Assembly: GCA_950295325.1 (NCBI GenBank)
Contig: OX485807.1
Coordinates: 49,506,440-49,570,439, forward strand
Source: Polytrichum commune
Taxonomy: Eukaryota; Streptophyta; Polytrichopsida; Polytrichales; Polytrichaceae
Direction of reading: 5' to 3'
Length of the DNA: 64,000 nucleotides
The position numbers were made by a program, and so were the translations under genes. Positions 1 through 64,000 of this stretch are shown here, piece after piece. The first letter of the stretch is position 1; every line of letters begins with the position of its first letter. Below the pieces are notes generated by a model that saw only the letters and a list, made by a program, of their open reading frames with translations, made no database searches and had not been told where the DNA came from.

Positions 1-694
1 TATGCAGGAGGCGAGCCGTAAAGACAAGATGGAGCCAGAGGTAGATGTGAAGAGCTTTGTGGAGACCGCATACCTGCATCCCTCAATCAAGGCCGCGCCG
101 GTAGATAGCGACAGCGATGATGATGCCGAGACGCTCAGGAAAGGCATAACCCCAAGCGAAAGCCAGGGTTTTCGCAACAGTTTGCATCAACGGTCCATAA
201 GTTATGAACGCAATCTTTCGAGGCGTTGTGCAAGTGGAGAACTGGACAGGATAAACAACCTTTGGAATTCTTCTCCAGGTACTCGACCAAGCCACCGGGA
301 GGGAAGCGACTCGATTTTCGCTTCTCACAGGAGAGGGTCCAACCGTGTGCATGATGCTGGTGACCGTTCTGCCTATTTCGAAGCGGTCAGCGGGTTTTCG
401 AGTCCAGCAGCGTCGAGGGGAAGCTCAAGTCGATATTCCGAGGGCGCCAGCGTTTTATCATCTGCCTTATGGGATGAACATCTTCGTGCATCTCTTAGTT
501 CGTTCCGAGACTTGACAGCTGCTGAGCGCGTCATCACCATTTTAGGAAGCCCCGGTTCCCAATTCCTGACACAACATATCTACTGCAACAACGACGGTAC
601 TCAAAGTGCTTCCGAAACTCATTCCTCTGCCTCTGAACCCGACACAGCAAGAAATCAGCAAACAGAAGAAATATCGGGCCATTTGGAACCATGA
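1..694 (+). CDS. OSCA/CSC1-like osmosensitive cation channel, C-terminal end (partial)
   Basis: This is the 3' end of a gene that begins before the window. The frame is open from the first bases and ends at TGA 692-694. The first residues (LQEASRKD-like, then SFVETAYLHPSIKA) resemble the stretch just after the last membrane helices of plant CSC1/OSCA hyperosmolality-gated calcium-permeable channels, where a 'LQEA...YLQNAYVHPVFK' pattern is usual. The ATG at position 2 aligns inside that stretch, so it is probably an internal methionine. The remaining ~190 residues are a cytosolic, Ser/Arg-rich, low-complexity tail, much longer than the short tail I recall for Arabidopsis OSCA1. No membrane segment lies inside the window. 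The family call rests on a short motif only. Whether an intron lies just upstream cannot be seen. Confidence 0.6.
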   Translation, partial: MQEASRKDKMEPEVDVKSFVETAYLHPSIKAAPVDSDSDDDAETLRKGITPSESQGFRNSLHQRSISYERNLSRRCASGELDRINNLWNSSPGTRPSHREGSDSIFASHRRGSNRVHDAGDRSAYFEAVSGFSSPAASRGSSSRYSEGASVLSSALWDEHLRASLSSFRDLTAAERVITILGSPGSQFLTQHIYCNNDGTQSASETHSSASEPDTARNQQTEEISGHLEP

Positions 695-1809
695 ACTAAA
701 AAATTCCAGACTCTCTGGCCGATATGTAAACACGCCGACTGACTCATGTACACAGATCTCGAGGAGTAATAATCTAGCAGAGCAATTTCTGCTATTCAAC
801 CAGCCTCCAGACTGCGAATCCTCCAGACACAGCCGGGAGGCTATACAGCCATAGTTGTAGACCTATATATGAGAAATAGCCGAGTGCTGCATCTTATTCC
901 CCAAATTGAAACAAATGTATGAGATCGCAGTGTAGCTGTATTTTTAGACAATTGTTTCCTTCTTAGGCACGATAGTGATACATTGTAGATTGTAGTGCAG
1001 GAGTGGATAGTGAGTGTACATGAGGAAGGATTGTGAGATGGAATCGTTAGGGCTTGGGTTTTGCAGTGTCTGCATATTCTCATCTCGAAGCCCAAGGCAA
1101 CTGACTTTCATCTTTCTGAAACAGAGTCTTTATGTGGTTCTAAGAATATCACTTGGTGTAAGACGCCTTTTTATCTTAGGCCCACTTTATGCATTGGCTT
1201 GGAGCTGGCCTAAGCACTGGTCCGATTCATGTGCAATCAAGTCTTCAAATGGGCCCAACATTATCCGCTTTTGCGGGCCCAACCTTGCCACATGTAAAGT
1301 GATGAGGCCTGACTTTAGGTCCTGATGTGTTTGAGGGAAAAATGCAGTGAAGATAGTTAACCTTTTATGGACCTACAATAGAGACATTCATTATCCAACA
1401 GGTGAGCCCAATCCAACCCATGTTGAGAGTTCAAACCAAGGCAAAGCTCGTCCCATTTTCTTCAAGCTAGCATGAAGGGTTGGCGCCAAAATTGTGCCAC
1501 CTAGGATGCCACATGGGATGAGTGAGTGTTTGGGCCAGCTTTGATAAAACTGAGCGATCCTATCTGCCAATTTTTTTAGAGTTCAGATTGGCCCTCAAAC
1601 CAGCCCCCAAGTATAAGTGGCCCTAAGGGTCCTCTATTTTAATCATGACTTTAATCCGGATTAATAAGATGTTGACTTTGTACCTATATGTTTTTGAAAC
1701 CCACAACTAACGCGCCTCAAGTTGGCCACCTTTATTGTACTAAAGGTGGCCATGAGCACTTCCGATCCCACCCACCCATATAAGGGGCTTTATAAAAGAC
1801 CTTTGTGAT
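695..1809. other. 3' flank of the OSCA-like gene, no gene seen
   Basis: AT-rich sequence with only short open frames and no recognisable protein. The first few hundred bases are presumably the 3' UTR of the gene ending at 694. I saw no repeat shared with the rest of the window. Confidence 0.5.
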
Positions 1810-2411
1810 ATTGTTCTCCCTCTTTAGTATGACACGTTTGGGAAACACAAAAAAAGTTGTATTATCAAGGGAATACGAAAACATAAGTAATATGAGCTAT
1901 ATATATATAATGAGTTTAAGCAATATAGGTGGTATGAAATAATAACTTATAACTCCAAAAAAAAATACAAATATTCTCAAGATCTCTTGAAATAGGAGTC
2001 CAAAGATCTCTAGTGTTGCATACCCAAGTTAGCAACTGTCATCTTATCTAACTTCCCTACTAACTTTTGAAAACTATTAATTTCATTAACACCAAAATAT
2101 AAAGAGTTCTCTAATAAGAAACTAGACAACATACTAGGCACTAGTTACCCTAAGTTCCCAATGGTAAGTGAAGTTCCCAAGTAGTTCCCAAGTGAAAATG
2201 TATGTATTTTAGATGTACATAACATAGATGAAAGGAGTTTTAGCATTAACAACCTCTTTAATATGACAAAATGGAGATTCTAAATGTCGTAGTATCGAGT
2301 GTCGTAGTCATAGAAAAGAAGGAGTTTTAAACTAAAAAGTTTGGTCACACAAAAATGTGTCATAAAATTGAGGGTGTCATATAAACGAGTGTCGTATTAA
2401 CGAGGTTAGAA
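1810..2411. mobile_element. possible pogo/mariner-type MITE, diverged
   Basis: The left edge (CTCTTTAGTATGACAC at about 1831) and the reverse complement of the right edge (CTCGTTAATACGACAC at about 2390-2405) form imperfect inverted ends, roughly 70 % alike over ~25 bp. 'CCTCnTTAATAcGACAC' is the style of pogo/Emigrant termini. Internal repeats of GTGTCGTA-type words occur near the right end. No transposase frame is present. The ends are too diverged to fix a target duplication. Confidence 0.3.
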
Positions 2412-3786
2412 TGTACTCCTCTTCCTCTTTTGTCTATCCTCTTGAGGCTCTTGGTGGTTGCGACTCTCAGCTTCTAGAATATGTTTTTGTATCTCTTGAT
2501 TTGTATGAGAGTTTTTTGTGGCTATTGGATTATGCTTTGAGGAGTTTTTGTTTTCTGTTCTTAGTAGTTGTGGTCCTTCATTTGTATTCTCAAAGCTTCT
2601 TTTTTTAGTTTTAGTATCTTGGTAATCTATCTTAATCTATTAGGTTTGAACCATTCTTGAATCTCTCATAGTCTCCTAGTTTTGAATCATTATCGGATCT
2701 CTAATCTTTCATCTCTCTCGGATCTCTCTTTGAATTTTAGATATCATTCTTAGTTTCTACACTTTGAATCATATTGGAATTCTCTTAGTTACTTCACGTC
2801 GAGTCATCACTGAGAGTGTATAGTGGTTGTGGATTTGATTGTGGGAAGAACTGTGTTGACCACATAAGCAGACTGCATAACATGTTCGGAGTGCAGCATC
2901 CAATTGTGCAGTGCAACGTTTGGTTGTTAGTGAGAGCCTCCAAACATAGTCTTCATACTATGTTTGATACTAGAATCGATTAGGAGCTAGTCATGGGGAG
3001 CGACTAAGAGAATCTTATACATGTTTGATCATTGTGAAATAAAGTTATACAGTTCATGAAATTGTTTATGTGAAGTTGTGAATATGGATACCAAATCATA
3101 AATTGTTCACAACATCGTAATGATTTTAGTTGCCTAGCTATATAGTGAATTTGGTTCACAATTTCAATGCATTGGTAGACCCTATTAATAAATGGGTTTG
3201 TATATTCATGAAATTGAATTTGCACTTTTGGGAATTCATCTTACCAAAGGAGTATGTATGTAGAAAACAAAATTTACATGATCCTTAAAGGAGCAACTAT
3301 GAATCATATCCAAGTCATAGTTTTAATTTAGTGTTGGATGGGTGTCTAAAAGCAACCATTAGGGGCAAAGTCTAGTTGTGTCAGCTGTTGGAGCAAATTT
3401 TGTATTATATGCCAGCAATATTGGATGCTTTCCAAGTGGAGGATTGCTATTGGTACCATCAAGCTACAACATTTCAGTTTCAATTTATGCTTCATTTTGT
3501 GGTGGATGTGTTGGTGGAACTATAATTTTTTAATATAATTTTTTTAATATGACTTGATTGGCATTTCAACAATTGGATCCCCCTTGGATTCATCAATTTC
3601 TATTTTGAAGAGACGTTTTTTATGTGGTCACAAACCCTAACTTTAGATGATCAACCAAGAACTTGGGTCCATTTTTGTCTCATGTCAAGCTTGGGTGGAT
3701 GGTGTGTTAAGATAGAGGGCAAATGATGATGTTGAAGGCACATATCATCTTATGTATCACGGATGAATTATTGATCAGAAAGACAC
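2412..3786. other. AT-rich intergenic sequence
   Basis: No supported gene. One 65-residue open frame at 2411-2608 is hydrophobic low-complexity sequence without homology that I recognise. The part after about 3600 may be the eroded upstream portion of the hAT transposase relic that follows. Confidence 0.4.
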
Positions 3787-4335
3787 ACTAGTAGAATGCA
3801 AGATAATGGGAGCTATGTATATGCAAGCAGTTGTGGATAGCTTGAACAAAAGATATCCTGGTTTACATGTTTTCAACGCATCAAAAATTTTCAATCCAAA
3901 GTATTATTCAAGTGATGAACAAGTTCATATAATTATGTTAGAGCATGGTTGGAGAGATTGATCACAAAATTTGGATTGGCAACAGTTGAAAGTGATGCAA
4001 GGAGAGCTAAGTTGCTTGAGTTTGTAAAAACTTTGAGGCATGAATGCGAATAAATTATTGTATGAGGCATAGCAAATTTGTTGGGGGCATCATCGAACGG
4101 TACACCAATTGGCCACATCTCATGAAACTTTGGCAAAAAAATACTTGTCAAATTCCCTCCAATGATGCAATTTCTACAAGGGGATTTTCGAAACAAATTG
4201 TTGTCAAGAGCCACTTGCGAGCTTCATTAAAGTTGGACACTTTGGATGCTTTAATGCAAGTATCATTAAAAGATTAAAGGTGGAGAATATGCATTGGAGG
4301 GCAATGTTTGAGTTATGACACAACATGAGAGGAAT
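3787..4335 (+). pseudogene. hAT-superfamily transposase relic (C-terminal region)
   Basis: Two frames together resemble the C-terminal half of plant hAT/zinc-finger-type transposases. At 3787-3961 the translation contains VDSLNKRYPGLHVFNASKIF, then a 'NPKYYSSD' stretch, like the 'DSLxxRFPxLxLFxAxKLFxPxxYP' block. At 4090-4277 it reads LMKLWQKNTCQIPSNDAIST, then GFSKQxVVKSHLRASLKLDT, then LDALMQVSL, which matches the hAT dimerisation region ('ERGFSRQNxIKxHLRxRLxxxTLDALMxxSL'). A TGA at 3959-3961, a frame change and a stop near 4051 break it. No terminal repeats were found, so this is an old fragment. It could instead derive from a domesticated hAT-like gene, but the breaks argue that it is dead. 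Confidence 0.6.
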
Positions 4336-6519
4336 TGGAGAGTTCTTAGTTTGGACCAAATAATATAAAAATTTCAAACTCCTCTACATTTATTTTTGAA
4401 AGAATATGATTTGATCTTCAACTTTGTGTGACAGATTAAGATTTTGTGTGAAAAATTACCCATAACCAGCAAGTCGTATTGAATATCTCCCTTGTATAAG
4501 GAACTGGAGGTCATGTCAAATGTATAGATAAAACCACCCAATACTAGCACAAACCTTCCATTCAGCCAACAATCATCCTCCCTTGCCGTCGCAACTTCAG
4601 TTGTACTTACAAGTCGAAGATTTGTTTGACATAAACATGTGCGAGAATATTCTATTTTAAAGCCACACACTCAAAATGAAGTTTTGAAATGCAGTAATAA
4701 TGGTGGAATAAAAGCAACATGGTCAAGACAACAACTTCAAATTTCCATGCAGGCATGTATGTACAAGGTTCTGCTAGTAGAATTTACTTATTGACATGAC
4801 ATTGCAAGTGACATAAAAGAGTCTTTGTACTCTCTTAGTCAATTCTTCTCTTTGAGCTATTGTACCATACTTTGCATTCCATATCTGACATTGTTACTTC
4901 ATGAACCTTGGTTGGCAGCTGGGAGCTGAGATTCTTTCGAGTAACCTTTACGGCGTCAGGAGCACCTTGAACATGAACCCAGATCCAAGCCACCACAATA
5001 TCTTCAGCCCTACTCACATGGCTTCAATTAAACAACACATCTTTGTATAATTAGGTTAAGTTTTTTACCACCAGACTACAATAAAATTGACATGTTGACC
5101 GCATAAATACAATTCTAGAGGTACAACTGGACAATAAACTCCACGTATCGCTCAGTACAGGGTATTTCATTGGCAAGTATGAACTCAATACACAATTGCT
5201 TTGGCAGTGACTGGACATCAATGCATCAACATGTTGATGTTCCAGCATTTTCAACAGGTCGCAGAACTGGATATCAAGAGCCATTTATGGGCCCAAAAAG
5301 GATGCTACAGTATGAGCAAAGGATTCATGCTCAATAATTGCAAAGCATCACCTTACCTTATTGTCATCAACAATATGTATGCTGAAACATAAAATCTCGG
5401 GAAGAGGTATTTCCTGCTGCCCACTTTTTTGTTCTTTTTTCCTTATAAGATAATGCTGGAGAGGTAACAATCTCCGTCTTCTGTGCACAAGTCAAGCAGT
5501 GTTCCGGAAGGTGGTTGGGTGAAGGTTGCAGCCAGCATCTAAGACCTGCAGAAGGATCCTTTTGATTTTTGGATACATCGGCGCCTTATAGACATGCTAG
5601 TCTGAACAACCCACCAGGATGCACTCAGTTAGATCTCATTTGTACCACATGTCCTATGAGCATTCCCTGCTCTACAACAAAATTAGTATAAAGTGACAAC
5701 TCTAGAATAATAGGTTCTAGAGTTGCCCATTTTTCCATCATTGTTTTCTCTTCCTAAAGTGCTAAATAACTTCCTAGGGTTGCCCATTTTTCCATCAACT
5801 CTAGGAAGTCATTTAGCATATTCTGGTGATTTGTGTCTTACGAGGACCACAAACCAGTAGGCCTGTACAATTTTGGGCAATTGGCACAAATATCACACCA
5901 AACTCTGGAGAAAAATTGGCCAGAAATGCACATGCCTGCCAGCTGAGATTTTGAAATTGGAGCATCAGTAAGTCAGTGGTGACTACAGGTGGACAATTTA
6001 ACGAGAATCACCTCCCTTCCGCTCATGCTCTAAAATGATGAGCATTATAATCACCCGTTGACCACAGAAATGCAACCACTAACCATAGACTGTTTAAAGC
6101 TGCCATTGCCTCAATAAATCAAATGCAGCAAATCTATGCATTGCCACATAAATGCCCCTCAGTAAGTATACACATGGCACATCCATACATTTGTGAATTG
6201 AACCAAAAATGGGCTTGCAACAACTCTGCAATACTTCAATTCCTACACAGCAGGAACCTGCAACTTTCTACCTTGAAATTTGACCATTTTCAGTTGCTTT
6301 CTAACTAAGACATTGTACTAAATCAGCTCAAGAGAATATATAGGACTTGGACATGGTATTCACTTTGACTATTACTCCAAGGTTGCACAAAGAGAAATCA
6401 AACAAATATTGTACTGTAACCAACTATTGTCTGGCAGAAACAACTATTGTTCTGAAACCAAGTATTGTCTGGCAGAAAAGTTGATCATGCTTTCCAACAG
6501 ATAAATACTGTTTAAGTAC
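4336..6519. other. Intergenic/possible 3' region of the DUF593 gene
   Basis: No gene supported. If the DUF593 gene on the minus strand has a further 3' exon after the donor-like CAG|GTACTT at 6520/6519, it would lie here, but I could not identify it. The tract contains two 21-bp direct repeats (about 5711 and 5772) and a hairpin with 24-bp arms at 5759-5819. Confidence 0.4.
5759..5819. repeat. Imperfect hairpin with 24-bp arms
   Basis: The left arm, 5759-5782, begins GTGCTAAATAACTTCC. The right arm, 5796-5819, is its inverse with about 3 mismatches, and the loop is 13 nt. The word GTTGCCCATTTTTCCATCA also occurs as a direct repeat just upstream (about 5714). It resembles a decayed foldback insertion. 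Confidence 0.5.
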
Positions 6520-7346
6520 CTGAGACTGAAATGTAAGTAGCACTGAATCCTTAAGCCGCATTTCCTTTTCCTCCATTACAAGCAGCTCATACAACTGCTG
6601 AGAAATCTCTTGTGGAAGCTTCATCTCCCCATTCTCCTTCCTCAGTGTTTCAATTGTCTGCCTCATTACATACTTATCAGTCTCCAGTCACTTCAATAGA
6701 ATTGTCAATTTTTTTACCTCTTCTTCCATTAAGGTCTTTATATATCTTCTCCTGGGTAATGACGCATGTGTAAATCCTTGTACTGTACCCTTCCTTCAAT
6801 AGCTTCCCGCTCAGTTACACAATCTATAGTATCTTGAGCGAGAATTGTGGTCTGACTCGGGCAATCCAACTCTTGTTCGTCCCTGTTTCGAGGGTCGTCT
6901 TCTTCAAGATTGGCAGAATCTGCCTTCCCAAGACACTCCAAGAAATAGGTTGATACATCTCCACAACTGATGAATCGTAAAAGTTCCCTACACCCTCCGT
7001 GAAAACCACGGGACCTTCATACATAGAATTTTTAACCTCGTAGTCATCCTGCACATATACAGCTTCGTTTGGACATTCTTGTGAGCTTTCCATGAATATC
7101 CTACATGCGCCATCGTCATCAACTCTTCCATCATTTACACCTGTCATCTACTGTTATTCGTCAATTCTGCTCTTTCCAAGTGAGACATTTCAACCCAGCC
7201 TCGCTCCATACAATCTCCTTCTGCAAAAAGATGGCGCCGCAGTGAGTCATCTCTGGTGATCTCTTGCATGGAAGTGTCATGCTTCTTTAATCTCATGGAA
7301 CTTGAGTCTCCTTGTGATGGACTTTGTGGTTTAGACCTAGATTTCA
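6520..7346 (-). pseudogene. DUF593/MyoB-like gene, 3' part, broken by frame changes and an in-frame TGA
   Basis: Downstream of the intact exon 7347-8813, coding-like sequence continues on the minus strand but hops between frames: 7350-7144, 7147-6824, 6941-6738, then 6780-6520. The last segment is clearly the conserved C-terminal coiled coil of this family. It reads YIKTLMEEEVKKLTILLK, then a TGA at 6690-6688, then LETDKYVMRQTIETLRKENG and QEISQQLYEL. In relatives the stop position is an ordinary residue inside 'LTERLQALEADRxFxxxTI'. A good donor (CAG|GTACTT) follows at 6520. Some frame changes could be short introns: for instance CCAA|GTAACC near 7367 with acceptor CTTTTTGCAG near 7221 joins frames cleanly. 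I found no intron that removes the TGA and keeps the conserved residues on both sides. So this is either a decaying gene or an assembly/sequence error. Confidence 0.55.
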
Positions 7347-8813
7347 GCACTTTTGGGTCAGGTTACTTGGATGTAAGGTCCTTATTTGTTGTTGAAGCTG
7401 CCCCTCCAACTTCCACACATACTCCAACATTGAAATCCTTTTCTCTTCTATACATCTATCCTCACTATCTTTATCAAGAGTATTCAGTGCCCTTCCCTGG
7501 AAACCACGAGAGCTCCAGCTCCTTTTCAAGCTGATGAACTTAGTATCCTCGGGTTTCTGATCATTCCTATTACCTAATTCCCCGATCTGGTTCCCCTCAC
7601 TTTCAACAAGATCTTGCGAACTATTCTCAAGACCTGTCTGAAGCGAATGTAACAGTGGAGCATTCTCATTTTCATCCTCTTCATTCGAAACAACACTATC
7701 TTGCAGTGAGGTTTTCAAGTTTGGATTGCAGGTTGCATTATCGAAAACAACAGACTCCTGTAGATGACTGGGAAAAGGTTCATAAATTCCTTCTAGTGAA
7801 AATTCAGATGTCAAAATTTGGGTATCAGCCTTATCTATCCTATTAAGATATCTACTCTCTGACTGACCTTCATTGATAACCTTTGCGCGCGCACCTATCT
7901 TTACAGTTTCTATCATCATTTCTGGTTCAGCAATTTGTACGTTCCTCCTTGGTTCAGCAACCATTTCCTGGAAACTAAATGTATGCCTTCCCACCTCATC
8001 TCTCTCCCCCTCCATCAGAAGAAGACTGTCCAGCGTTTCTCGGCACACACGTACCTCATCCTCCAAGGCGATCTTCTCTTCTTCGTGGTTCACAATGATA
8101 TCCTGCAGAACTTCTATAGCCTCCTGGTCATACAACACATTTTCCATAACCATACGCTGAAATTGTCGAGCTTCTAGTTGTAACGCAGCTTTCTCTTCCT
8201 GTAAACGAGAAATCATGGCCAAAGCTTCACTAGCAGCTGTAGCAGAAGAATTTCTCTCCTGGTCTAGTTCCACGTATAAGGCAGCAAGAGCTTCGCGTTC
8301 CGCTTTAAGAGCTTCCATCAATTCTTTGTCTCTTAACTCTTGCTTCCTGTCTGCAGATTCTTGAACTTTGCAATCCTCCAAATCCGATGTTGCGAAATTG
8401 ATAGATGATGATGGACTTCCACTCTCAGTTTCCTCACAAGAGTCCCCCATTGACATTTCAATAACCTCACCATGCCTATACTCCACTGGAATAAGAACAG
8501 TTGAACACTCCGCAGATGCTCCTCTGCAAAAGTTTCCAGAAATTTCTTTGTCCCGAAGAGGAACAGAGCGACTTCTTATTAGACTGGAATCCTCCACAAC
8601 GAAGCCCCTTTCCTTTTCCCCTTGCTGAACATGTGCAGAACAGAGAACACAAGGAACGTACAAGCCAGAGGCTCTTATAATTCTGAGAGTGAGGAAGTGG
8701 AGAAGAGCACACGCGAGAATCAAAACAGCTACAACCACGTCTATGCAAGCTTGCAACAAGGAAGCTAAACTCCATTCTAACGCGACGCTATTCTGTATAT
8801 TTCTCCGTGCCAT
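7347..8813 (-). CDS. GTD-binding (DUF593) membrane protein, myosin-binding-protein-like, first exon
   Basis: 489 codons are open from ATG 8813. In-frame codons further upstream are not ATG, so this is the best start. Residues 20-46 form one membrane helix. They are followed by a VPCVLCSAH motif, like the 'PCxxCSRxDH' motif of MyoB/FLOURY1-like proteins. Residues 160-262 match the GTD-binding domain: a heptad-rich coiled coil (ALKAEREALAALYVELDQER, then AMISRLQEEKAAL and ARQFQRMVMENVLYDQEAIE). Relatives are receptors for class XI myosins on endomembrane vesicles, binding the myosin globular tail; for this protein that is inference. The rest of the exon is acidic and low-complexity, and ends with a second coiled-coil start (MLEYVWKLEGQLQQQ). 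The frame stops at TGA 7346-7344. The usual C-terminal coiled coil is found downstream, but in a damaged state (see 6520-7346), so the locus may be a pseudogene despite this clean exon. Confidence 0.7.
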
Positions 8814-9017
8814 CACCAGTCTGCCCGTTGCTCTCACTACAAGTTACATTTTGTAAACGGTTTTTCAAGGTTTCTTGAATCCGTGAGCGCAGCGTAACAT
8901 GGATATCCCCCGTCAGTCACTGTTGCCATTGTGTACCGTGTAGGAAGAAGTGAAAATCCGTCGAGGGAGCCTGAGAAGCCACGGAGTTTAAGCAGAAGCG
9001 AGGTAACTGCAAGCACG

Positions 9018-9690
9018 GACAGAAAGAAAATAAAGTGAATTGATTTAGAACCACTACAAGTTGTGGATCACAGAGGATAAAAGATTACGCAAGCCTTGCA
9101 ATACGAGCTGGGATTGTGTAACAATCAGTTCTGACCAACGGCGCTACAAACTTCTGAAGTCTCACATCTTTCTCAAACACAAATTTGCACTGCTTGTGAC
9201 AATTCGAATTCTGGGCTAAGGGACCAAACGCTTGCAATCGTGATAACTATCTGCTCCCCCAGTGGACAAGAAATTCCACTCCTCGGTGCGACGCTTCTGA
9301 TCCGCAGTTACGGCTACTTCTTTACGCTTCTCGCTATAAGGTTCAATAAGGACGAAAAGAACATAAGTGAATCAGTTTAGTAGCACTATAAGTTGTGGAT
9401 CACAGATGACATACAACTACAAAAGCCTTGCAATACGAGCTAGAGTTGTATACCAATCAGTTCCGACCAACAGCAGGTAGCGTACAAACTTCTGCAATCT
9501 CACATCTTTCTCAAGCGCAAGTTTGCATCGCTTGTGGCGATTTAAATTGCCGGCTATGGCACCAAACGACTGACATCGTAAATTACATCTGCTCCTCCAC
9601 AGGCGAAAAGAAATCGCACTCCTCGGTGCGCGCTTCTGAGCCGCAAGTACGGCTACTTCCTCTCTACAATTCTCGCAGTAACATTCCTCC
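9018..9690. repeat. Tandem duplication, 2 x about 332 bp, upstream of the DUF593 gene
   Basis: Copy 1 runs from about 9018 to 9349 and copy 2 from about 9350 to 9690. Matching anchors are AAGTTGTGGATCACAGA (9058 and 9390), GCCTTGCAATACGAGCT (9092 and 9425), CTCACATCTTTCTCAA (9160 and 9498) and ACTCCTCGGTGCG. Identity looks like 75-80 % with small indels. Neither strand keeps a frame through both copies, so this looks like promoter or 5'-leader DNA, not a duplicated exon. It lies 205-880 bp upstream of the ATG at 8813. Confidence 0.75.
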
Positions 9691-10430
9691 CCTCTTGTGA
9701 ACTCTACAATATTGCGATCGCTCTACTCCAGGATCACATCCCTTGGCAATCAATAAAGCGACTACCACTTCAGTCAACACGCAGTTCCAACCACTCCAGA
9801 CGCAGTCCTCCGCCATATCATTTGCCTCCCCCGTGTCCTCACCCTAACCCGTCGCAAACATATAAAGCACCAAAACTAACTTGTAACCTCGAAACCGATA
9901 CACAAAACACATTCTCCGAGGTCAAAGCTCTGCCACCTCGATGAGCGCCAGGAGCTCCACGGTCGTCGCAGCTCGGCGACTACGCTCAAACAGGATTGGA
10001 ACTCTCAACTTCTGCTTACTCCTTGCCTTCTCCCGACAAGAATCCAGCTCCATCCTTGGAAGGAGCGCGACCATGTTGACGATGATGCGTCAAACTTACC
10101 TGTTACTGTAGGTGCGGTGACTTGATGAATGATTACGTTTCTTTTTGATGCGAGAGAGCAGTAGGTACCGTAAGATTATGATGAGTTTCTAAAAAAAAAT
10201 AGAGAAAGAAGCGTGACAGGATTGGTGCGAGGAGCCTTGATTAGGTTAAATAAGCAAGCAAACAAGCACGGCAAGTATTGAAGACAGCGAGGAGCTCGTT
10301 GCTTTTCGTACTTCAACTTAAGTTCCACGGGAGGGAAGCGGACAAGATTGAGTTGCCGAACCAACGGCAACGGCAGTTACAGACGTGACGGCAGTCTCAG
10401 TTACGTCAACTGCCAGTTTGGTGAACGGCA
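9691..10430. other. Upstream flank of the DUF593 gene, no gene seen
   Basis: Moderately GC-rich compared with the surroundings, with short frames on both strands and no recognisable product. No repeat shared elsewhere was seen. Confidence 0.4.
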
Positions 10431-10433
10431 ACA

Positions 10434-10483
10434 TAGGAGGGGGAGGGGGAGGGGGAGGGGGAGGGGAAGGGGGATTGTTGAAG
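10434..10483 (+). repeat. G-rich (GGGGGA)n microsatellite
   Basis: Five or more runs of 3-5 G separated by single A residues. The run geometry satisfies a G-quadruplex pattern on the plus strand. An imperfect inverted repeat rich in CGGGTAT/ATACCCG words follows at 10487-10550. Confidence 0.85.
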
Positions 10484-10664
10484 CCGGGTATCGATAGGGG
10501 TGTCTATACGGGTATGTATATGGGTATAATATACCCGACCCGGATGGTATTACATCCTTGCGTGCCAATGTTGATATCCACTTGATATGTGTACATATAT
10601 CATTGCGAAGTTTCATGGGTTTCACTTATATACTCATGGTAGTTTTATGAATATTCTTCTCTTT

Positions 10665-10835
10665 TCTTTTCTTTGTTTTTTTGAGACAGAAGGCCGACAT
10701 GCTAGTGTCAAAGCACATGAGGCAATTGACCACCTGGTAAGTTTTCATGTTAAGTAGAGAGGAGATTTCACAGACGGGAATCGAACCGCCGACCTCTTCC
10801 TTGAGATTTGGGTATCTCTCCACCATCGTCTAGTA
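10665..10835 (-). mobile_element. tRNA-derived SINE-like element, family 2
   Basis: On the minus strand there is an A-box-like TGGTGGAGAG (about 10816-10825) followed about 30 nt later by a near-perfect B box GGTTCGATTCC (10777-10787), the internal RNA polymerase III promoter arrangement. About 100 bp further on is an A-rich tail (AAAAAAACAAAGAAAAG at about 10665-10685). It does not fold into a complete tRNA, so a SINE is more likely than a tRNA gene. Target duplications were not established. Confidence 0.5.
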
Positions 10836-11507
10836 ATTTAGGGTCATCTCAGACCAATGTTATGCATATTCTAAACTCCTAAGAGATTGTGCAACCAAAA
10901 ATGGTCATCAACAAACCTAGGCATGAGGTCATATTCAAGTATTGGGTTTTTTTTTTTTTTCAAAGCAATCTATGTGAGTATGAGCCCGATTATGTATCTC
11001 TAGGTGCCTCTAGTTTGGGTATCAATGTCTAGAAGGAGGCACAACTTCACCGATTAGTGTGAAGGTATCAATTTTTTAATAAGGGGGGCATTAAAAAACC
11101 AGTCTAAAAACACCACCTGTAATTCCATTAGGTGTCTAATGGCAAAAACTTCAACCCTAGGCAGACCAAGAATCCAAAATATTGTTAGAGGGGCAAGTTG
11201 ACTCCTTACCCGCTCTATCAGACCCCAAAAAAATCAAGATGTTGGACCGCAAGAGTGAAAGGGGGGTCTAGAATGACATGTGGCCTCCCCACACCAAATT
11301 CGATTCAGTTGTCCTCAACTTCAAAGACAAGCTGCAAACTCCATTTGCGCAGCAGTTTCAAGCTCTAAGCCTTGGAAAAGGGGTTGCTTCAATCCTTGGC
11401 ACTATCTGGATATTGTCCAAATGCGCAGCGGTCAATAGTAGCCAATGACTTCAACAAATTTCGAGTTGCCATAGCATTGGTTTGCTTCATCGCCAAGATG
11501 ATCAACT
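10836..11507. other. Intergenic; possible further LINE remnants
   Basis: No intact gene. It lies directly 3' (minus strand) of the LINE endonuclease relic and probably includes eroded LINE sequence, but no reverse transcriptase motif could be read. Confidence 0.35.
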
Positions 11508-12524
11508 TCATGTACCCATACAAGAGCCAACGATCTCAGCCAAAGCCTCTACGTGGGCCTTATAAATCAAAATGGACCTCCGTGTACAAACACGCCTCCA
11601 CATTATCCCACAATGCACACATGCCAAATAAATTAACCACCAATGGCTAGAGTTCAAAGTAGCATTGTCGACTATGCATTTGGAGAAGATGCTTAATTTT
11701 CTAGCAACCCGAATGTTATTTTTTGCATCTAGACGCATGTCATGGGGTGTCGAATCATTGTCACCCCAAGATGTCCACCTTCTAACCCTTTTGAATTTAA
11801 AATAATGGACTTTATTTCCTGCAAGAGATCCTTGGTCTTGAATAAAAGGTTGTAATCTAGGATGGAAACACATGGCAATGCCTCCTCTCTTGGCCCCTAG
11901 TCTCCTATCTTCTACATCATTATTAGAACTAGCTTTAAGGGACCAAAAGCTATCCCTTCTCCAATAACCTTGTACTTTATGTTCTTGCAAAGAATGGACG
12001 TCATTATGCAAAGAAATGCTACTATGATAATCTTTAATAACCCCTACTTTTTGGTTATTTTTAATGCCCTGCACATTAAAGGATAAGAGGTGTAATTTCA
12101 TGGAGAGGATGTAGAAGATGGAGGGATGGTACCTGAGCCTTGTTCACTTGTATATTCGGATGAGGACATGCAGAAGCTCCTCCACAAATGGAAGTTGGGT
12201 GCCACATCGCTAGTTTGTTGAGTCTTCATCCATGCAAAGAAATTCATTCCACGAACACTTGTAACCGTGTTTATCACTTGGCAGACCCCTCCTTCCAACA
12301 AGAGTGTTTCCAAGTTGACATTGCTCCAACTTATTGGATGCATTGAATTTGGGAAAGGGAAGGTTAAGGCTTTGTCCTCCGTGCCACCAAGTGTGTCGGT
12401 AATGTTTATAATGACATGTCATCCAAGGCGTCAACAAACACCCCAAATTCATCCTCCTATAGCATATCAATGTGCTTGAGGATGGAAGTTGATCGGTTGT
12501 CCTTAACAAGAGGTGGACAACCAT
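11508..12524 (-). pseudogene. LINE retrotransposon remnant: end of ORF1 and endonuclease start of ORF2
   Basis: The minus-strand frame from ATG 12101 begins MKLHLLSFNVQGIKNNQKVG, then has SLQEHKVQG and GGIAMCFHP. This is the amino end of an AP-type endonuclease (exonuclease-endonuclease-phosphatase fold) of L1-like LINEs, with the catalytic Asn (FNVQG) and Glu (LQEHK) present. After about residue 100 the match is lost and the frame closes at 11508 without a reverse transcriptase. The preceding frame, 12343-12098, overlaps the ATG by 4 nt (ATGA), as at an ORF1/ORF2 junction, and another shifted frame (12524-12210) precedes it. The element is therefore dead and 3'-truncated or internally eroded. 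Confidence 0.65.
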
Positions 12525-12783
12525 GACGGGCGCATGAAGTTGAGAAAATGGGAGTGGAAGATGAATGGTCTACCCCTTCCCTTTTAGGGATATTCACAAG
12601 GATAACAATGACATCAATTGATTGACTTATGGATTGGTCTATGTTTTGGATTTCATATACACGATATACAATTAAGTCATCCTCTTAGTTATTCATCCGA
12701 TCTATCTATCACGAGCTAGAGGGGAATTGCACATCACATGCAAAAGGAATGATCACTAGAGAAGATGGACTCATATGGAGTTC

Positions 12784-12941
12784 AGGGCCATAATAATAAT
12801 AATAGAAACTCTGGTCCCTATTTAAAGGGGCCGGCGTGAATGAAGTGTCCGTTCGTATTGTCAAATGACCCGATGCCCACCAGACAAGGGGAAATTTGGA
12901 CAGTACTACTCTCTCCTTCCGGGGATGGACACTATAGTAAC
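12784..12941 (-). mobile_element. SINE family 1 fragment (5'-truncated)
   Basis: It matches the 3' two-fifths of the full SINE at 31841-32208 on the opposite strand. Shared words are GGGGCCGGCGTGAATgAAGT, GTGTCCGTTCGTA, ACCCGATGCCCAC and GGATGGACACTATAG. The 3' tail is here an (ATT)n-like run (12788-12804). The internal promoter part is missing. Confidence 0.7.
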
Positions 12942-13029
12942 CGGAAAACAAAATAAAGGTAACCCTCCTTAGTTGTGTAGCACGTAGTTGCTTCTATGTT
13001 ATAGTATAAGTTGTAGTTTGTTGTGTTTG

Positions 13030-13270
13030 GTGGTCGCCAAGTCATGTTTCCTTGGTTGGTTGAGGGAGGATGTTTAACTACATGTAGGCGGTCCGGGTTC
13101 GACTCCCATTGAGTCCGTTTGAGTGTTTAGTGTGTTATACATGACTCGGTGCTACTAGTGATTTAAAGGCAGGAAAATTGTACCAACCAGCCGGCTCCTA
13201 CCCATCTTCCTGAGCTATTGGTGTTTATATTGTTCAATAAATAAAGGACTACCTTATGATCCTTTTCTTA
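13030..13270 (+). mobile_element. tRNA-derived SINE-like element, family 3
   Basis: It contains a perfect B box, GGTTCGACTCC (13096-13106), preceded by an A-box-like TGGTTGGTTGAGG (about 13053). After that come about 100 bp of unrelated body and an A/T-rich 3' end (AATAAATAAAGG). The sequence between the boxes does not make a tRNA cloverleaf. The exact ends are uncertain. Confidence 0.45.
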
Positions 13271-13592
13271 TTCTTGTTATTTTATTTGTTTGTTTATTTA
13301 TTTATTATTCTATTGGTATTGCTTGGTTATTTTCAATACGTCTTTTATGTAGAAGGATTGAACTGGCATATTGTATGGCAATGGTGTTTATTTCTTTGAA
13401 TGTATGGTTTATAGAATTTTGAGGTAGTTTAAATGTTTGTTCAAGTTGTTTCATTGACGGGGTGTGCGTGGTTCCTCTAGCTCCAGCCGAGATGACTATA
13501 AGTGGGTCTACTTTCTAGCCTTGTTGAGTGATGTCATTAATTAGTGGTTGATATTTTTGAATTTTATTGTCAATTGTATCTTGTGGGCTTCA
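13271..13592. other. AT-rich intergenic sequence
   Basis: TTTATTTATTTATTATT-type simple sequence at the left, then unique-looking sequence with no gene. Confidence 0.4.
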
Positions 13593-13841
13593 GGGCCACT
13601 TCACACATGAGCCAAGAGTTGTGACCATGAAGTTGTGAGAGCCCAAAAGAAAGCGTCCAAAGGCCGTCCCAAGACACCTCCAAAATCATGTAGTGCGGTC
13701 ATGGACCCTCAAGTGTAGTGTGAAGTCATATGTGACTAGGCCCTCAACCAAATGCTATTTCAATGAATTTCTATTCACGTAGGTCCTCACACAAGATAAA
13801 ATAGAATATATCAACGGTTGTGAGCATTCGGAGTGCCATGT
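13593..13841 (-). mobile_element. MITE family A, truncated copy
   Basis: It starts with the family A terminus GGGCCACTTCACACATGAG and follows the element in reverse orientation to an abrupt break at 13841, where a family B fragment begins. Roughly the other half is lost. Confidence 0.75.
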
Positions 13842-14160
13842 TATAATAAATGTTTTGATGAAATGTTTCTTGGGGGAAGAGAAGATGAAGACAAAAAAAG
13901 ACAAGAAATTGATCAAACTTGAATTTTTTTTTTCAAAATTGTCCTTTTTAAGCATATATTAAAAAAATCGGCACATTCACTTTTTGGTGCATAGTCATTC
14001 CTCTTAGTCCACATTCGGTTTACACTTATTAAGGAACCCAAAAACTTTGTAAATTGATTTTTTAAGAAATCAGACCATGCATGTTGAACAATCAAGTCGG
14101 ACTGTGGAAAAAGGCCATCTTCCATGGTCCGACTTTATGGTCCATGGTGTAAACTGGCCC
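13842..14160 (-). mobile_element. MITE family B, truncated copy
   Basis: The right end, ...GGTCCATGGTGTAAACTGGCCC|TTA, matches the terminus of family B, and the internal words TCCTCTTAGTCCACATTCGG and GGTTTACACTTATTAAGG match 46796-47924 in reverse. The left part of the element is missing. The open frame that starts inside it (14077) is a by-product of MITE sequence. Confidence 0.7.
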
Positions 14161-14341
14161 TTAGATGTACCTGCTTGGGGAAATACAGTAGTCTTGACTT
14201 TTAAAGAAGTCCCCTCAAGTCCAGCCTTACTCTTTGACTTCCAATATGTAACTAAAGGAAATCCTTCAACATCAAGAGAGGTGGCCGGCCTAGGCTCTCG
14301 ATTCAGTTGTGAGAATTTGAGAGAATTTTATCAACATCTTA

Positions 14342-14835
14342 GGGCCACTTCACACACGAGACTGAGAGCCCGTGACCATTACACTTCAAGCACTCTCATT
14401 GGTGGAAAAGGCGGAGCCGGTCCAAGGTCGCTTCACACTACGCTTGAGGGACCAATGGAGTATGTGAATGCAAGATGGATGTAAAGTCTACATGGATTCC
14501 TACATGGCATCCAATGGATCATGTTTCATGGTCACTTTGATTATATCAAAGACCACCTCTTGGAGGTAGGCCTAACACGAAACCGGGAGGCCATGGCACT
14601 CCAAATGCTCACATCTGTTGATTTATTTATTTATCATGTGTGAGGACCCGCATGAATAGAATTTCATTGAGATAGCATTTAGTTGAGGGTTCGGTCACAT
14701 ATGACTTCACACTACACTTGAGGATCCATGACCACACTACATGATTTTGGAGGTGTCTTTGGATGGTCTTTGGACACTTTCTTTTGAGCTCTCACAATTT
14801 CATGGTCACGGCTCTTGGCTTGTGTGTGAAGTGGC
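14342..14835 (+). mobile_element. MITE family A, complete copy (494 bp)
   Basis: The terminal inverted repeats of about 38 bp are imperfect: the left begins GGGCCACTTCACACACGAGA and the right ends GTGTGAAGTGGCCC. It is flanked by a 3-bp duplication, TTA (14339-14341 and 14836-14838). No coding capacity. The size, ends and TTA duplication fit PIF/Harbinger-type (Tourist-like) MITEs. Confidence 0.85.
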
Positions 14836-14838
14836 CCT

Positions 14839-15529
14839 TACTTATCTTTTCGGAGTTAGTTGGGCTTGGTGTTTGGGTTCCTTGTGCATCATGCATGGAC
14901 AAGTGTATGTTATCTGTGGATAATGAGGCGCCATTGCGGGAGTTGAGATGTCTAGAATGTATGGGTCTAGCTTCTCTAAGGGTGTAATGTCCTAAAGTCC
15001 TCGTATGAGTTTCATTTTGAAGGGCTCTCAAATTTTAGCCCTTCTATTGAAGGATTGGTTCAAATCCAAGACATCGATCCAAGAATATAGAAATGAAATA
15101 CAAAACTCATAATATATAAACTTGTGCATGAATCATGTGATACATGTATCCAGTACAATGTGAAGAATTCATAATCAACCGTCTAACTCTACTTCTTATA
15201 GTGACAATGCCCTTCGCTTGTTGGTTCTTGTGACGGGCATATTATATCGAGGACTTCAAGTGGCGTCTTCATATTCAACCTGGGATTGCGTTTTGAAGGG
15301 TTGTTTTGAGAGAGGTATATTTGAAGGGCCAAATCGTGTTTGAAGGGCATTGAAGACTTCAATCTTGAACATTGGGTTGCAATCTAGCCCATGCTCTTGA
15401 GCCATATCATTCCATCGGGATTCCTTTGCACCCTCTAATGATGTGCTCCGTTGATAAACATGAATGAGATCTAATGGGGAGGGAGTTGTAATCTATGATA
15501 GCTTTAGAATAGACTCCGGGTGCTAATGT
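14839..15529. other. Intergenic between MITE A and the LINE ORF1 relic
   Basis: No gene. It may be eroded LINE sequence, since it lies between LINE pieces in the same (minus) orientation. Confidence 0.35.
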
Positions 15530-16359
15530 GGCCAATTCAACTTTTGTCACCCAACCCTTCTCTACGACAATGGACGCAAAATCTTGGATGTTTCAAAGAG
15601 GCATTGTCATGGTTGCAACCTAGTCCTTCACCAACTTCAGTTTTTACCACATGGGCGAATTGGAGATATTCTACAGGAAGCCATTTTATAGTGATCCATG
15701 TTGGAAGTTGCTAACCCGAAGGGTTGTCAACATCAAAAGTTGGAACCCATGGGTGAATTACACACGAGCCAAAATCACTTTGAAAGGGGGTTTGCATTAG
15801 CACATGTTTGGTTGTGTCTAGTGTGTCACACTTAAGGTAGAGAAAACCGTGCCCAACTTCATGATTGAAGGTCACCTTGCCCCATTTGATTTCATAGTTC
15901 AAAGCTTCCAACCAAGATTCTAAGAATCCAAGCTTAGATTATGGTTCAATTAAGTTTGCAATTGACAGATTATTTGACAAAAATTGAATCTCAGCTTCAA
16001 GGTTACATAAATCTAGAGATCTTGTTGTTGGACCAAGTCATTGGAGGTATCCGCTTGCACAATGATGGTGGCCTTCAAGGAGACATTCTCCAACCTTGCT
16101 TCTCAACGGGGTTGATTTGAAATGTAGATATTATAGTTGTCCCTTCAACCCCTACCATATAAGCATCAACTATGGGATTCATCCCATTTGAACTCGGCAT
16201 TGATGAAAAGCTCACATTGTTTGCCCAAGTTCCTTCATAATTATGAGTTGGAGGTGAATCCTTTGGCCATTTTGCCCTTGCTGGATGCATACGCCCACTA
16301 GCTAGGCTAGAAGGGAAGGAATGGTTACTATTGCACCCCAAGCTATGAACACCTCCCAC
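15530..16359 (-). pseudogene. LINE ORF1 (DUF4283-like gag) remnant
   Basis: The minus-strand translation at 15911-15711 reads MEALNYEIKWGKVTFNHEVG, then HGFLYLKCDT and WVPTFDVDNPSG. After one TAG it continues LPTWITIKWLPVEYLQ and KHPRFCVHCRREG down to 15530. The order 'W..alN.., GfFylkc, PW.P.FD, P.WI.l..LP.E, RFCV' is that of DUF4283 nucleic-acid-binding domains in plant LINE ORF1 proteins. A separate upstream frame (16359-16075) is in another phase. It may be the 5' part of the same LINE as 11508-12524, pulled apart by SINE and MITE insertions. Confidence 0.6.
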
Positions 16360-16550
16360 CCCTTGCCAATTCAGAACATGGCGGAATGATGCACTAGTTC
16401 CTCTTACTGTGTCGGCAAAACTAGTTGTTTGTCACTTAGCAACACTATTGGTATTGTAATAGCAAATTTCTGTTTCCCTTTTCGCAAATGAGATTTAAGT
16501 GTGAAAATGGTTGGTTTTGAACTAGAAGTCTAAAACCATGTAAATGTAAA

Positions 16551-18045
16551 TAGGCTTTAGTCTGCAGATTCCGAAAAGCATGAATTCAAAGGCTATAGTC
16601 TGATATGAAAGGATAGAAGATAGATAGAAACTCCGGTCCCTTTTAGGGGCCGGCGTGAATAGAGTGTCCGTTCGTAATGCCAACAACCCGATGCCCACGA
16701 AAGGATAGAATGCCTTGAGGACTCCTCTAAAGTATAAAGAGAGGAGAGGGAAAGGTAGAAGTTAGTTATCTCTGGGAGAGAGATTGAACTCCATTGAATT
16801 TTAGAACCTTTATGTGAAGAATAGTTTGTAATTGAATGCACTTCTGATGTGCATGGCAATTGTCTTTCTTATGTGTGTTATCCTATATTAATATCAATTA
16901 AATACTTTTACAGGAGTGATTCCTGGTTCGTAGTATTTTTCTGTGATTTCATGAACTTTTCATGTGTGTGTTGAATCCAATTTCTAAGCCTAGGCAATAG
17001 TCTTGATATTGGGATGGAAGATTGAATCTGGTTATATATCAAGGCTATAGTCTTAGGTTGTATGTTTCCATACTTTGCAGGGATTGCAAAGTGAAGGAAC
17101 TACTTGTGTAGGAACTGTTTTTACTTTGCTACAGTAACTACAGTCCATAGCCGTGTGCATTAAGTGTAATTGATTGTAAGACAAATTGAAATGACATAAT
17201 TGCATGATACAATTATCTAATCAGGCTATATTCTGGTTTATCATTATACAATGATTTGGAGGAATTGAACATGGCAAGGCAATTGTCTGCATTTATTTGA
17301 TACTATCATCTCTAATAATATGTCAAGGCTATGACCTGGGTAATTAACCTCTCATAGCAAGAGATGATGAGATTTCGTATTTGATTACTTTGAGTGAAGA
17401 CTATAGTCTTTGTGATTGATGAGTGAATTTCCCTGAGAGATAGGAGAAATCATAAGTAAGGCAAGGCTTTAGTCTTTGTAATGAAGAGGAACTTTGAGAG
17501 AGGATTGCCAACATGTAACTGAGTGTAATACTGGGATTCCAATTATGTTGAAGTAAGAATGTGAGATCAGCAAAGGAATTGATGACAAGATCTAATACGA
17601 GGATTGAGTGAATTCAATGAATCTACTTAAGCACCGATGATGGTGTTTGTGATCCTAATTATAAGTGAACTAAAGATATTGAAAAGGCAATAGTCATGCT
17701 GGGAGAGGAAAGGGCCTAGTGGAAAGGCTATGGTCTTGAACAATTGCTCTGGAGGGAAGCCGAAAGGACAACATAGTCGTTGGCTGAACATTTCCAATTC
17801 CAGAGGAGGGTAACTCTAACCTTCTTGAATCATAAGTTGCTAATAATTGAATTTGTGTAATTCCAGTCTATGGCCTTGTTGGATTTGTAATCCATAATGA
17901 CCTAAGATTCCATTGAAGACCATAACCACATGTGAACTTTGTTAATATGAAACTAAAGACTATAGCAAAGATCAAAGTGCCCTTGGCTTTGATAAATAAA
18001 ACTCAATGATGTCACTCTCGCAAGACTATAGTCGATGGCTGTGCC
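16551..18045. repeat. Tract of ~16 spaced GACTATAGTC-like palindromic motifs
   Basis: Words close to aaGGCTATAGTCTTg recur at irregular 30-250 bp spacing. Sites lie near 16551, 16590, 16991, 17041, 17150, 17222, 17326, 17398, 17462, 17675, 17721, 17776, 17866, 17917, 17953 and 18023. The core at 17399 and 18024 is the exact palindrome GACTATAGTC. The sequence between sites is not repeated, so it is not an ordinary tandem array. No open frame over 60 codons lies in 16860-18045. I do not recognise the element. Confidence 0.6.
16619..16698 (-). mobile_element. SINE family 1, 80-bp 3'-end insertion with target duplication
   Basis: Only the last 80 bp of the SINE are present, with a (GATA)n-type tail at the left. 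It is flanked by the 12-bp direct repeat GAAAGGATAGAA (16607-16618 and 16699-16710). This is a clean 5'-truncated retroposition event. Confidence 0.85.
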
Positions 18046-18620
18046 TATACTTGTGCACCGCACTTGGTCCAAATAAAATGAACTCACTGCCAAACAATTG
18101 CCAGGGAATTTAGAGTGAGGTGAGAGAGTGTCACTTTTGTATGTACTGGTATGGAGTGGTCTTTTAGATGTTTTTACCCCCTACCCATAAATCAATTGTC
18201 ATACTTGATATGAAATGAAGAGGTATAACCTTGTGATTTCCCTAACAAACCTTGTCTAAGACACCTAGATGATATGTAAATCACCTTTTAAGTCTTCCCT
18301 GAATTGTTCCATGGGTTTATTTCTAATCCAAAAAGCTAACTACAGGTATCCCCACATCATGCTCCCATGTCATGACATTCCATGTTGAGAACCACATAAT
18401 TTTTTTTTTCACAAACTAAAATAACATATGATGATCATAATAACTCTACTTACTTACACAAGACACGAGATTTGTGAGCTTTCCATCTCAATGCATCAAA
18501 CTAGCAACTTTCACACGTGTGATTTCGAACTAAATAGGTACATGATAACTTACGAGTAATTAAATGAAGATAACATTTCTAGTATTGCTTGTAATTGATG
18601 ATTGTTTGTAGAGTGGAGAT

Positions 18621-18938
18621 GCTTGAGTTCAGTTGGTCAATAATATTTATTGACTATTTTTAGAATATAGGTGGTTGAGTTAAGTCTTGTAATGAAACTT
18701 GGTTCATCTACATTAGAACCCCTCTGCTTGAGTTCAGTTGGTCAATAATAATTTTTTATTATTTTAAGATTATAGGTGGTTGATTTGAGTCTTGTAATGA
18801 AACTTGATTCATCTACATTAGAACCCCTCTGCTTAAGTTCAGTTCGTCAATAATAATTTATTTCCCTTTTTATAGAATATAGATTGTTGAGTTGAGTCTT
18901 GTAATGAAACTTAATTCATCTACATTAGAACCCCTCTT
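18621..18938. repeat. Tandem repeat, 3 x 105 bp
   Basis: Units start at 18621, 18726 and 18831, each with GCTTgAGTTCAGTtgGTCAA near the start and CATTAGAACCCCTCT at the end. Identity is about 85-90 %. A poly-T-rich, variable middle separates the conserved ends. It is non-coding. Confidence 0.9.
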
Positions 18939-19299
18939 CCAAGCTAAAATATCTAGCAAAAGGAAAGAAACCAAGGGATCCGCATCAAGACAAAAGTGAA
19001 GTTTTCCCAAACCACAAGAAGTTTGGTCTATTGTATGTGTGCACATCAGGGGTCAGCGTTTCTTCTCTGTGCACATCACCATTTGAGAAGGTGCAATTGG
19101 GCCAAAGTGACCCCAATAGTTGGCCTATTTATTCAAGCGTATGCATAAACATTTGATTAGTCCCCTTCCAATTCTCAAACATCTATCTTACATGTTTGAG
19201 GTGACTAACCCATTATGAGCCAACTTCCATAGTCACAAAAGGCAACTATCCACATGCCGGTTCTAGCATTAACTAGACGTCCCTAAATCAAACACAACA

Positions 19300-19850
19300 A
19301 TAACTTGGACACCTATATTTGAGTGGTGTGTGGTTAGGTGTGGATCTAAGAATTGGCACCCACAACACATGTATTCAAAAGAAATTGGACTACATGTTCC
19401 AAATATGCTCACTATTCTAGGCTTAAAACCAACATGATTGGAGAGACCAATAAAATCACTTAATGAGCACAAGAATCTTCACTTTGATAATGAAATATTC
19501 ATACAAGCTCCAAAAATTAGGAGGCCACAATTTGGATTTGCCTAATCATCTTGCACTAATTTGCATGTTTCATATCCTACACAAAGTGGGTGCATAGAGA
19601 AAAGTATCTAAGGTTGAGGCATCCATAGTCAACTAGGTCCATTTAACCACTTACTAGGGTCATGTAATGTCAACATGGATGACATCAATATTTTAGGCAA
19701 ACCAAGTTAAAGTTCATTTGTTGGCAGCTTGTGATTGATTACCCTCGTAGGAGTTTCCACAACTATCATAGCCAAGCATTACAATTTAGAAGAGCTATTA
19801 TGGGTTAACTTATAGATCAACTATGTGTTATGCTAGGTTTATCACATATC
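19300..19850 (+). repeat. Dispersed repeat E, longest copy
   Basis: This unclassified interspersed repeat recurs at 23395-23690 (reverse), 31620-32325, 37600-37795, 53440-54300 and 60465-61080. Shared words include GTGTGGATCTAAGAA, ACCAACATGATTGGAG, TTAATGAGCACAAGAATCTT and ACTAGGGTCATGTAATG. No terminal repeats or coding frame were seen. It is old enough to have served as target for a SINE, a MITE and another insertion. Confidence 0.65.
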
Positions 19851-21648
19851 AAAATTTGTAGCAATTTCCATATTCATGATTTTTATTTCTATTTTTTGCA
19901 TTCTCCTTAAATTTGTTTCTCTTTGCAAGAAAAACCATTCCCCACTATTATTCATCCAAAACAGATGCAAACTCTCTTATTTTAATAGTTATAGGTACCT
20001 CAACCTTAAAGCATGTTTATCTTATTCCTAAGCTCATTTGTGTCACTCATATGAAACAATCACTTTCTTTACTAAAAAGATGTCTCTCATCATTTCCTTA
20101 AACCTTGGCATAAATTGCTCATAAGAAGTAAAGGTGATCTCTGGGTTGCAGATGTCAGAAGGAGTACTGTCACTGGAGACTCTTAGATTCCTATTCCAGC
20201 AAGTATGTTGTTGATAGTTGCAGTACTCTTTGCTTTTCAAGTGGCGGATTGATGTAAGAAGGCAGTCTAAACCGTAGCCAATACAATCTGGAGATGTCCT
20301 CAATACTAGGGTTTTGTTAACCTCATTTTTGGATAGCTGGATCTAATTTTCATGTACCCAAAGTTGATTTTGTGTACCCTTGCACTGCTCCATAGGGCAA
20401 TCAATCGAAAGTGTAACAAAATTGGCATGACAAGGATTCACAATGCAGTTAGCTCCCAACCTTCCTACTTTGATCAAGGTCACACATCCTCAAACATAAA
20501 AATTCAAAGCATATGCAATGAAAATTGTTACACCCAGATTGTTATGAGCACCACAACCTCTACGTCTTGAATCTGTATGAAAGAGAAAACACATTATGCT
20601 TATTGAATGAAAGCAGCTCTACAAACGCAAAGGTGACTGCCATACAGATAGCCGAACACTGACTTTCTGCAAGATGCTTGATCCTGGCAGAATTAGCGCA
20701 CAAGTAGTCTGGTGGCTTTGCATCATGTTTCCAAATCAATTGAGGATCTTCAAGAAATGCCCATTTCATCTTGATAAGTCCACTGTCAATCTCAAGTTCG
20801 AGGCTGTAAACTTAGATTTCTTTTCAACCTTGCTACAGACTCACTTCTTGACTGCAACATGCATGTGAACATCAGGCAATAGTCACTTGGGCATGCATTC
20901 AAGAAGACGTAATGAGACCAAATCCTACTTCAGATTGGATTCTATACCATGATTCAGGGCACAAATTACATGGACATTTTCTGAAAGTTTCCAAGATACC
21001 AAAATGGTACCCTAAACATGTAGTTTAATGTTGATGAGAAACAACATGTCATGTTGCTGTGTAATGGATACTATGCGACCACTTTTGAACTAGTATCCTT
21101 TTGATCTGTTTGTCATGTTGTTCTTCAATTTGACAAGATTCGTTCTCTTGAAGCTGGCAAGTGCAAAACTGGAGGTCTAAAAGTACACAGAAATACAAAT
21201 CTCACTTTCTCCATAATTTACCTCACAATATCTGTGGCAGTTCCACTTCGGAACAATGGCAGGCAACAGCATCATCGGCACTAGATTACTCTAAATCCAG
21301 TTTCAAAACATCGGTTTTCGTTACCAGGAACTAAAATCCACCTTTTCTACCAATTGCCATCAAATCAAGCCAGGACCCGTAACAGAATTATGTAAACTGG
21401 AACCAGGAAAACATACCATACACAATGTGATTGGATTCTACACCAAGCTTCTCTAACTTGAATAGGTGCTCCCATAGATGGCCTGGCATCTGCAAATATT
21501 CACCACTTCCGCCTGGACAGCCAAATGCCCCTATCACAGCTCCCTTGTGAGGTTTGTGGTGGATAATCTCCCTCGGTATGCAATCCAATGTCAAATACTC
21601 ATGTCCCCAGACCTTGAAATAAGCAGTCAAAAGTTGCTCAACATTCAC
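19851..21648. other. 3' flank of COX10, no gene seen
   Basis: It includes the presumed 3' UTR of the minus-strand COX10 gene. An 86-codon frame that starts right after the COX10 stop (21648-21388) begins at a non-ATG codon and resembles nothing known. I treat it as untranslated. Confidence 0.45.
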
Positions 21649-23124
21649 TTAAGACTGCTGGAAATTCCTGTCCTCAGGAGCTGGTAGGAATGGAAATGGG
21701 GCAGCAGACAGGGCAGCAATAGGAGGCCGAACAGGCCAATAAGACCAATCGCGCTTCTCATTCTTCCTTACACCTTCTAAATTGACATAAACAAATGGAC
21801 CGTGAGCTGTCGAATTTCCTTCTGTTGTCTCTGCCTCCAATTTGCTGTCTGTGAGAGAATTGGGGTTTGGAATTCTCTGGTAGATCATGGCGGTCGACAA
21901 AACCACCAAGTAGAGCAAACTAGCCCGAAAGAGTGTGCGAGCTGCAATTGCATTAGGAGAGAAGTAGAACGAAGTCGCGGTGGCTCCAAGGCCAGCGCTT
22001 AGCAGCATCATCTCTAGTCCAAAATACCCAGATGCAACATCAAGCTCCTTCGCAAGAAAACCCAATGGCACAAGGTAAATACAATTCCGCAACGCTGCGA
22101 GCGCTGTTCGTCGACCGGACATGTCGCCAAGCGAGAGCATTTTGTACCTACCCGCAGCGTAGTCGCGACGACATAGAAACGCCAACGCCATGAAGTGAGG
22201 AATTTGCCAAAAGTACAAAGTTGCACCGAGAATCCAACCGCCCGCATCGATCTGCCCCGCCGCAGCCGCCCATCCCATGAGAGGAGGAATGGCACCTACG
22301 ACCGCACCAACCCATGTGTTCACCCAATGAATCTGCTTAAGAGGAGTGTACACAAGTGTGTACAACAAAAGGTTCCCAGCCCCTAACTCCGTGGTTAATG
22401 CATTTGTTTTGTAAGCCAACAACATAACCCCGCCAACACCCGCGGTAACTGCAAAGGCTGTTGCATGTAACACTCCCATGCGTCCAGAAGGGAGAGGTCT
22501 ACGCATCGTCCTCTTCATCCTGGCGTCATTCGCAATTTCCATAATTTGGTTGAATGCATTTGCAGAGCACGATGTCATCATGGTCCCAGCTGACATCCAT
22601 GCTAGCCCTGCCCAATCCACCACCTCCCCGCTGCCCATCACAAACCCTAACCCTGCTGTCATCACCACCAGGATGCTCAGCCGCACCTTTGAAAGCTCCG
22701 AGTAGCATTGCACCGCGGATTTGATCGAAGCCAAGAGGCTCAATCTCTCCCCAACCTCCTTCCCTAATCCTCCATTCGAAACCCTACCGATCAAACCCTT
22801 CTTCCCGGTCCATGCCACCGCTGCGCTTGCCGTCCCCCGAGAGCACACGGCCACGTTCACAGTCAGCTGGAATCTCCGAAGAATTTCGTTCCTTGCAATT
22901 CCCACGGTGTGTGGAAGACTGCCGCTGCCGTTGCTCTTCACACCGCACGAGGAGAATGTGTGGAATCCCTTGACCCCGAATTTCGTTGATCCCGCAAGGA
23001 GGCCGTGAATGTTGTTAAGGTGCCGATGATGTCCATCATGTGCGATCCACCTTGCCGCTTGTTTCTGAAGCGGATGTGAGCGCGCGGCTGATTGCAGCCG
23101 CAGCAGCAGCGCTAATGCGGCCAT
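21649..23124 (-). CDS. COX10: Heme O synthase (protoheme IX farnesyltransferase), mitochondrial
   Basis: A 491-residue single-exon UbiA-family prenyltransferase that converts heme b to heme O for cytochrome c oxidase assembly in the mitochondrial inner membrane. Residues 1-35 (MAALALLLRLQSAARSHPLQ...) look like a presequence: Arg-rich, with no acidic residue before position 30. Residues 140-165 hold the YSELSKVRLSILVVMTAGLG start. The first prenyl-diphosphate/Mg motif is at 189-212 (NAFNQIMEIANDARMKRTM, then RRPLPSG). The second is at 321-340 (DYAAGRYKMLSLGDMSGRRT). About eight to nine hydrophobic helices span 150-415. The ~75-residue tail ends in a Pro-rich segment. ATG 23124 is chosen because the in-frame codons upstream are non-ATG and the presequence starts there. 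The frame is clean and key motifs are intact, so it should be functional. A (CT)n run lies about 75-98 bp upstream of the ATG. Confidence 0.93.
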   Translation of the reverse strand: MAALALLLRLQSAARSHPLQKQAARWIAHDGHHRHLNNIHGLLAGSTKFGVKGFHTFSSCGVKSNGSGSLPHTVGIARNEILRRFQLTVNVAVCSRGTASAAVAWTGKKGLIGRVSNGGLGKEVGERLSLLASIKSAVQCYSELSKVRLSILVVMTAGLGFVMGSGEVVDWAGLAWMSAGTMMTSCSANAFNQIMEIANDARMKRTMRRPLPSGRMGVLHATAFAVTAGVGGVMLLAYKTNALTTELGAGNLLLYTLVYTPLKQIHWVNTWVGAVVGAIPPLMGWAAAAGQIDAGGWILGATLYFWQIPHFMALAFLCRRDYAAGRYKMLSLGDMSGRRTALAALRNCIYLVPLGFLAKELDVASGYFGLEMMLLSAGLGATATSFYFSPNAIAARTLFRASLLYLVVLSTAMIYQRIPNPNSLTDSKLEAETTEGNSTAHGPFVYVNLEGVRKNEKRDWSYWPVRPPIAALSAAPFPFLPAPEDRNFQQS

Positions 23125-23198
23125 GACGGGAACACCATAGCCAGCGCGATCGCTGCAACGAAACAAGCGAAGCTACACACACAAACAAACAACTAAAT

Positions 23199-23222
23199 CT
23201 CTCTCTCTCTCTCTCTCTCTCT
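23199..23222. repeat. (CT)n / (GA)n microsatellite upstream of COX10
   Basis: About twelve uninterrupted CT dinucleotides. Read on the COX10 strand this is a GA run, probably in or just before the 5' UTR. GAGA-type tracts are common at plant promoters. Confidence 0.9.
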
Positions 23223-23394
23223 CAACCTCAACCTCAACTAAGGAGTTAGTTCCAACTAAGGTTGGAGTTTGCATCTTTTTAGGATGAGTGATATTGGGGA
23301 ATTATTTTTCTTGCAAGGAGAAACAAATTCTAAGAAAGACTGCAATTTTTTTTAAAGAATTCATGAATATGAAAAATTACTATAAATTTCAAAG

Positions 23395-23690
23395 CAGTAA
23401 AGTTTAAGGTATCACATAGTCGATTTATAGGTCAACCCATAACCACTCATCTAAATGCTAATTCTTGGCTACGACAGTTATGAAAGCTCTTATGAGGGTA
23501 GTCAATCTTAAGCCGCCACCACATAAACCTTAACTCCATTCTCCTAGAATATATAAATCTCATCCATGTCAGCATTAGATGACCCTAGTGCGCGGTTAAA
23601 TGGACTTGGTCAACTATAGATCCTCGACCCTAATTTGTGCATTTGTTGTGGGTTTACACTAGGATCCAAGACCAAAAAAAAACCCCAAAA
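23395..23690 (-). repeat. Dispersed repeat E, reverse copy
   Basis: The reverse complement matches 19600-19850: the words GTCCATTTAACC, ACTAGGGTCATcTAATG, GACATGGATGA and ACCTATAAATC occur in order. It lies just upstream of COX10. Confidence 0.6.
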
Positions 23691-24210
23691 TGAAGCAATC
23701 TTGTTGAAATAATATGAAATGAAATTTTATTTTCAAGCCCAACAAGCCAAAAGACTTATGGACTAAAGCACATCGAGGTGGTGTCAGAAAGGTGAATTTC
23801 TTAAGGTAACAGAGTGCGATGCCCTATGTGAAACATCGACTACTAATCAACTTGATAGTCCAATTGGAATGAAGACCTGAGTTTGCCTCGTACTAAAGCT
23901 TATCATTTAAGAGAGGGAAGGAAACCAACCTCTAATGGAGCAATAGCCCCTCTCCGCATGACTTTATATAATACATGGCCATTTAGCTAGAAATGAGCGG
24001 CAGAAGCGGGAAGGAACATGTTCACACAATTGGGGAGCCTTGGGAAAGCTTTCACGGGATTTCCCAATAATCCATTGGTTTAAGATTACTTAGCTTCTTA
24101 ACATATACAACGTTTTGGCTAAAGGGTTGTCACTCGTGCACTCACCGGTTAGATATTTACTTACCTTCTTCAGATGCATTCCCTACCTCAAGGCCTTGTA
24201 GTTAAGCTTA

Positions 24211-24711
24211 GGACCACTTCACCCACGAGACTAAGAGCCCGTGACCATTACACTTCAAGCACTCTCATCGGTGAAAAAGGTGGAGCCGGTCCAAGTTCAC
24301 TTCACACTACTCTTGAGGGACCAACGGAGTATATGAATCCAAGATGGATGTATAAGTCTACATAGATTCCTACATGGCATCGAATGGATCATGTTTCATG
24401 GTCCATTTGGATTATGTTTCAAAACCACTTCTTGGAGGTAGGCCTACCACAAAACCGGGAGACCATGGCACTCCGAACGCTCACAACCGTTATTTTATTC
24501 TATATTATCATGAGTGAGGACCCGCATGAATAGAAATTCATCGAAGTAGCATTTCGTTGAAGGCCCAATCACATATGACTTCGCATTACACTTGAGGATC
24601 AGTGATCACACTAGATGATTTTGGAGGTGTGTCGGGATGGCCTTTGGACACTTTCTTTTGGGCTCTCACAATTTCATGGTCACGGCTCTTGGCTTGTGTG
24701 CGAAGTGGCCC
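24211..24711 (+). mobile_element. MITE family A, complete copy (501 bp)
   Basis: The ends are GGACCACTTCACCCACGAGA and ...GTGTGCGAAGTGGCCC, with TTA duplicated at 24208-24210 and 24712-24714. It is collinear with the copy at 14342-14835 throughout. Confidence 0.88.
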
Positions 24712-24830
24712 TTAGACGCCTTCCTTTGCCACTGAAACCTCAATCCTAAAATCCCAAGCTTCCGATCATCCGCTTGCATGCGCCCTTGATAGGTCAATCA
24801 CTCTGAAGAACTCTTGCAAGAGTTCACTTA

Positions 24831-25304
24831 GGGCCACTTCACACACGGGCCAAGAGCCGTGACCATGAAATTGTGAGAGCCCAAAAGAAAGTGTCCAAAG
24901 GCCATCCCAACACACCTCCAAAATCATTTAGTGTGGTCACGGATCCTCGAGTGTAGTGTGAAGTCATATGTGATTGGGCCCTCAACCAAATGCTATTTCG
25001 ATGAATTTCTATTCATACGGGTCCTCACACATGATAAAATAGAATAAACCAACGGTTGTGAGCGTTCAGAGTGTCATGATCTCCCGGTTTTTTGAAAATA
25101 GTCCAAGTGACCATGAAACATGATCCAATCGATGCCATGTCGGAATCCATGTAGACTTTCACATCCATCTTGCAATCACATACTCCGTTGGTCCCTCAAG
25201 TGTAGTGTGAAGCGGCGAACTTGGACCGGCTTCGCCTTTTCCACCAATGAGAGTGCTTGAAGTGTGATGGTCACGGGCTCTCAGTCTCATGTGCGAAGTG
25301 GCCC
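24831..25304 (-). mobile_element. MITE family A, complete copy in reverse (474 bp)
   Basis: It starts GGGCCACTTCACACACGGGC and ends ...GCGAAGTGGCCC, with TTA duplicated at 24828-24830 and 25305-25307. It is only 119 bp from the preceding copy and in inverted orientation, so the pair could form a long hairpin in a read-through transcript. Confidence 0.88.
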
Positions 25305-25307
25305 TTA

Positions 25308-26117
25308 CATTCAGGTTTCACAAATAACTTCAAACCTCGTTTTCTGCAGTCTGAAGTGGGAATTCCAATGTGCATTCACAATAGCTAAAACATGTCGATT
25401 CCAGGTCTTCATTCGACCAACCTAGAGCAGCACGGAAGTCGATTAAGTTTTGGTAATCCAAAGTAAATGAACAATGTCCTGAAGATTGGGCCATAACCCT
25501 CTGTAATTGCGATTTAGGGTTTACACTTAGACCTACTTAGAATCCCCCTTCCAAACATCGAGTGATCTTGCCCATAATAACAAGATCGCAGTAAGAAAAT
25601 GCCCCCGGTCCTCTGCATACTATCTGCTCAAATTCCACAACTCAAATTTCATTTACGGTTTATCATTGTAGATATATAGACCCTAATGTGTTGAATTTTT
25701 TTTTTGGTCATCTGTAAGTGACCATAGTTGCAAGATCAATATCTACCATGTCACAGCAGAACTTTGTAGTTTGAATTCCAGGCCTCTAAGTATAACCTTT
25801 GTAATCTACCCCTGTTTGAATACTTTGCGAAAACTAGAATATTGTTGGTAATTGATGATCGAATGCCCCTTTAACCACACAAAAATTACATGGTTTTCCT
25901 GCCTAATGTTGTTTTTTTTTAAACTTATCACACTTATTCTGTCTCCAACCCACAACACCAACAGTGTGGTTTAGGATTCAAACGAAAACAACTCTACTAT
26001 TCCACAGATCTCAATTTTATGTTGCATCATTTATTTTTAAATAGGTGCTCAATAAATTTTGATTCTCCTATTATGTAATTTCGTCATATGCGTAGTGAGG
26101 ACAAGATTCCGACCACC
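25308..26117. other. AT-rich intergenic sequence
   Basis: No gene or shared repeat was recognised. Confidence 0.4.
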
Positions 26118-26512
26118 ACCCATGATAATGTTGGCCCTGGGCTAAATCACATCTGGATTGAGATGGGCCCCACCACTCCCACACCTCCTTCACTACCCAG
26201 TCTTCCTACCCGCACCTGCGTGGGAACTCTTCCCTATTGGGAATCAATGTGACAATATCCGGTCACTTAAGCCATCGAGCTCCTTTGGCATGTGAAGGAA
26301 CTCCATCGATTAACCTGAGAATAATGAAAGTGATGTACTTGAATATTTGTAATTTTGACCAGGTATTGTGACATTGGTTCCCAACGGGGAAGAGTTCCCA
26401 CGCAGATGCAGGCGTGAAGATTGGGCAGTGAAGAAGTCGTGGGAGGGGCGGGCGGGACCCAACCATATGCAGATGTGATTCAACCCGGGGCATAGTGATG
26501 GGTCATTAGCTA
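26118..26512. mobile_element. Foldback element with ~130-bp arms
   Basis: The left part (26118-26255) and the reverse complement of the right part (26365-26512) align along their length. Both carry AATCACATCTG and TGCGTGGGAACTCTTCCC, both lead inward to AATGTgACAATA, and both start outside with CCCAT. The central loop is about 100 bp. There is no coding capacity and no clear target duplication. Long arms of this type are seen in foldback or MULE-type non-autonomous elements. Confidence 0.7.
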
Positions 26513-26618
26513 GTGTTTAGTCATTACCCAAGTGTTCAGATATTCTTAAAAGGGAGTGTAGGGTTTGGGGTCTTATTTCATTGTTGAATTCAATTCCAAC
26601 CCTTGTGATTTGGTTTTG

Positions 26619-26990
26619 ATGTATGCAGTTATGGCTAGGTTGGAGGATTCCGATGTAATGGTAGTTTGTGTGTTAGCATTGTTGATTTTTCTTTTGAATG
26701 CCCAAGACACCGTGTTGAACACCACCCAATTGCTAGGGCTCGGCGCCTTGTTTCCCAAATGCTCTCATGATATTTGTAAAGTTGTTTGCCATGTAGATGA
26801 CTTCAATCGTGCAACCATGGTTGCGTTGCATTGTTTCCAACTATTCAAGAAGTGTATTTTAAATGACCCCGACCTAGGATTTTGGATGAAACCTAGGTCA
26901 ACCACTTGCTTTCCCAATTTGTTATGAAGGAGTATGACAAAATGTGGATTGCTTTGTTTCGTGTGACGAGAGAGCTCCAATATTAATGTC
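26619..26990 (+). pseudogene. PIF/Harbinger-like transposase N-terminal relic
   Basis: The frame 26565-26927 ends LGFWMKPRSTTCFPNLL. One base-shift later the neighbouring frame reads MKEYDKMWIALFRVTRE. Together these resemble the 'WmkPRSTtWfxxFLxxEyDddrWIxnFRmtRxt' block found N-terminal to the DDE_4 nuclease domain of plant HARBI1/ALP1-like proteins. The following sequence is out of frame and the catalytic region is not readable. Family call from pattern only. Confidence 0.4.
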
Positions 26991-27253
26991 TTGGAACATC
27001 TTAGATTCGCATAATATTGTTGAGCACATGACATTTAGTTGTTGGATGGCACACCCTTCAAGCTCAAACCTAGTTGGGCACCCTTGGACATCTTTTGTGA
27101 CTGAAGATCCTAGTAGTGGTTGCAATTTTGTTCTTTTTGTCAAACTAAGCATCGATGTTCTTTGAGGGGTGATCATAATGACCGATTTGCTTCTGATACG
27201 GTTATTGTGGCCTTTATTTTGTAGTTAGAAATTTTGTAGTTTCAATTGTAGTA

Positions 27254-27786
27254 CAATAATCTCCCACTTAAGTACACACTTTGAACCAGAGCCGTTGGTG
27301 CGCATTTAGTTGGTAGGAGTGTACTTTGCATAATTCCATCGAACCAAAATAAATGAGCAGTTTGTTGATGATGCAAACAACAAAGAATATTGTGCTCATG
27401 TGGTAGGGGATGTTGATGAAGTTATGAAAACAATGCGAATTGAAGAACCACCTATCGACGACGAAATCCAGCCTATCGAGACACTTGTTGGATCTGAAAG
27501 TGCTACCGACTTCAAAGGTTTTGAAGCTCTACACAACATTGTCCTCGACATCGACGACCAATTGCTTTACTCCGAAGTTGGACAGATGTATGATGAACTG
27601 CGACGATCATTTGAGATGTTTCAGCGAAACATTAATAAACTGACATTGAGTGTCAAGTGTAAAAAAATCATGCATTTGCGGGACATGACTTTGCATGACA
27701 TGTTCAAACAATGAAATATGAACCCTTATTTTTGTCAAAAAAAATTGCACACTTAAATGGGTACATACTTAAGTGGGAGATTACTG
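27254..27786 (+). mobile_element. TIR-bounded unit carrying a transposase C-terminal fragment
   Basis: The left end CAATAATCTCCCACTTAAGT and the inverse of the right end, CAGTAATCTCCCACTTAAGT, differ at one base over 20. TA flanks both ends (27252-27253 and 27787-27788), the pattern of pogo/mariner-type elements. Inside, 27400-27714 encodes 104 residues with FKGFEALHNIVLDIDDQL and MYDELRRSFEMF. The 'LHNI' block is typical of the C-terminus of HARBI1-like (PIF/Harbinger) transposases. The mismatch between TIR type and coding fragment is unexplained. Confidence 0.5.
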
Positions 27787-27788
27787 TA

Positions 27789-30700
27789 TGTGTGTGTGTG
27801 TGTACATATATATACACGTGCATTTTTTCTTAAATGGTTTTCGTTGACTGCTGGCAGTAGTTAGTTGAAAATAAATAAGAATAAGATAATATAATAACGG
27901 TTCACTTTTTTGTACATTGAAGACCATGAACTTCTTTGTGTAACTTACGTGCTCATCAATAAAGATTGACACAAATGGATCATGATGCATCTCAATATAG
28001 TTTGATATTGGCCAAGTCTCGTGTTCCACCTTCTCAAGGCCATGGATTTATACTTATCATACCTATTCCTACTTGTAACCCTTACCACATAGTGATCCAT
28101 GTAGATTGTACAAAATGAACATGGTTTGGACATAAGAGTACATGTGGTCAAGTTTGGACACATCTATAATCAATTATTTGAGAACTAATAGTTCGTCCAT
28201 CCCAATGTCCAAAACGATGTGTTAATCAGTGTATTGAAAATCACTTCCAATTACCTACAAGACCCAATAGAATTCATGTAGTCCATTTGTAGGCAATGAC
28301 CCAACTAATGACTCAGGTACACAAAGACTTTCTCGTCTTGTGTTACCCACCCATATCAATATTTGGCTGGTATTACAATTTTGACATCAATTGAGTAGTT
28401 TTTGTGATGCCATTATTGATATTGTGTATTGTTACCATGCATCAATTTATATACTAACGCGACATTGGACCACACCTTATCTATTTAAGGTAATAACCCA
28501 TTTTGAATTATGGGATCAATCAAACCCTTGAACATCACCAAGGCCCCGACATGGTTTTTGAGACAAAAAATTGAAAGATTCTTCTTTGCTGACTTCATAT
28601 ATGTTCTTTCAATTTTCAATTTAGTAACCCAATAGCCTTATCCTTCTAGTAACATTATATAATTAAGGAAACGTGTTGAAATGAGCATGCACATATGGTA
28701 AAACATAGTGTTCAATACAACGTATACTATCTAGTAACCTTAACTACTACCATTTCTACAAACGATGGGAATTCTTATTTACAGACCTTTAAACTATGTT
28801 TTACGTAAGTTAGTTTGAGCCTTGGAATATGATTTCATTGAATCTTATAAAAATATTATATAAATGACTTAATGCCATGTCAAGATATCAAATCTAGATT
28901 TCAAATGTATGCATATGAGTTTTATTTATTTTATAACAACTTTCATTTTTATGTGAACAATATTTGAGCATTGAAAGTTGTTCATCTTAAATCATCTCAC
29001 CTTCAAGAAACATATGGTACCATGTTAAGGGTTAAGGGTTAGACACATGTTCATACTCATGCTAAGAGGTCAAGGGTCACGACTTTTGTATTCTATATCG
29101 TCTCATTGCTTGGAAAAATGAGTGACTATTCCACTCAAGTATTTTATACTAGGCCCTTCATACTTGATTAACCAAGGTTTAGAATGGACAAGAAAGTGAC
29201 CGAGTCACTCAACTACATTGATACATGCATTTAGGTTGACCCATGCTACTAATCTATTGACATTCCACACCTCTTTTTTTTTTAAGGATTTGTACCATAG
29301 TAACAAAATGCAATAGATGTTTTTAAGGTTTTGATATTATGATTGTGGTTGCTATACACACGAATAAACAAAGTTTCAATTTTGTGATATGGTCTTGGCC
29401 CAAGTAATTTGCATGAGGAGAAAGTCAACCTATTTCTAATATCAACCTAATTGCACATAACAATTTACATGTCCTATGTATCATATAACGTAATTGTGTA
29501 ACATCAGCAAACAACTTCATGATGGTCCCTTTCCAAAAAAGAAATGTTGCGGTTACATAAATTGATAATTACAAAATGCTTGTCAAAAAGCTCGTAGTAC
29601 ATAATCATAACAAGGAATCCTGGAATTAAAGGAGAATTACGCTCATGTGATACATGGTCCCATGGAACAAATCCAAGGTAGTTGTGTCATGTTACGTTCA
29701 TTCATACCTCACCTTGTTCTTTGAATATTACACTTTCCATGTTTACCTTTTGATGTTGAGACGAAGCTGCCCTACAAAAATGTTATTGATATGATATAGA
29801 TTTTCCCTTTTCTTGTCATGTCTCAATGGTTGTGCAACTCATGTGTTTTAAGCAATTGACATAACATTACTATGGCTATGGAGGATGCTCCCTTTTCCAA
29901 ATGCAGAATCCTATTTCATAGTCGAGAATATAGCTTCATTAAATTACAGGTTGTACTTATTATTGGCATAACTAACTGCAGTGTTGTCATGTCGAAGGCG
30001 GCAACATGTGTCAGCCCCAAGCAAGAGGTGGGCACACATGGCGGCAACGTCAATATGTTTTTGTAATATAAGATTAAATTTTCAATACACATTTTTTAGG
30101 TCAGGCACAACTGCCGGTTTCCCTCACATTGTGAACAGTAGGAACTCATGCCGCGTACATTATGTGAGGGGCTGATCACACTAGCCACTTTGGCACCATT
30201 TGTCATCATATTTGACTATAAAATTGTGAAAAGTGATGGGCCAACATCCATTTCTCAACATAATCCCGGGCAATTTCACGGTTGGAACTGGACGGAAAGT
30301 TTGGTGTGATCGGGGCATGAGGGATGTCCAACAACAGGGGAACATTGTGCTTTCATATTTCCCGACACTAGAAATGCAACACTCTAGTGTTGAGTAATAT
30401 TATGGAAGACAAAACCAAGCGATCTAAGGGTTTATATTGTAATTCTCGTAGATGGGTAGAGGTTCTAAAGTATCTAAGTTCGTCCACCTTGGCAAAGGAT
30501 ACACTTGCATGATTTTTTTCGTGAAAATCTTCAAAAGACGCGGTAGGACCACATCCACGCCAAGCGGGCTTGGCTTGGCTACTTTCCGTTAAGATAAACC
30601 CAATCATATTCATCCATCCTTGGGGATCTCCCACCGTCGCATGTTTCATCCATCCCTCGCCAGCCTTTTTGGGGTGCTCATAATGGGGAGCAAGTGGGGG

Positions 30701-31619
30701 AGCAAATTGCTCAAGTTATATGCCACGTATATATGTATAGATGGATGGATGCTATGCATGCAATGCATGCATGTATGGATGTATGATATGTGTGTGTATA
30801 TACATATACATATGAATGAATGTATGTTATGTATGTATGCTATGCTATGGATGGATGGATGGATGGATGGATGGTCATTATGTATGAGGATAGGATCATA
30901 TCTACAACTTCAAGGTCATGTGTTCGCCTAGTGTTCCCATGTGCTCCTTTCAATGCACACTGAGGTGGCGTGTGCCGGAACCTCACCACCTTCACTTCGG
31001 CATTAATACTTTAATAAATACCTCACGCAACACATCGTTTGTTTATCAAATTTGTGGATAAATAGATACACTAATAAATACTCGTGTTAATGTACTTGGT
31101 AAATTAATGTGCAAATGTTCAATGACGTGGGGTGCATTAATTGTTTAGGCATGGTGGAAATAACATCGGGTTCAAAATATGGGCCTTCCCATAGACTTCC
31201 CGCCAACAACTTGAGTGTTAGTTCAAGGACAGAAGTAGCATTATATGAAAACAATCACCCACGTTAGTTTTTTAGAAGAAAAACAGTAACGTGGTCTGCT
31301 CGGATTTTAAAGCATAAATTTGACATGGAGTTGAAGAATAACGTGGATTTATGAAATTGGTATGACCCACACTAATAGGATTATTTAGTGTAGTAATGTT
31401 TGGAAATATATATATTTGGCTTAGGGATAGCAATTCACATTAATATCAAAGGCTCAAAACAATTGCTTGAAGCTTAAATGTCACATTTTTCTAAAATTGG
31501 GTGAGTATTTTTCTTGAGTCAAGCCTACATGATTTGAAATGAAAGTGGTGCCCCATTAGCCCAACTCGTTTCGTTGTACTTAGACTTGGACCTTAGTGTA
31601 ACTCGGATCCATCACAACA
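27789..31619. other. AT-rich intergenic sequence with microsatellites
   Basis: No supported gene in nearly 4 kb. Simple sequence (TG)n/(TA)n lies at 27786-27815, and a cluster of ATGT/ATGG repeats at about 30725-30875. Small open frames here have no recognisable content. Confidence 0.4.
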
Positions 31620-32325
31620 ACAATTTGGACAGTTGTACTTGAGTGAGATGTGAGCAGGTGTGGATCTAAGGACAAACACCCAGAAAACATGTGTTTTAAA
31701 AGAGATTGAATAACGTGCTCAAAATTTGCTAACCACTCTAGATTCAATCATCAACATGATTGGGGGACCTTTTATGACCACTTGATGAGCACACGAGTCT
31801 TCACTTTGATAACGATTAAGATATTCATATGAGCTTAAAAGGCACCACGGGCCTTGGCTTGGTGGTTAGGCTCATGGCCCCCAATGAGGAGGTTGTGGGT
31901 TCTATTCCCCATGCCGGCGTGGTGCTCACCACCTTAGTCCACCCAACTATGGTGGGGGGTCCTTGGACCTTGTTGTATGGGTACCTCAAAGCCCTTTGGG
32001 GGGATACCATGTCCGGTATCTTCAAGGCACTAGTGGCTAGCTAGGAACTAGTATAGTGTGTCACTATAGTGTCCATCCTCGAAAGGGGAGAGTAGTATTG
32101 TCCCAGTGTCCCCTTGTCCAGTGGCCATCGGGTTCACTGGCATTACGAACGGACACTTTATTCACACCGGCCCCTTGCTAAAAAGGGACCGGAGTTTCTC
32201 TTTCTTTTATGAGCTTAAAAAATAATGAGGCAAATGGCTACATGCATGATTTGGATGTGCTAAGCATCTCGTACCAATTGCGCGTCCCTTATCCTATGAG
32301 AAGTGGCTACATAGAGAAAAAAAAA
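31620..32325 (+). repeat. Dispersed repeat E, copy split by a SINE
   Basis: The left part 31620-31840 and right part 32209-32325 align to repeat E (19310-19610) as one unit once the SINE at 31841-32208 and one target duplication are removed. Confidence 0.65.
31841..32208 (+). mobile_element. Full-length tRNA-derived SINE, family 1 (368 bp)
   Basis: The 5' region has an A box (TGGCTTGGTGG, about 31855) and a B box (GGTTCTATTCC, 31898-31908) in the spacing of a polymerase III promoter. A 290-bp body unrelated to tRNA follows, with a short T-rich tail (TTTCTCTTTCTTTT). It is flanked by perfect 12-bp target duplications, ATGAGCTTAAAA (31829-31840 and 32209-32220). It is one of four copies in the window, the others being 12784-12941, 16619-16698 and 46416-46778. 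No protein is encoded; the open frames on both strands are accidental. Confidence 0.9.
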
Positions 32326-32903
32326 TCCAAATAACACGCATCTACCAGTATGTGTTTATTTCTTATTTGAAAAACAATGTTTAATTTCATGAGATTTTGC
32401 ATGTTGGCTAACAATGCACAACATGAATGTAAGTTGGACTTTATTATTTTATTCAAATTTGACTTTGGCGATAGGCTACAATTTTCTCCAAAAATTTGGA
32501 GGTAGGTCAAAAAAAAGGACACTATTATGGCAAACTTACTGATGACAACATGGACCGTGTACATATTGTTTGATGTGGAGGTGGAAATGACCAGCCAAAC
32601 CACATTGCTCTGTTGGGTTTTTTTTGGGGGGGGGGGGTATTAACGCCAATATTAATGCCACAATAAACCGTATGTTTAGTATAGTGAATCAAAATGTCAA
32701 ATCTAGAGCAAGAAAAAAAATCTTTTGTTATGCTCAAGACAAGTATAGTACACACAAGCAACCATTGGTCATGGTTTTTCCCATTCAAAAAATGAAGAAG
32801 AGTCCGGTGTAATGAAAAGCATAATTCATTAAAATAGAAGGATTTAGTGCATTATTTTGTTGGAAGGATTCTCGTGCTAGATGGGTGATTTGCGGCACTC
32901 ACA

Positions 32904-34091
32904 TGACCACTTCACACACGAGACTGAGAGCCCATGACCATTACACTTCAAGCACTCTCATTGGTGCGAAAGGCGGAGCCGGTCCCAAGTTCGGTTCGCA
33001 CTACGCTCGAGGGACCAACGGAGTATGTGAATGCAAGATGGATGTAAAGTCTACATGGATTCCTACATGACATCCAATGGATCATGTTTCATGGTCACTT
33101 TGATTATTTTTAAAAACCACCTCATGGAGATAGGTCTAACACAAAACCAGGAGACCATGGCACTCCGAACGTTCACAACTGTTGATTTATTCTACTTTAT
33201 CATGTGCGAGGACATGCATGAATAGAAATTCATTGAAATAGCATTTGGTTGAGGGCCCAGTCACATATGACTTCACACCACACTTGAGGGTCAATGACCA
33301 CACTACATGATTTCGGAGGTGTGTTGGGATGGCCTTTGGACGCTTTTTTTTGGGCTCTCACAATTTCATGGTCACGGCCAGGGTTGATTTTTCACAAAGT
33401 TTTTGCCCATCCACGTCCAAAAACCTTGAATTGAAAGGCAAAAAAAAAAAATCACAACCCGTACCAAAACCGGTAATTTCTAAACCAACCCGTCCATGGA
33501 AAGGTTAAAGAAAAAACAACCCGTCCCAAAACCAGCTTGAAAATGAAAATACATGTCCCGCAAGAGGTGTAAATAAGTCTCTTACAACGTTGGTAAGAAA
33601 TTAGAAAAACAAAACAAAAGATGTTGACATGTGACTGGTTGCACTTGGAAACAATAGGATCTTGACAAATTATGCCTTCAATGTTCGTCAATTATTTGTC
33701 TTTTGATGTCGATTCTCATCTTTCCAATACACCCCATTCTAAATTTTGTGGTTGATAAATTAATGTATGCAGGTGAATCAAGCACTTCAAGATTGATATT
33801 TTGATTGGGTATTAGTGGTTTGATTTCATTATGCTTATATTCACATGTCATACATGACATAATGTAATTAATATTTGTATCATTTCTCTTTTTTGGATTT
33901 TTTTTTTTAAAAGTGTTATTTTTAGAACCCGTCCAAAGTGAATTTGACTCGTCCAAAAACCGGTTCGTTTTCTAAGAACCCGTCCACTGGAAATGTTTTT
34001 TGTTTTTATGAACATGTCCTTGGACATGTTAGGGACCTTGTGAAAAATCACCGCTGGTCACGGCTCTTTTGGCTTGTGTGTGAAGTGGCCC
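32904..34091 (+). mobile_element. MITE family A copy, interrupted by a hAT MITE
   Basis: The family A body runs 32904-33378 and resumes at 34065-34091, after a 678-bp insertion and its 8-bp duplication. The left terminus is slightly altered (TGACCACTTCACACACGAGA) and the right is GTGTGAAGTGGCCC. Flanking ACA on both sides may be the target duplication, though it departs from the usual TTA/TAA. Confidence 0.8.
33379..34056. mobile_element. Non-autonomous hAT element (678 bp)
   Basis: The ends CAGGGTTGATTTTTCACAA and (inverse of the right end) CAGCGGTGATTTTTCACAA form ~19-bp TIRs. The 8-bp target GTCACGGC is duplicated perfectly (33371-33378 and 34057-34064). Both subterminal regions carry several AACCCGTCC / GGACGGGTT-like words, possible transposase-binding sites. 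It has no transposase frame. An 8-bp duplication with CAG-start TIRs defines the hAT superfamily. Confidence 0.9.
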
Positions 34092-34743
34092 ACAATCCCA
34101 TGTACCCAATCGGTGAGTACTAGTGTCCAAGATGCGCACAAATACCAAGTGCGATTCCTCACTCCAAAGACTCCACCCGGTATTGGTCGGTTGCAATCCG
34201 CACTCAAAGTCTCAAAACCACAACCAAAACGTACGGACCCTAAAATGACCCAAATTCCGGAGACGTGCCATGCGAAATCTAGGTTTCGGGTAGTTTGCAC
34301 GGGGGCCAATGGAGTGAACCCCTTTTCCCGATGAGGTTTTTATAGCTCAACCCCTTTTTGACAAGATAAAGGCCCCCTACTACGGTGACCGTGACATTGC
34401 TTGTTGTGAAGTTATTTTTAGGGGTCGGCAGGTGATGGCGGCAACATGGGGGCCGAAGAGTCAACATTCCAACGGCTTGTGTGAAGCCCGACTAATTAAG
34501 TTAAGCTTAGATCATGTGTGATACTTATCAACCCCTCAAAAGCGCCACGTGTCGTCGTGTGAGTGATTGGAACCTTTTTAAATGATGAAATGGAAATTGC
34601 ATTTAGGTAGAGGTGTGCATAACATTGATCATCAACTTAACACCATCCATGATCCAATTCACGTGTCCAAAATTCAATGTGGTGCATATTCTAATATGCT
34701 CCACATCGTTCAAGGAATTCCCATGTTCATGTTGAATATGGTA
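34092..34743. other. Intergenic, no gene seen
   Basis: Somewhat GC-richer than its surroundings. No shared repeat or protein was recognised. Confidence 0.4.
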
Positions 34744-35082
34744 CACCCTAACTTCCGTAATGTCACCCTCTGTAATGTCACTCCCTCTCTTTTATCATGA
34801 AACCCATGGGGAACGGATGTGTGCAATTCAAATCTTTCTCCTTTGTTGTCACATTTCCTTCCCGTATATCATGGGTTTTGACATTGAACTAATCCACCAA
34901 AAAGACTTCAAACCACACGCTTGCACGTATCAGATTGTCATAATTGTAATTATTGTTGTTATTCCAAAATGTCACATGCCACACTAATTCTCTATTAACA
35001 TGCATCATGTTATACTACATACCTCCTTAATATCACAAACACTTTGGTTGCCACATGCACGATATTAGGGAGGTTAGGGTGT
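34744..35082. mobile_element. Possible small TIR element (339 bp)
   Basis: The left end ACACCCTAACTTCCGTAATG and the inverse of the right end, ACACCCTAACCTCCCTAATA, match at 17 of 20 bases. A second AATATCAC word lies inside each end. No coding region. The style resembles the pogo-like unit at 27254. The target duplication is not clear. Confidence 0.45.
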
Positions 35083-38000
35083 GCTCTCAAGGTAACCTCA
35101 AAGAACTATGCTGACAAGATACTCATGCCCACATGTACATGATTTGCCATTTGATTTTAATGTTATGTGCCCGATGAAATGAAATCAATTTGAATTCAAA
35201 GTCCATAAAATTAAATTGGTTTGTGGGATTAAAAATATATCAAAATATTGACCAAAAAGGCTATATCTCTAGAGTAATGGAGTGTGCCTAATGGTCTCCA
35301 TGAGATAGAGGCTAGTATCAACTCGGTAGTTCAATTGGAAGAAAGACTTGAGATTGCTTAATATTACATTCAAAAATAAGGAAGGAAATGTATCTTTCAT
35401 ATTGTTGTAGAGGGGACACGAAGTGTTGCATCAAGTGGGAAATTATCCCATCCAAAAATCCATCATCAATCACAAAGATTGTCATTTCACGTTTTAGTAA
35501 CAAAGTTGAGATATGATAATTATAGGAGCTCAATGCACATATTCTATTCCTTTTAGAACAATCATGTCTTTCCCTTGTAGAATTTCAAACAAAATTGAAT
35601 GAAGAGAGAAGGCCGTAGGTGTAAATAACCAAAAAAAAACAAAACCCCACAACTTAATGGGTGTCTTGCAAGGCGAAATCTTGTCACCTCTGCTATTGAA
35701 ACTATAATGATGTCCATATACTTGAACGAATTGTCCAATCTCATCATAACACATGTGTTTTTAATGTCCATTTCTAATCAGAATTAAATTTGTATACATA
35801 CACGACTCATGAATAGGTGTATGATTAAGAGGAGTAACTATGGCTGACTCCCAGATTAGGCCCACATACTCTATGCTAAGTCGGGATGAATTTATTTATT
35901 GATAAAAAATCCCCAACAAAAGATTTTTTCCATCTTAAATTTCATGAATTAGTAAATGATTTATGTGTTATCGTTGGGATGATGTTTTCTTGATGTAATT
36001 GTTGGCTTCAATCTCCTCCAAGAGCCTTGGACTCCTATTCAATTAGAATTGAACTTGTTTTCAAAATTTGGATTTTTGGGTGAATTGATTTTCTTTTGGG
36101 ATTTGTCGATACACTTTCAATCTATTTTATTTTTAATAAATATTTATGAATATTCAAATTCTTACTTTAATTTCCCAAAATTAGTATTCTAAATATGATG
36201 GGATAACTAACATTCTATTTGATTGATGTTAGTTATGCACAAACAATTGCTAGATAATGACACTAAATTAAAATAACATTGTCTTTGACATTGTCATAAT
36301 CATGTGCACAAATGAGATTTTATCGGATGATCCTACCATTCAACCCAAGCATGTTCTAGTTTAAAGTATGCCATGATTCAAAATGACCTAAACACACGTT
36401 CTTGGCATTGAACTTCAATCAAAATTTGCAATTGCAATGACAATTTAATACTTTGCATCCAAAAAACAAAGGGATCTTGTTTCCCAACATCTGCCATTTA
36501 GGGGTCAAACAAAAAGTTACCCCGATTGGCTTATTGTTGATTCATACTAAATTTACCTCAGTAGACTAACTCATGATCTTCAAGATCAACTTAAGTTTGG
36601 AGTTGGATAAAAATAACAATTTAGGGGCTCTACATAGGAATCATCATTTCCACTCTTGTTTCAATATAGATTTGCTAATGTAACACATATTTTGATCATG
36701 CAAGAGGAAGAACAATGATATCATATTGAAGAACACATGCATACCACATGCTTTGTAGGTGGAAAGAGCATGCAATATTGTCCCCAAAAAACTAGTAAAA
36801 TGATTGAAAAACAAGAAACAATCTTATTATATAGCTTGCCTCTCCCATGTTAGGACCTATAAATAAACACATTCTCGAAGGCTTTCCCCACCTATTCTTA
36901 GATCATTGTAGTTTAGTCACGAGTTCAATTATTTTCTCAAGTGGGAACATGCAAATTGAGCTTGGGAACTTCTTGGAGCTGCAAGGGGGTTGTGAGGTTG
37001 TTGGGCCTAACATGTCTAAATCCAGAGTATTTGTTGAACCCACAAAAGTTTTGGCTAACATACCAAGGACTAGATGCACCTACACTCAACCTTTTTTAAG
37101 GATAACTTTGATGCTATAATTTAATTCAAAATAAAAGCACAAAAGAAGTGGACATGTATGCATGGATACGCATGTAGATGGGACAACCCAATCTATGCCA
37201 TGCTATGGCAGGAGGAGTTGAGACTCTAAACTTGCCATTGGGAAGAGTATAGTAATCCCTATACCCTAAATGCATAATGCCCATATTTATCATAATATGT
37301 CCACTGCCCATTAGTTATTGAATGAGAGATGACCCTATAAAGTCCTTTCACCCTCAATTGGAAATCATACATGCTTTATTGGTGGGACAATGAGCATGCA
37401 TCGTTGTCCCACAAAAATAAACCGATTAATATTAAGAGAATCATTTTCTAGTGAGTATAAGAGTTGCTTGGCTAACAATGTTAAGACATGTCAGTCTTAA
37501 ACATGCATTTTTCTTTTTCTCTTTGCATCACTACTTGCAGTACATGAAACATGCCATTAGTGCCATGTGATTAACAAATTCAAATTGTGCATGTAGCCAC
37601 TATCCTCGTAAATCGAGGAATTTGTACAAGTAACCTATTCATTGTCAAAGTGAAAGTTATACGAGTTATTAAATGGTTATATAAGCCCCCTCCACCCGAT
37701 TATTGTGTTGACTATTGTGACTAGAAGAAATTGAACTGCGTGCTCAAAACTCATCAAACATTCTAGATTCAATAGTCACCTTTAATAAGGGGAACCCATG
37801 TCTTCAATTTTAAAAGGCAACACACATGCACTTCAATTATCATAACTAAATCAAGGGAGGTCTGGTCTTCAATCCGGGGTTTGCTCATGCTTCATCACAT
37901 GTTTCCTATTGCAACAAAGTTCCCTTTGCGTAAAAACGGTTGCTATTGCAACACACATTCCCTTGTGTAAAATCGAGCGGTTAGAGTTGGAGAACATGGA

Positions 38001-38260
38001 AAACAAACCGAATAACAATCGCTACCTCATGTTGATGATTTGATTCAAAAGGAAATTAGTCAAGCAAAAAGAAAGTGGATAACGATGTTGATGATGCATG
38101 GATATGACAACCCAATCCATCCCATCCCATCCCATCCCATCCCCATGCCATGCCATGACATCCCCATGCCATCCCATCTCATGGCTTGGGGGGATGAGAT
38201 TCTAAGCTTGTCCTTAGGGAGAGGAGCTACTTTTCCAAACATGGCGCAGAGTGGGCCCCA
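35083..38260. other. AT-rich intergenic sequence
   Basis: No gene supported. A broken copy of repeat E lies at 37600-37795 (an inverted piece followed by a forward piece). Two related segments, 37130-37290 and 38080-38240, share ACAACCCAATC and a 'GAGACTCTAAaCTTG' block. The second is expanded by (ATCCC)n repeats at 38117-38180. Confidence 0.4.
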
Positions 38261-38269
38261 CCATAGCCT

Positions 38270-38423
38270 TTCGATGCCTTGAATCTCATCTCTCGCCCGC
38301 ACCTTCCCATTCCCTCCCCCTCCCCTTCCGTCACTCCAATTCCTATTCTCCTCCTCGCCTCTCCTGCTCGCGGATTTGGGGCTCCCTCGTCTCTCAATTG
38401 CCTGTCTGCGAGGCCCCCCCACG
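38270..38423 (+). promoter_or_regulatory. Probable non-coding first exon (5' UTR) of the BBD nuclease gene
   Basis: A pyrimidine-rich leader-like block (CCCTCCCCCTCCCC, CTCCTCCTCG) ends at ACG|GTACGCG, a good 5' splice site at 38424. A matching acceptor, TTTGGGCAG|AT, lies at 41188, 95 bp before the BBD start codon. No start codon context or protein is evident in the block. The transcription start is unknown. Confidence 0.45.
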
Positions 38424-39013
38424 GTACGCGCATACTTTTGACCTCTTACTTGGCTTAATTTGGTGCAGTAACCAAACTGGTCGTGGCTTCTGCTCCTATG
38501 TTTCCCGAACTCGAGGTCTCTTTGCTTAACTCACACGTCTCCTCGCTGAATTCGCTCGCCGTTGGTTTTGGTGTTGTGTTGTTTTGGGCTTGGTTATGTT
38601 GCAGGAATTGGGACGCATTTTCACTGGGGAAGAAGTCCTGCGGTGCGGGTTTCATTGTTGGGTACCTTCTCGGTTCTGGATGTGCTCCGAGCTTGCTTCA
38701 TCTCGAGAGGTACTGCGATGATCTGGGTGCTAATCCGCTTTTTTGAGTTGTGTGTTTTGTGTAGAGGTGATTTATCTTCTGTGTGGAAGGCGAATTCTGG
38801 AGAGAGATTGTGTGCTTTTGTGCGGTGTGGTTTGTCTTGGGTAACCTTTTTGCGGTTCTGACGCTCGAGGTTCCGTACTTTTTGCTTTCTTTCATTTTTT
38901 TCAATTTGTTTTTCACTTTTTATTTTTCTTGTGGTGAGAAGGTTGTGGGAGTTTTGTTGTGAGAGTTCTTGTGGAATTGGGTCGAGCGGGTTTCCAGATT
39001 GTGTGGGAGGTGT

Positions 39014-41165
39014 CGTGGTTCAAATATGATGGGTTAACGTAAAGGACAGGGGCATCTGTGCTCAAGTTCTCTCTTAACCTGGTTCGTGCAGCTGGGGTTA
39101 CTTTTGAAGGCGCTAAATGTCTTAGCCTTCTCACAAGCTTACTGTGAGAGTTTGAATTTTGCATGGCGCATGTCGCGTTTCAGATCTGTGAAGAATGATG
39201 CATTTTCGTTTTGAATTCCACGGCATCTATGTGTTGTAGATGTCGTATGCCGTCTTATTATACTTTGTACTTTTACAACTACTGACCGGGGCTTAAAATT
39301 GAGGGTGAACTCAAGGTAGAGGGGTATTTGTGCTCAAGTTCTCTTAAGTTGGTTTGTGCAGTCGGGGTTACTTTTGAAGGCGTTGGATGTCTTTGCCTTC
39401 GCACAGGGTTGCTGTAAGAGTCGAAAATCTGCATGTCGCATGTCGCATTTTAGATATCTGCAGAACGGTGCATTTTCGTTCTGAAATCCATGTCTCTATG
39501 TGTGGTAGATGTCGTATGTTGTTGTCTGTTTCCACTTTGTGCTCAACTACGGAGTGGTGGTTCAAATTTGATGGATTAACGCAAGGAAGAGGGATTGTGT
39601 GTGCCAAACTTCTCTTACCCTGGTTTGTGGAGCTGGGGTCGCTGGGGCCGCTGGGGCCCACTCTTGAAAGCGTTTGATAACTTTACCTTCTTACAAGATT
39701 GTCGTGGCGGAGTTCGAAGTTTGGACGGTGCATGTCAGATCTGTGCAGAATGATGCATTTTCGTTTTGAATTCCACCTCAGCTATGTGTGGTAGATTTTG
39801 TGTCTGTTGCCTTTTTTGTGCTTTTGCAACTACGGAGTGGTGGTTCAAATTGGGTGTGTTACTATAAGAGGAGGGATGTGTGCGAAGTGCTTTTCACCTG
39901 GTTAGTGCAGCTGGAGTCACTTTCAAAAGTTGCTGGATAACTTAGCCTTCCTTTACAAGCTGGGTGTGGGGGAGTTAAAATGTCGAATGTTGCAATTCAG
40001 ATCTGTGCAGAATGATGCTATTTTCGTTTTGAAATCCATCTCGGCTATGTGTAACAGATGTCTGTTTCTACTTTGTTCTTTCGCAACTAACAGAGTGGTG
40101 GTCCATGTCCGAGGGGTTACCGCAAGGAAGAGGGATATGTGTGTCAAGTTCTGTTAACCTGGTTGGCGCAGCTGGGGTCACTTTCGAAGCCATGGTTGTC
40201 TTAACCTTCTCACAAGATTGCTGTGAGAGTTCGAATATTGCATGTTGCATTTCAGATCAGTGCAAAATGATGCATTTTCGTTTGAAAATTTACCTCAGCT
40301 ATATGTAATAGATGTCTTTTTCTACTTTGCACTTTTGCAACAAGAGAGTGGTGGCTCATAAGTGGGATATGTGTGGGGGAGTTTGAATGTCGCATGTGGC
40401 ATGCCACATTTCAAGTCTGTGCAGAATGATGCAATTTTTGTTATAAAATCGACCTCAGACCCTGATGAGTTTAGTGGGCGGTGGTTCAAATTTTGATGGG
40501 TCAATGCAAGGAAGAGGGATGTGTGTGCGAAATTTCTCTTACCATGGTTCGTGCAGGTGGTCATTTCCAAAACGTGCTGGATAATATAGCCTACTTTACA
40601 AGCTTGCTGTGGGGATGTGTGTTTGAATGTTGCATGTTGCATTTCACATCTGTGCAGAATGATCATTTTCATTCTGAAATCCACCTCAGCTATGTGTAAT
40701 AGATGTGTTGTCTGTTTCTACTTTATGCTTTTGCAACTATAGAGTGGTGATTTAAATTTCATGGGTTACTGCAAAGAAGAGGGATGTGTGTTCCCAAGTT
40801 CTTTTAACCCGGTTCGTGCAGTGGGGTGACTTTCAGCCTTCTTTACAAGCTTGCTGTGGGGGAGTTTAAATGTTGCATGCTGCATTGCAACTCTGTGTAG
40901 AATGATGCAATTTACATTTTGAAATCCACCTCCGTCTCTGATGAGTGAAGTGGGTGGTGGTTCAAAATTTGATGGGTTAACACAAGGAAGAAAGATGTGT
41001 GTGTCAAATTTCTCTTACCTTGGTTTGTGCAGCTGGGGTCTCTTGATAACTTAGCTTACTTACAAGCTTGTTTGTGGGGGAGTTTGGATGTCGCATCTTG
41101 TATTCTGAATTTGTGCTGAATGACGCAATTTTTGTTTTGAAAACGATCTCTGTGTCTGGTGAGTG
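39014..41165 (+). repeat. Degenerate tandem array, ~9 units of ~260 bp, in a probable 5'-UTR intron
   Basis: Units start with 'GTGGTTCAAATttGATGGgTT' near 39014, 39294, 39556, 39838, 40097, 40349 (short), 40480, 40746 and 40957. Each contains, in order, AAGGAAGAGGGATgTGTGTG; a TTCTCTTAACCTGG...TGCAG|CTGGGGT block; TTACAAG-TTGCTGTG; TTTCAGATCTGTGCAGAATG and TTCTACTTTGTGCTTTTGCA. Divergence between units is high (perhaps 20-30 %) with internal deletions. Open frames on either strand are not maintained, so the array is non-coding. Confidence 0.85.
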
Positions 41166-41283
41166 AAATGGGTTATTATTTTGGGCAGATATGCTATAGC
41201 CCAGGCTACAGGAGCTGTCAAATCCATCCTCCTGAAAATTCGATTGCAAGGGCCACAACAAGCGGAAACACAAATTATTCAAG

Positions 41284-42950
41284 ATGGCAGTCCCCGCAGT
41301 AGCCATGAGCTTATTGCACAGCCACGCAAGCTTATTCCACTCCAAAAGCCTCACGAGGTCGTGCTCCACAGGGCCTGCGCGGAACCCTCTCCTTCGGACA
41401 GCTGCGCTTGGAGGCAGCACTCGCAGTGTTCCCTTCCCGGCTTCCCTCAAACCCAACCACCTGCGAACGTCCACGAAACGAAACTCCAGCATGTCATTCA
41501 ACAATGGCAGCATGGCAGAGAATTTCAGCGAGAAAGATGAGGACTATGTGGACTCTTCGATTGTGGAAGCGTTGGAAGTGCGGAGCGGGCCTGATGGCTT
41601 TGTGATCAGAATGCGCGATGGTTGCTTGCTCAAGTGCATCCACAACAAGTCGGAGGGTGGCAAACTCCCTGTCTATGCGGCCCAACCAGCCATTGTTTTG
41701 CAACTGAACGATGGATCTAACCTGCTGCTTCCAATTATTGTTCTGGAGCTCCCAAACACTATGCTCCTCGAAGCCGTCCGAAATGTACAAGTCTCACGGC
41801 CTACTGTGTACCAAGTGATGAGCAAGATGCTGGATGTGCTTGGGTACCGTGCGAAGCTCGTCCGGGTGACGAAACGAGTAAACGAGGCTTACTATGCCAG
41901 GGTTTACCTTGTTAAAGATGGAGATGACACTCAACTCCCTGTCAGCCTTGATCTTCGCCCTTCTGACGCCATCAACCTTGCTGTGCGCTGCAAAATTCCA
42001 ATTCAGGTATATACCATCTTCTTGTTGCCATCTGCTTATCCCCTTCAGTTTCTGTGAAATGTAAGCAGGTTTCCCTTCTATGGTTGACCCACATTCACTG
42101 GTTTTTGGGCTCCTATCTGTGGTTACAGTTATCTATTAGCTGGGAAAGTGTTGGGTCTTGGTTTTGGAATGTTGAATCTCTTGCTACTATGTTTTGTTGA
42201 TTTACTGCTGCTGTTGAGAAGAGATTCTTGATGTAACTTGTACAGCATGTGGTGCATTGTGTACAACTGCTTGTTGCTATCTGTTTATTCCCTTTAGTTT
42301 CTGCTAAATGTAAAGTCATCACTGTCTCTTCACAGTTTTTTCCACCTTTGGTTGACCTACATTCACTTGTTGTTGGAAATCCATATTTAGATGCAGTTAT
42401 CAGTTATTTGAGATGCTCATGGCGATTCTTTGCCCAATTTAGCCGAAAAGTTTCTCTTTAGTTCTGGACTGTGGATTCTGTTTCTGCTATATATTGTTGA
42501 TTTTCTGCTTCTGTTGCGAGGAGATTCCTGATACGATTTGTACATTGTGGCAATGTAATGTCGATCTCGGTTCTGAACTGCACTGTAATGTTGTATATGT
42601 GTGATACAGTGAGTTGCCTGAATTGGATTTTTGCATCACACATGGAGAAACTGTTCTGATTGGTTTTCTTAAATATTTTCTACTTTCAGGTCAACAAGGA
42701 CCTAGCCATATTGGATGGGGTGCGCATTGTGAGTGAGACAGAGAAGCTGCCATTCACCATTGTCAAGGATGGGAAGATAATCACAGATATGGACAAGCCC
42801 GAGGCTGGAGAATGTGAAGAAGCTAAGGAACTCATTCTTGTACGTAACATGTTAATTGCAGCTGTGGAGGAGAGGTACATAGACGCTGCAAAGCTGCGGG
42901 ACGAACTCCAGCAGTTCAGGTCCATTTCCAAGAAGCAAAAGCAAACATAA
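41284..42950 (+). CDS. BBD-type bifunctional nuclease (DUF151 + UVR), two coding exons
   Basis: Coding segments are 41284-42006 and 42690-42950, with the intron CAG|GTATAT ... TTTCAG|GTC in phase 0, giving 327 residues. Residues 128-245 are the DUF151 bifunctional nuclease domain (AAQPAIVLQ, LPIIVLELPNTMLLEA, SLDLRPSDAINLAVRCKIPI). Residues 286-318 are a UVR-like helical motif (AAVEERYIDAAKLRDELQQF). Plant relatives (BBD1/2, wound-induced OmBBD) have RNase and DNase activity and the same domain order and length. The first 70-80 residues are Ser/Arg-rich and low in acidic residues until 80, so an organelle transit peptide is possible, though nuclear localisation is reported for some relatives. 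ATG 41284 lies just after the proposed 5'-UTR splice acceptor at 41188. Failure to splice the coding intron would add 16 residues and stop at 42057, removing the UVR motif. Confidence 0.88.
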
Positions 42951-45900
42951 TTGCTGTTTTCGGAGCTCCGACATGCAGACGTTGACGTTGGAGCATATTA
43001 TGTGAGCCTGTCTTGTAGTATTGTAGGGAGTACACTAAGAAAATTGTAGGTCATTCAGACATCAACAATCATGTGCAAATAGGCGAGGGTTGATTGTTGC
43101 AGACAACAAAAATTTGCGGGCAAAACTGGGGAGACGACTGTACAATGCAACCATCATGTCTTCTTCGGAGCAAGTGAATCTTTTAAGGTACGATCTGGGC
43201 GGATCTGTGATATGAAGTGCTATTGCCATTCTTGAAGGATATATTGTACATATTCTGCAATCTTGTAGTCGAGCTAGGCTTGGAGGTTGTTTGTAAAGCT
43301 GCACATAGCTATATATATATATGAATTCCTGTATGTAGATTATGATGATGTTAAAGTGGTAGTCTATAGGCAAGGACTGTTGCTGGGTAGGTTTCGTGAC
43401 CTTACAGATTTAGTTGTTTTTGGGGCTGGGGCTGCACAATTGGTGTTTACATTTCAATAGTATATAGGCAAGGTTACATACACATTCTTGATCTGATTGT
43501 GGAAAACTCTGATGGCCTTCAAGATGGTAAACTGTTAGTTGATCGCCCTGATGTACCACTGGACTACATTTTTTTACTAAGAATCTGACTGGGTTCTATT
43601 GGTAACCAAAGGTTTGGACGATTTCCAAGTTCAAGCTTCATGATTCAATTTTGTCTTTGATGGTTGAACCTGATTTTTTTTCCGCCTGTGATGGATTGGA
43701 CTTTGGTGGTTAAGATCCCAAAGGCTTATTAAACTGCAGCTACACTGAGAACTCTCATCTGTTATGAAGTTGGATGGTATTTTCCTAGATGTTTGCAAGA
43801 CTGGGGATTTCGTAAGAGATTTTGGCTTACATGTTCAATTAGAAGTGTTGACCTATTTTTCCTTGAATGGAATGACCTTATCGCATGAAAGCATTCAAGT
43901 TACATTGATCAAGTTGGGACTATCGCACCATTCCCCTACTTTCATAGTAATTTCACTGTATTGGAATGCATGAACTACTTGAGGGCCAAAGAAACAAGAA
44001 AGCTTATAAATAAGTAGATCTTGCAATTTGTGGTTATACCCTCCAGTGGATACCATGACTATTATGGATTGGCCTTTATGAACAGGTGCTAACTGGGACT
44101 GGCAAAGCTGCATTTGACGTGGTTGAAATTTATTGAGAAGAATCTTATGCCTGTCTTTTCCACTGCCCAATCTGGATTATGCAGATTATATCACTTGTGT
44201 GGTTGGTGAAGGTTTGACCGACTGCTCAATTGGTGAAGTGGTGTTATCAATGGAACTGCATTATGAACAACAAGAAGGAACATCCTATCTTTTAAAACTC
44301 TCTTATGTTTGTTGAAGGTGTTGGTAGGTTTTGGGAGTACATACACAGATGGACCAGTTTATATACATCGGAGAGTGATTTAGTTAGAGGGGAAAAAATA
44401 TCTGAACAGAATGTGGGCATATATGTAACTGTCAAAAGTGGACCCTCATGGACTTCACATGTAAGAAGTTGGACAAACTGATCATGTGATTGAGTCATAC
44501 CCAATTGTCCCACATCACTGGAGAATTTTCATGCGTCACTAGATAATCTACAAATCTATCACAATGGTAGGTTTACATATTTTTTCATTGCCACATGACA
44601 ATTGTCTGGGACTCACATGCTGGTAGTGAGCATCTTTTTGTCCTACTTACACGCACACCAAATATTAGACAACCTCATGAGTTTTAGAAGCTATGAGATC
44701 ATGTAGAAGGATTGGAGATGTTTACCTTGGCCACCACCTCTGTTAAAACTGAGTATTGTCATGTATTGATGAATTTTTTTCCATTGTTGAGTTTGATGTG
44801 TTGCCTACATATGTTGCCTCTATTTTGCACCATGTACATCTTGTGGTGGTTTCTTGACCTTGTCTTACACCTTCCATGTTGTTCGATTTGGATGGCATGT
44901 CAAATTTTGTGTTTGACAAATTTGACGGCATGTAAGATGGAGTTTTGGTTGGTGGTGTTGGATGTATAGTAGTATTCTTTGACAAGTTTGGTGTTGATCG
45001 CATGGTCACATCCATCCACAAGCCCGAAGAGATTATCGTCCAGATCAATTGTGTTTTCATTGTGAGGGTAGCTGAGCCTTTGATTGTATAGTTTATGTGT
45101 TGCATTGTACGTCCATGGTCATCTTTTATTGTGTCGTGGGATATAGACAAAACTTTCTCTATTTGTAGTGCTATGGTTGGGTTGGGAGTGAAGGTATTGT
45201 TGTGGTCGAGGGATTGGGTAGGTGTGTGGTTCTGGTTGGTGTTGGATGATGGTGTGGTGTTTGTGGTGTGTTGAAAGAGCTTTGGGTAGGAGTTGGTTTG
45301 GGCATAGGTTTGTAACCTACATAATCATTGGCATGGAGTATGGTTTTGGTGACACCAAAGTATATTAATGTTGGATAGAGAAACCTTGATGGTGTTTGTG
45401 AGTGTGTGGCAACCCCAATTACTAAGGCTAAAACCTACTCAATTGCAACAAACCAAACTTATTGCCATGAAAAATGGTGTGTATTACAAAAAGAAGACGG
45501 GGGTTAGGTGAAGCTCACCCAACGTCCACCTAGTGGCAATGTGCACTCACAATTTATGCTTGTTGCCAAAGTTTTACCGCCTAAGTGAATGGGGTGGTAG
45601 GGTTTTGCATGACCTTCAACTCTCGGCCCTTGTTTTTCCAAATTTAGAATGTGGATGGTGGGGATGCTATACCTAACAGTTGGCAATCGCATGGTGATGT
45701 CCCTCACTCTAATCCCTCCTTTGCTCCTTTGCCATATTGCATAATTCTTCAGTATGAACATCATTCCTAAAAAGAATGATAGAGGTTGATGTGCAATATT
45801 GGGTTTTCACATGTTGTGGTGAGACAGGTTGTTCCCCCAAGTTGTTGGTGAGTTTTGAGGGGTTGGTGATGTTGACTTTTGGTGCAATTTGGCTAACGGT

Positions 45901-46402
45901 TTCTGTACATTGTTGGTTTCCTCAAGGTTGCGGAGATGAAGATGGTGGGGGTGGCCCAAGGTGTACCAAAGGGAAGAGGTTGCGAGGGTGTTGTGTAGTA
46001 GGTATGGGGTTGGGCTAGGTTGCCTAGTGGTGTATTTGGGGTGCAATGATTGTTATTTTCATTAATTATAGAATTTGTAGGCTCTTTGGTAGAGGAAAGT
46101 GTGGGTGTGTGTGTGTGAGTGTTTTGGGGGTGGGGGGCAAAGATTTGGAGACATGGAATGTTCACGAATCCTCCTAGTTTGGTTGCTAGGGTAGAGAGGA
46201 TGCCTTTGTATATGGCATTGAGTTGGCCATTGTTGTTGAGTGCTTGGTGAGTTAGGTGCCTAAGGTTTGGGTGTAAGAGACTTTGAGGGAGGTGATGCCA
46301 AGGGCCGTGAAGGTTTTGGGGTAGCAACGAGATGATCATTGGAGTGCTTTTGGAAGTCCACATATTTGTTCGGAAAATCTCATGAATCATTTATCGAATG
46401 CA
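42951..46402. other. 3' flank of BBD and intergenic sequence
   Basis: 43.0-43.4 kb is probably the BBD 3' UTR. Beyond that no gene was recognised. Minus-strand frames at 45893-46390, 45504-45764 and 44743-45150 are Thr/Pro/Asn-rich without a known domain. They may be eroded retroelement gag-like sequence, but I cannot support it. Confidence 0.4.
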
Positions 46403-46415
46403 TTTATTTGGGGGA

Positions 46416-46778
46416 GATAGATAGATAGAAACTCCAGTCCCTTTTTAGCAAGGGGCCGGCGTGAATAAAGTGTCCGTTCGTAATGTCAATGACCCGATGC
46501 CCACTGGACAAGGGGACATTGGGACAATACTACTCTCCCCTTTCGAGGATGGACACTATAGTGACACACAATACTAGTTCCTAGCTAGCCACAAGTGCCT
46601 TGAAGATACCGGACATGGTATCCCCCCAAAGGGCTTTGAGGTACCCATACACAACAAGGTCCAAGGACCCCCCACCATAGTTGGGTGGACTAAGGTGGTG
46701 AGCACCACGCCGGCATGGGGAATAGAACCCACAACCTCCTCATTGGGGGCCATGAGCCCTAACCACCAAGCCAAGGCC
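46416..46778 (-). mobile_element. Full-length SINE, family 1 (363 bp), reverse
   Basis: It is collinear with 31841-32208 in inverse orientation, and the internal A and B boxes are conserved. The 3' tail is (GATA)n (46416-46428). Perfect 13-bp target duplications, TTTATTTGGGGGA, lie at 46403-46415 and 46779-46791. It is highly similar to the other full copy, so the two may be recent. Confidence 0.92.
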
Positions 46779-46795
46779 TTTATTTGGGGGACTAA

Positions 46796-47924
46796 GGGGC
46801 GGTTTACACTATGGACCATGAAGTCGTCCCACGTAAGAGGCCTATTTTGCGTGGGACGACTTCCATGGTCCGAGTTACTAAAATATTAGTTTTCATGGTT
46901 CATGGGCCCTTCATTAGGTGTAAACCGAATGTGGACCAAGAGGAATGACCACACACCAAAAAGTGAAGGTGCTGATTTTTTTAATACATGCCCAAAAAGG
47001 GCAATTTTGAAAAAAAATTAAGTTTGATCATTCCTTGTCTTCTCTTGGGCTTCACTTGTCTTCACTTGTCTTCACTTCTTGTTAAATGTGTCGAAGATGT
47101 GGCTTGCAAATCTTCTCACAACAATTTCTTTTAAATAAAATAAAATAAGCAATTTAATTTGTACATGCTCAATGTAATTTACATGTGACATGTACCTTGT
47201 GTTGTCACTACACTAAATAGGATATTTAGTGTTTAATTATATTTAATGTTGTTACCACCCTAACTTGCTCAACACTAATTTTCAATTCTTTCATAATTAA
47301 GGTTAGAAGATTTCCCATTGCACTTCTTTTGACTACCCTGATCTACAATCACTAAACCACTACAGATTTTTCTTTTTTGTTTTGCAACTTCATTTTGTAA
47401 GAATATTGGGGTGTGTAATATACCGTTGGAAAGGCATTTTCAAGACCTTTCCAATGGTATATTACAAGCCCCGAAATTCCAAACATTACATTTGGTAGAC
47501 CAAAAAAACAAATATGCACTTGAATTCTTGAGTTCTAGATGTCCCGCATTGTTTGGTGAAACACGTGTGAGCCGGTTTAAGAGGTAGGGCAAGGTAGTGC
47601 TGGTATGTCTCATGGGCTATGGTATAATTAAGGTGCTTAAAAGGTAGATTCATTAAAAATTTATTGAAATGGTATTTTTGACATGGGCCCTTGCCTTTTC
47701 CTACTAGACCACCTCTCTTGCATATCTCAACGCAAAACCCGTTGGACCATGTCAGTGCATTTATTAGGCCTTAAAAATTATATTTTGGGGACCTCGACCT
47801 CCATGGTCCCTCTGCCATTTTTTCCTTAGTGTAAACCGAAGTTGTCCCGGGAGAACTTCAACAGCCAATCAACTGCCTTGCAGAGCCCTGGTCCAACTTC
47901 ATGGTCCATAGTGTAAACCGCCCC
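46796..47924 (+). mobile_element. MITE family B, complete copy (1129 bp)
   Basis: The TIRs are perfect over about 29 bp, beginning GGGGCGGTTTACACTATGG and followed by ACCATGAAGT. The target TAA is duplicated (46793-46795 and 47925-47927). Both subterminal regions contain palindromes: GAAGTCGTCCCACG paired with CGTGGGACGACTTC at the left, and a GAAGTTGTCCCGGGAGAACTTC-like one at the right (split here to stay brief: GAAGTTGTCCC / GGGAGAACTTC). A central hairpin with 21-bp arms (TGTAATATACCGTTGGAAAG) is at 47413-47465. It has no transposase frame. It sits 4 bp from the SINE target duplication. Confidence 0.9.
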
Positions 47925-47927
47925 TAA

Positions 47928-48815
47928 GAAATGGGCCATGTGAAAGGAATAGGCAATAGATGATACTATCAGGGTATGTATCATGTGGAGTCTTTCAACA
48001 AATGTTGGGGATGTGTGCAACTTGGCAGATTTATTGGCATTGAAGGAATACCACTTGAATGGGTATAGGTAGAATAGTAGAATAGTACTACTCTACTCTA
48101 TTGTACTCTTTTGCATTCATCCTACATTTCATTAGAGTAGAGTAGAGTGGCAATGAATAAGAAGATAGAGCCTCTCATAGTGAAGTTGCTTGTTTTACTT
48201 TACCCTAGGTGTCGTGGTACACTTTTATGCTATTTAGTGTCACATAAACTACTCAACTACGCAACTATGCAACCTAAACATATGTATAGTTGAGTTGAGC
48301 ATTCGATTCCCATGTATGAAGGTGAATAACTAGCAACATTTAGGTGCACACTAGAATCTCAGAAGAATGTAAGACTAAATTTTGGATCTTATCAATTGAA
48401 AGAGAAAATTCCAAGATCAAAATTATCCATAAAGTAAAGCAAATGAAACCATGGGTTTAGTCCCAAACCACGAGTTTATGAGAATTAACACAAAGTCACT
48501 CAAATTATCTTAATGCTTAAATTATCACACCCAAAGAATAATGAGTCCCATGCGCATACCCTATTTTAGATCCTTACATTCTCTCAAAAAATTTGAAGTG
48601 AAAAAAGAAGGTCTTAAAAGTTTCACCCAACTTTCACAATAGACTTTGAAAGACGATGAGCTAACAAGCTCTTAATAGAATTTTTTTTCTTAAAGAAGGA
48701 CCAAACCCATAGTCCATCCCTCTTTGAGGAACTTTACAGATAACTCTATTTGAGTTCCCAGACTTTTCTCCAGCTTACATGGGTGCCAGCTAGGCCAACA
48801 GCCTTTAAAAATCTG
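47928..48815. other. Intergenic, upstream of the GST gene
   Basis: A small TAGAGTAG-type inverted repeat lies at 48070-48160. No gene was seen. Confidence 0.4.
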
Positions 48816-49051
48816 ACGTGGCAAATGTGGCAGCGGACAACAGAGAACCCCCAAATGGTCGACGATGGATCCCTATTGGTGCATGCCCTGCCACTTTAGG
48901 ATATTCCTCATCCACTAAAATTCCATCCGCAAATCAAACGATGTCACCAACGATATTCATCCAGGTCGCCTGGTGGTCACCCGCTGCATTTGCACGTGGG
49001 CAGTAATTTCTGCCCGATTAAACACGTGTAATCCGTGATTCTCAACACGTG
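48816..49051 (+). promoter_or_regulatory. G-box cluster upstream of the TCHQD GST gene
   Basis: Three CACGTG hexamers lie at 48993-48998, 49023-49028 and 49046-49051 (the last reads CACGTGGC), and an ACGTGGC core lies at 48816-48822. They are 160-220 bp (and ~390 bp) upstream of the ATG at 49211. G-box/ABRE elements bind bZIP and bHLH factors in light, ABA and stress responses. That this cluster controls the GST gene is inferred from position. Confidence 0.5.
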
Positions 49052-49210
49052 GCATCACTTGGACGGGCACTGACGGGCTCCCCTGTTCTCCTGCTACCGG
49101 CCCCCTGTTATCGTTCCCATCCTTCACTCTCTCTCGGGACACGAAAGAAAAAATTCTGCTGAAAAGCTTCGAAGTATTTATGCACTTGGAATAGTTCGCA
49201 GGTCGCATAA

Positions 49211-52200
49211 ATGGAGCAGATTCTGTGTCGCAGCATTGTGACTGCTGCGTCGTGCAAACTGTTATCGGCTCCTGCGGCGAGAGGAGTGCAAGGAACTCCA
49301 GCAAGGAGCTGTTCGCTGTTGCGAATCTCGAGACGAAAAAACTGTGGCGAATCGTTGACCTCCCGAGTTCTGGTATCGGGGGAAAGTGCAGAATCGGTTC
49401 ATGGGTGGAGGACTACAGGTGGCGGTCTCATCGTAGGGCTCGGTGAGTGTTCGCATTAGTTGGTTGGTGGTGGTTGCATATTTGGTTTGTCTGCGGTTGT
49501 TTTGGGCATGCGAATATGTGTATGTGTGGTCTCAACGTGTTAAACGAATTTTGAAAGACTCTTAAATATGAGTGATTTCAACACAGAGCAGATGCCTGTG
49601 TGACTGTTTCCCTGGGCGAGGGTTCGCATTTTAGGCGGTCTCGACGAATTCTGAAAGATTCTAGAATATAAGGGGAATCCAAACAGAACAGGACACTGTA
49701 TGACTAGTTCCTTGCGTTGAGGATTCGCAATTTGGATGGTCTCAAGATGTTGAATGGATTTTAGAAGATTCTCGAATAGGAGGGGATCCAAATCATAGCA
49801 GAAACCTGTGTGACTGTTCCCATTGTGTTCGATATAATATTTCTGTAGAATGAGAGATGTGTCAGCCTCGGGTTGATAGAGAGGTCGAGGAATTTATAAC
49901 TTTGGGAATGTGGAAATGGGTATTTCTATCGAAGATATCTGGATTGGCTGTGGCCTCCGTTTTGGAAAAATGCTCCTGGATCAATTGGTATTCCTTCAGC
50001 TGTGGGTTGCTGAATGTCATCTCCAATGCAATACATCGCTCTTAATGTGGACCAAAAGAAAGTGGTCTATGCTAAACCTATGTGTAATTAAAGGATCTGA
50101 ATTTCTCGAACATGAGCTATTGTTTTGGGAATGCTGATTTTGGTGCTGCGCTCCTCGCGTGTGTTTTGTCAACACTTCGAACGAATTTTGGAACATGTGG
50201 GGATTCAAAACAGAGAGAAACAGAGGAAAACAGAATAGAACCCTTTGTGGCTCTTCCCATCTTGTTCGAAGGAACTTCTCTGTTCGGGAAGAGGTGTTTG
50301 AGCCACGTGGTGATAGAGAGGTTGAGGATTTGCAACTAGTCGGAATGTGGAATTGGGTATTTCCAAGCTACGACACCTGGATTGGTTATGGACTCTGTTT
50401 GGAATTACGATAATTGTTTTGGAGCTTCCTTCAGCTAAGGATTGCTAGAACATTTCTTCAAGCAATATCTCGTTCTTGATGTGGAGCAAAGGAGAGTGGT
50501 GTATGCTAAACATATATGTAAAATTGACGGTTTAAATTCCTGGATGAGAAGAGTGGTGAATAGGGTATGTGACGCCCTGGATTAGTTTAAGGGCATTGCA
50601 ACAATAGTAAGAAATCTAGCAGACGTTTTCTGGGATATAATTTGTGTATTCTGTTAAGAGAATTGCATTACCCACAGGAAGGAGAAATAGGTGTTATGGT
50701 ATCAGGTCTTTGTGTCGGTTTTTGGATGTATGTACTCACAAGATAGTTTTTAAAGAAAATCTTGGATTTCTGTGTACAAATAATTTGCGAAGGTTTCATT
50801 ACACTGCAGCTCCTGCTTGACATATAGGTTTGGTTGTGTCTTTGACATGAAGTTGCTATTTGTAGTCAATGTAAATAGTTTACATGTCGTTGATCTTGTT
50901 GTGACATTATTCAACAGAGAGTTCATGCTCCCTTTCCATTTGCAGTCTTTCACTGTATCCTTAGATTCACCTCGAGTTCGCACTGTTTTGTCCTCACCCT
51001 TGCTCCTTTATGCCTGGGTTAAGAGAACGACTTCACAGAACTGAATAGCGTTCTGAGTGAGATCCAAGTGGATTGTCGGATTTATTTTTAATACAGATCA
51101 GCTTGTTAATCGATTTTTTGAGCTGATATATGGATTTCTTATGGTAGCAGGAGATTCAAAGGTGCAGAGGAGGGCAGTGGTGAGGCACTGCGCTGCTGCG
51201 TGGCTTGTTGTGTGCACGGCAGCCATGGCTGATACAGCCCGGGCGCAGCCTAGCGGTACGTGTAACAATTCTAAAACTCTTCCTCCGCCTGAAGGGCTTT
51301 TGAAAACTCTTTGTAAAGTTAAGAAAGAACCTCAAAGGATGATTTGGAATAGTAAATTCTGACATACTCAAATTCTTGCTCAAGGTTTGATAGTGGATGG
51401 TGGTTTTGTATTCTGGTTGTCCAGGTTCGGATGGTGCTTCCACGCCGGGGAATCTGGTGTTCTACAACTATCCTCTTGCATTCAACCCAGCAAAGGCGAA
51501 GCTCGCATTGGAGGAAAAGGGTTTGAAGGTGATCATCTCCTTCACACCACAAAGACTAAATAAAGTCACCATATCTTCTGATTTGTTTACTGTTGGCGTG
51601 TAAGGTTTTTTGCACCATGATGTGTTCTTGTGATGTACAAATGCAAGCTGGCGTTGAGAAGCTCATGTATTTTTCAACATTTTATAGCTTAAATGTTTTT
51701 TCGGAAAATACATGAGTTCTCTTAGGCTTTAAAATACATGAGCTCATAATTTTCGTACAGTGCAGTGTAATCTGTTTTCGATTTTATATTGGATGGTCCT
51801 TTGCCTAAAGTGGTACTACGTAGATTATCTTTGCTGTTGTGTAGTTGTAAGCATTTCCTGTTTCACTCAGCAAACTGAGAAGCTTGTGTGGACTTTGGCT
51901 TGGAATGTAGTACACTGAGAAGAGAATTGACCTGTTCAATGGAGATTCGTTGAGCCCCGCGTACTTGAAGCTGAACCCAAGCGCCACAAGTCCAACCCTG
52001 GTGGCTGGAAAGGAGGTATTGACAGAGTCCTTGGCCATCATAAAGTGAGCATCTCTCTCTCTCTGTAAATATTTCAATAAATTCATGTATTTTCCAAGAT
52101 ATTATAGCCTTAAAAACACGTGTAACAGGAAAGCAGATAAAAAATAATACTTCTAAAAAGTGTTGGCCAACCTCTGCGGGTGCTCCAGATACCTGCCACC

Positions 52201-53243
52201 CAGGGGTAGAGTTGGAGCCTCACATTCAGATGGATCCATTGTAATCTGCAAAACTGCTGAAATATGTGATGCAGAGTGGTTATGGTGGTTCACAGTGATT
52301 TTAAATTCTTGCCTTTGCTGAATTAGTAAAGGCGAAGAATGATGATGTTTTGGAATTTCTCCTTTGCTGAATAGTAGTGGTTGAGAATGATGCTGCTTTG
52401 GGATCTCCTGTTTGCTGAATCAAGAATGGTGAACAATGATGTTGTTTCGGAGTCTCGAGTCTGCTAGATCAGTAATCGGGTTGAGAATGATGTTGCTTTT
52501 AAATGATGTATTTTTGGAATCATGCGTTTTCTGGAATAGTAATGGTTGAAAATAATGTTGTTTTGGAATCGTGCTTTTTCTTAAACTTGTATTAGACCTG
52601 AAGAATGAAATCAAGATGGCGTGCTTTTCGTTACAACAGGTGGGTGGACGAGCAAGGGACGCCTCTAGGTGGCGACAAAGTGGACAGGCGTTTCGTGTCC
52701 GAGTGGCTCCAGAAAGTGGACGCCTGGGACGGCAATCTGTTTGCTTCCGCGAACAGTCCCGGTGGTGGTCCGATCGAAGCCGCCACCAAGTTCAAGATCA
52801 AAGTCGCAGAGGCGAACGCGAAGCGCAACCCGGACCTGGCTGAAACCTACCAGGAGAAGATTAGGACGATGAACAAGGTGATCAATGACCCGAAAGACCC
52901 TGCCAAAGCCACGGCCAACCGGCAGCAGCTGATCGACCTCCTAAACGAAGCTGAGAGGCGGCTCAGTGCAGATTCCGGATCCAACAAGTTCCTCGCGGGG
53001 GCTGAGTACTCGGCTGCAGACGTGATATTCACACCCGTCATCTACCGCCTGTTCCTGCTCAAGAAGGATTCCGAATATTTCACGTCGCGCCCCAACATCA
53101 AACGCTACTACGAGGAGCGGATCAAGAGCCGGCCGAGCTACCGCGCCGTGTTTGCCGTGTCCGACAGCACGTTTGGGTCCGCGACGACCATCTTGCCTGC
53201 AGTTGGCAAAATTTTGTTCTCAAATCTCACAGGAAACTATTGA
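49211..53243 (+). CDS. TCHQD-class glutathione S-transferase with bipartite plastid leader, five exons
   Basis: The exons are 49211-49442, 51151-51255, 51425-51528, 51911-52044 and 52640-53243. All junctions are GT-AG and phases agree, giving 392 residues. Residues 1-78 are a Ser/Arg/Ala-rich leader with few acidic residues before 46, like a chloroplast transit peptide. Residues 84-109 read RRAVVRHCAAAWLVVCTAAM, then ADTARA: a twin-arginine motif, a hydrophobic core and an A-x-A cleavage site, i.e. a thylakoid Tat signal. Residues 122-205 are the thioredoxin-fold half (LVFYNYPLAFNPAKAKLALE, LKLNPSATSPTLV, LTESLAII). The helical half (210-370) has KFLAGAEYSAADVIFTPVIY and KSRPSYRAVF, and matches TCHQD-type GSTs, which lack such a leader as far as I recall. 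The usual N-terminal Ser/Cys region appears replaced by Ala/Asn-Pro. Function and true location are inferred. Confidence 0.8.
49530..50560 (+). repeat. Degenerate repeats inside GST intron 1
   Basis: Three ~100-bp units start near 49530, 49638 and 49738, with shared words GGTCTCaAcGtgTTgAA, GAAAGATTCTaGAATA and CTGTGTGACTGTTcCC. A larger diverged duplication also links 49740-50110 with 50165-50560, sharing GATAGAGAGGTcGAGGA, CTGGATTGGcTaTGG, TCTTgATGTGGA and GTGGTcTATGCTAAAC. It is non-coding. Confidence 0.65.
52310..52590 (+). repeat. Five ~50-bp degenerate tandem units inside GST intron 4
   Basis: Units begin near 52316, 52366, 52413, 52462 and 52531, with consensus TTGAGAATGATGTTGTTTTG preceded by GCTGAATcAGTAATGG. 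The array ends just before the splice acceptor at 52639. Confidence 0.7.
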
Positions 53244-53439
53244 GAATCTACAAGACTCTCCATTCTGCTTCGGCGACCAGCACAATGGCCAAGAATCTGG
53301 TCTTGGTCTAATCTAGGGGCTAGCACCTGAGTAGCGCATCCTTTTGTGCCATCTTTGTATCTTTATGAAATTCTTGTACATGATTTTGCAGTCAACAACA
53401 CTTGTCTAAGGAAGACATGTGTAAATTGAACACACCGAT

Positions 53440-54300
53440 AATTTGGACATCTATATTTGAGTTAGATGTGGATCTAAGAACTGGCACCACAAAGGCATCA
53501 TGTGTTTAAGAGAGGTTGGATTACGTGCTCAAAATATGGTAACCAGTCTAGGTTCAGTAGTCAACATGATTGGAGGGACCTCTATGACCAGTTATTGCAG
53601 ATGAGAATCCTGACTTTTGATATTGAATATGATATTCACATAAGCTTCGAAAATCACGAGGAAAATAGCTATGGTTACAATGTGGATTTGCTCATCATTA
53701 TGTACTAAGGGTTGCTTTACACCTAGAGGCCGGGCCAATTCCCCTTGAGGCCGATTGCATGAAATTTCAGCCCCTTTTAGGTCGGAGGCCGGCCTCAACC
53801 ACATATTATAATAAGACTATAATGGGGGCCAATTTTTTCATATGTAAAGGCCTTAGGGCCAAGAAGATAGGCCAATTCAATAAATCTAGCATAATCCAAC
53901 GGATCTAGCATAATCTAGGATAGAGCCGTTCATATTTTCACATAATCCAATGGATATAGTTCGTTGAAAAAAACATATAATAATAATAATAATAATTTGT
54001 TTTTTTAATTGAAATGTGACATTGGGCTCGAGGCCAAGAATTGCCCTTCCATTTTGGGTGCACCCAATTCAATGAGCTTGGCCCATGTCATACCATGTAT
54101 TTTTTGATTAATTAAAAACTTCATACCACCAAATTGGCCCGGCCTCTAGGTGTAAAGGGGTTGGGATTGATTTCAGCCTTTTGACCAATCACAAGTGAGG
54201 ATTTCAAGCCTCTTACACAACGAATTGGCTCGGCCTCTAGGTGTAAAGCGGCCCTAATTGCGATCTTCATATCCTATGAGAAGTGGATAAAGAGAGAAAA
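53440..54300 (+). repeat. Dispersed repeat E, copy split by MITE F
   Basis: 53440-53708 and 54255-54300 form one continuous repeat E copy when the MITE at 53709-54254 and one TAA are removed. Confidence 0.6.
53709..54254. mobile_element. MITE family F (546 bp)
   Basis: The left end GGGTTGCTTTACACCTAGAG and the inverse of the right end, GGGCCGCTTTACACCTAGAG, continue alike for about 33 bp (GGCCGgGCCAATTC). The target TAA is duplicated (53706-53708 and 54255-54257). A second copy of the CCGGCCTCTAGGTGTAAAG word lies inside at about 54142. It has no coding frame. The terminus resembles families A, B and C. Confidence 0.88.
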
Positions 54301-54942
54301 TTATCTGTATAAGGGATGTCTATCTATTTTACTTCCAAAGATTTTTGAGAGAGATTTGTGTGCTTTTGCATGGTTCCATGCGCGTATCTGAAATGAATGA
54401 TACTTCTAAAAATTATATCAGAATGAAGAAATCATTGCATTCAATTGGAATAGACCTGTCTCATTTGCAGGTTATCAAGTTTGAAAACATACTACACTAA
54501 ATCTTGTATTTAGTGTCACCAATTCTATCTGTCTTGCTTAATACTAATTGTAAACTGCCCATGTAGTGTCACTAACACTAAATGCGAACCTAACATTCTT
54601 TTGTCATTCCCTGTAAAAAACAATTTGGGCATTATAGGTTTCACAATGTTGGAATTAATATCAGTTACTAATTAACTGATATCTTATCAAAATTTCAATC
54701 ATCTATGACAATACTTATAAGCTACTATAATGAAAAATATGCCATTAAATACAATATTTAGTGTAGTATTTATTGTCATAAAATCAGCCTCATTGGGGCC
54801 TATGAGAGGGTGCCATGTAGATGACATACAACCCTAGGCTATTTATGTTTAAATTACTAGTGCTTGAATGAAAGATTCGCCATCTTCCTAGTTGCACAAG
54901 GAAACTCATAATCTACCTCCCCGTAAAGTGAACGCGTTTTCC
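54258..54942. other. AT-rich intergenic sequence
   Basis: Repeat E tail, then sequence with several short 'TACACTAAAT...TTTAGTGT' words. No gene was seen. Confidence 0.4.
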
Positions 54943-54950
54943 TTTTGCTC

Positions 54951-55438
54951 CAGAGCCCAACATTGGGTGCCCATGCCCATGCCCACCCATGCCCATGGGT
55001 TTTGGGTGGGCATGGGTGTGCTATTATGTTCATGGGCGGGCATGGGTGGGCATGGGTGCGATATTATTTTTCATGGGTGGGCGTGGGTGCGATATTATTG
55101 TTCATGGGTGGGCATGGGCTATAGCAAAGCATATTGAATGAGCTCTCATTCAAATGTTTTCGCCGGTTGCGTGGAGGACCGGACTGTGTTACATGCTGGA
55201 TTACTCTACTAACCCCTTATGACTTTCTCTTCTCAAAGTAGTGAAGTTGAAAGCTCCAAAATACAAAAGCCACTGGGCAAGGTTGACTACATTGGCACAA
55301 TTTTTGAATATATGGGTGCAATTTTTGAATACATGGGCACAATTTGAATAGCATGGGTGGGCATGGGTGGGCATAGGTCGCTGCTGATGGTCATGGTCTG
55401 GGTATGGGTACAAATTCGAAGGGAAATGTTGGGCTCTG
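54951..55438. mobile_element. Non-autonomous hAT element carrying a CCCATG minisatellite (488 bp)
   Basis: The ends are CAGAGCCCAACATT and its exact inverse. The 8-bp target TTTTGCTC is duplicated perfectly (54943-54950 and 55439-55446). Arrays of GGGTGGGCATGG-type words fill both subterminal regions (54968-55120 and about 55312-55405) in mirrored orientation, with a non-repetitive middle. No transposase frame. Confidence 0.9.
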
Positions 55439-55446
55439 TTTTGCTC

Positions 55447-56484
55447 TGAACACATCTTGGCGTTGGCTTGTCTAACCTAAAAACGAAAAAGAAAAAGAAA
55501 AAAAAGAAACTCATATTTTGCTACAGCTTGAGAGCTAAGACTAAGGTATGTGGGTGTTATTTGGTTCCTTTTTCATGTTCTCCAACTTAAACTAAATAGA
55601 TTTGCACAACAAAACTCGTGTTGCATTCCCAAATCTAAGCAAAACATCTGCAAAAATTGGATTGAAACCCAAACCTCCCTTGATATAGTTATGGTTATTA
55701 GAAGTGTATGTTTGTTGATTTCTTAATTGGACACATAAGTCCTCCCAATTGTGTCCACTATTGAGTGTAGAGTGATTATTAATATTTGAAAACATAGTTT
55801 ATTTTATACATTCTTCTTTATGAAGTTTATTCTTTGATCCTCACTGCACCACATACCAAATCAAATATAGGGGTTTGATTAAGAAAACAAGCCACTCAAG
55901 ATCCATATAGAGTAGAGGCACCTATCACCAATTACTTAAGAGATTATGCGCCAGATCTGGAGAAGCAGAAGGCGGTGCATGTTTCACCCGTGTAGGAAGA
56001 TAGAAATTAGGACAACTGCAATTCTTTTCAGTAATTTTATTCCTTAAATTGAAATTATTGTAGATTTTTGAAACCAGGAATTGGCCCGAACAAATTACCA
56101 ATGCCTAGACTTTGCCATAACTTCCCATTCCTCCTCACTTTAGCACTCAAAACCAAGACACGTGTCATGACACTATTGATTCCGTCTAGATCGAAATCAA
56201 TCCTAACATGATCAAAATCCAGTCCTAGCATGATCAAAATTCTGGTACCCTATAGATTGCCGATGGGGTCTTGATGGAGAATAAGCACCTCTACTATACC
56301 TTAGGTCGTAACCTAGTCACCGTGCACACATTGGCGAGCTGTCATTGTCCTCGGGACGGAGTACTGACCCCATGCATGCTTAAATATAAGCGTCACTCCT
56401 TCACCTGGAGCACATATAGAGTATAGTTGGGATGATGCGTCCTTGAGGCGATTGGTGACAAGGAAACAGTCGCTAGAGTGAACA
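55447..56484. other. Intergenic, no gene seen
   Basis: Unique-looking AT-rich sequence. No shared repeat was recognised. Confidence 0.4.
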
Positions 56485-56984
56485 TGGCCACTTCACACAC
56501 GAGCCAAGAGCCGTGACCATGAAATTGTGACAGCCCAAAAGAAAGTGTCCAAAGGCTGTCCCAACACACCTCCAAACTCATGTAGTGTGGTCACGGACCC
56601 TCTAGTGTAGTGTGAAGCCATATGTGACCGGGCCCTCAACCAAATGCTATTTCAACGAATGTCTATTCATGCAGGTCCTCGCACATGATAAGGATAGAAC
56701 AAAACAACGGTTCTGAGTGTTTGGAGTGCCACGGTCTCCCGGTTTTGTGTTAGGCCTACCTCCAAGAGGTGGTTTTTGAAAACGGTCCGAGTGACCGTGA
56801 AACATGATCCATTGGATGCCATGTAGGAATCCATGTAGACTTTACATCCATCTTGCATTCACATACTGCGTTGGTCCCTCAAGCGTGGTGTGAAGCGAAT
56901 ATGGACCGGCTCCGTCTTTTCCACCAATGAGAGTGCTTGAAGTGAAATGGTCACGGGCTCTCAGTCTCGTGTGTGAAGTGGCCC
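56485..56984 (-). mobile_element. MITE family A, complete copy in reverse (500 bp)
   Basis: It starts TGGCCACTTCACACACGAGC and ends GTGTGTGAAGTGGCCC|TAA. It is collinear with other family A copies. The left flanking triplet is ACA and the right TAA, so the duplication is not intact. Confidence 0.82.
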
Positions 56985-57310
56985 TAAGATACGCATGGCC
57001 TGTTGGATACGCACATGGACACAAATACTAGCCTAGCCGCCAGAGATTCATTAGCAATTTCTCACAAAGCTTTTCAATAACGTCCCTCTCCGAACGTGAG
57101 TGAAGTTTTGTGGTCATCTGAAAAGCTTCCTATGCCTGGCTGACTCTACTACGTTGCACGATTAGCTTCAAACAATGGAAATTACTGTAAAGGATGATCA
57201 TCTGGCAGACAATACACTGACATATATATATATATATATGAAGATCGCGATGTCTGACCTAGGGATCTGTGCAAAAGGATCACTAGGGGCCACTTCACAT
57301 ATGAGATTGA

Positions 57311-58511
57311 GGGGCGGTTTACACTATAGACCATGAACTCGTCCCACAGAAGATGCCTTATTCCGTGGTACCAGTTCATGGTCTGCATTTCATGGTCCGA
57401 GTTCTTAAAACATTGATTTACAAAGCCGTTGGGCCCCTCACTAGGTGTAAACCGAATGTGGACCAAGAGGAATGACCATGCGGCAACAAGTGGATGTGCT
57501 GATTTTTTTTAATATAAGCCCAAAAAAGGCAGTTTTGGGGAAGAAAATGAAGTTTGACCATTTTGTTGACTTCAATTTGCCTTCACTTGCCTACACATGC
57601 CTTCACTTATCTTGTCACTTAGTTCTTTCTTCTTTTCGCCTTAAAGTTTGATCATTCTCTTGTCATCTCTTGGGCTTCACCTGTCTTCACTTCTTGTTAA
57701 ATGTGTCGAAGATGTGGCTTGCAAATCTTCTCACAACACCAAAAAAAATGAGCGATTCAATTTGTACATGTTCAATGTAATTTACATGTGACATGTACCT
57801 TGTGTTGTCACTACACTAAATAGGATATTTAGTGTTTGGTTATATCTAATGTTGTTACCACCCAACCTTGCTCAACACTAAATTTCAATTCTTTGATAAT
57901 TAATGTTAGAAGATTTCCCATTGCGCTTCTTTTGACCACCCTGATCTACAGTCACTAAATGACTAGGTTTTTTTCTTTTTTCTTTTTCAACTGTAGTTTT
58001 TAAACATTTTGGGGCGTGTAATTTTCAAGACCTTTCCAACGGTATATTACACGCCCCCAAATTCCAAACATTGCAGCTCGTAGACCAAAAAAACAAATCT
58101 GCACTTGAATTCTTGAGTTCTAGATGTCCCGCGTTGTTTGATGAAACACGTGTAAGCCGGTTTAAGGGGTAGGGCAAGGTAGTGTTGGTATGTCTCATGG
58201 GCTATAATATAATTAAGGCACATAAAAGGTAGATCCATTAAAAATTTATTGAAATGGTATTTCTTTGACATGGGCCCTTGCCTTTTCCTACCTGACCACC
58301 TCTCTTGCCTCTCTCACCGCAAAACCCGTTGGACCATGTCAGTGCATTTATTGGGCCTTAAAAATTATATTTTGGGGGCCTCAACCTCCATGGTCCCTTT
58401 GCCATTTTTTCCTTAGTGTAAACCGAAGTTGTCCTGGGACAACTTCAAGAGCCAATCAGCTGCCTTGCAAAGCCCTGGTCCAACTTCATGGTCCATAGTG
58501 TAAACCGACCC
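57311..58511 (+). mobile_element. MITE family B, second complete copy (1201 bp)
   Basis: The ends are GGGGCGGTTTACACTATAGA and ...ATAGTGTAAACCGACCC, flanked by TGA (57308-57310 and 58512-58514). It is collinear with 46796-47924. It has an extra ~80-bp segment near 57575-57650 and has lost the left arm of the central hairpin (58017-58020). The right subterminal palindrome here is nearly perfect: GAAGTTGTCC / GGGACAACTTC. Confidence 0.9.
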
Positions 58512-58514
58512 TGA

Positions 58515-59074
58515 GGACCGCTTCACACAATGGACGTCCAAGTCGAGAGGCCGTGGGATTGAGTGGCCAAACTTTGTTGAGAGTCCAAAGAAATGGGTTG
58601 AAAATAATAGCCAATAACATATAGTAAGTGAAGCCTTTAGTCGTGCATAGTGTGAAGCCTCCAAAGGCCAAGCCCAAAGTCCCAACCTTTGGCCATGAAT
58701 TCCCATGGCCTCTCGACTTGGACGGCCATAGTGTGAAGCCTCCACCCAAAGTCCAAACCCAAAGGAGCATCCCACTTTATTCCTTGCTCAAATCAACCCC
58801 TCCAATCTAACGGTCAAGATCTTGCCAATGATGGGTTTTTTAATGAAAAAAAACCGACGGCCTCTTGACCATAGTTTGGGTTTCCATTCCTGTCCGACCC
58901 AAACTCCCTTTGAGAGTCCTTCGCCTTCTTCAAAAAGTAATCATTTTAAATTACGACGGCCTTTGGACTTTGGCCATAGTGTGAAGGGTCGAGAGGCCAA
59001 ACTCTTGGTTTCTTGCAATTTGATTGGTGAAAATTGACTGCCTCTTGACCTTCGGCCATAGTGTGAAGCGACCC
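58515..59074. mobile_element. MITE family C (560 bp)
   Basis: The left end GGACCGCTTCACACAATGG and the inverse of the right end, GGGTCGCTTCACACTATGG, are followed in both by a GTCnAGAGGC word. TGA flanks both sides (58512-58514 and 59075-59077). Several internal 'GGCCATAGTGTGAAGC' words repeat the terminus. No coding capacity. Confidence 0.85.
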
Positions 59075-59199
59075 TGAGAGCATGTGACCGTTACACTTCA
59101 AGCACTCTCATTGGTGGAAAAGGCGGAGCCGGTCCAAGTTTGCTTCACACGATGCTTGAGGGACCAACGGAGTATGTGAATGCAAGATGGATGTAAAGC

Positions 59200-59919
59200 A
59201 TTAGGTAGCAATGACATTGGATGTCTAGAAGAATTTATTTATGCTCGAGGCTAAGTTTATGTGTATGCTAGACCTTATTGGTTCATACTTGAACCATTTG
59301 TGACGCAATTTTTACACTACATTTCATCAATAAATGTATACCAAAAGTAATTTTCACTCCTATGTTTTGACCTTCCACCATTCATATGTTTTTGTGTATT
59401 GGAATCTTGAGAAATGCCTTTATTACTTTTGGTCTTACTTTCAAATTTTAAAATTTCTTAAGATAAATATACACTTATGGATGTAAAAGCTCTAAAAAAT
59501 CACAGTTAAGATACCATCTTATCAAAAGCCTTGAATTCCAATATTATGTAATTATAGGGTCCTCAAATATATGCGAAATAAAATAATCCCCCCCCCCTCC
59601 AAGAATATGTTGGATATTACACGTATATGCAACATTTTACACTAGTTGAGCCCCCCCCCCCCCCCAAAGATCGAGGAGGAGTGTTGATCAATATTGTGAC
59701 TAAGAGTATGGTCAAGAGTGCAATAGTCTATGAGTCCTTACACTCCTGGTAAGGCAAGCAAGCCATCAAAGGAGAAAAACTATTTCATCAACATGCTCAT
59801 GAAATAAGGTCAATATGTCCGTGGTCATAGGGTGCCCCATGACTTTGCAAACTTTTGAGGAGCACTATTTGGTATATTTTGGATGTACAGATTCTTTCCT
59901 GAGCAAGGTTAAAATTTTA
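59200..59919. other. AT-rich intergenic sequence
   Basis: Two poly-C runs (59589-59597 and about 59651-59664). No gene was seen. Confidence 0.4.
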
Positions 59920-59921
59920 AA

Positions 59922-60380
59922 ATGCCTGTACCTTCTTTATTTCTTGGAACGATTTTTGTTTCACTTAATTGTCTAACATGTGGTTTTGTGCATATAATGG
60001 GAAAACTATATAAACAAAGTGATGCGTATTGCTGCCAGTGTGGTAAATGGTTCCTAGAAACACGGCAATGGGCGATTACCCCTATCTCTAGAGATACTCG
60101 ACTATGGCAATCTGGCTCCTATAATGCAGTTGGAAGTGACGCATAGTTTGTGTTGGAATGTTCCTCATACAACCCCATTAGATATAAATTTCCATCACTA
60201 CTTGAGAGCGTAGTTCCAGGGAACCTCAAGTCTTTCATTCCATTAGATCAACAAGTTAACATTAGCCTCTATCTCACGGAGGCTACTGCACTTCGCCATG
60301 CTAGAGAATTAACTGGTTTGAAATCATCGTGGTATACTTTCAGTCTCATTAGCCTCATTTCATTCATTGCCATGTCCTAA
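59922..60380 (+). pseudogene. Possible LINE ORF2 C-terminal remnant
   Basis: One frame is open over 59922-60380 except for a TAG at 60144. It contains SDAYCCQCGKW and, after the stop, FVLECSSYNPIRYKFPSLLE. This recalls the Cys-rich tail of plant LINE reverse transcriptases ('C..C......HFLLECPxYxxIRxKF'). No reverse transcriptase core precedes it. The assignment is tentative. Confidence 0.35.
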
Positions 60381-60464
60381 TATTTGAAAACTCCTGAAGG
60401 TCTCCATATCCTTTCAAAAGTAGGATGTAAGGTAGACATGGTTAATTCAATTACTTATCTTAAT

Positions 60465-61080
60465 CAGACACCTATATTTGAGGGGTGTGTGGTGAAGTAT
60501 GCATCCAAGAATGAATGCTGGAAAAAAAGACATGTGTTTAAAAGAGATTGGACTAGTGTTCACAAAATGTTAGCTATTCTAGATTCAATAGTTAACACAA
60601 TTGGAGGTAGAGGAGGACCTTTATGACCATTTAATGAGCACGAGCATTTTCACTTTGGATCAATGAATAATACCATGCCCCACACTAGGGCCAATTGTTG
60701 CATCTTAATAGGGAGAGGAGTACTTCTCGATAGGAAAAAACATCTCTTTCCTAAATTAATTGCTATCAGTAAGGATTTTTTGCACTACCCACAATAACCT
60801 CATTGGGTTTGTAATTCATAGAGGTTCGCATGTTCATTTCATGGCAAACAAAATAAAAAATTCCATCAAAATGCAAACCCTCCCACTGTTATGGACTGAC
60901 TATTGATGGTCCTAGTGTGGGCATGCTATGAGATACTCATATGAGCTCCAAAAATTAAAGGAATAGTTGTTATGGCCTCAACTTAGATGTGCTCACCATC
61001 TTGTGCCGATTGTGTGTTTCAAATACGGCTAGAAGAAGTAGGCTATTCAAAAGAGTAACCATCTAAAACACATCAACCTC
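60465..61080 (+). repeat. Dispersed repeat E, copy with an internal insertion
   Basis: 60465-60674 and 60929-61080 match repeat E in order (AGACATGTGTTTAAAAGAG, TTAATGAGCACGAGCATTTT, then CATATGAGCTCCAAAAATTA). The 250 bp between them are foreign. Confidence 0.55.
60676..60928. mobile_element. Small TIR element inside repeat E (about 253 bp)
   Basis: The left end ATGCCCCACACTAGGGCCA and the inverse of the right end, ATGCCCACACTAGGACCA, form short TIRs. No coding frame; the target duplication could not be defined. Confidence 0.5.
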
Positions 61081-61494
61081 AAAGCCCGAACTTCACTCCT
61101 ATAAACCAGAGTGACGAAAGTATGAAGACCACTCCATATATACCAGCACTTTGGTTTCCTCACAGCATAGGAATTGGGTCCGTAAGTGGCAAAAGTGACG
61201 CCTAACTCAACGTAACTTAGCTTAACTTTTAGCTTAGTTTAGTATCCCGGTGGCTGTTGGGTGCACAGATTGGAGGATGTGGCCGTTTCCTGTCCCCACA
61301 GCATTCTGCCTGGCCGCATGTAAATACTGGCCCCCCTTTAGAACCCCTTCTCAACTGCCCTTCGTCTGCAATGCAGAAGCCGCACGTTCATGCTTTGGGT
61401 GAGGCCTCAGTCCGCTCCATTGGTAGGCATTTGTTAAGCTCGGCAGCCTCGTCATCACCCATGAATTCTCAACTTCTTGTGTTACTTATAGCTC

Positions 61495-61645
61495 ACTTAC
61501 ACTTATTGGTGTGGGCCATTAACGAATGGTTCCTACCAACACTGGTTGCATCCAAGGGTTCTCACTGGCCAAACCAATTTTAAAAACAACCCCTGTTGGT
61601 GGGAGCCATTCGTTGGTCGCCCACACCAAGAAGTGTGGGCATGCT
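61495..61645. repeat. Foldback of ~150 bp
   Basis: TTGGTGTGGGCCATTAACGA (from 61504) pairs with the inverse of 61590-61632 (TTGGTGTGGGCGACCAACGA), extending over about 38 bp with a ~50-bp loop. The right arm itself contains a GCCCACAC...GTGTGGGC palindrome. Confidence 0.6.
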
Positions 61646-61819
61646 ATTAACATTGAGAGCAAGAATGATGACATCTAGGCACTCAATTAGGACCATAAAC
61701 TAATCTTTGTCAAGCAATGACTAATTTTGTGGGTATCTTGTTCGTAATCTTCCATCTTCTACTTGCGGTCAAGATAACCTTTTCTTCATCATCTTTTAGC
61801 ACAAAAGCTTTTGTCAATA

Positions 61820-62128
61820 GGGGTTGTCACACCTCCTCGGAGAATGGAGAATGAGGAAAAAGAGGAGCCAATAGGATAGCTTCTCCATGGAGAAAGGTGT
61901 AACACCCCTTTGTGGCCCGTGGAGAATGGAGAATGGGAATTACCATTGCCGCCCGCATGTGGTAAGAATTTGTGCTCTATTCACACGCTCGGATTTGAAG
62001 ACCATTTTCTCATCCATCGCCGCAACAAAAAGAAGCGACCCCAGGTGAAAAACAGTAAAACCTTCGCACAAGAAGTTTTCTCCATTCTTCATTCTCCAAG
62101 AATGGGAAGAAAGAGGTGTGACAACCCC
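61820..62128. mobile_element. MITE family G (309 bp)
   Basis: The termini GGGGTTGTCACACCTC are perfect inverted copies over 16 bp, with further pairing of GGAGAATGgAGAATG words. TA abuts both ends; a 3-bp duplication is not exact (ATA/TAA). No coding frame. Confidence 0.7.
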
Positions 62129-63069
62129 TAATGATGAACTTGGGTTGTTGGAAGGATATATATATATATATATAACTAACTTGACCACACTAGTCAAAAC
62201 AACCACAAAAATATGTTACGCAATCACATGATTCTACATTCAAGAGTTAATACATTTGGAAGTTCATGTGTGATATTCAATTTAATAGAAAAAAGAATCT
62301 TCACTTTGATCTCGCCATAACTTTTGCATTTCAACGCCGATTTTAAAACCTGAAGTGACAATCTGCATGATTTGCAACTGGTAACCAGTTTTACACAACT
62401 CATGGATCGATCCAACAGTCAAAGTTTGTCTGTGTCATGGCTTTATACTAGAAATACGCTTCCCATGCATATCAATACAAAATTGCTCTTCTGTTTTATT
62501 CTGCAATTGTGCAACATATGGGAAGTTGTGAACCCCACTCCAAATCCCAATGCTGGCAACGGAAGCCCCTTTCATCATAGCTTATGGGAACCAACCTCCT
62601 AAAGCTTGGAGTTGGAAATACCAAGTTTGGTGTTGGACATGGGAACAAACTTTATCTTAATGCAAGCTGCATCATATCATGATGTGTTATACTTATGTAT
62701 GTCTGCCGGTAAGAATAGAAATCGACAATTCTAATCACTTCCTACCAATAAGCTTATCGAAAGATAGATAGACAGACAGATGGATAAACCATGTAGTTTG
62801 TTAAAACAATCACATAGACGTGTCGCACGATCCCATGACCTTTCAAATTTTGAGTTTTCATCACACTCATGAAGAGGGGCAAGGTATCAATTATGTTTCC
62901 TCTTTTTTCACATTTCAATTTATAATTAGAATTGTTCAAATTACGATAGATGATGAATATAATTGGAGCACATAGTCGAATTTCATTGTAACACATGGTC
63001 GTTACTGAAGGTCGACTTGGAACTGCATCTGGGACAATAAGAAAACTTCGATCTAAAATAGGTAAATTG
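62129..63069. other. Intergenic, with (TA)n and GATA/GACA simple repeats
   Basis: (TA)n at about 62155-62174 and GATAGATAGACAGACAGATG-type repeats at about 62764-62785. No gene. The left part of the Tc1-like element presumably begins near 63000. Confidence 0.4.
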
Positions 63070-63812
63070 TTGTTTGACGTTATTGTGAAGTGTGCTTTGA
63101 GAGAGGCTAGATTGGGTGCGCAAGTATAGCAAAGAAATACCATTTCTAAGTCGTAAACATGTTCTCACATGTCTGAGGTTTGCTCAAAGATATGAGGATT
63201 GGACCATTGATGATTGGAAACGCATGATTTTCTGTGACGAGACAAAGATAAATAGGTTCAACTCAAATGATAGGTCATGGTGTTGGATTGGAGATGGAGA
63301 ATGCGTTGTACCTCAACATGTCCATTAGACCATGAAGCATGGTGGTGGGTTGGTGATGATTTGGGAATGCATGGTGGCTTTTGGGCCAGGATTATGGTAC
63401 AAAATTGAAGGTATGATGGTAAGCATCTGTAGAAATTCATTGTAGAAAATTTCTGATTGTCCACTATACAAAATTACAATCTAGATCCAAGTAGGTTGGT
63501 CTTTCAATAGGATAATGATCCCAAGCACACGAGCAAGATCATGGAAGAATGTTTAGCATCACAACCAGTTCAATTCCTTCAATGACATGCACAATCCCTG
63601 GATTTGTATCCCATTGAATACTTCTGGGCACTTCTCAAACGGCGCCTGAACAAATCTACAACACCTCCAAGAGGTATCCAAGAATTGTGGGAGAGTGTGT
63701 TCAATGTATCCCAATTTCAGTGAACAAGTTTGCATGACGCTTTATGAGAGCATGCCACAAAGAATTGAGGTTGTGTTGAAGAGTAGGGGTTACATGACCA
63801 ATTACTTAAGAT
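63070..63812 (+). pseudogene. Tc1-type (DD34E) transposase relic
   Basis: The frame 63116-63328 reads LSRKHVLTCLRFAQRYEDWT, then DDWKRMIFCDETKINRF. This is the first catalytic Asp (63236-63238) in the 'DWTxxDWKxxIxxDETKxxxF' context of Tc1 elements. After a frame change, 63484 onward gives LDPSRLVFQ-stop-DNDPKHTSK, SLDLYPIEYFWALLKRRLNK and GIQELWESVFNVSQF. The second Asp is at 63511-63513 and the Glu (PIE) at 63616-63618, with exactly 34 codons between them, i.e. DD34E. After another frame change comes LYESMPQRIEVVLKSRGY. TAG (63508-63510) and TGA (63583-63585, where Tc1 proteins usually have Trp) also disrupt it. No terminal inverted repeat was found; the element may run past the window. It is inactive. 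Confidence 0.85.
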
Positions 63813-64000
63813 TTTGTATGCAACTTGAACAAAATTTAGTATCTATATATAGTTTCTAATTTTTCTTTGCACCATATTTTCTTACTATCTATGTAATATA
63901 AAAATTTGCATACATATGCACAAGTTTGTGCAACATCATATCCAATTTTCAAATTTGAAAAAGAGCTTGTGAATTGTTCATGTTCGTCTGTTGAAGATGA

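What the first reader, a model, noticed from the sequence alone, without database searches (positions are those of the whole stretch)
49211..53243. TCHQD-class GST with a stroma-plus-Tat (thylakoid lumen) leader
Exon 1 encodes a transit-peptide-like sequence. Exon 2 is almost exactly a twin-arginine signal: RRAVV, a hydrophobic core, then A-R-A. Exons 3-5 carry the GST. TCHQD GSTs as I know them are about 266 residues with no such leader. A GST in the thylakoid lumen would be new biology. The modular exon layout hints at acquisition of a leader by exon shuffling.
Basis: partly seen in the sequence, partly recalled or inferred. Interest (0 to 1): 0.82.

Follow-up and report, generated by a model that had tools for sequence, protein, structure and literature searches.

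The report
Plant GST-like gene with lumen leader
A plant gene for a protein of the glutathione-transferase family begins with two extra exons that look like a shipping label for the inside of the photosynthetic membranes, and part of that label is shared with an unrelated enzyme gene of the same plant; if the label works, this protein sits where no glutathione transferase is known to us.

Summary
Five GT-AG exons (49211-53243, +) join into one 392-residue frame: about 80 residues like a transit peptide, a twin-arginine signal (RRAVVRHCAAAWLVVCTAAMADTARA), then a GST. Of 206 exon-like open segments tested in the window, only this exon fits the pattern. The same genome adds three things. (1) Exon 2 is homologous to exon 2 of an alpha/beta-hydrolase gene on another contig, with the same phase-1 introns and shared synonymous codons. 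(2) Paralogue B keeps a decayed leader; paralogue C and a canonical TCHQD-like gene show none. (3) A, B and C carry alanine where Ser-GSTs have the catalytic serine, so 'TCHQD class' holds only as nearest relative. Best reading: a lumen-addressed GST-fold protein that probably binds glutathione or another ligand, its Tat exon spread by exon shuffling (direction unproven). No transcript, import or orthologue data were available. Alternative in-frame starts in introns 1 and 2 and in exon 2, and mitochondrial, secretory or Sec routing, are live rivals. New variant of a known kind.

The parts
49211..49442 (+). Exon 1: 77 codons and 1 nt from the ATG; Ser/Arg-rich transit-peptide-like stretch; ends in phase 1 (GTGAGT)
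   Evidence: first residues MEQ shared with hydrolase H1 (MEQ) and with paralogue B (VEQI, GTGGAGCAGATT); the rest of exon 1 gives no significant alignment to H1
51151..51255 (+). Exon 2: symmetric phase 1-1 exon encoding twin arginine R84-R85, hydrophobic core and A107-R108-A109 possible cleavage site
   Evidence: homologous to H1 exon 2 and to B
51225..51227 (+). Internal in-frame ATG (M103) in context GCAGCCATGGC: possible start of a leaderless 290-residue product
51141..51143 (+). In-frame ATG at the end of intron 1: a transcript starting in intron 1 could give MVAGDSKVQRRAVV..., a plain N-terminal signal
51397..51399 (+). In-frame ATG in intron 2: a transcript starting there could give a leaderless GST
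51425..51528 (+). Exon 3: start of GST thioredoxin-fold domain, including YPLAFNPAK with Ala131 at the position of the catalytic Ser
51911..52044 (+). Exon 4: rest of GST N-domain with P175 and E186-S187, residue types that bind glutathione in GSTs (recalled)
52640..53243 (+). Exon 5: helical GST C-domain and stop; its upstream intron (phase 2) is shared in position with TCHQD-like gene D
49443..51150 (+). Intron 1, phase 1, 1,708 nt
51256..51424 (+). Intron 2, phase 1, 169 nt

Best explanation
The gene encodes a precursor with a two-step chloroplast address. Exon 1 (inferred) takes it into the stroma. Exon 2 (inferred) is a Tat signal that carries the protein through the thylakoid membrane, with removal after A107-R108-A109. 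That leaves a 283-residue GST-fold protein in the lumen. The protein comes from a duplicate of the TCHQD-like GST lineage in which the catalytic serine position is alanine (shown) while P175 and E186-S187 of the glutathione site remain (shown); so it most likely binds glutathione or a hydrophobic ligand under oxidative load rather than acting as a classical conjugating Ser-GST (inferred). Exon 2 shares common descent with exon 2 of a pheophytinase-like alpha/beta-hydrolase gene in the same genome (well supported); its symmetric 1-1 phase allows insertion into a phase-1 intron such as the one modelled just before the GST domain in paralogue C (inferred route; direction of transfer not shown).
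For: Continuous spliced frame with GT-AG introns. Tat-like pattern found only in this exon among 206 open AG..GT segments of the window. RRAVVR here and RRAFVR in H1 resemble the Tat consensus SRRxFLK (consensus recalled; sequences). In a genome search the exon-2 peptide matched itself, H1 (62% over 37 residues, E 0.0048) and one chance stretch. A-H1 codons: 12 of 20 identical residues (Met and Trp left out) use the same codon, 5.9 expected, P about 0.004-0.008, from a small codon sample. Alignment score A-H1 88 against A-PsbQ 27 and H1-PsbQ 46. The 12-nt length difference between A and H1 within exon 2 lies upstream of the internal ATG and keeps the frame. TatC and PsbQ matches exist in the genome. 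pN below pS among A, B, C in exon 5 (0.25-0.29 against 0.63-0.70). Glutathione has been immunolabelled in the lumen under high light (passages of PMC9399215 and PMC4202713).
Against: No transcript or protein data. Exon 1 beyond MEQ is not conserved with H1 (shuffles reach its score 2,742 of 5,000 times for protein, 385 of 2,000 for DNA). B's leader has lost the ATG, the AxA and most of the presequence; C and D show none. B-H1 alone is weak: 8 of 16 codons shared, 4.8 expected, P 0.04-0.07; score 45, no more than H1-PsbQ. In-frame ATGs at 51141, 51225 and 51397 could start other products. NCBIfam's Tat model misses exon 2, though it misses the PsbQ control as well. Charged R89-H90 stand between RR and the core. 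The main text of an Arabidopsis lumen proteome paper holds no 'glutathione' or 'GST'.
Confidence: 0.5

Rival explanations
1. The working start lies downstream of exon 1. From M103 in exon 2 (51225) or from the ATG in intron 2 (51397) the product is a leaderless cytosolic GST; from the ATG at the end of intron 1 (51141) it has a plain N-terminal signal, MVAGDSKVQRRAVV..., and would be secretory. The full leader is then untranslated or serves a second isoform (dual targeting).
For: In-frame ATGs at 51141 and 51397 and at 51225 in context GCAGCCATGGC, the last identical in H1 (shared 20-mer GTGTGCACGGCAGCCATGGC); TCHQD-like gene D starts just before the GST domain.
Against: Residues upstream of M103 (KV.RRA.VR, AAA, L.VCTAA) are shared with H1, and the length difference there is a multiple of three, as expected of translated sequence; B shares RR and AAWLVVCTA and lacks the ATG of 51225. 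The MEQ start is shared by A and H1.
Confidence: 0.25
2. The full leader is used, but for another place: mitochondrial intermembrane space or inner membrane, the thylakoid by the Sec route, or an uncleaved membrane anchor.
For: Bipartite mitochondrial presequences have a similar plan (recalled). GDAP1, a mitochondrial membrane protein (recalled), is among the nearest solved relatives. Paralogue B's core is more hydrophobic (best 19-residue mean 1.97 against 1.62 in A) and it lacks AxA, like an anchor.
Against: Twin arginine kept in A, B and H1; RRAFVR in H1 is close to the Tat consensus (recalled); the hydrolase with the same exon resembles pheophytinase-like plastid proteins (At4g36530 recalled as its relative; named PPH-like in a passage of PMC5853334).
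Confidence: 0.2
3. The leader exons and the GST exons belong to two genes, or the leader is a decaying relic that is not spliced to the GST.
For: Decay of the leader in B; no transcripts seen; an in-frame ATG in intron 2 could serve the GST part.
Against: Phases and frame fit at all four joints.
Confidence: 0.05

Closest known systems
Plant TCHQD-class GST (in this genome: TCHQD-like gene D, G000:C5:23.05 Mb)
   Same: Nearest other GST among the candidates scored in the genome; shared phase-2 intron position; similar body length (283 and 264 residues)
   Different: D has 2 coding exons, SLNS signature and no leader seen; A has 5 exons, AFNP and a leader
GDAP1 and Phi GSTs (best solved relatives)
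   Same: GST N- and C-domains
   Different: About 50 bits only; maize GST III has Ser where A has Ala
APX relatives in or addressed to the lumen: Chlamydomonas APX2 (passages of PMC10669542) and TL29 (reference titles in the same passages)
   Same: Relative of an antioxidant enzyme lacking substrate-site residues or activity; APX2 has RR, hydrophobic stretch and AxA
   Different: Peroxidase fold; here the lumen address is inferred from sequence only
Exon-shuffled presequence of plant cytochrome c1 (Long et al. 1996, known through a passage of PMC5610209)
   Same: Organelle-targeting leader obtained from another gene's exon
   Different: Mitochondrial, donor was cytosolic GAPDH; here a Tat-type exon shared with an alpha/beta hydrolase

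Membership tests
Plant TCHQD-class GST | GST N- and C-domains | tested here: met
Plant TCHQD-class GST | Conserved active-site serine (signature often SLDS; [quoted passage not shown]
   AFNP in A, B and C; SLNS in D
Plant TCHQD-class GST | Generally two exons and on average 265 residues (PMC6540824 passages) | tested here: not met
   A: 5 exons, 392 residues; D: 2 coding exons, 264 residues
Plant TCHQD-class GST | Groups with TCHQD in a GST tree; InterPro IPR044617 (named) | not testable with these tools
   No plant TCHQD set or InterPro model at hand; among the candidates scored in this genome D is the nearest other GST (112 bits; next 28.5)
Thylakoid-lumen Tat precursor | RR, hydrophobic core, AxA | tested here: met
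   R84-R85 and A107-R108-A109; core by a rule written after seeing the exon
Thylakoid-lumen Tat precursor | Chloroplast transit peptide upstream | tested here: inconclusive
   Composition only: 11 S, 5 T, 8 R, 2 K, 0 D, 4 E in residues 1-78; no predictor
Thylakoid-lumen Tat precursor | RR- and proton-gradient-dependent import | not testable with these tools
   needs experiment
Exon-shuffled leader | Homologous exon in an unrelated gene | tested here: met
   H1 exon 2
Exon-shuffled leader | Symmetric intron phases in both genes | tested here: met
   1-1 in A and H1, gene models by hand
Exon-shuffled leader | Known donor and direction | tested here: inconclusive
   Tree of A, B, C, D unresolved (63% for B+C; AU test rejects none of 3 topologies)

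The most novel reading that the evidence does not exclude
A mobile thylakoid Tat-signal exon has been passed between a GST-lineage gene and a pheophytinase-like hydrolase gene, creating a glutathione-binding protein inside the thylakoid lumen that lacks the catalytic serine: a lumenal glutathione or pigment-breakdown ligand carrier.
Probability: 0.32. Interest if true: 0.8.

Novelty: new variant of a known kind. Interest (0 to 1): 0.58.

Why it matters
Whether glutathione works inside the thylakoid lumen is unsettled: one review says its presence there 'remains to be established' (PMC3842002, 2013, passage), others report immunolabelling under high light (passages). A lumen-addressed GST-fold protein gives that question a gene to test. 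The shared exon would also be a concrete case of a Tat signal moving between genes.

Tried and rejected

An origin in cyanobacteria was not tested.

Other copies of the leader exon: a 22-base pattern made from A, B and H1 gave 5 places with up to 2 mismatches; 3 are by construction and the other 2 (L024, L025) show no leader in translation (my first script on them failed to locate the match). DNA search with exon 2 found only itself. A third peptide hit (C2:25278521) has no RR and is chance. These peptide searches did not list B's known leader exon, so other diverged copies may have been missed too.

Hydrolase relative H2 (C5:25458026): no Tat leader seen by eye in the plus-strand frames of 45 or more codons that were printed.

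B first-exon candidates: 6 rows were listed. A 31-nt exon (MDSTTLPPCQ) was used; the contiguous frame from GTGGAGCAGATT found later fits the homology better. Neither has a transit-peptide-like stretch by eye. C's first exon (MSINQ) is hand-picked and weak; no match to ATGGAGCAGATT within two mismatches lies upstream of C's exon 3 in the fetched stretch.

Promoter scan of 48700-49220 uses bacterial models and is not informative here. Exon-shuffling precedents were also sought (524 papers with at least 3 of 4 terms, 15 listed; 6 papers).

Liu et al. 2013 on Physcomitrella GSTs (recalled) is not held; P. patens has 5 TCHQDs per a passage of PMC6540824, and I could not check whether any carries a leader.

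I added both as rivals and lowered the best explanation from 0.55 to 0.5 and the novel case from 0.35 to 0.32.

Full report
Gene model. The window lies at G000:C5:49506440-49570439 of a 408 Mb assembly in 64 contigs; the species was not identified. PsbQ and TatC matches over their cut-offs fit a plant with a Tat route. The five exons join in one frame of 392 codons with GT-AG introns of phases 1, 1, 0 and 2. Pfam finds GST_N, GST_N_2, GST_N_3, GST_C, GST_C_2 and GST_C_3 over their cut-offs. The best solved relatives are maize GST III and GDAP1 at about 50 bits ('maize' recalled).

The leader. Residues 1-78 are rich in Ser and Arg with no Asp. Exon 2 encodes R84-R85, an uncharged core and A107-R108-A109 followed by Q110, which would leave 283 residues. 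My Tat-like rule, written after seeing the exon and with the loose last term [AVSTCIL]-x-A, fits 2 of 206 open AG..GT segments of the window, both being this exon, and 1,212 of 100,000 shuffles of its own residues; it also fits B (which has no strict AxA), H1 and one PsbQ control. NCBIfam's bacterial Tat model does not list A's exon 2, nor the PsbQ control; it touches H1 weakly, E 1, below cut-off. That test is therefore uninformative.

Relatives in the same genome. tblastn with the whole protein gave 39 matches at E up to 10. They include three GST genes close to it: B (L011, C3), C (L012, C5:34.2 Mb) and D (L013, C5:23.05 Mb). Over the mature region the identities to A are 66, 58 and 36%. 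D has two coding exons, 264 residues and SLNS, close to what passages of PMC6540824 give for plant TCHQDs. A, B and C share LAFNPAKA, with Ala where Ser stands in D and in GST III. P175 and E186-S187 are invariant in all four. In exon 5, pN/pS is 0.251/0.636 for A-B, 0.289/0.698 for A-C and 0.266/0.634 for B-C, in line with purifying selection. The order of A, B and C is unresolved: bootstrap 63% of 500 for B+C, and the AU test rejects none of three topologies.

The shared exon. A hydrolase gene H1 (hand-made partial model: exons at C2:41304573-41304366, 41303450-41303322, 41302050-41301912 and 41301262-41301092, minus strand) has a first exon starting MEQ and a second exon reading GELKVPRRAFVRDGALTAAAAGLLVCTAAMAETAAVEGPPGNK, both ending in phase 1. 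Its body matches Abhydrolase_1 and _6. That the leader exons belong to the hydrolase rests on order, strand and phase, not on a transcript. I recall Arabidopsis At4g36530 as its relative; a passage of PMC5853334 names that gene among PPH-like proteins. Between A and H1, exon 2 has 20 identical residues (Met and Trp left out), 12 with the same codon against 5.9 expected (P 0.0037, or 0.0078 with A's codons fixed; codon frequencies from a small sample of these same genes), and an exact shared 20-mer. A-B shares 8 of 11 codons (3.2 expected, P 0.001-0.003); B-H1 shares 8 of 16 (4.8 expected, P 0.04-0.07). The A-H1 alignment score is 88 with 0 of 5,000 shuffles reaching it; A-B is 60 (0 of 5,000). 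Controls: H1 against PsbQ 46 (2 of 5,000), A against PsbQ 27 (172 of 5,000), B against PsbQ 29 (35 of 5,000). So Tat leaders resemble each other somewhat, but far less than A and H1 do; B-H1 alone scores 45 (0 of 5,000) and would not stand without A. Exon 1 beyond MEQ gives no significant alignment. Introns of A and H1 show no similarity at the sensitivity used. Genome searches with the exon-2 peptides list only A, H1 and one chance stretch, but they do not list B's known exon, so further diverged copies cannot be excluded.

Decay in B. B carries GTGGAGCAGATT, one base from A's ATGGAGCAGATT, 79 nt upstream of exon 2 and in one open frame with it, without the intron. Within one mismatch this 12-mer occurs once in 206,466 background positions (window and five loci, both strands), that one being the gene itself; in the roughly 670 positions searched up to the end of B's exon 2 it is the only match within two mismatches. 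B's frame lacks a transit-peptide-like stretch and the AxA. C shows no leader by tblastn; its modelled first intron is phase 1 and lies just before the GST domain, the kind of place into which a 1-1 exon can be inserted, but its first exon is hand-picked. Three scenarios stay open: one gain in the A-B-C ancestor with loss in C, a gain in A+B, or transfer from the GST gene to the hydrolase.

How it probably works. Shown: frame, splice sites, Tat-like exon, shared exon, Ala at the catalytic-serine position. Inferred: stroma then lumen, cleavage after ARA, binding of glutathione or another ligand without classical conjugation. A precedent for antioxidant-enzyme relatives in or addressed to the lumen is Chlamydomonas APX2 (passages of PMC10669542) and TL29 (reference titles there). 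The chief rival is a downstream start. In-frame ATGs stand at 51141 (end of intron 1, giving MVAGDSKVQRR..., a plain signal), at 51225 (M103, context GCAGCCATGGC) and at 51397 (intron 2). Shared residues and a frame-keeping 12-nt difference upstream of M103, and the MEQ start common to A and H1, speak for translation of the whole leader, but more than one product may be made.

Literature. Searches for a lumen GST: 'thylakoid lumen' + 'glutathione S-transferase' + 'twin-arginine', 0 papers; 'glutathione transferase' + 'thylakoid lumen', 37 papers, 25 listed; with 'lumenal proteome', 143 papers holding at least two of three terms, 20 listed; 'glutathione transferase' + 'twin arginine' + 'thylakoid lumen', 1 paper, on APX2. 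From the listings and the passages read I saw no lumen GST; most listed papers were not opened. 'Exon shuffling' + 'transit peptide' + 'thylakoid' gave 0 papers. The ten papers opened were seen as passages only.

Noticed in passing
G000:C2:41301092-41304573 (-), L014/L015: Pheophytinase-like alpha/beta-hydrolase gene with its own near-consensus Tat leader (PRRAFVRD...AMAETA) on two phase-1 exons; a lumen address for such a hydrolase would itself be unexpected.
   Followed up: partly
L011 (C3:46.197-46.200 Mb, -): Paralogue B has a fused, shortened leader whose start codon position reads GTG and whose core looks like a membrane anchor.
   Followed up: partly
window 21649-23172 (-): 507-codon open frame of the UbiA prenyltransferase family, possibly haem O synthase (recalled).
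   Followed up: no
window 41236-42057 (+): Open frame with a bifunctional nuclease domain (BFN_dom).
   Followed up: no
window 7344-8843 (-): 499-codon open frame with a Zein-binding domain.
   Followed up: no
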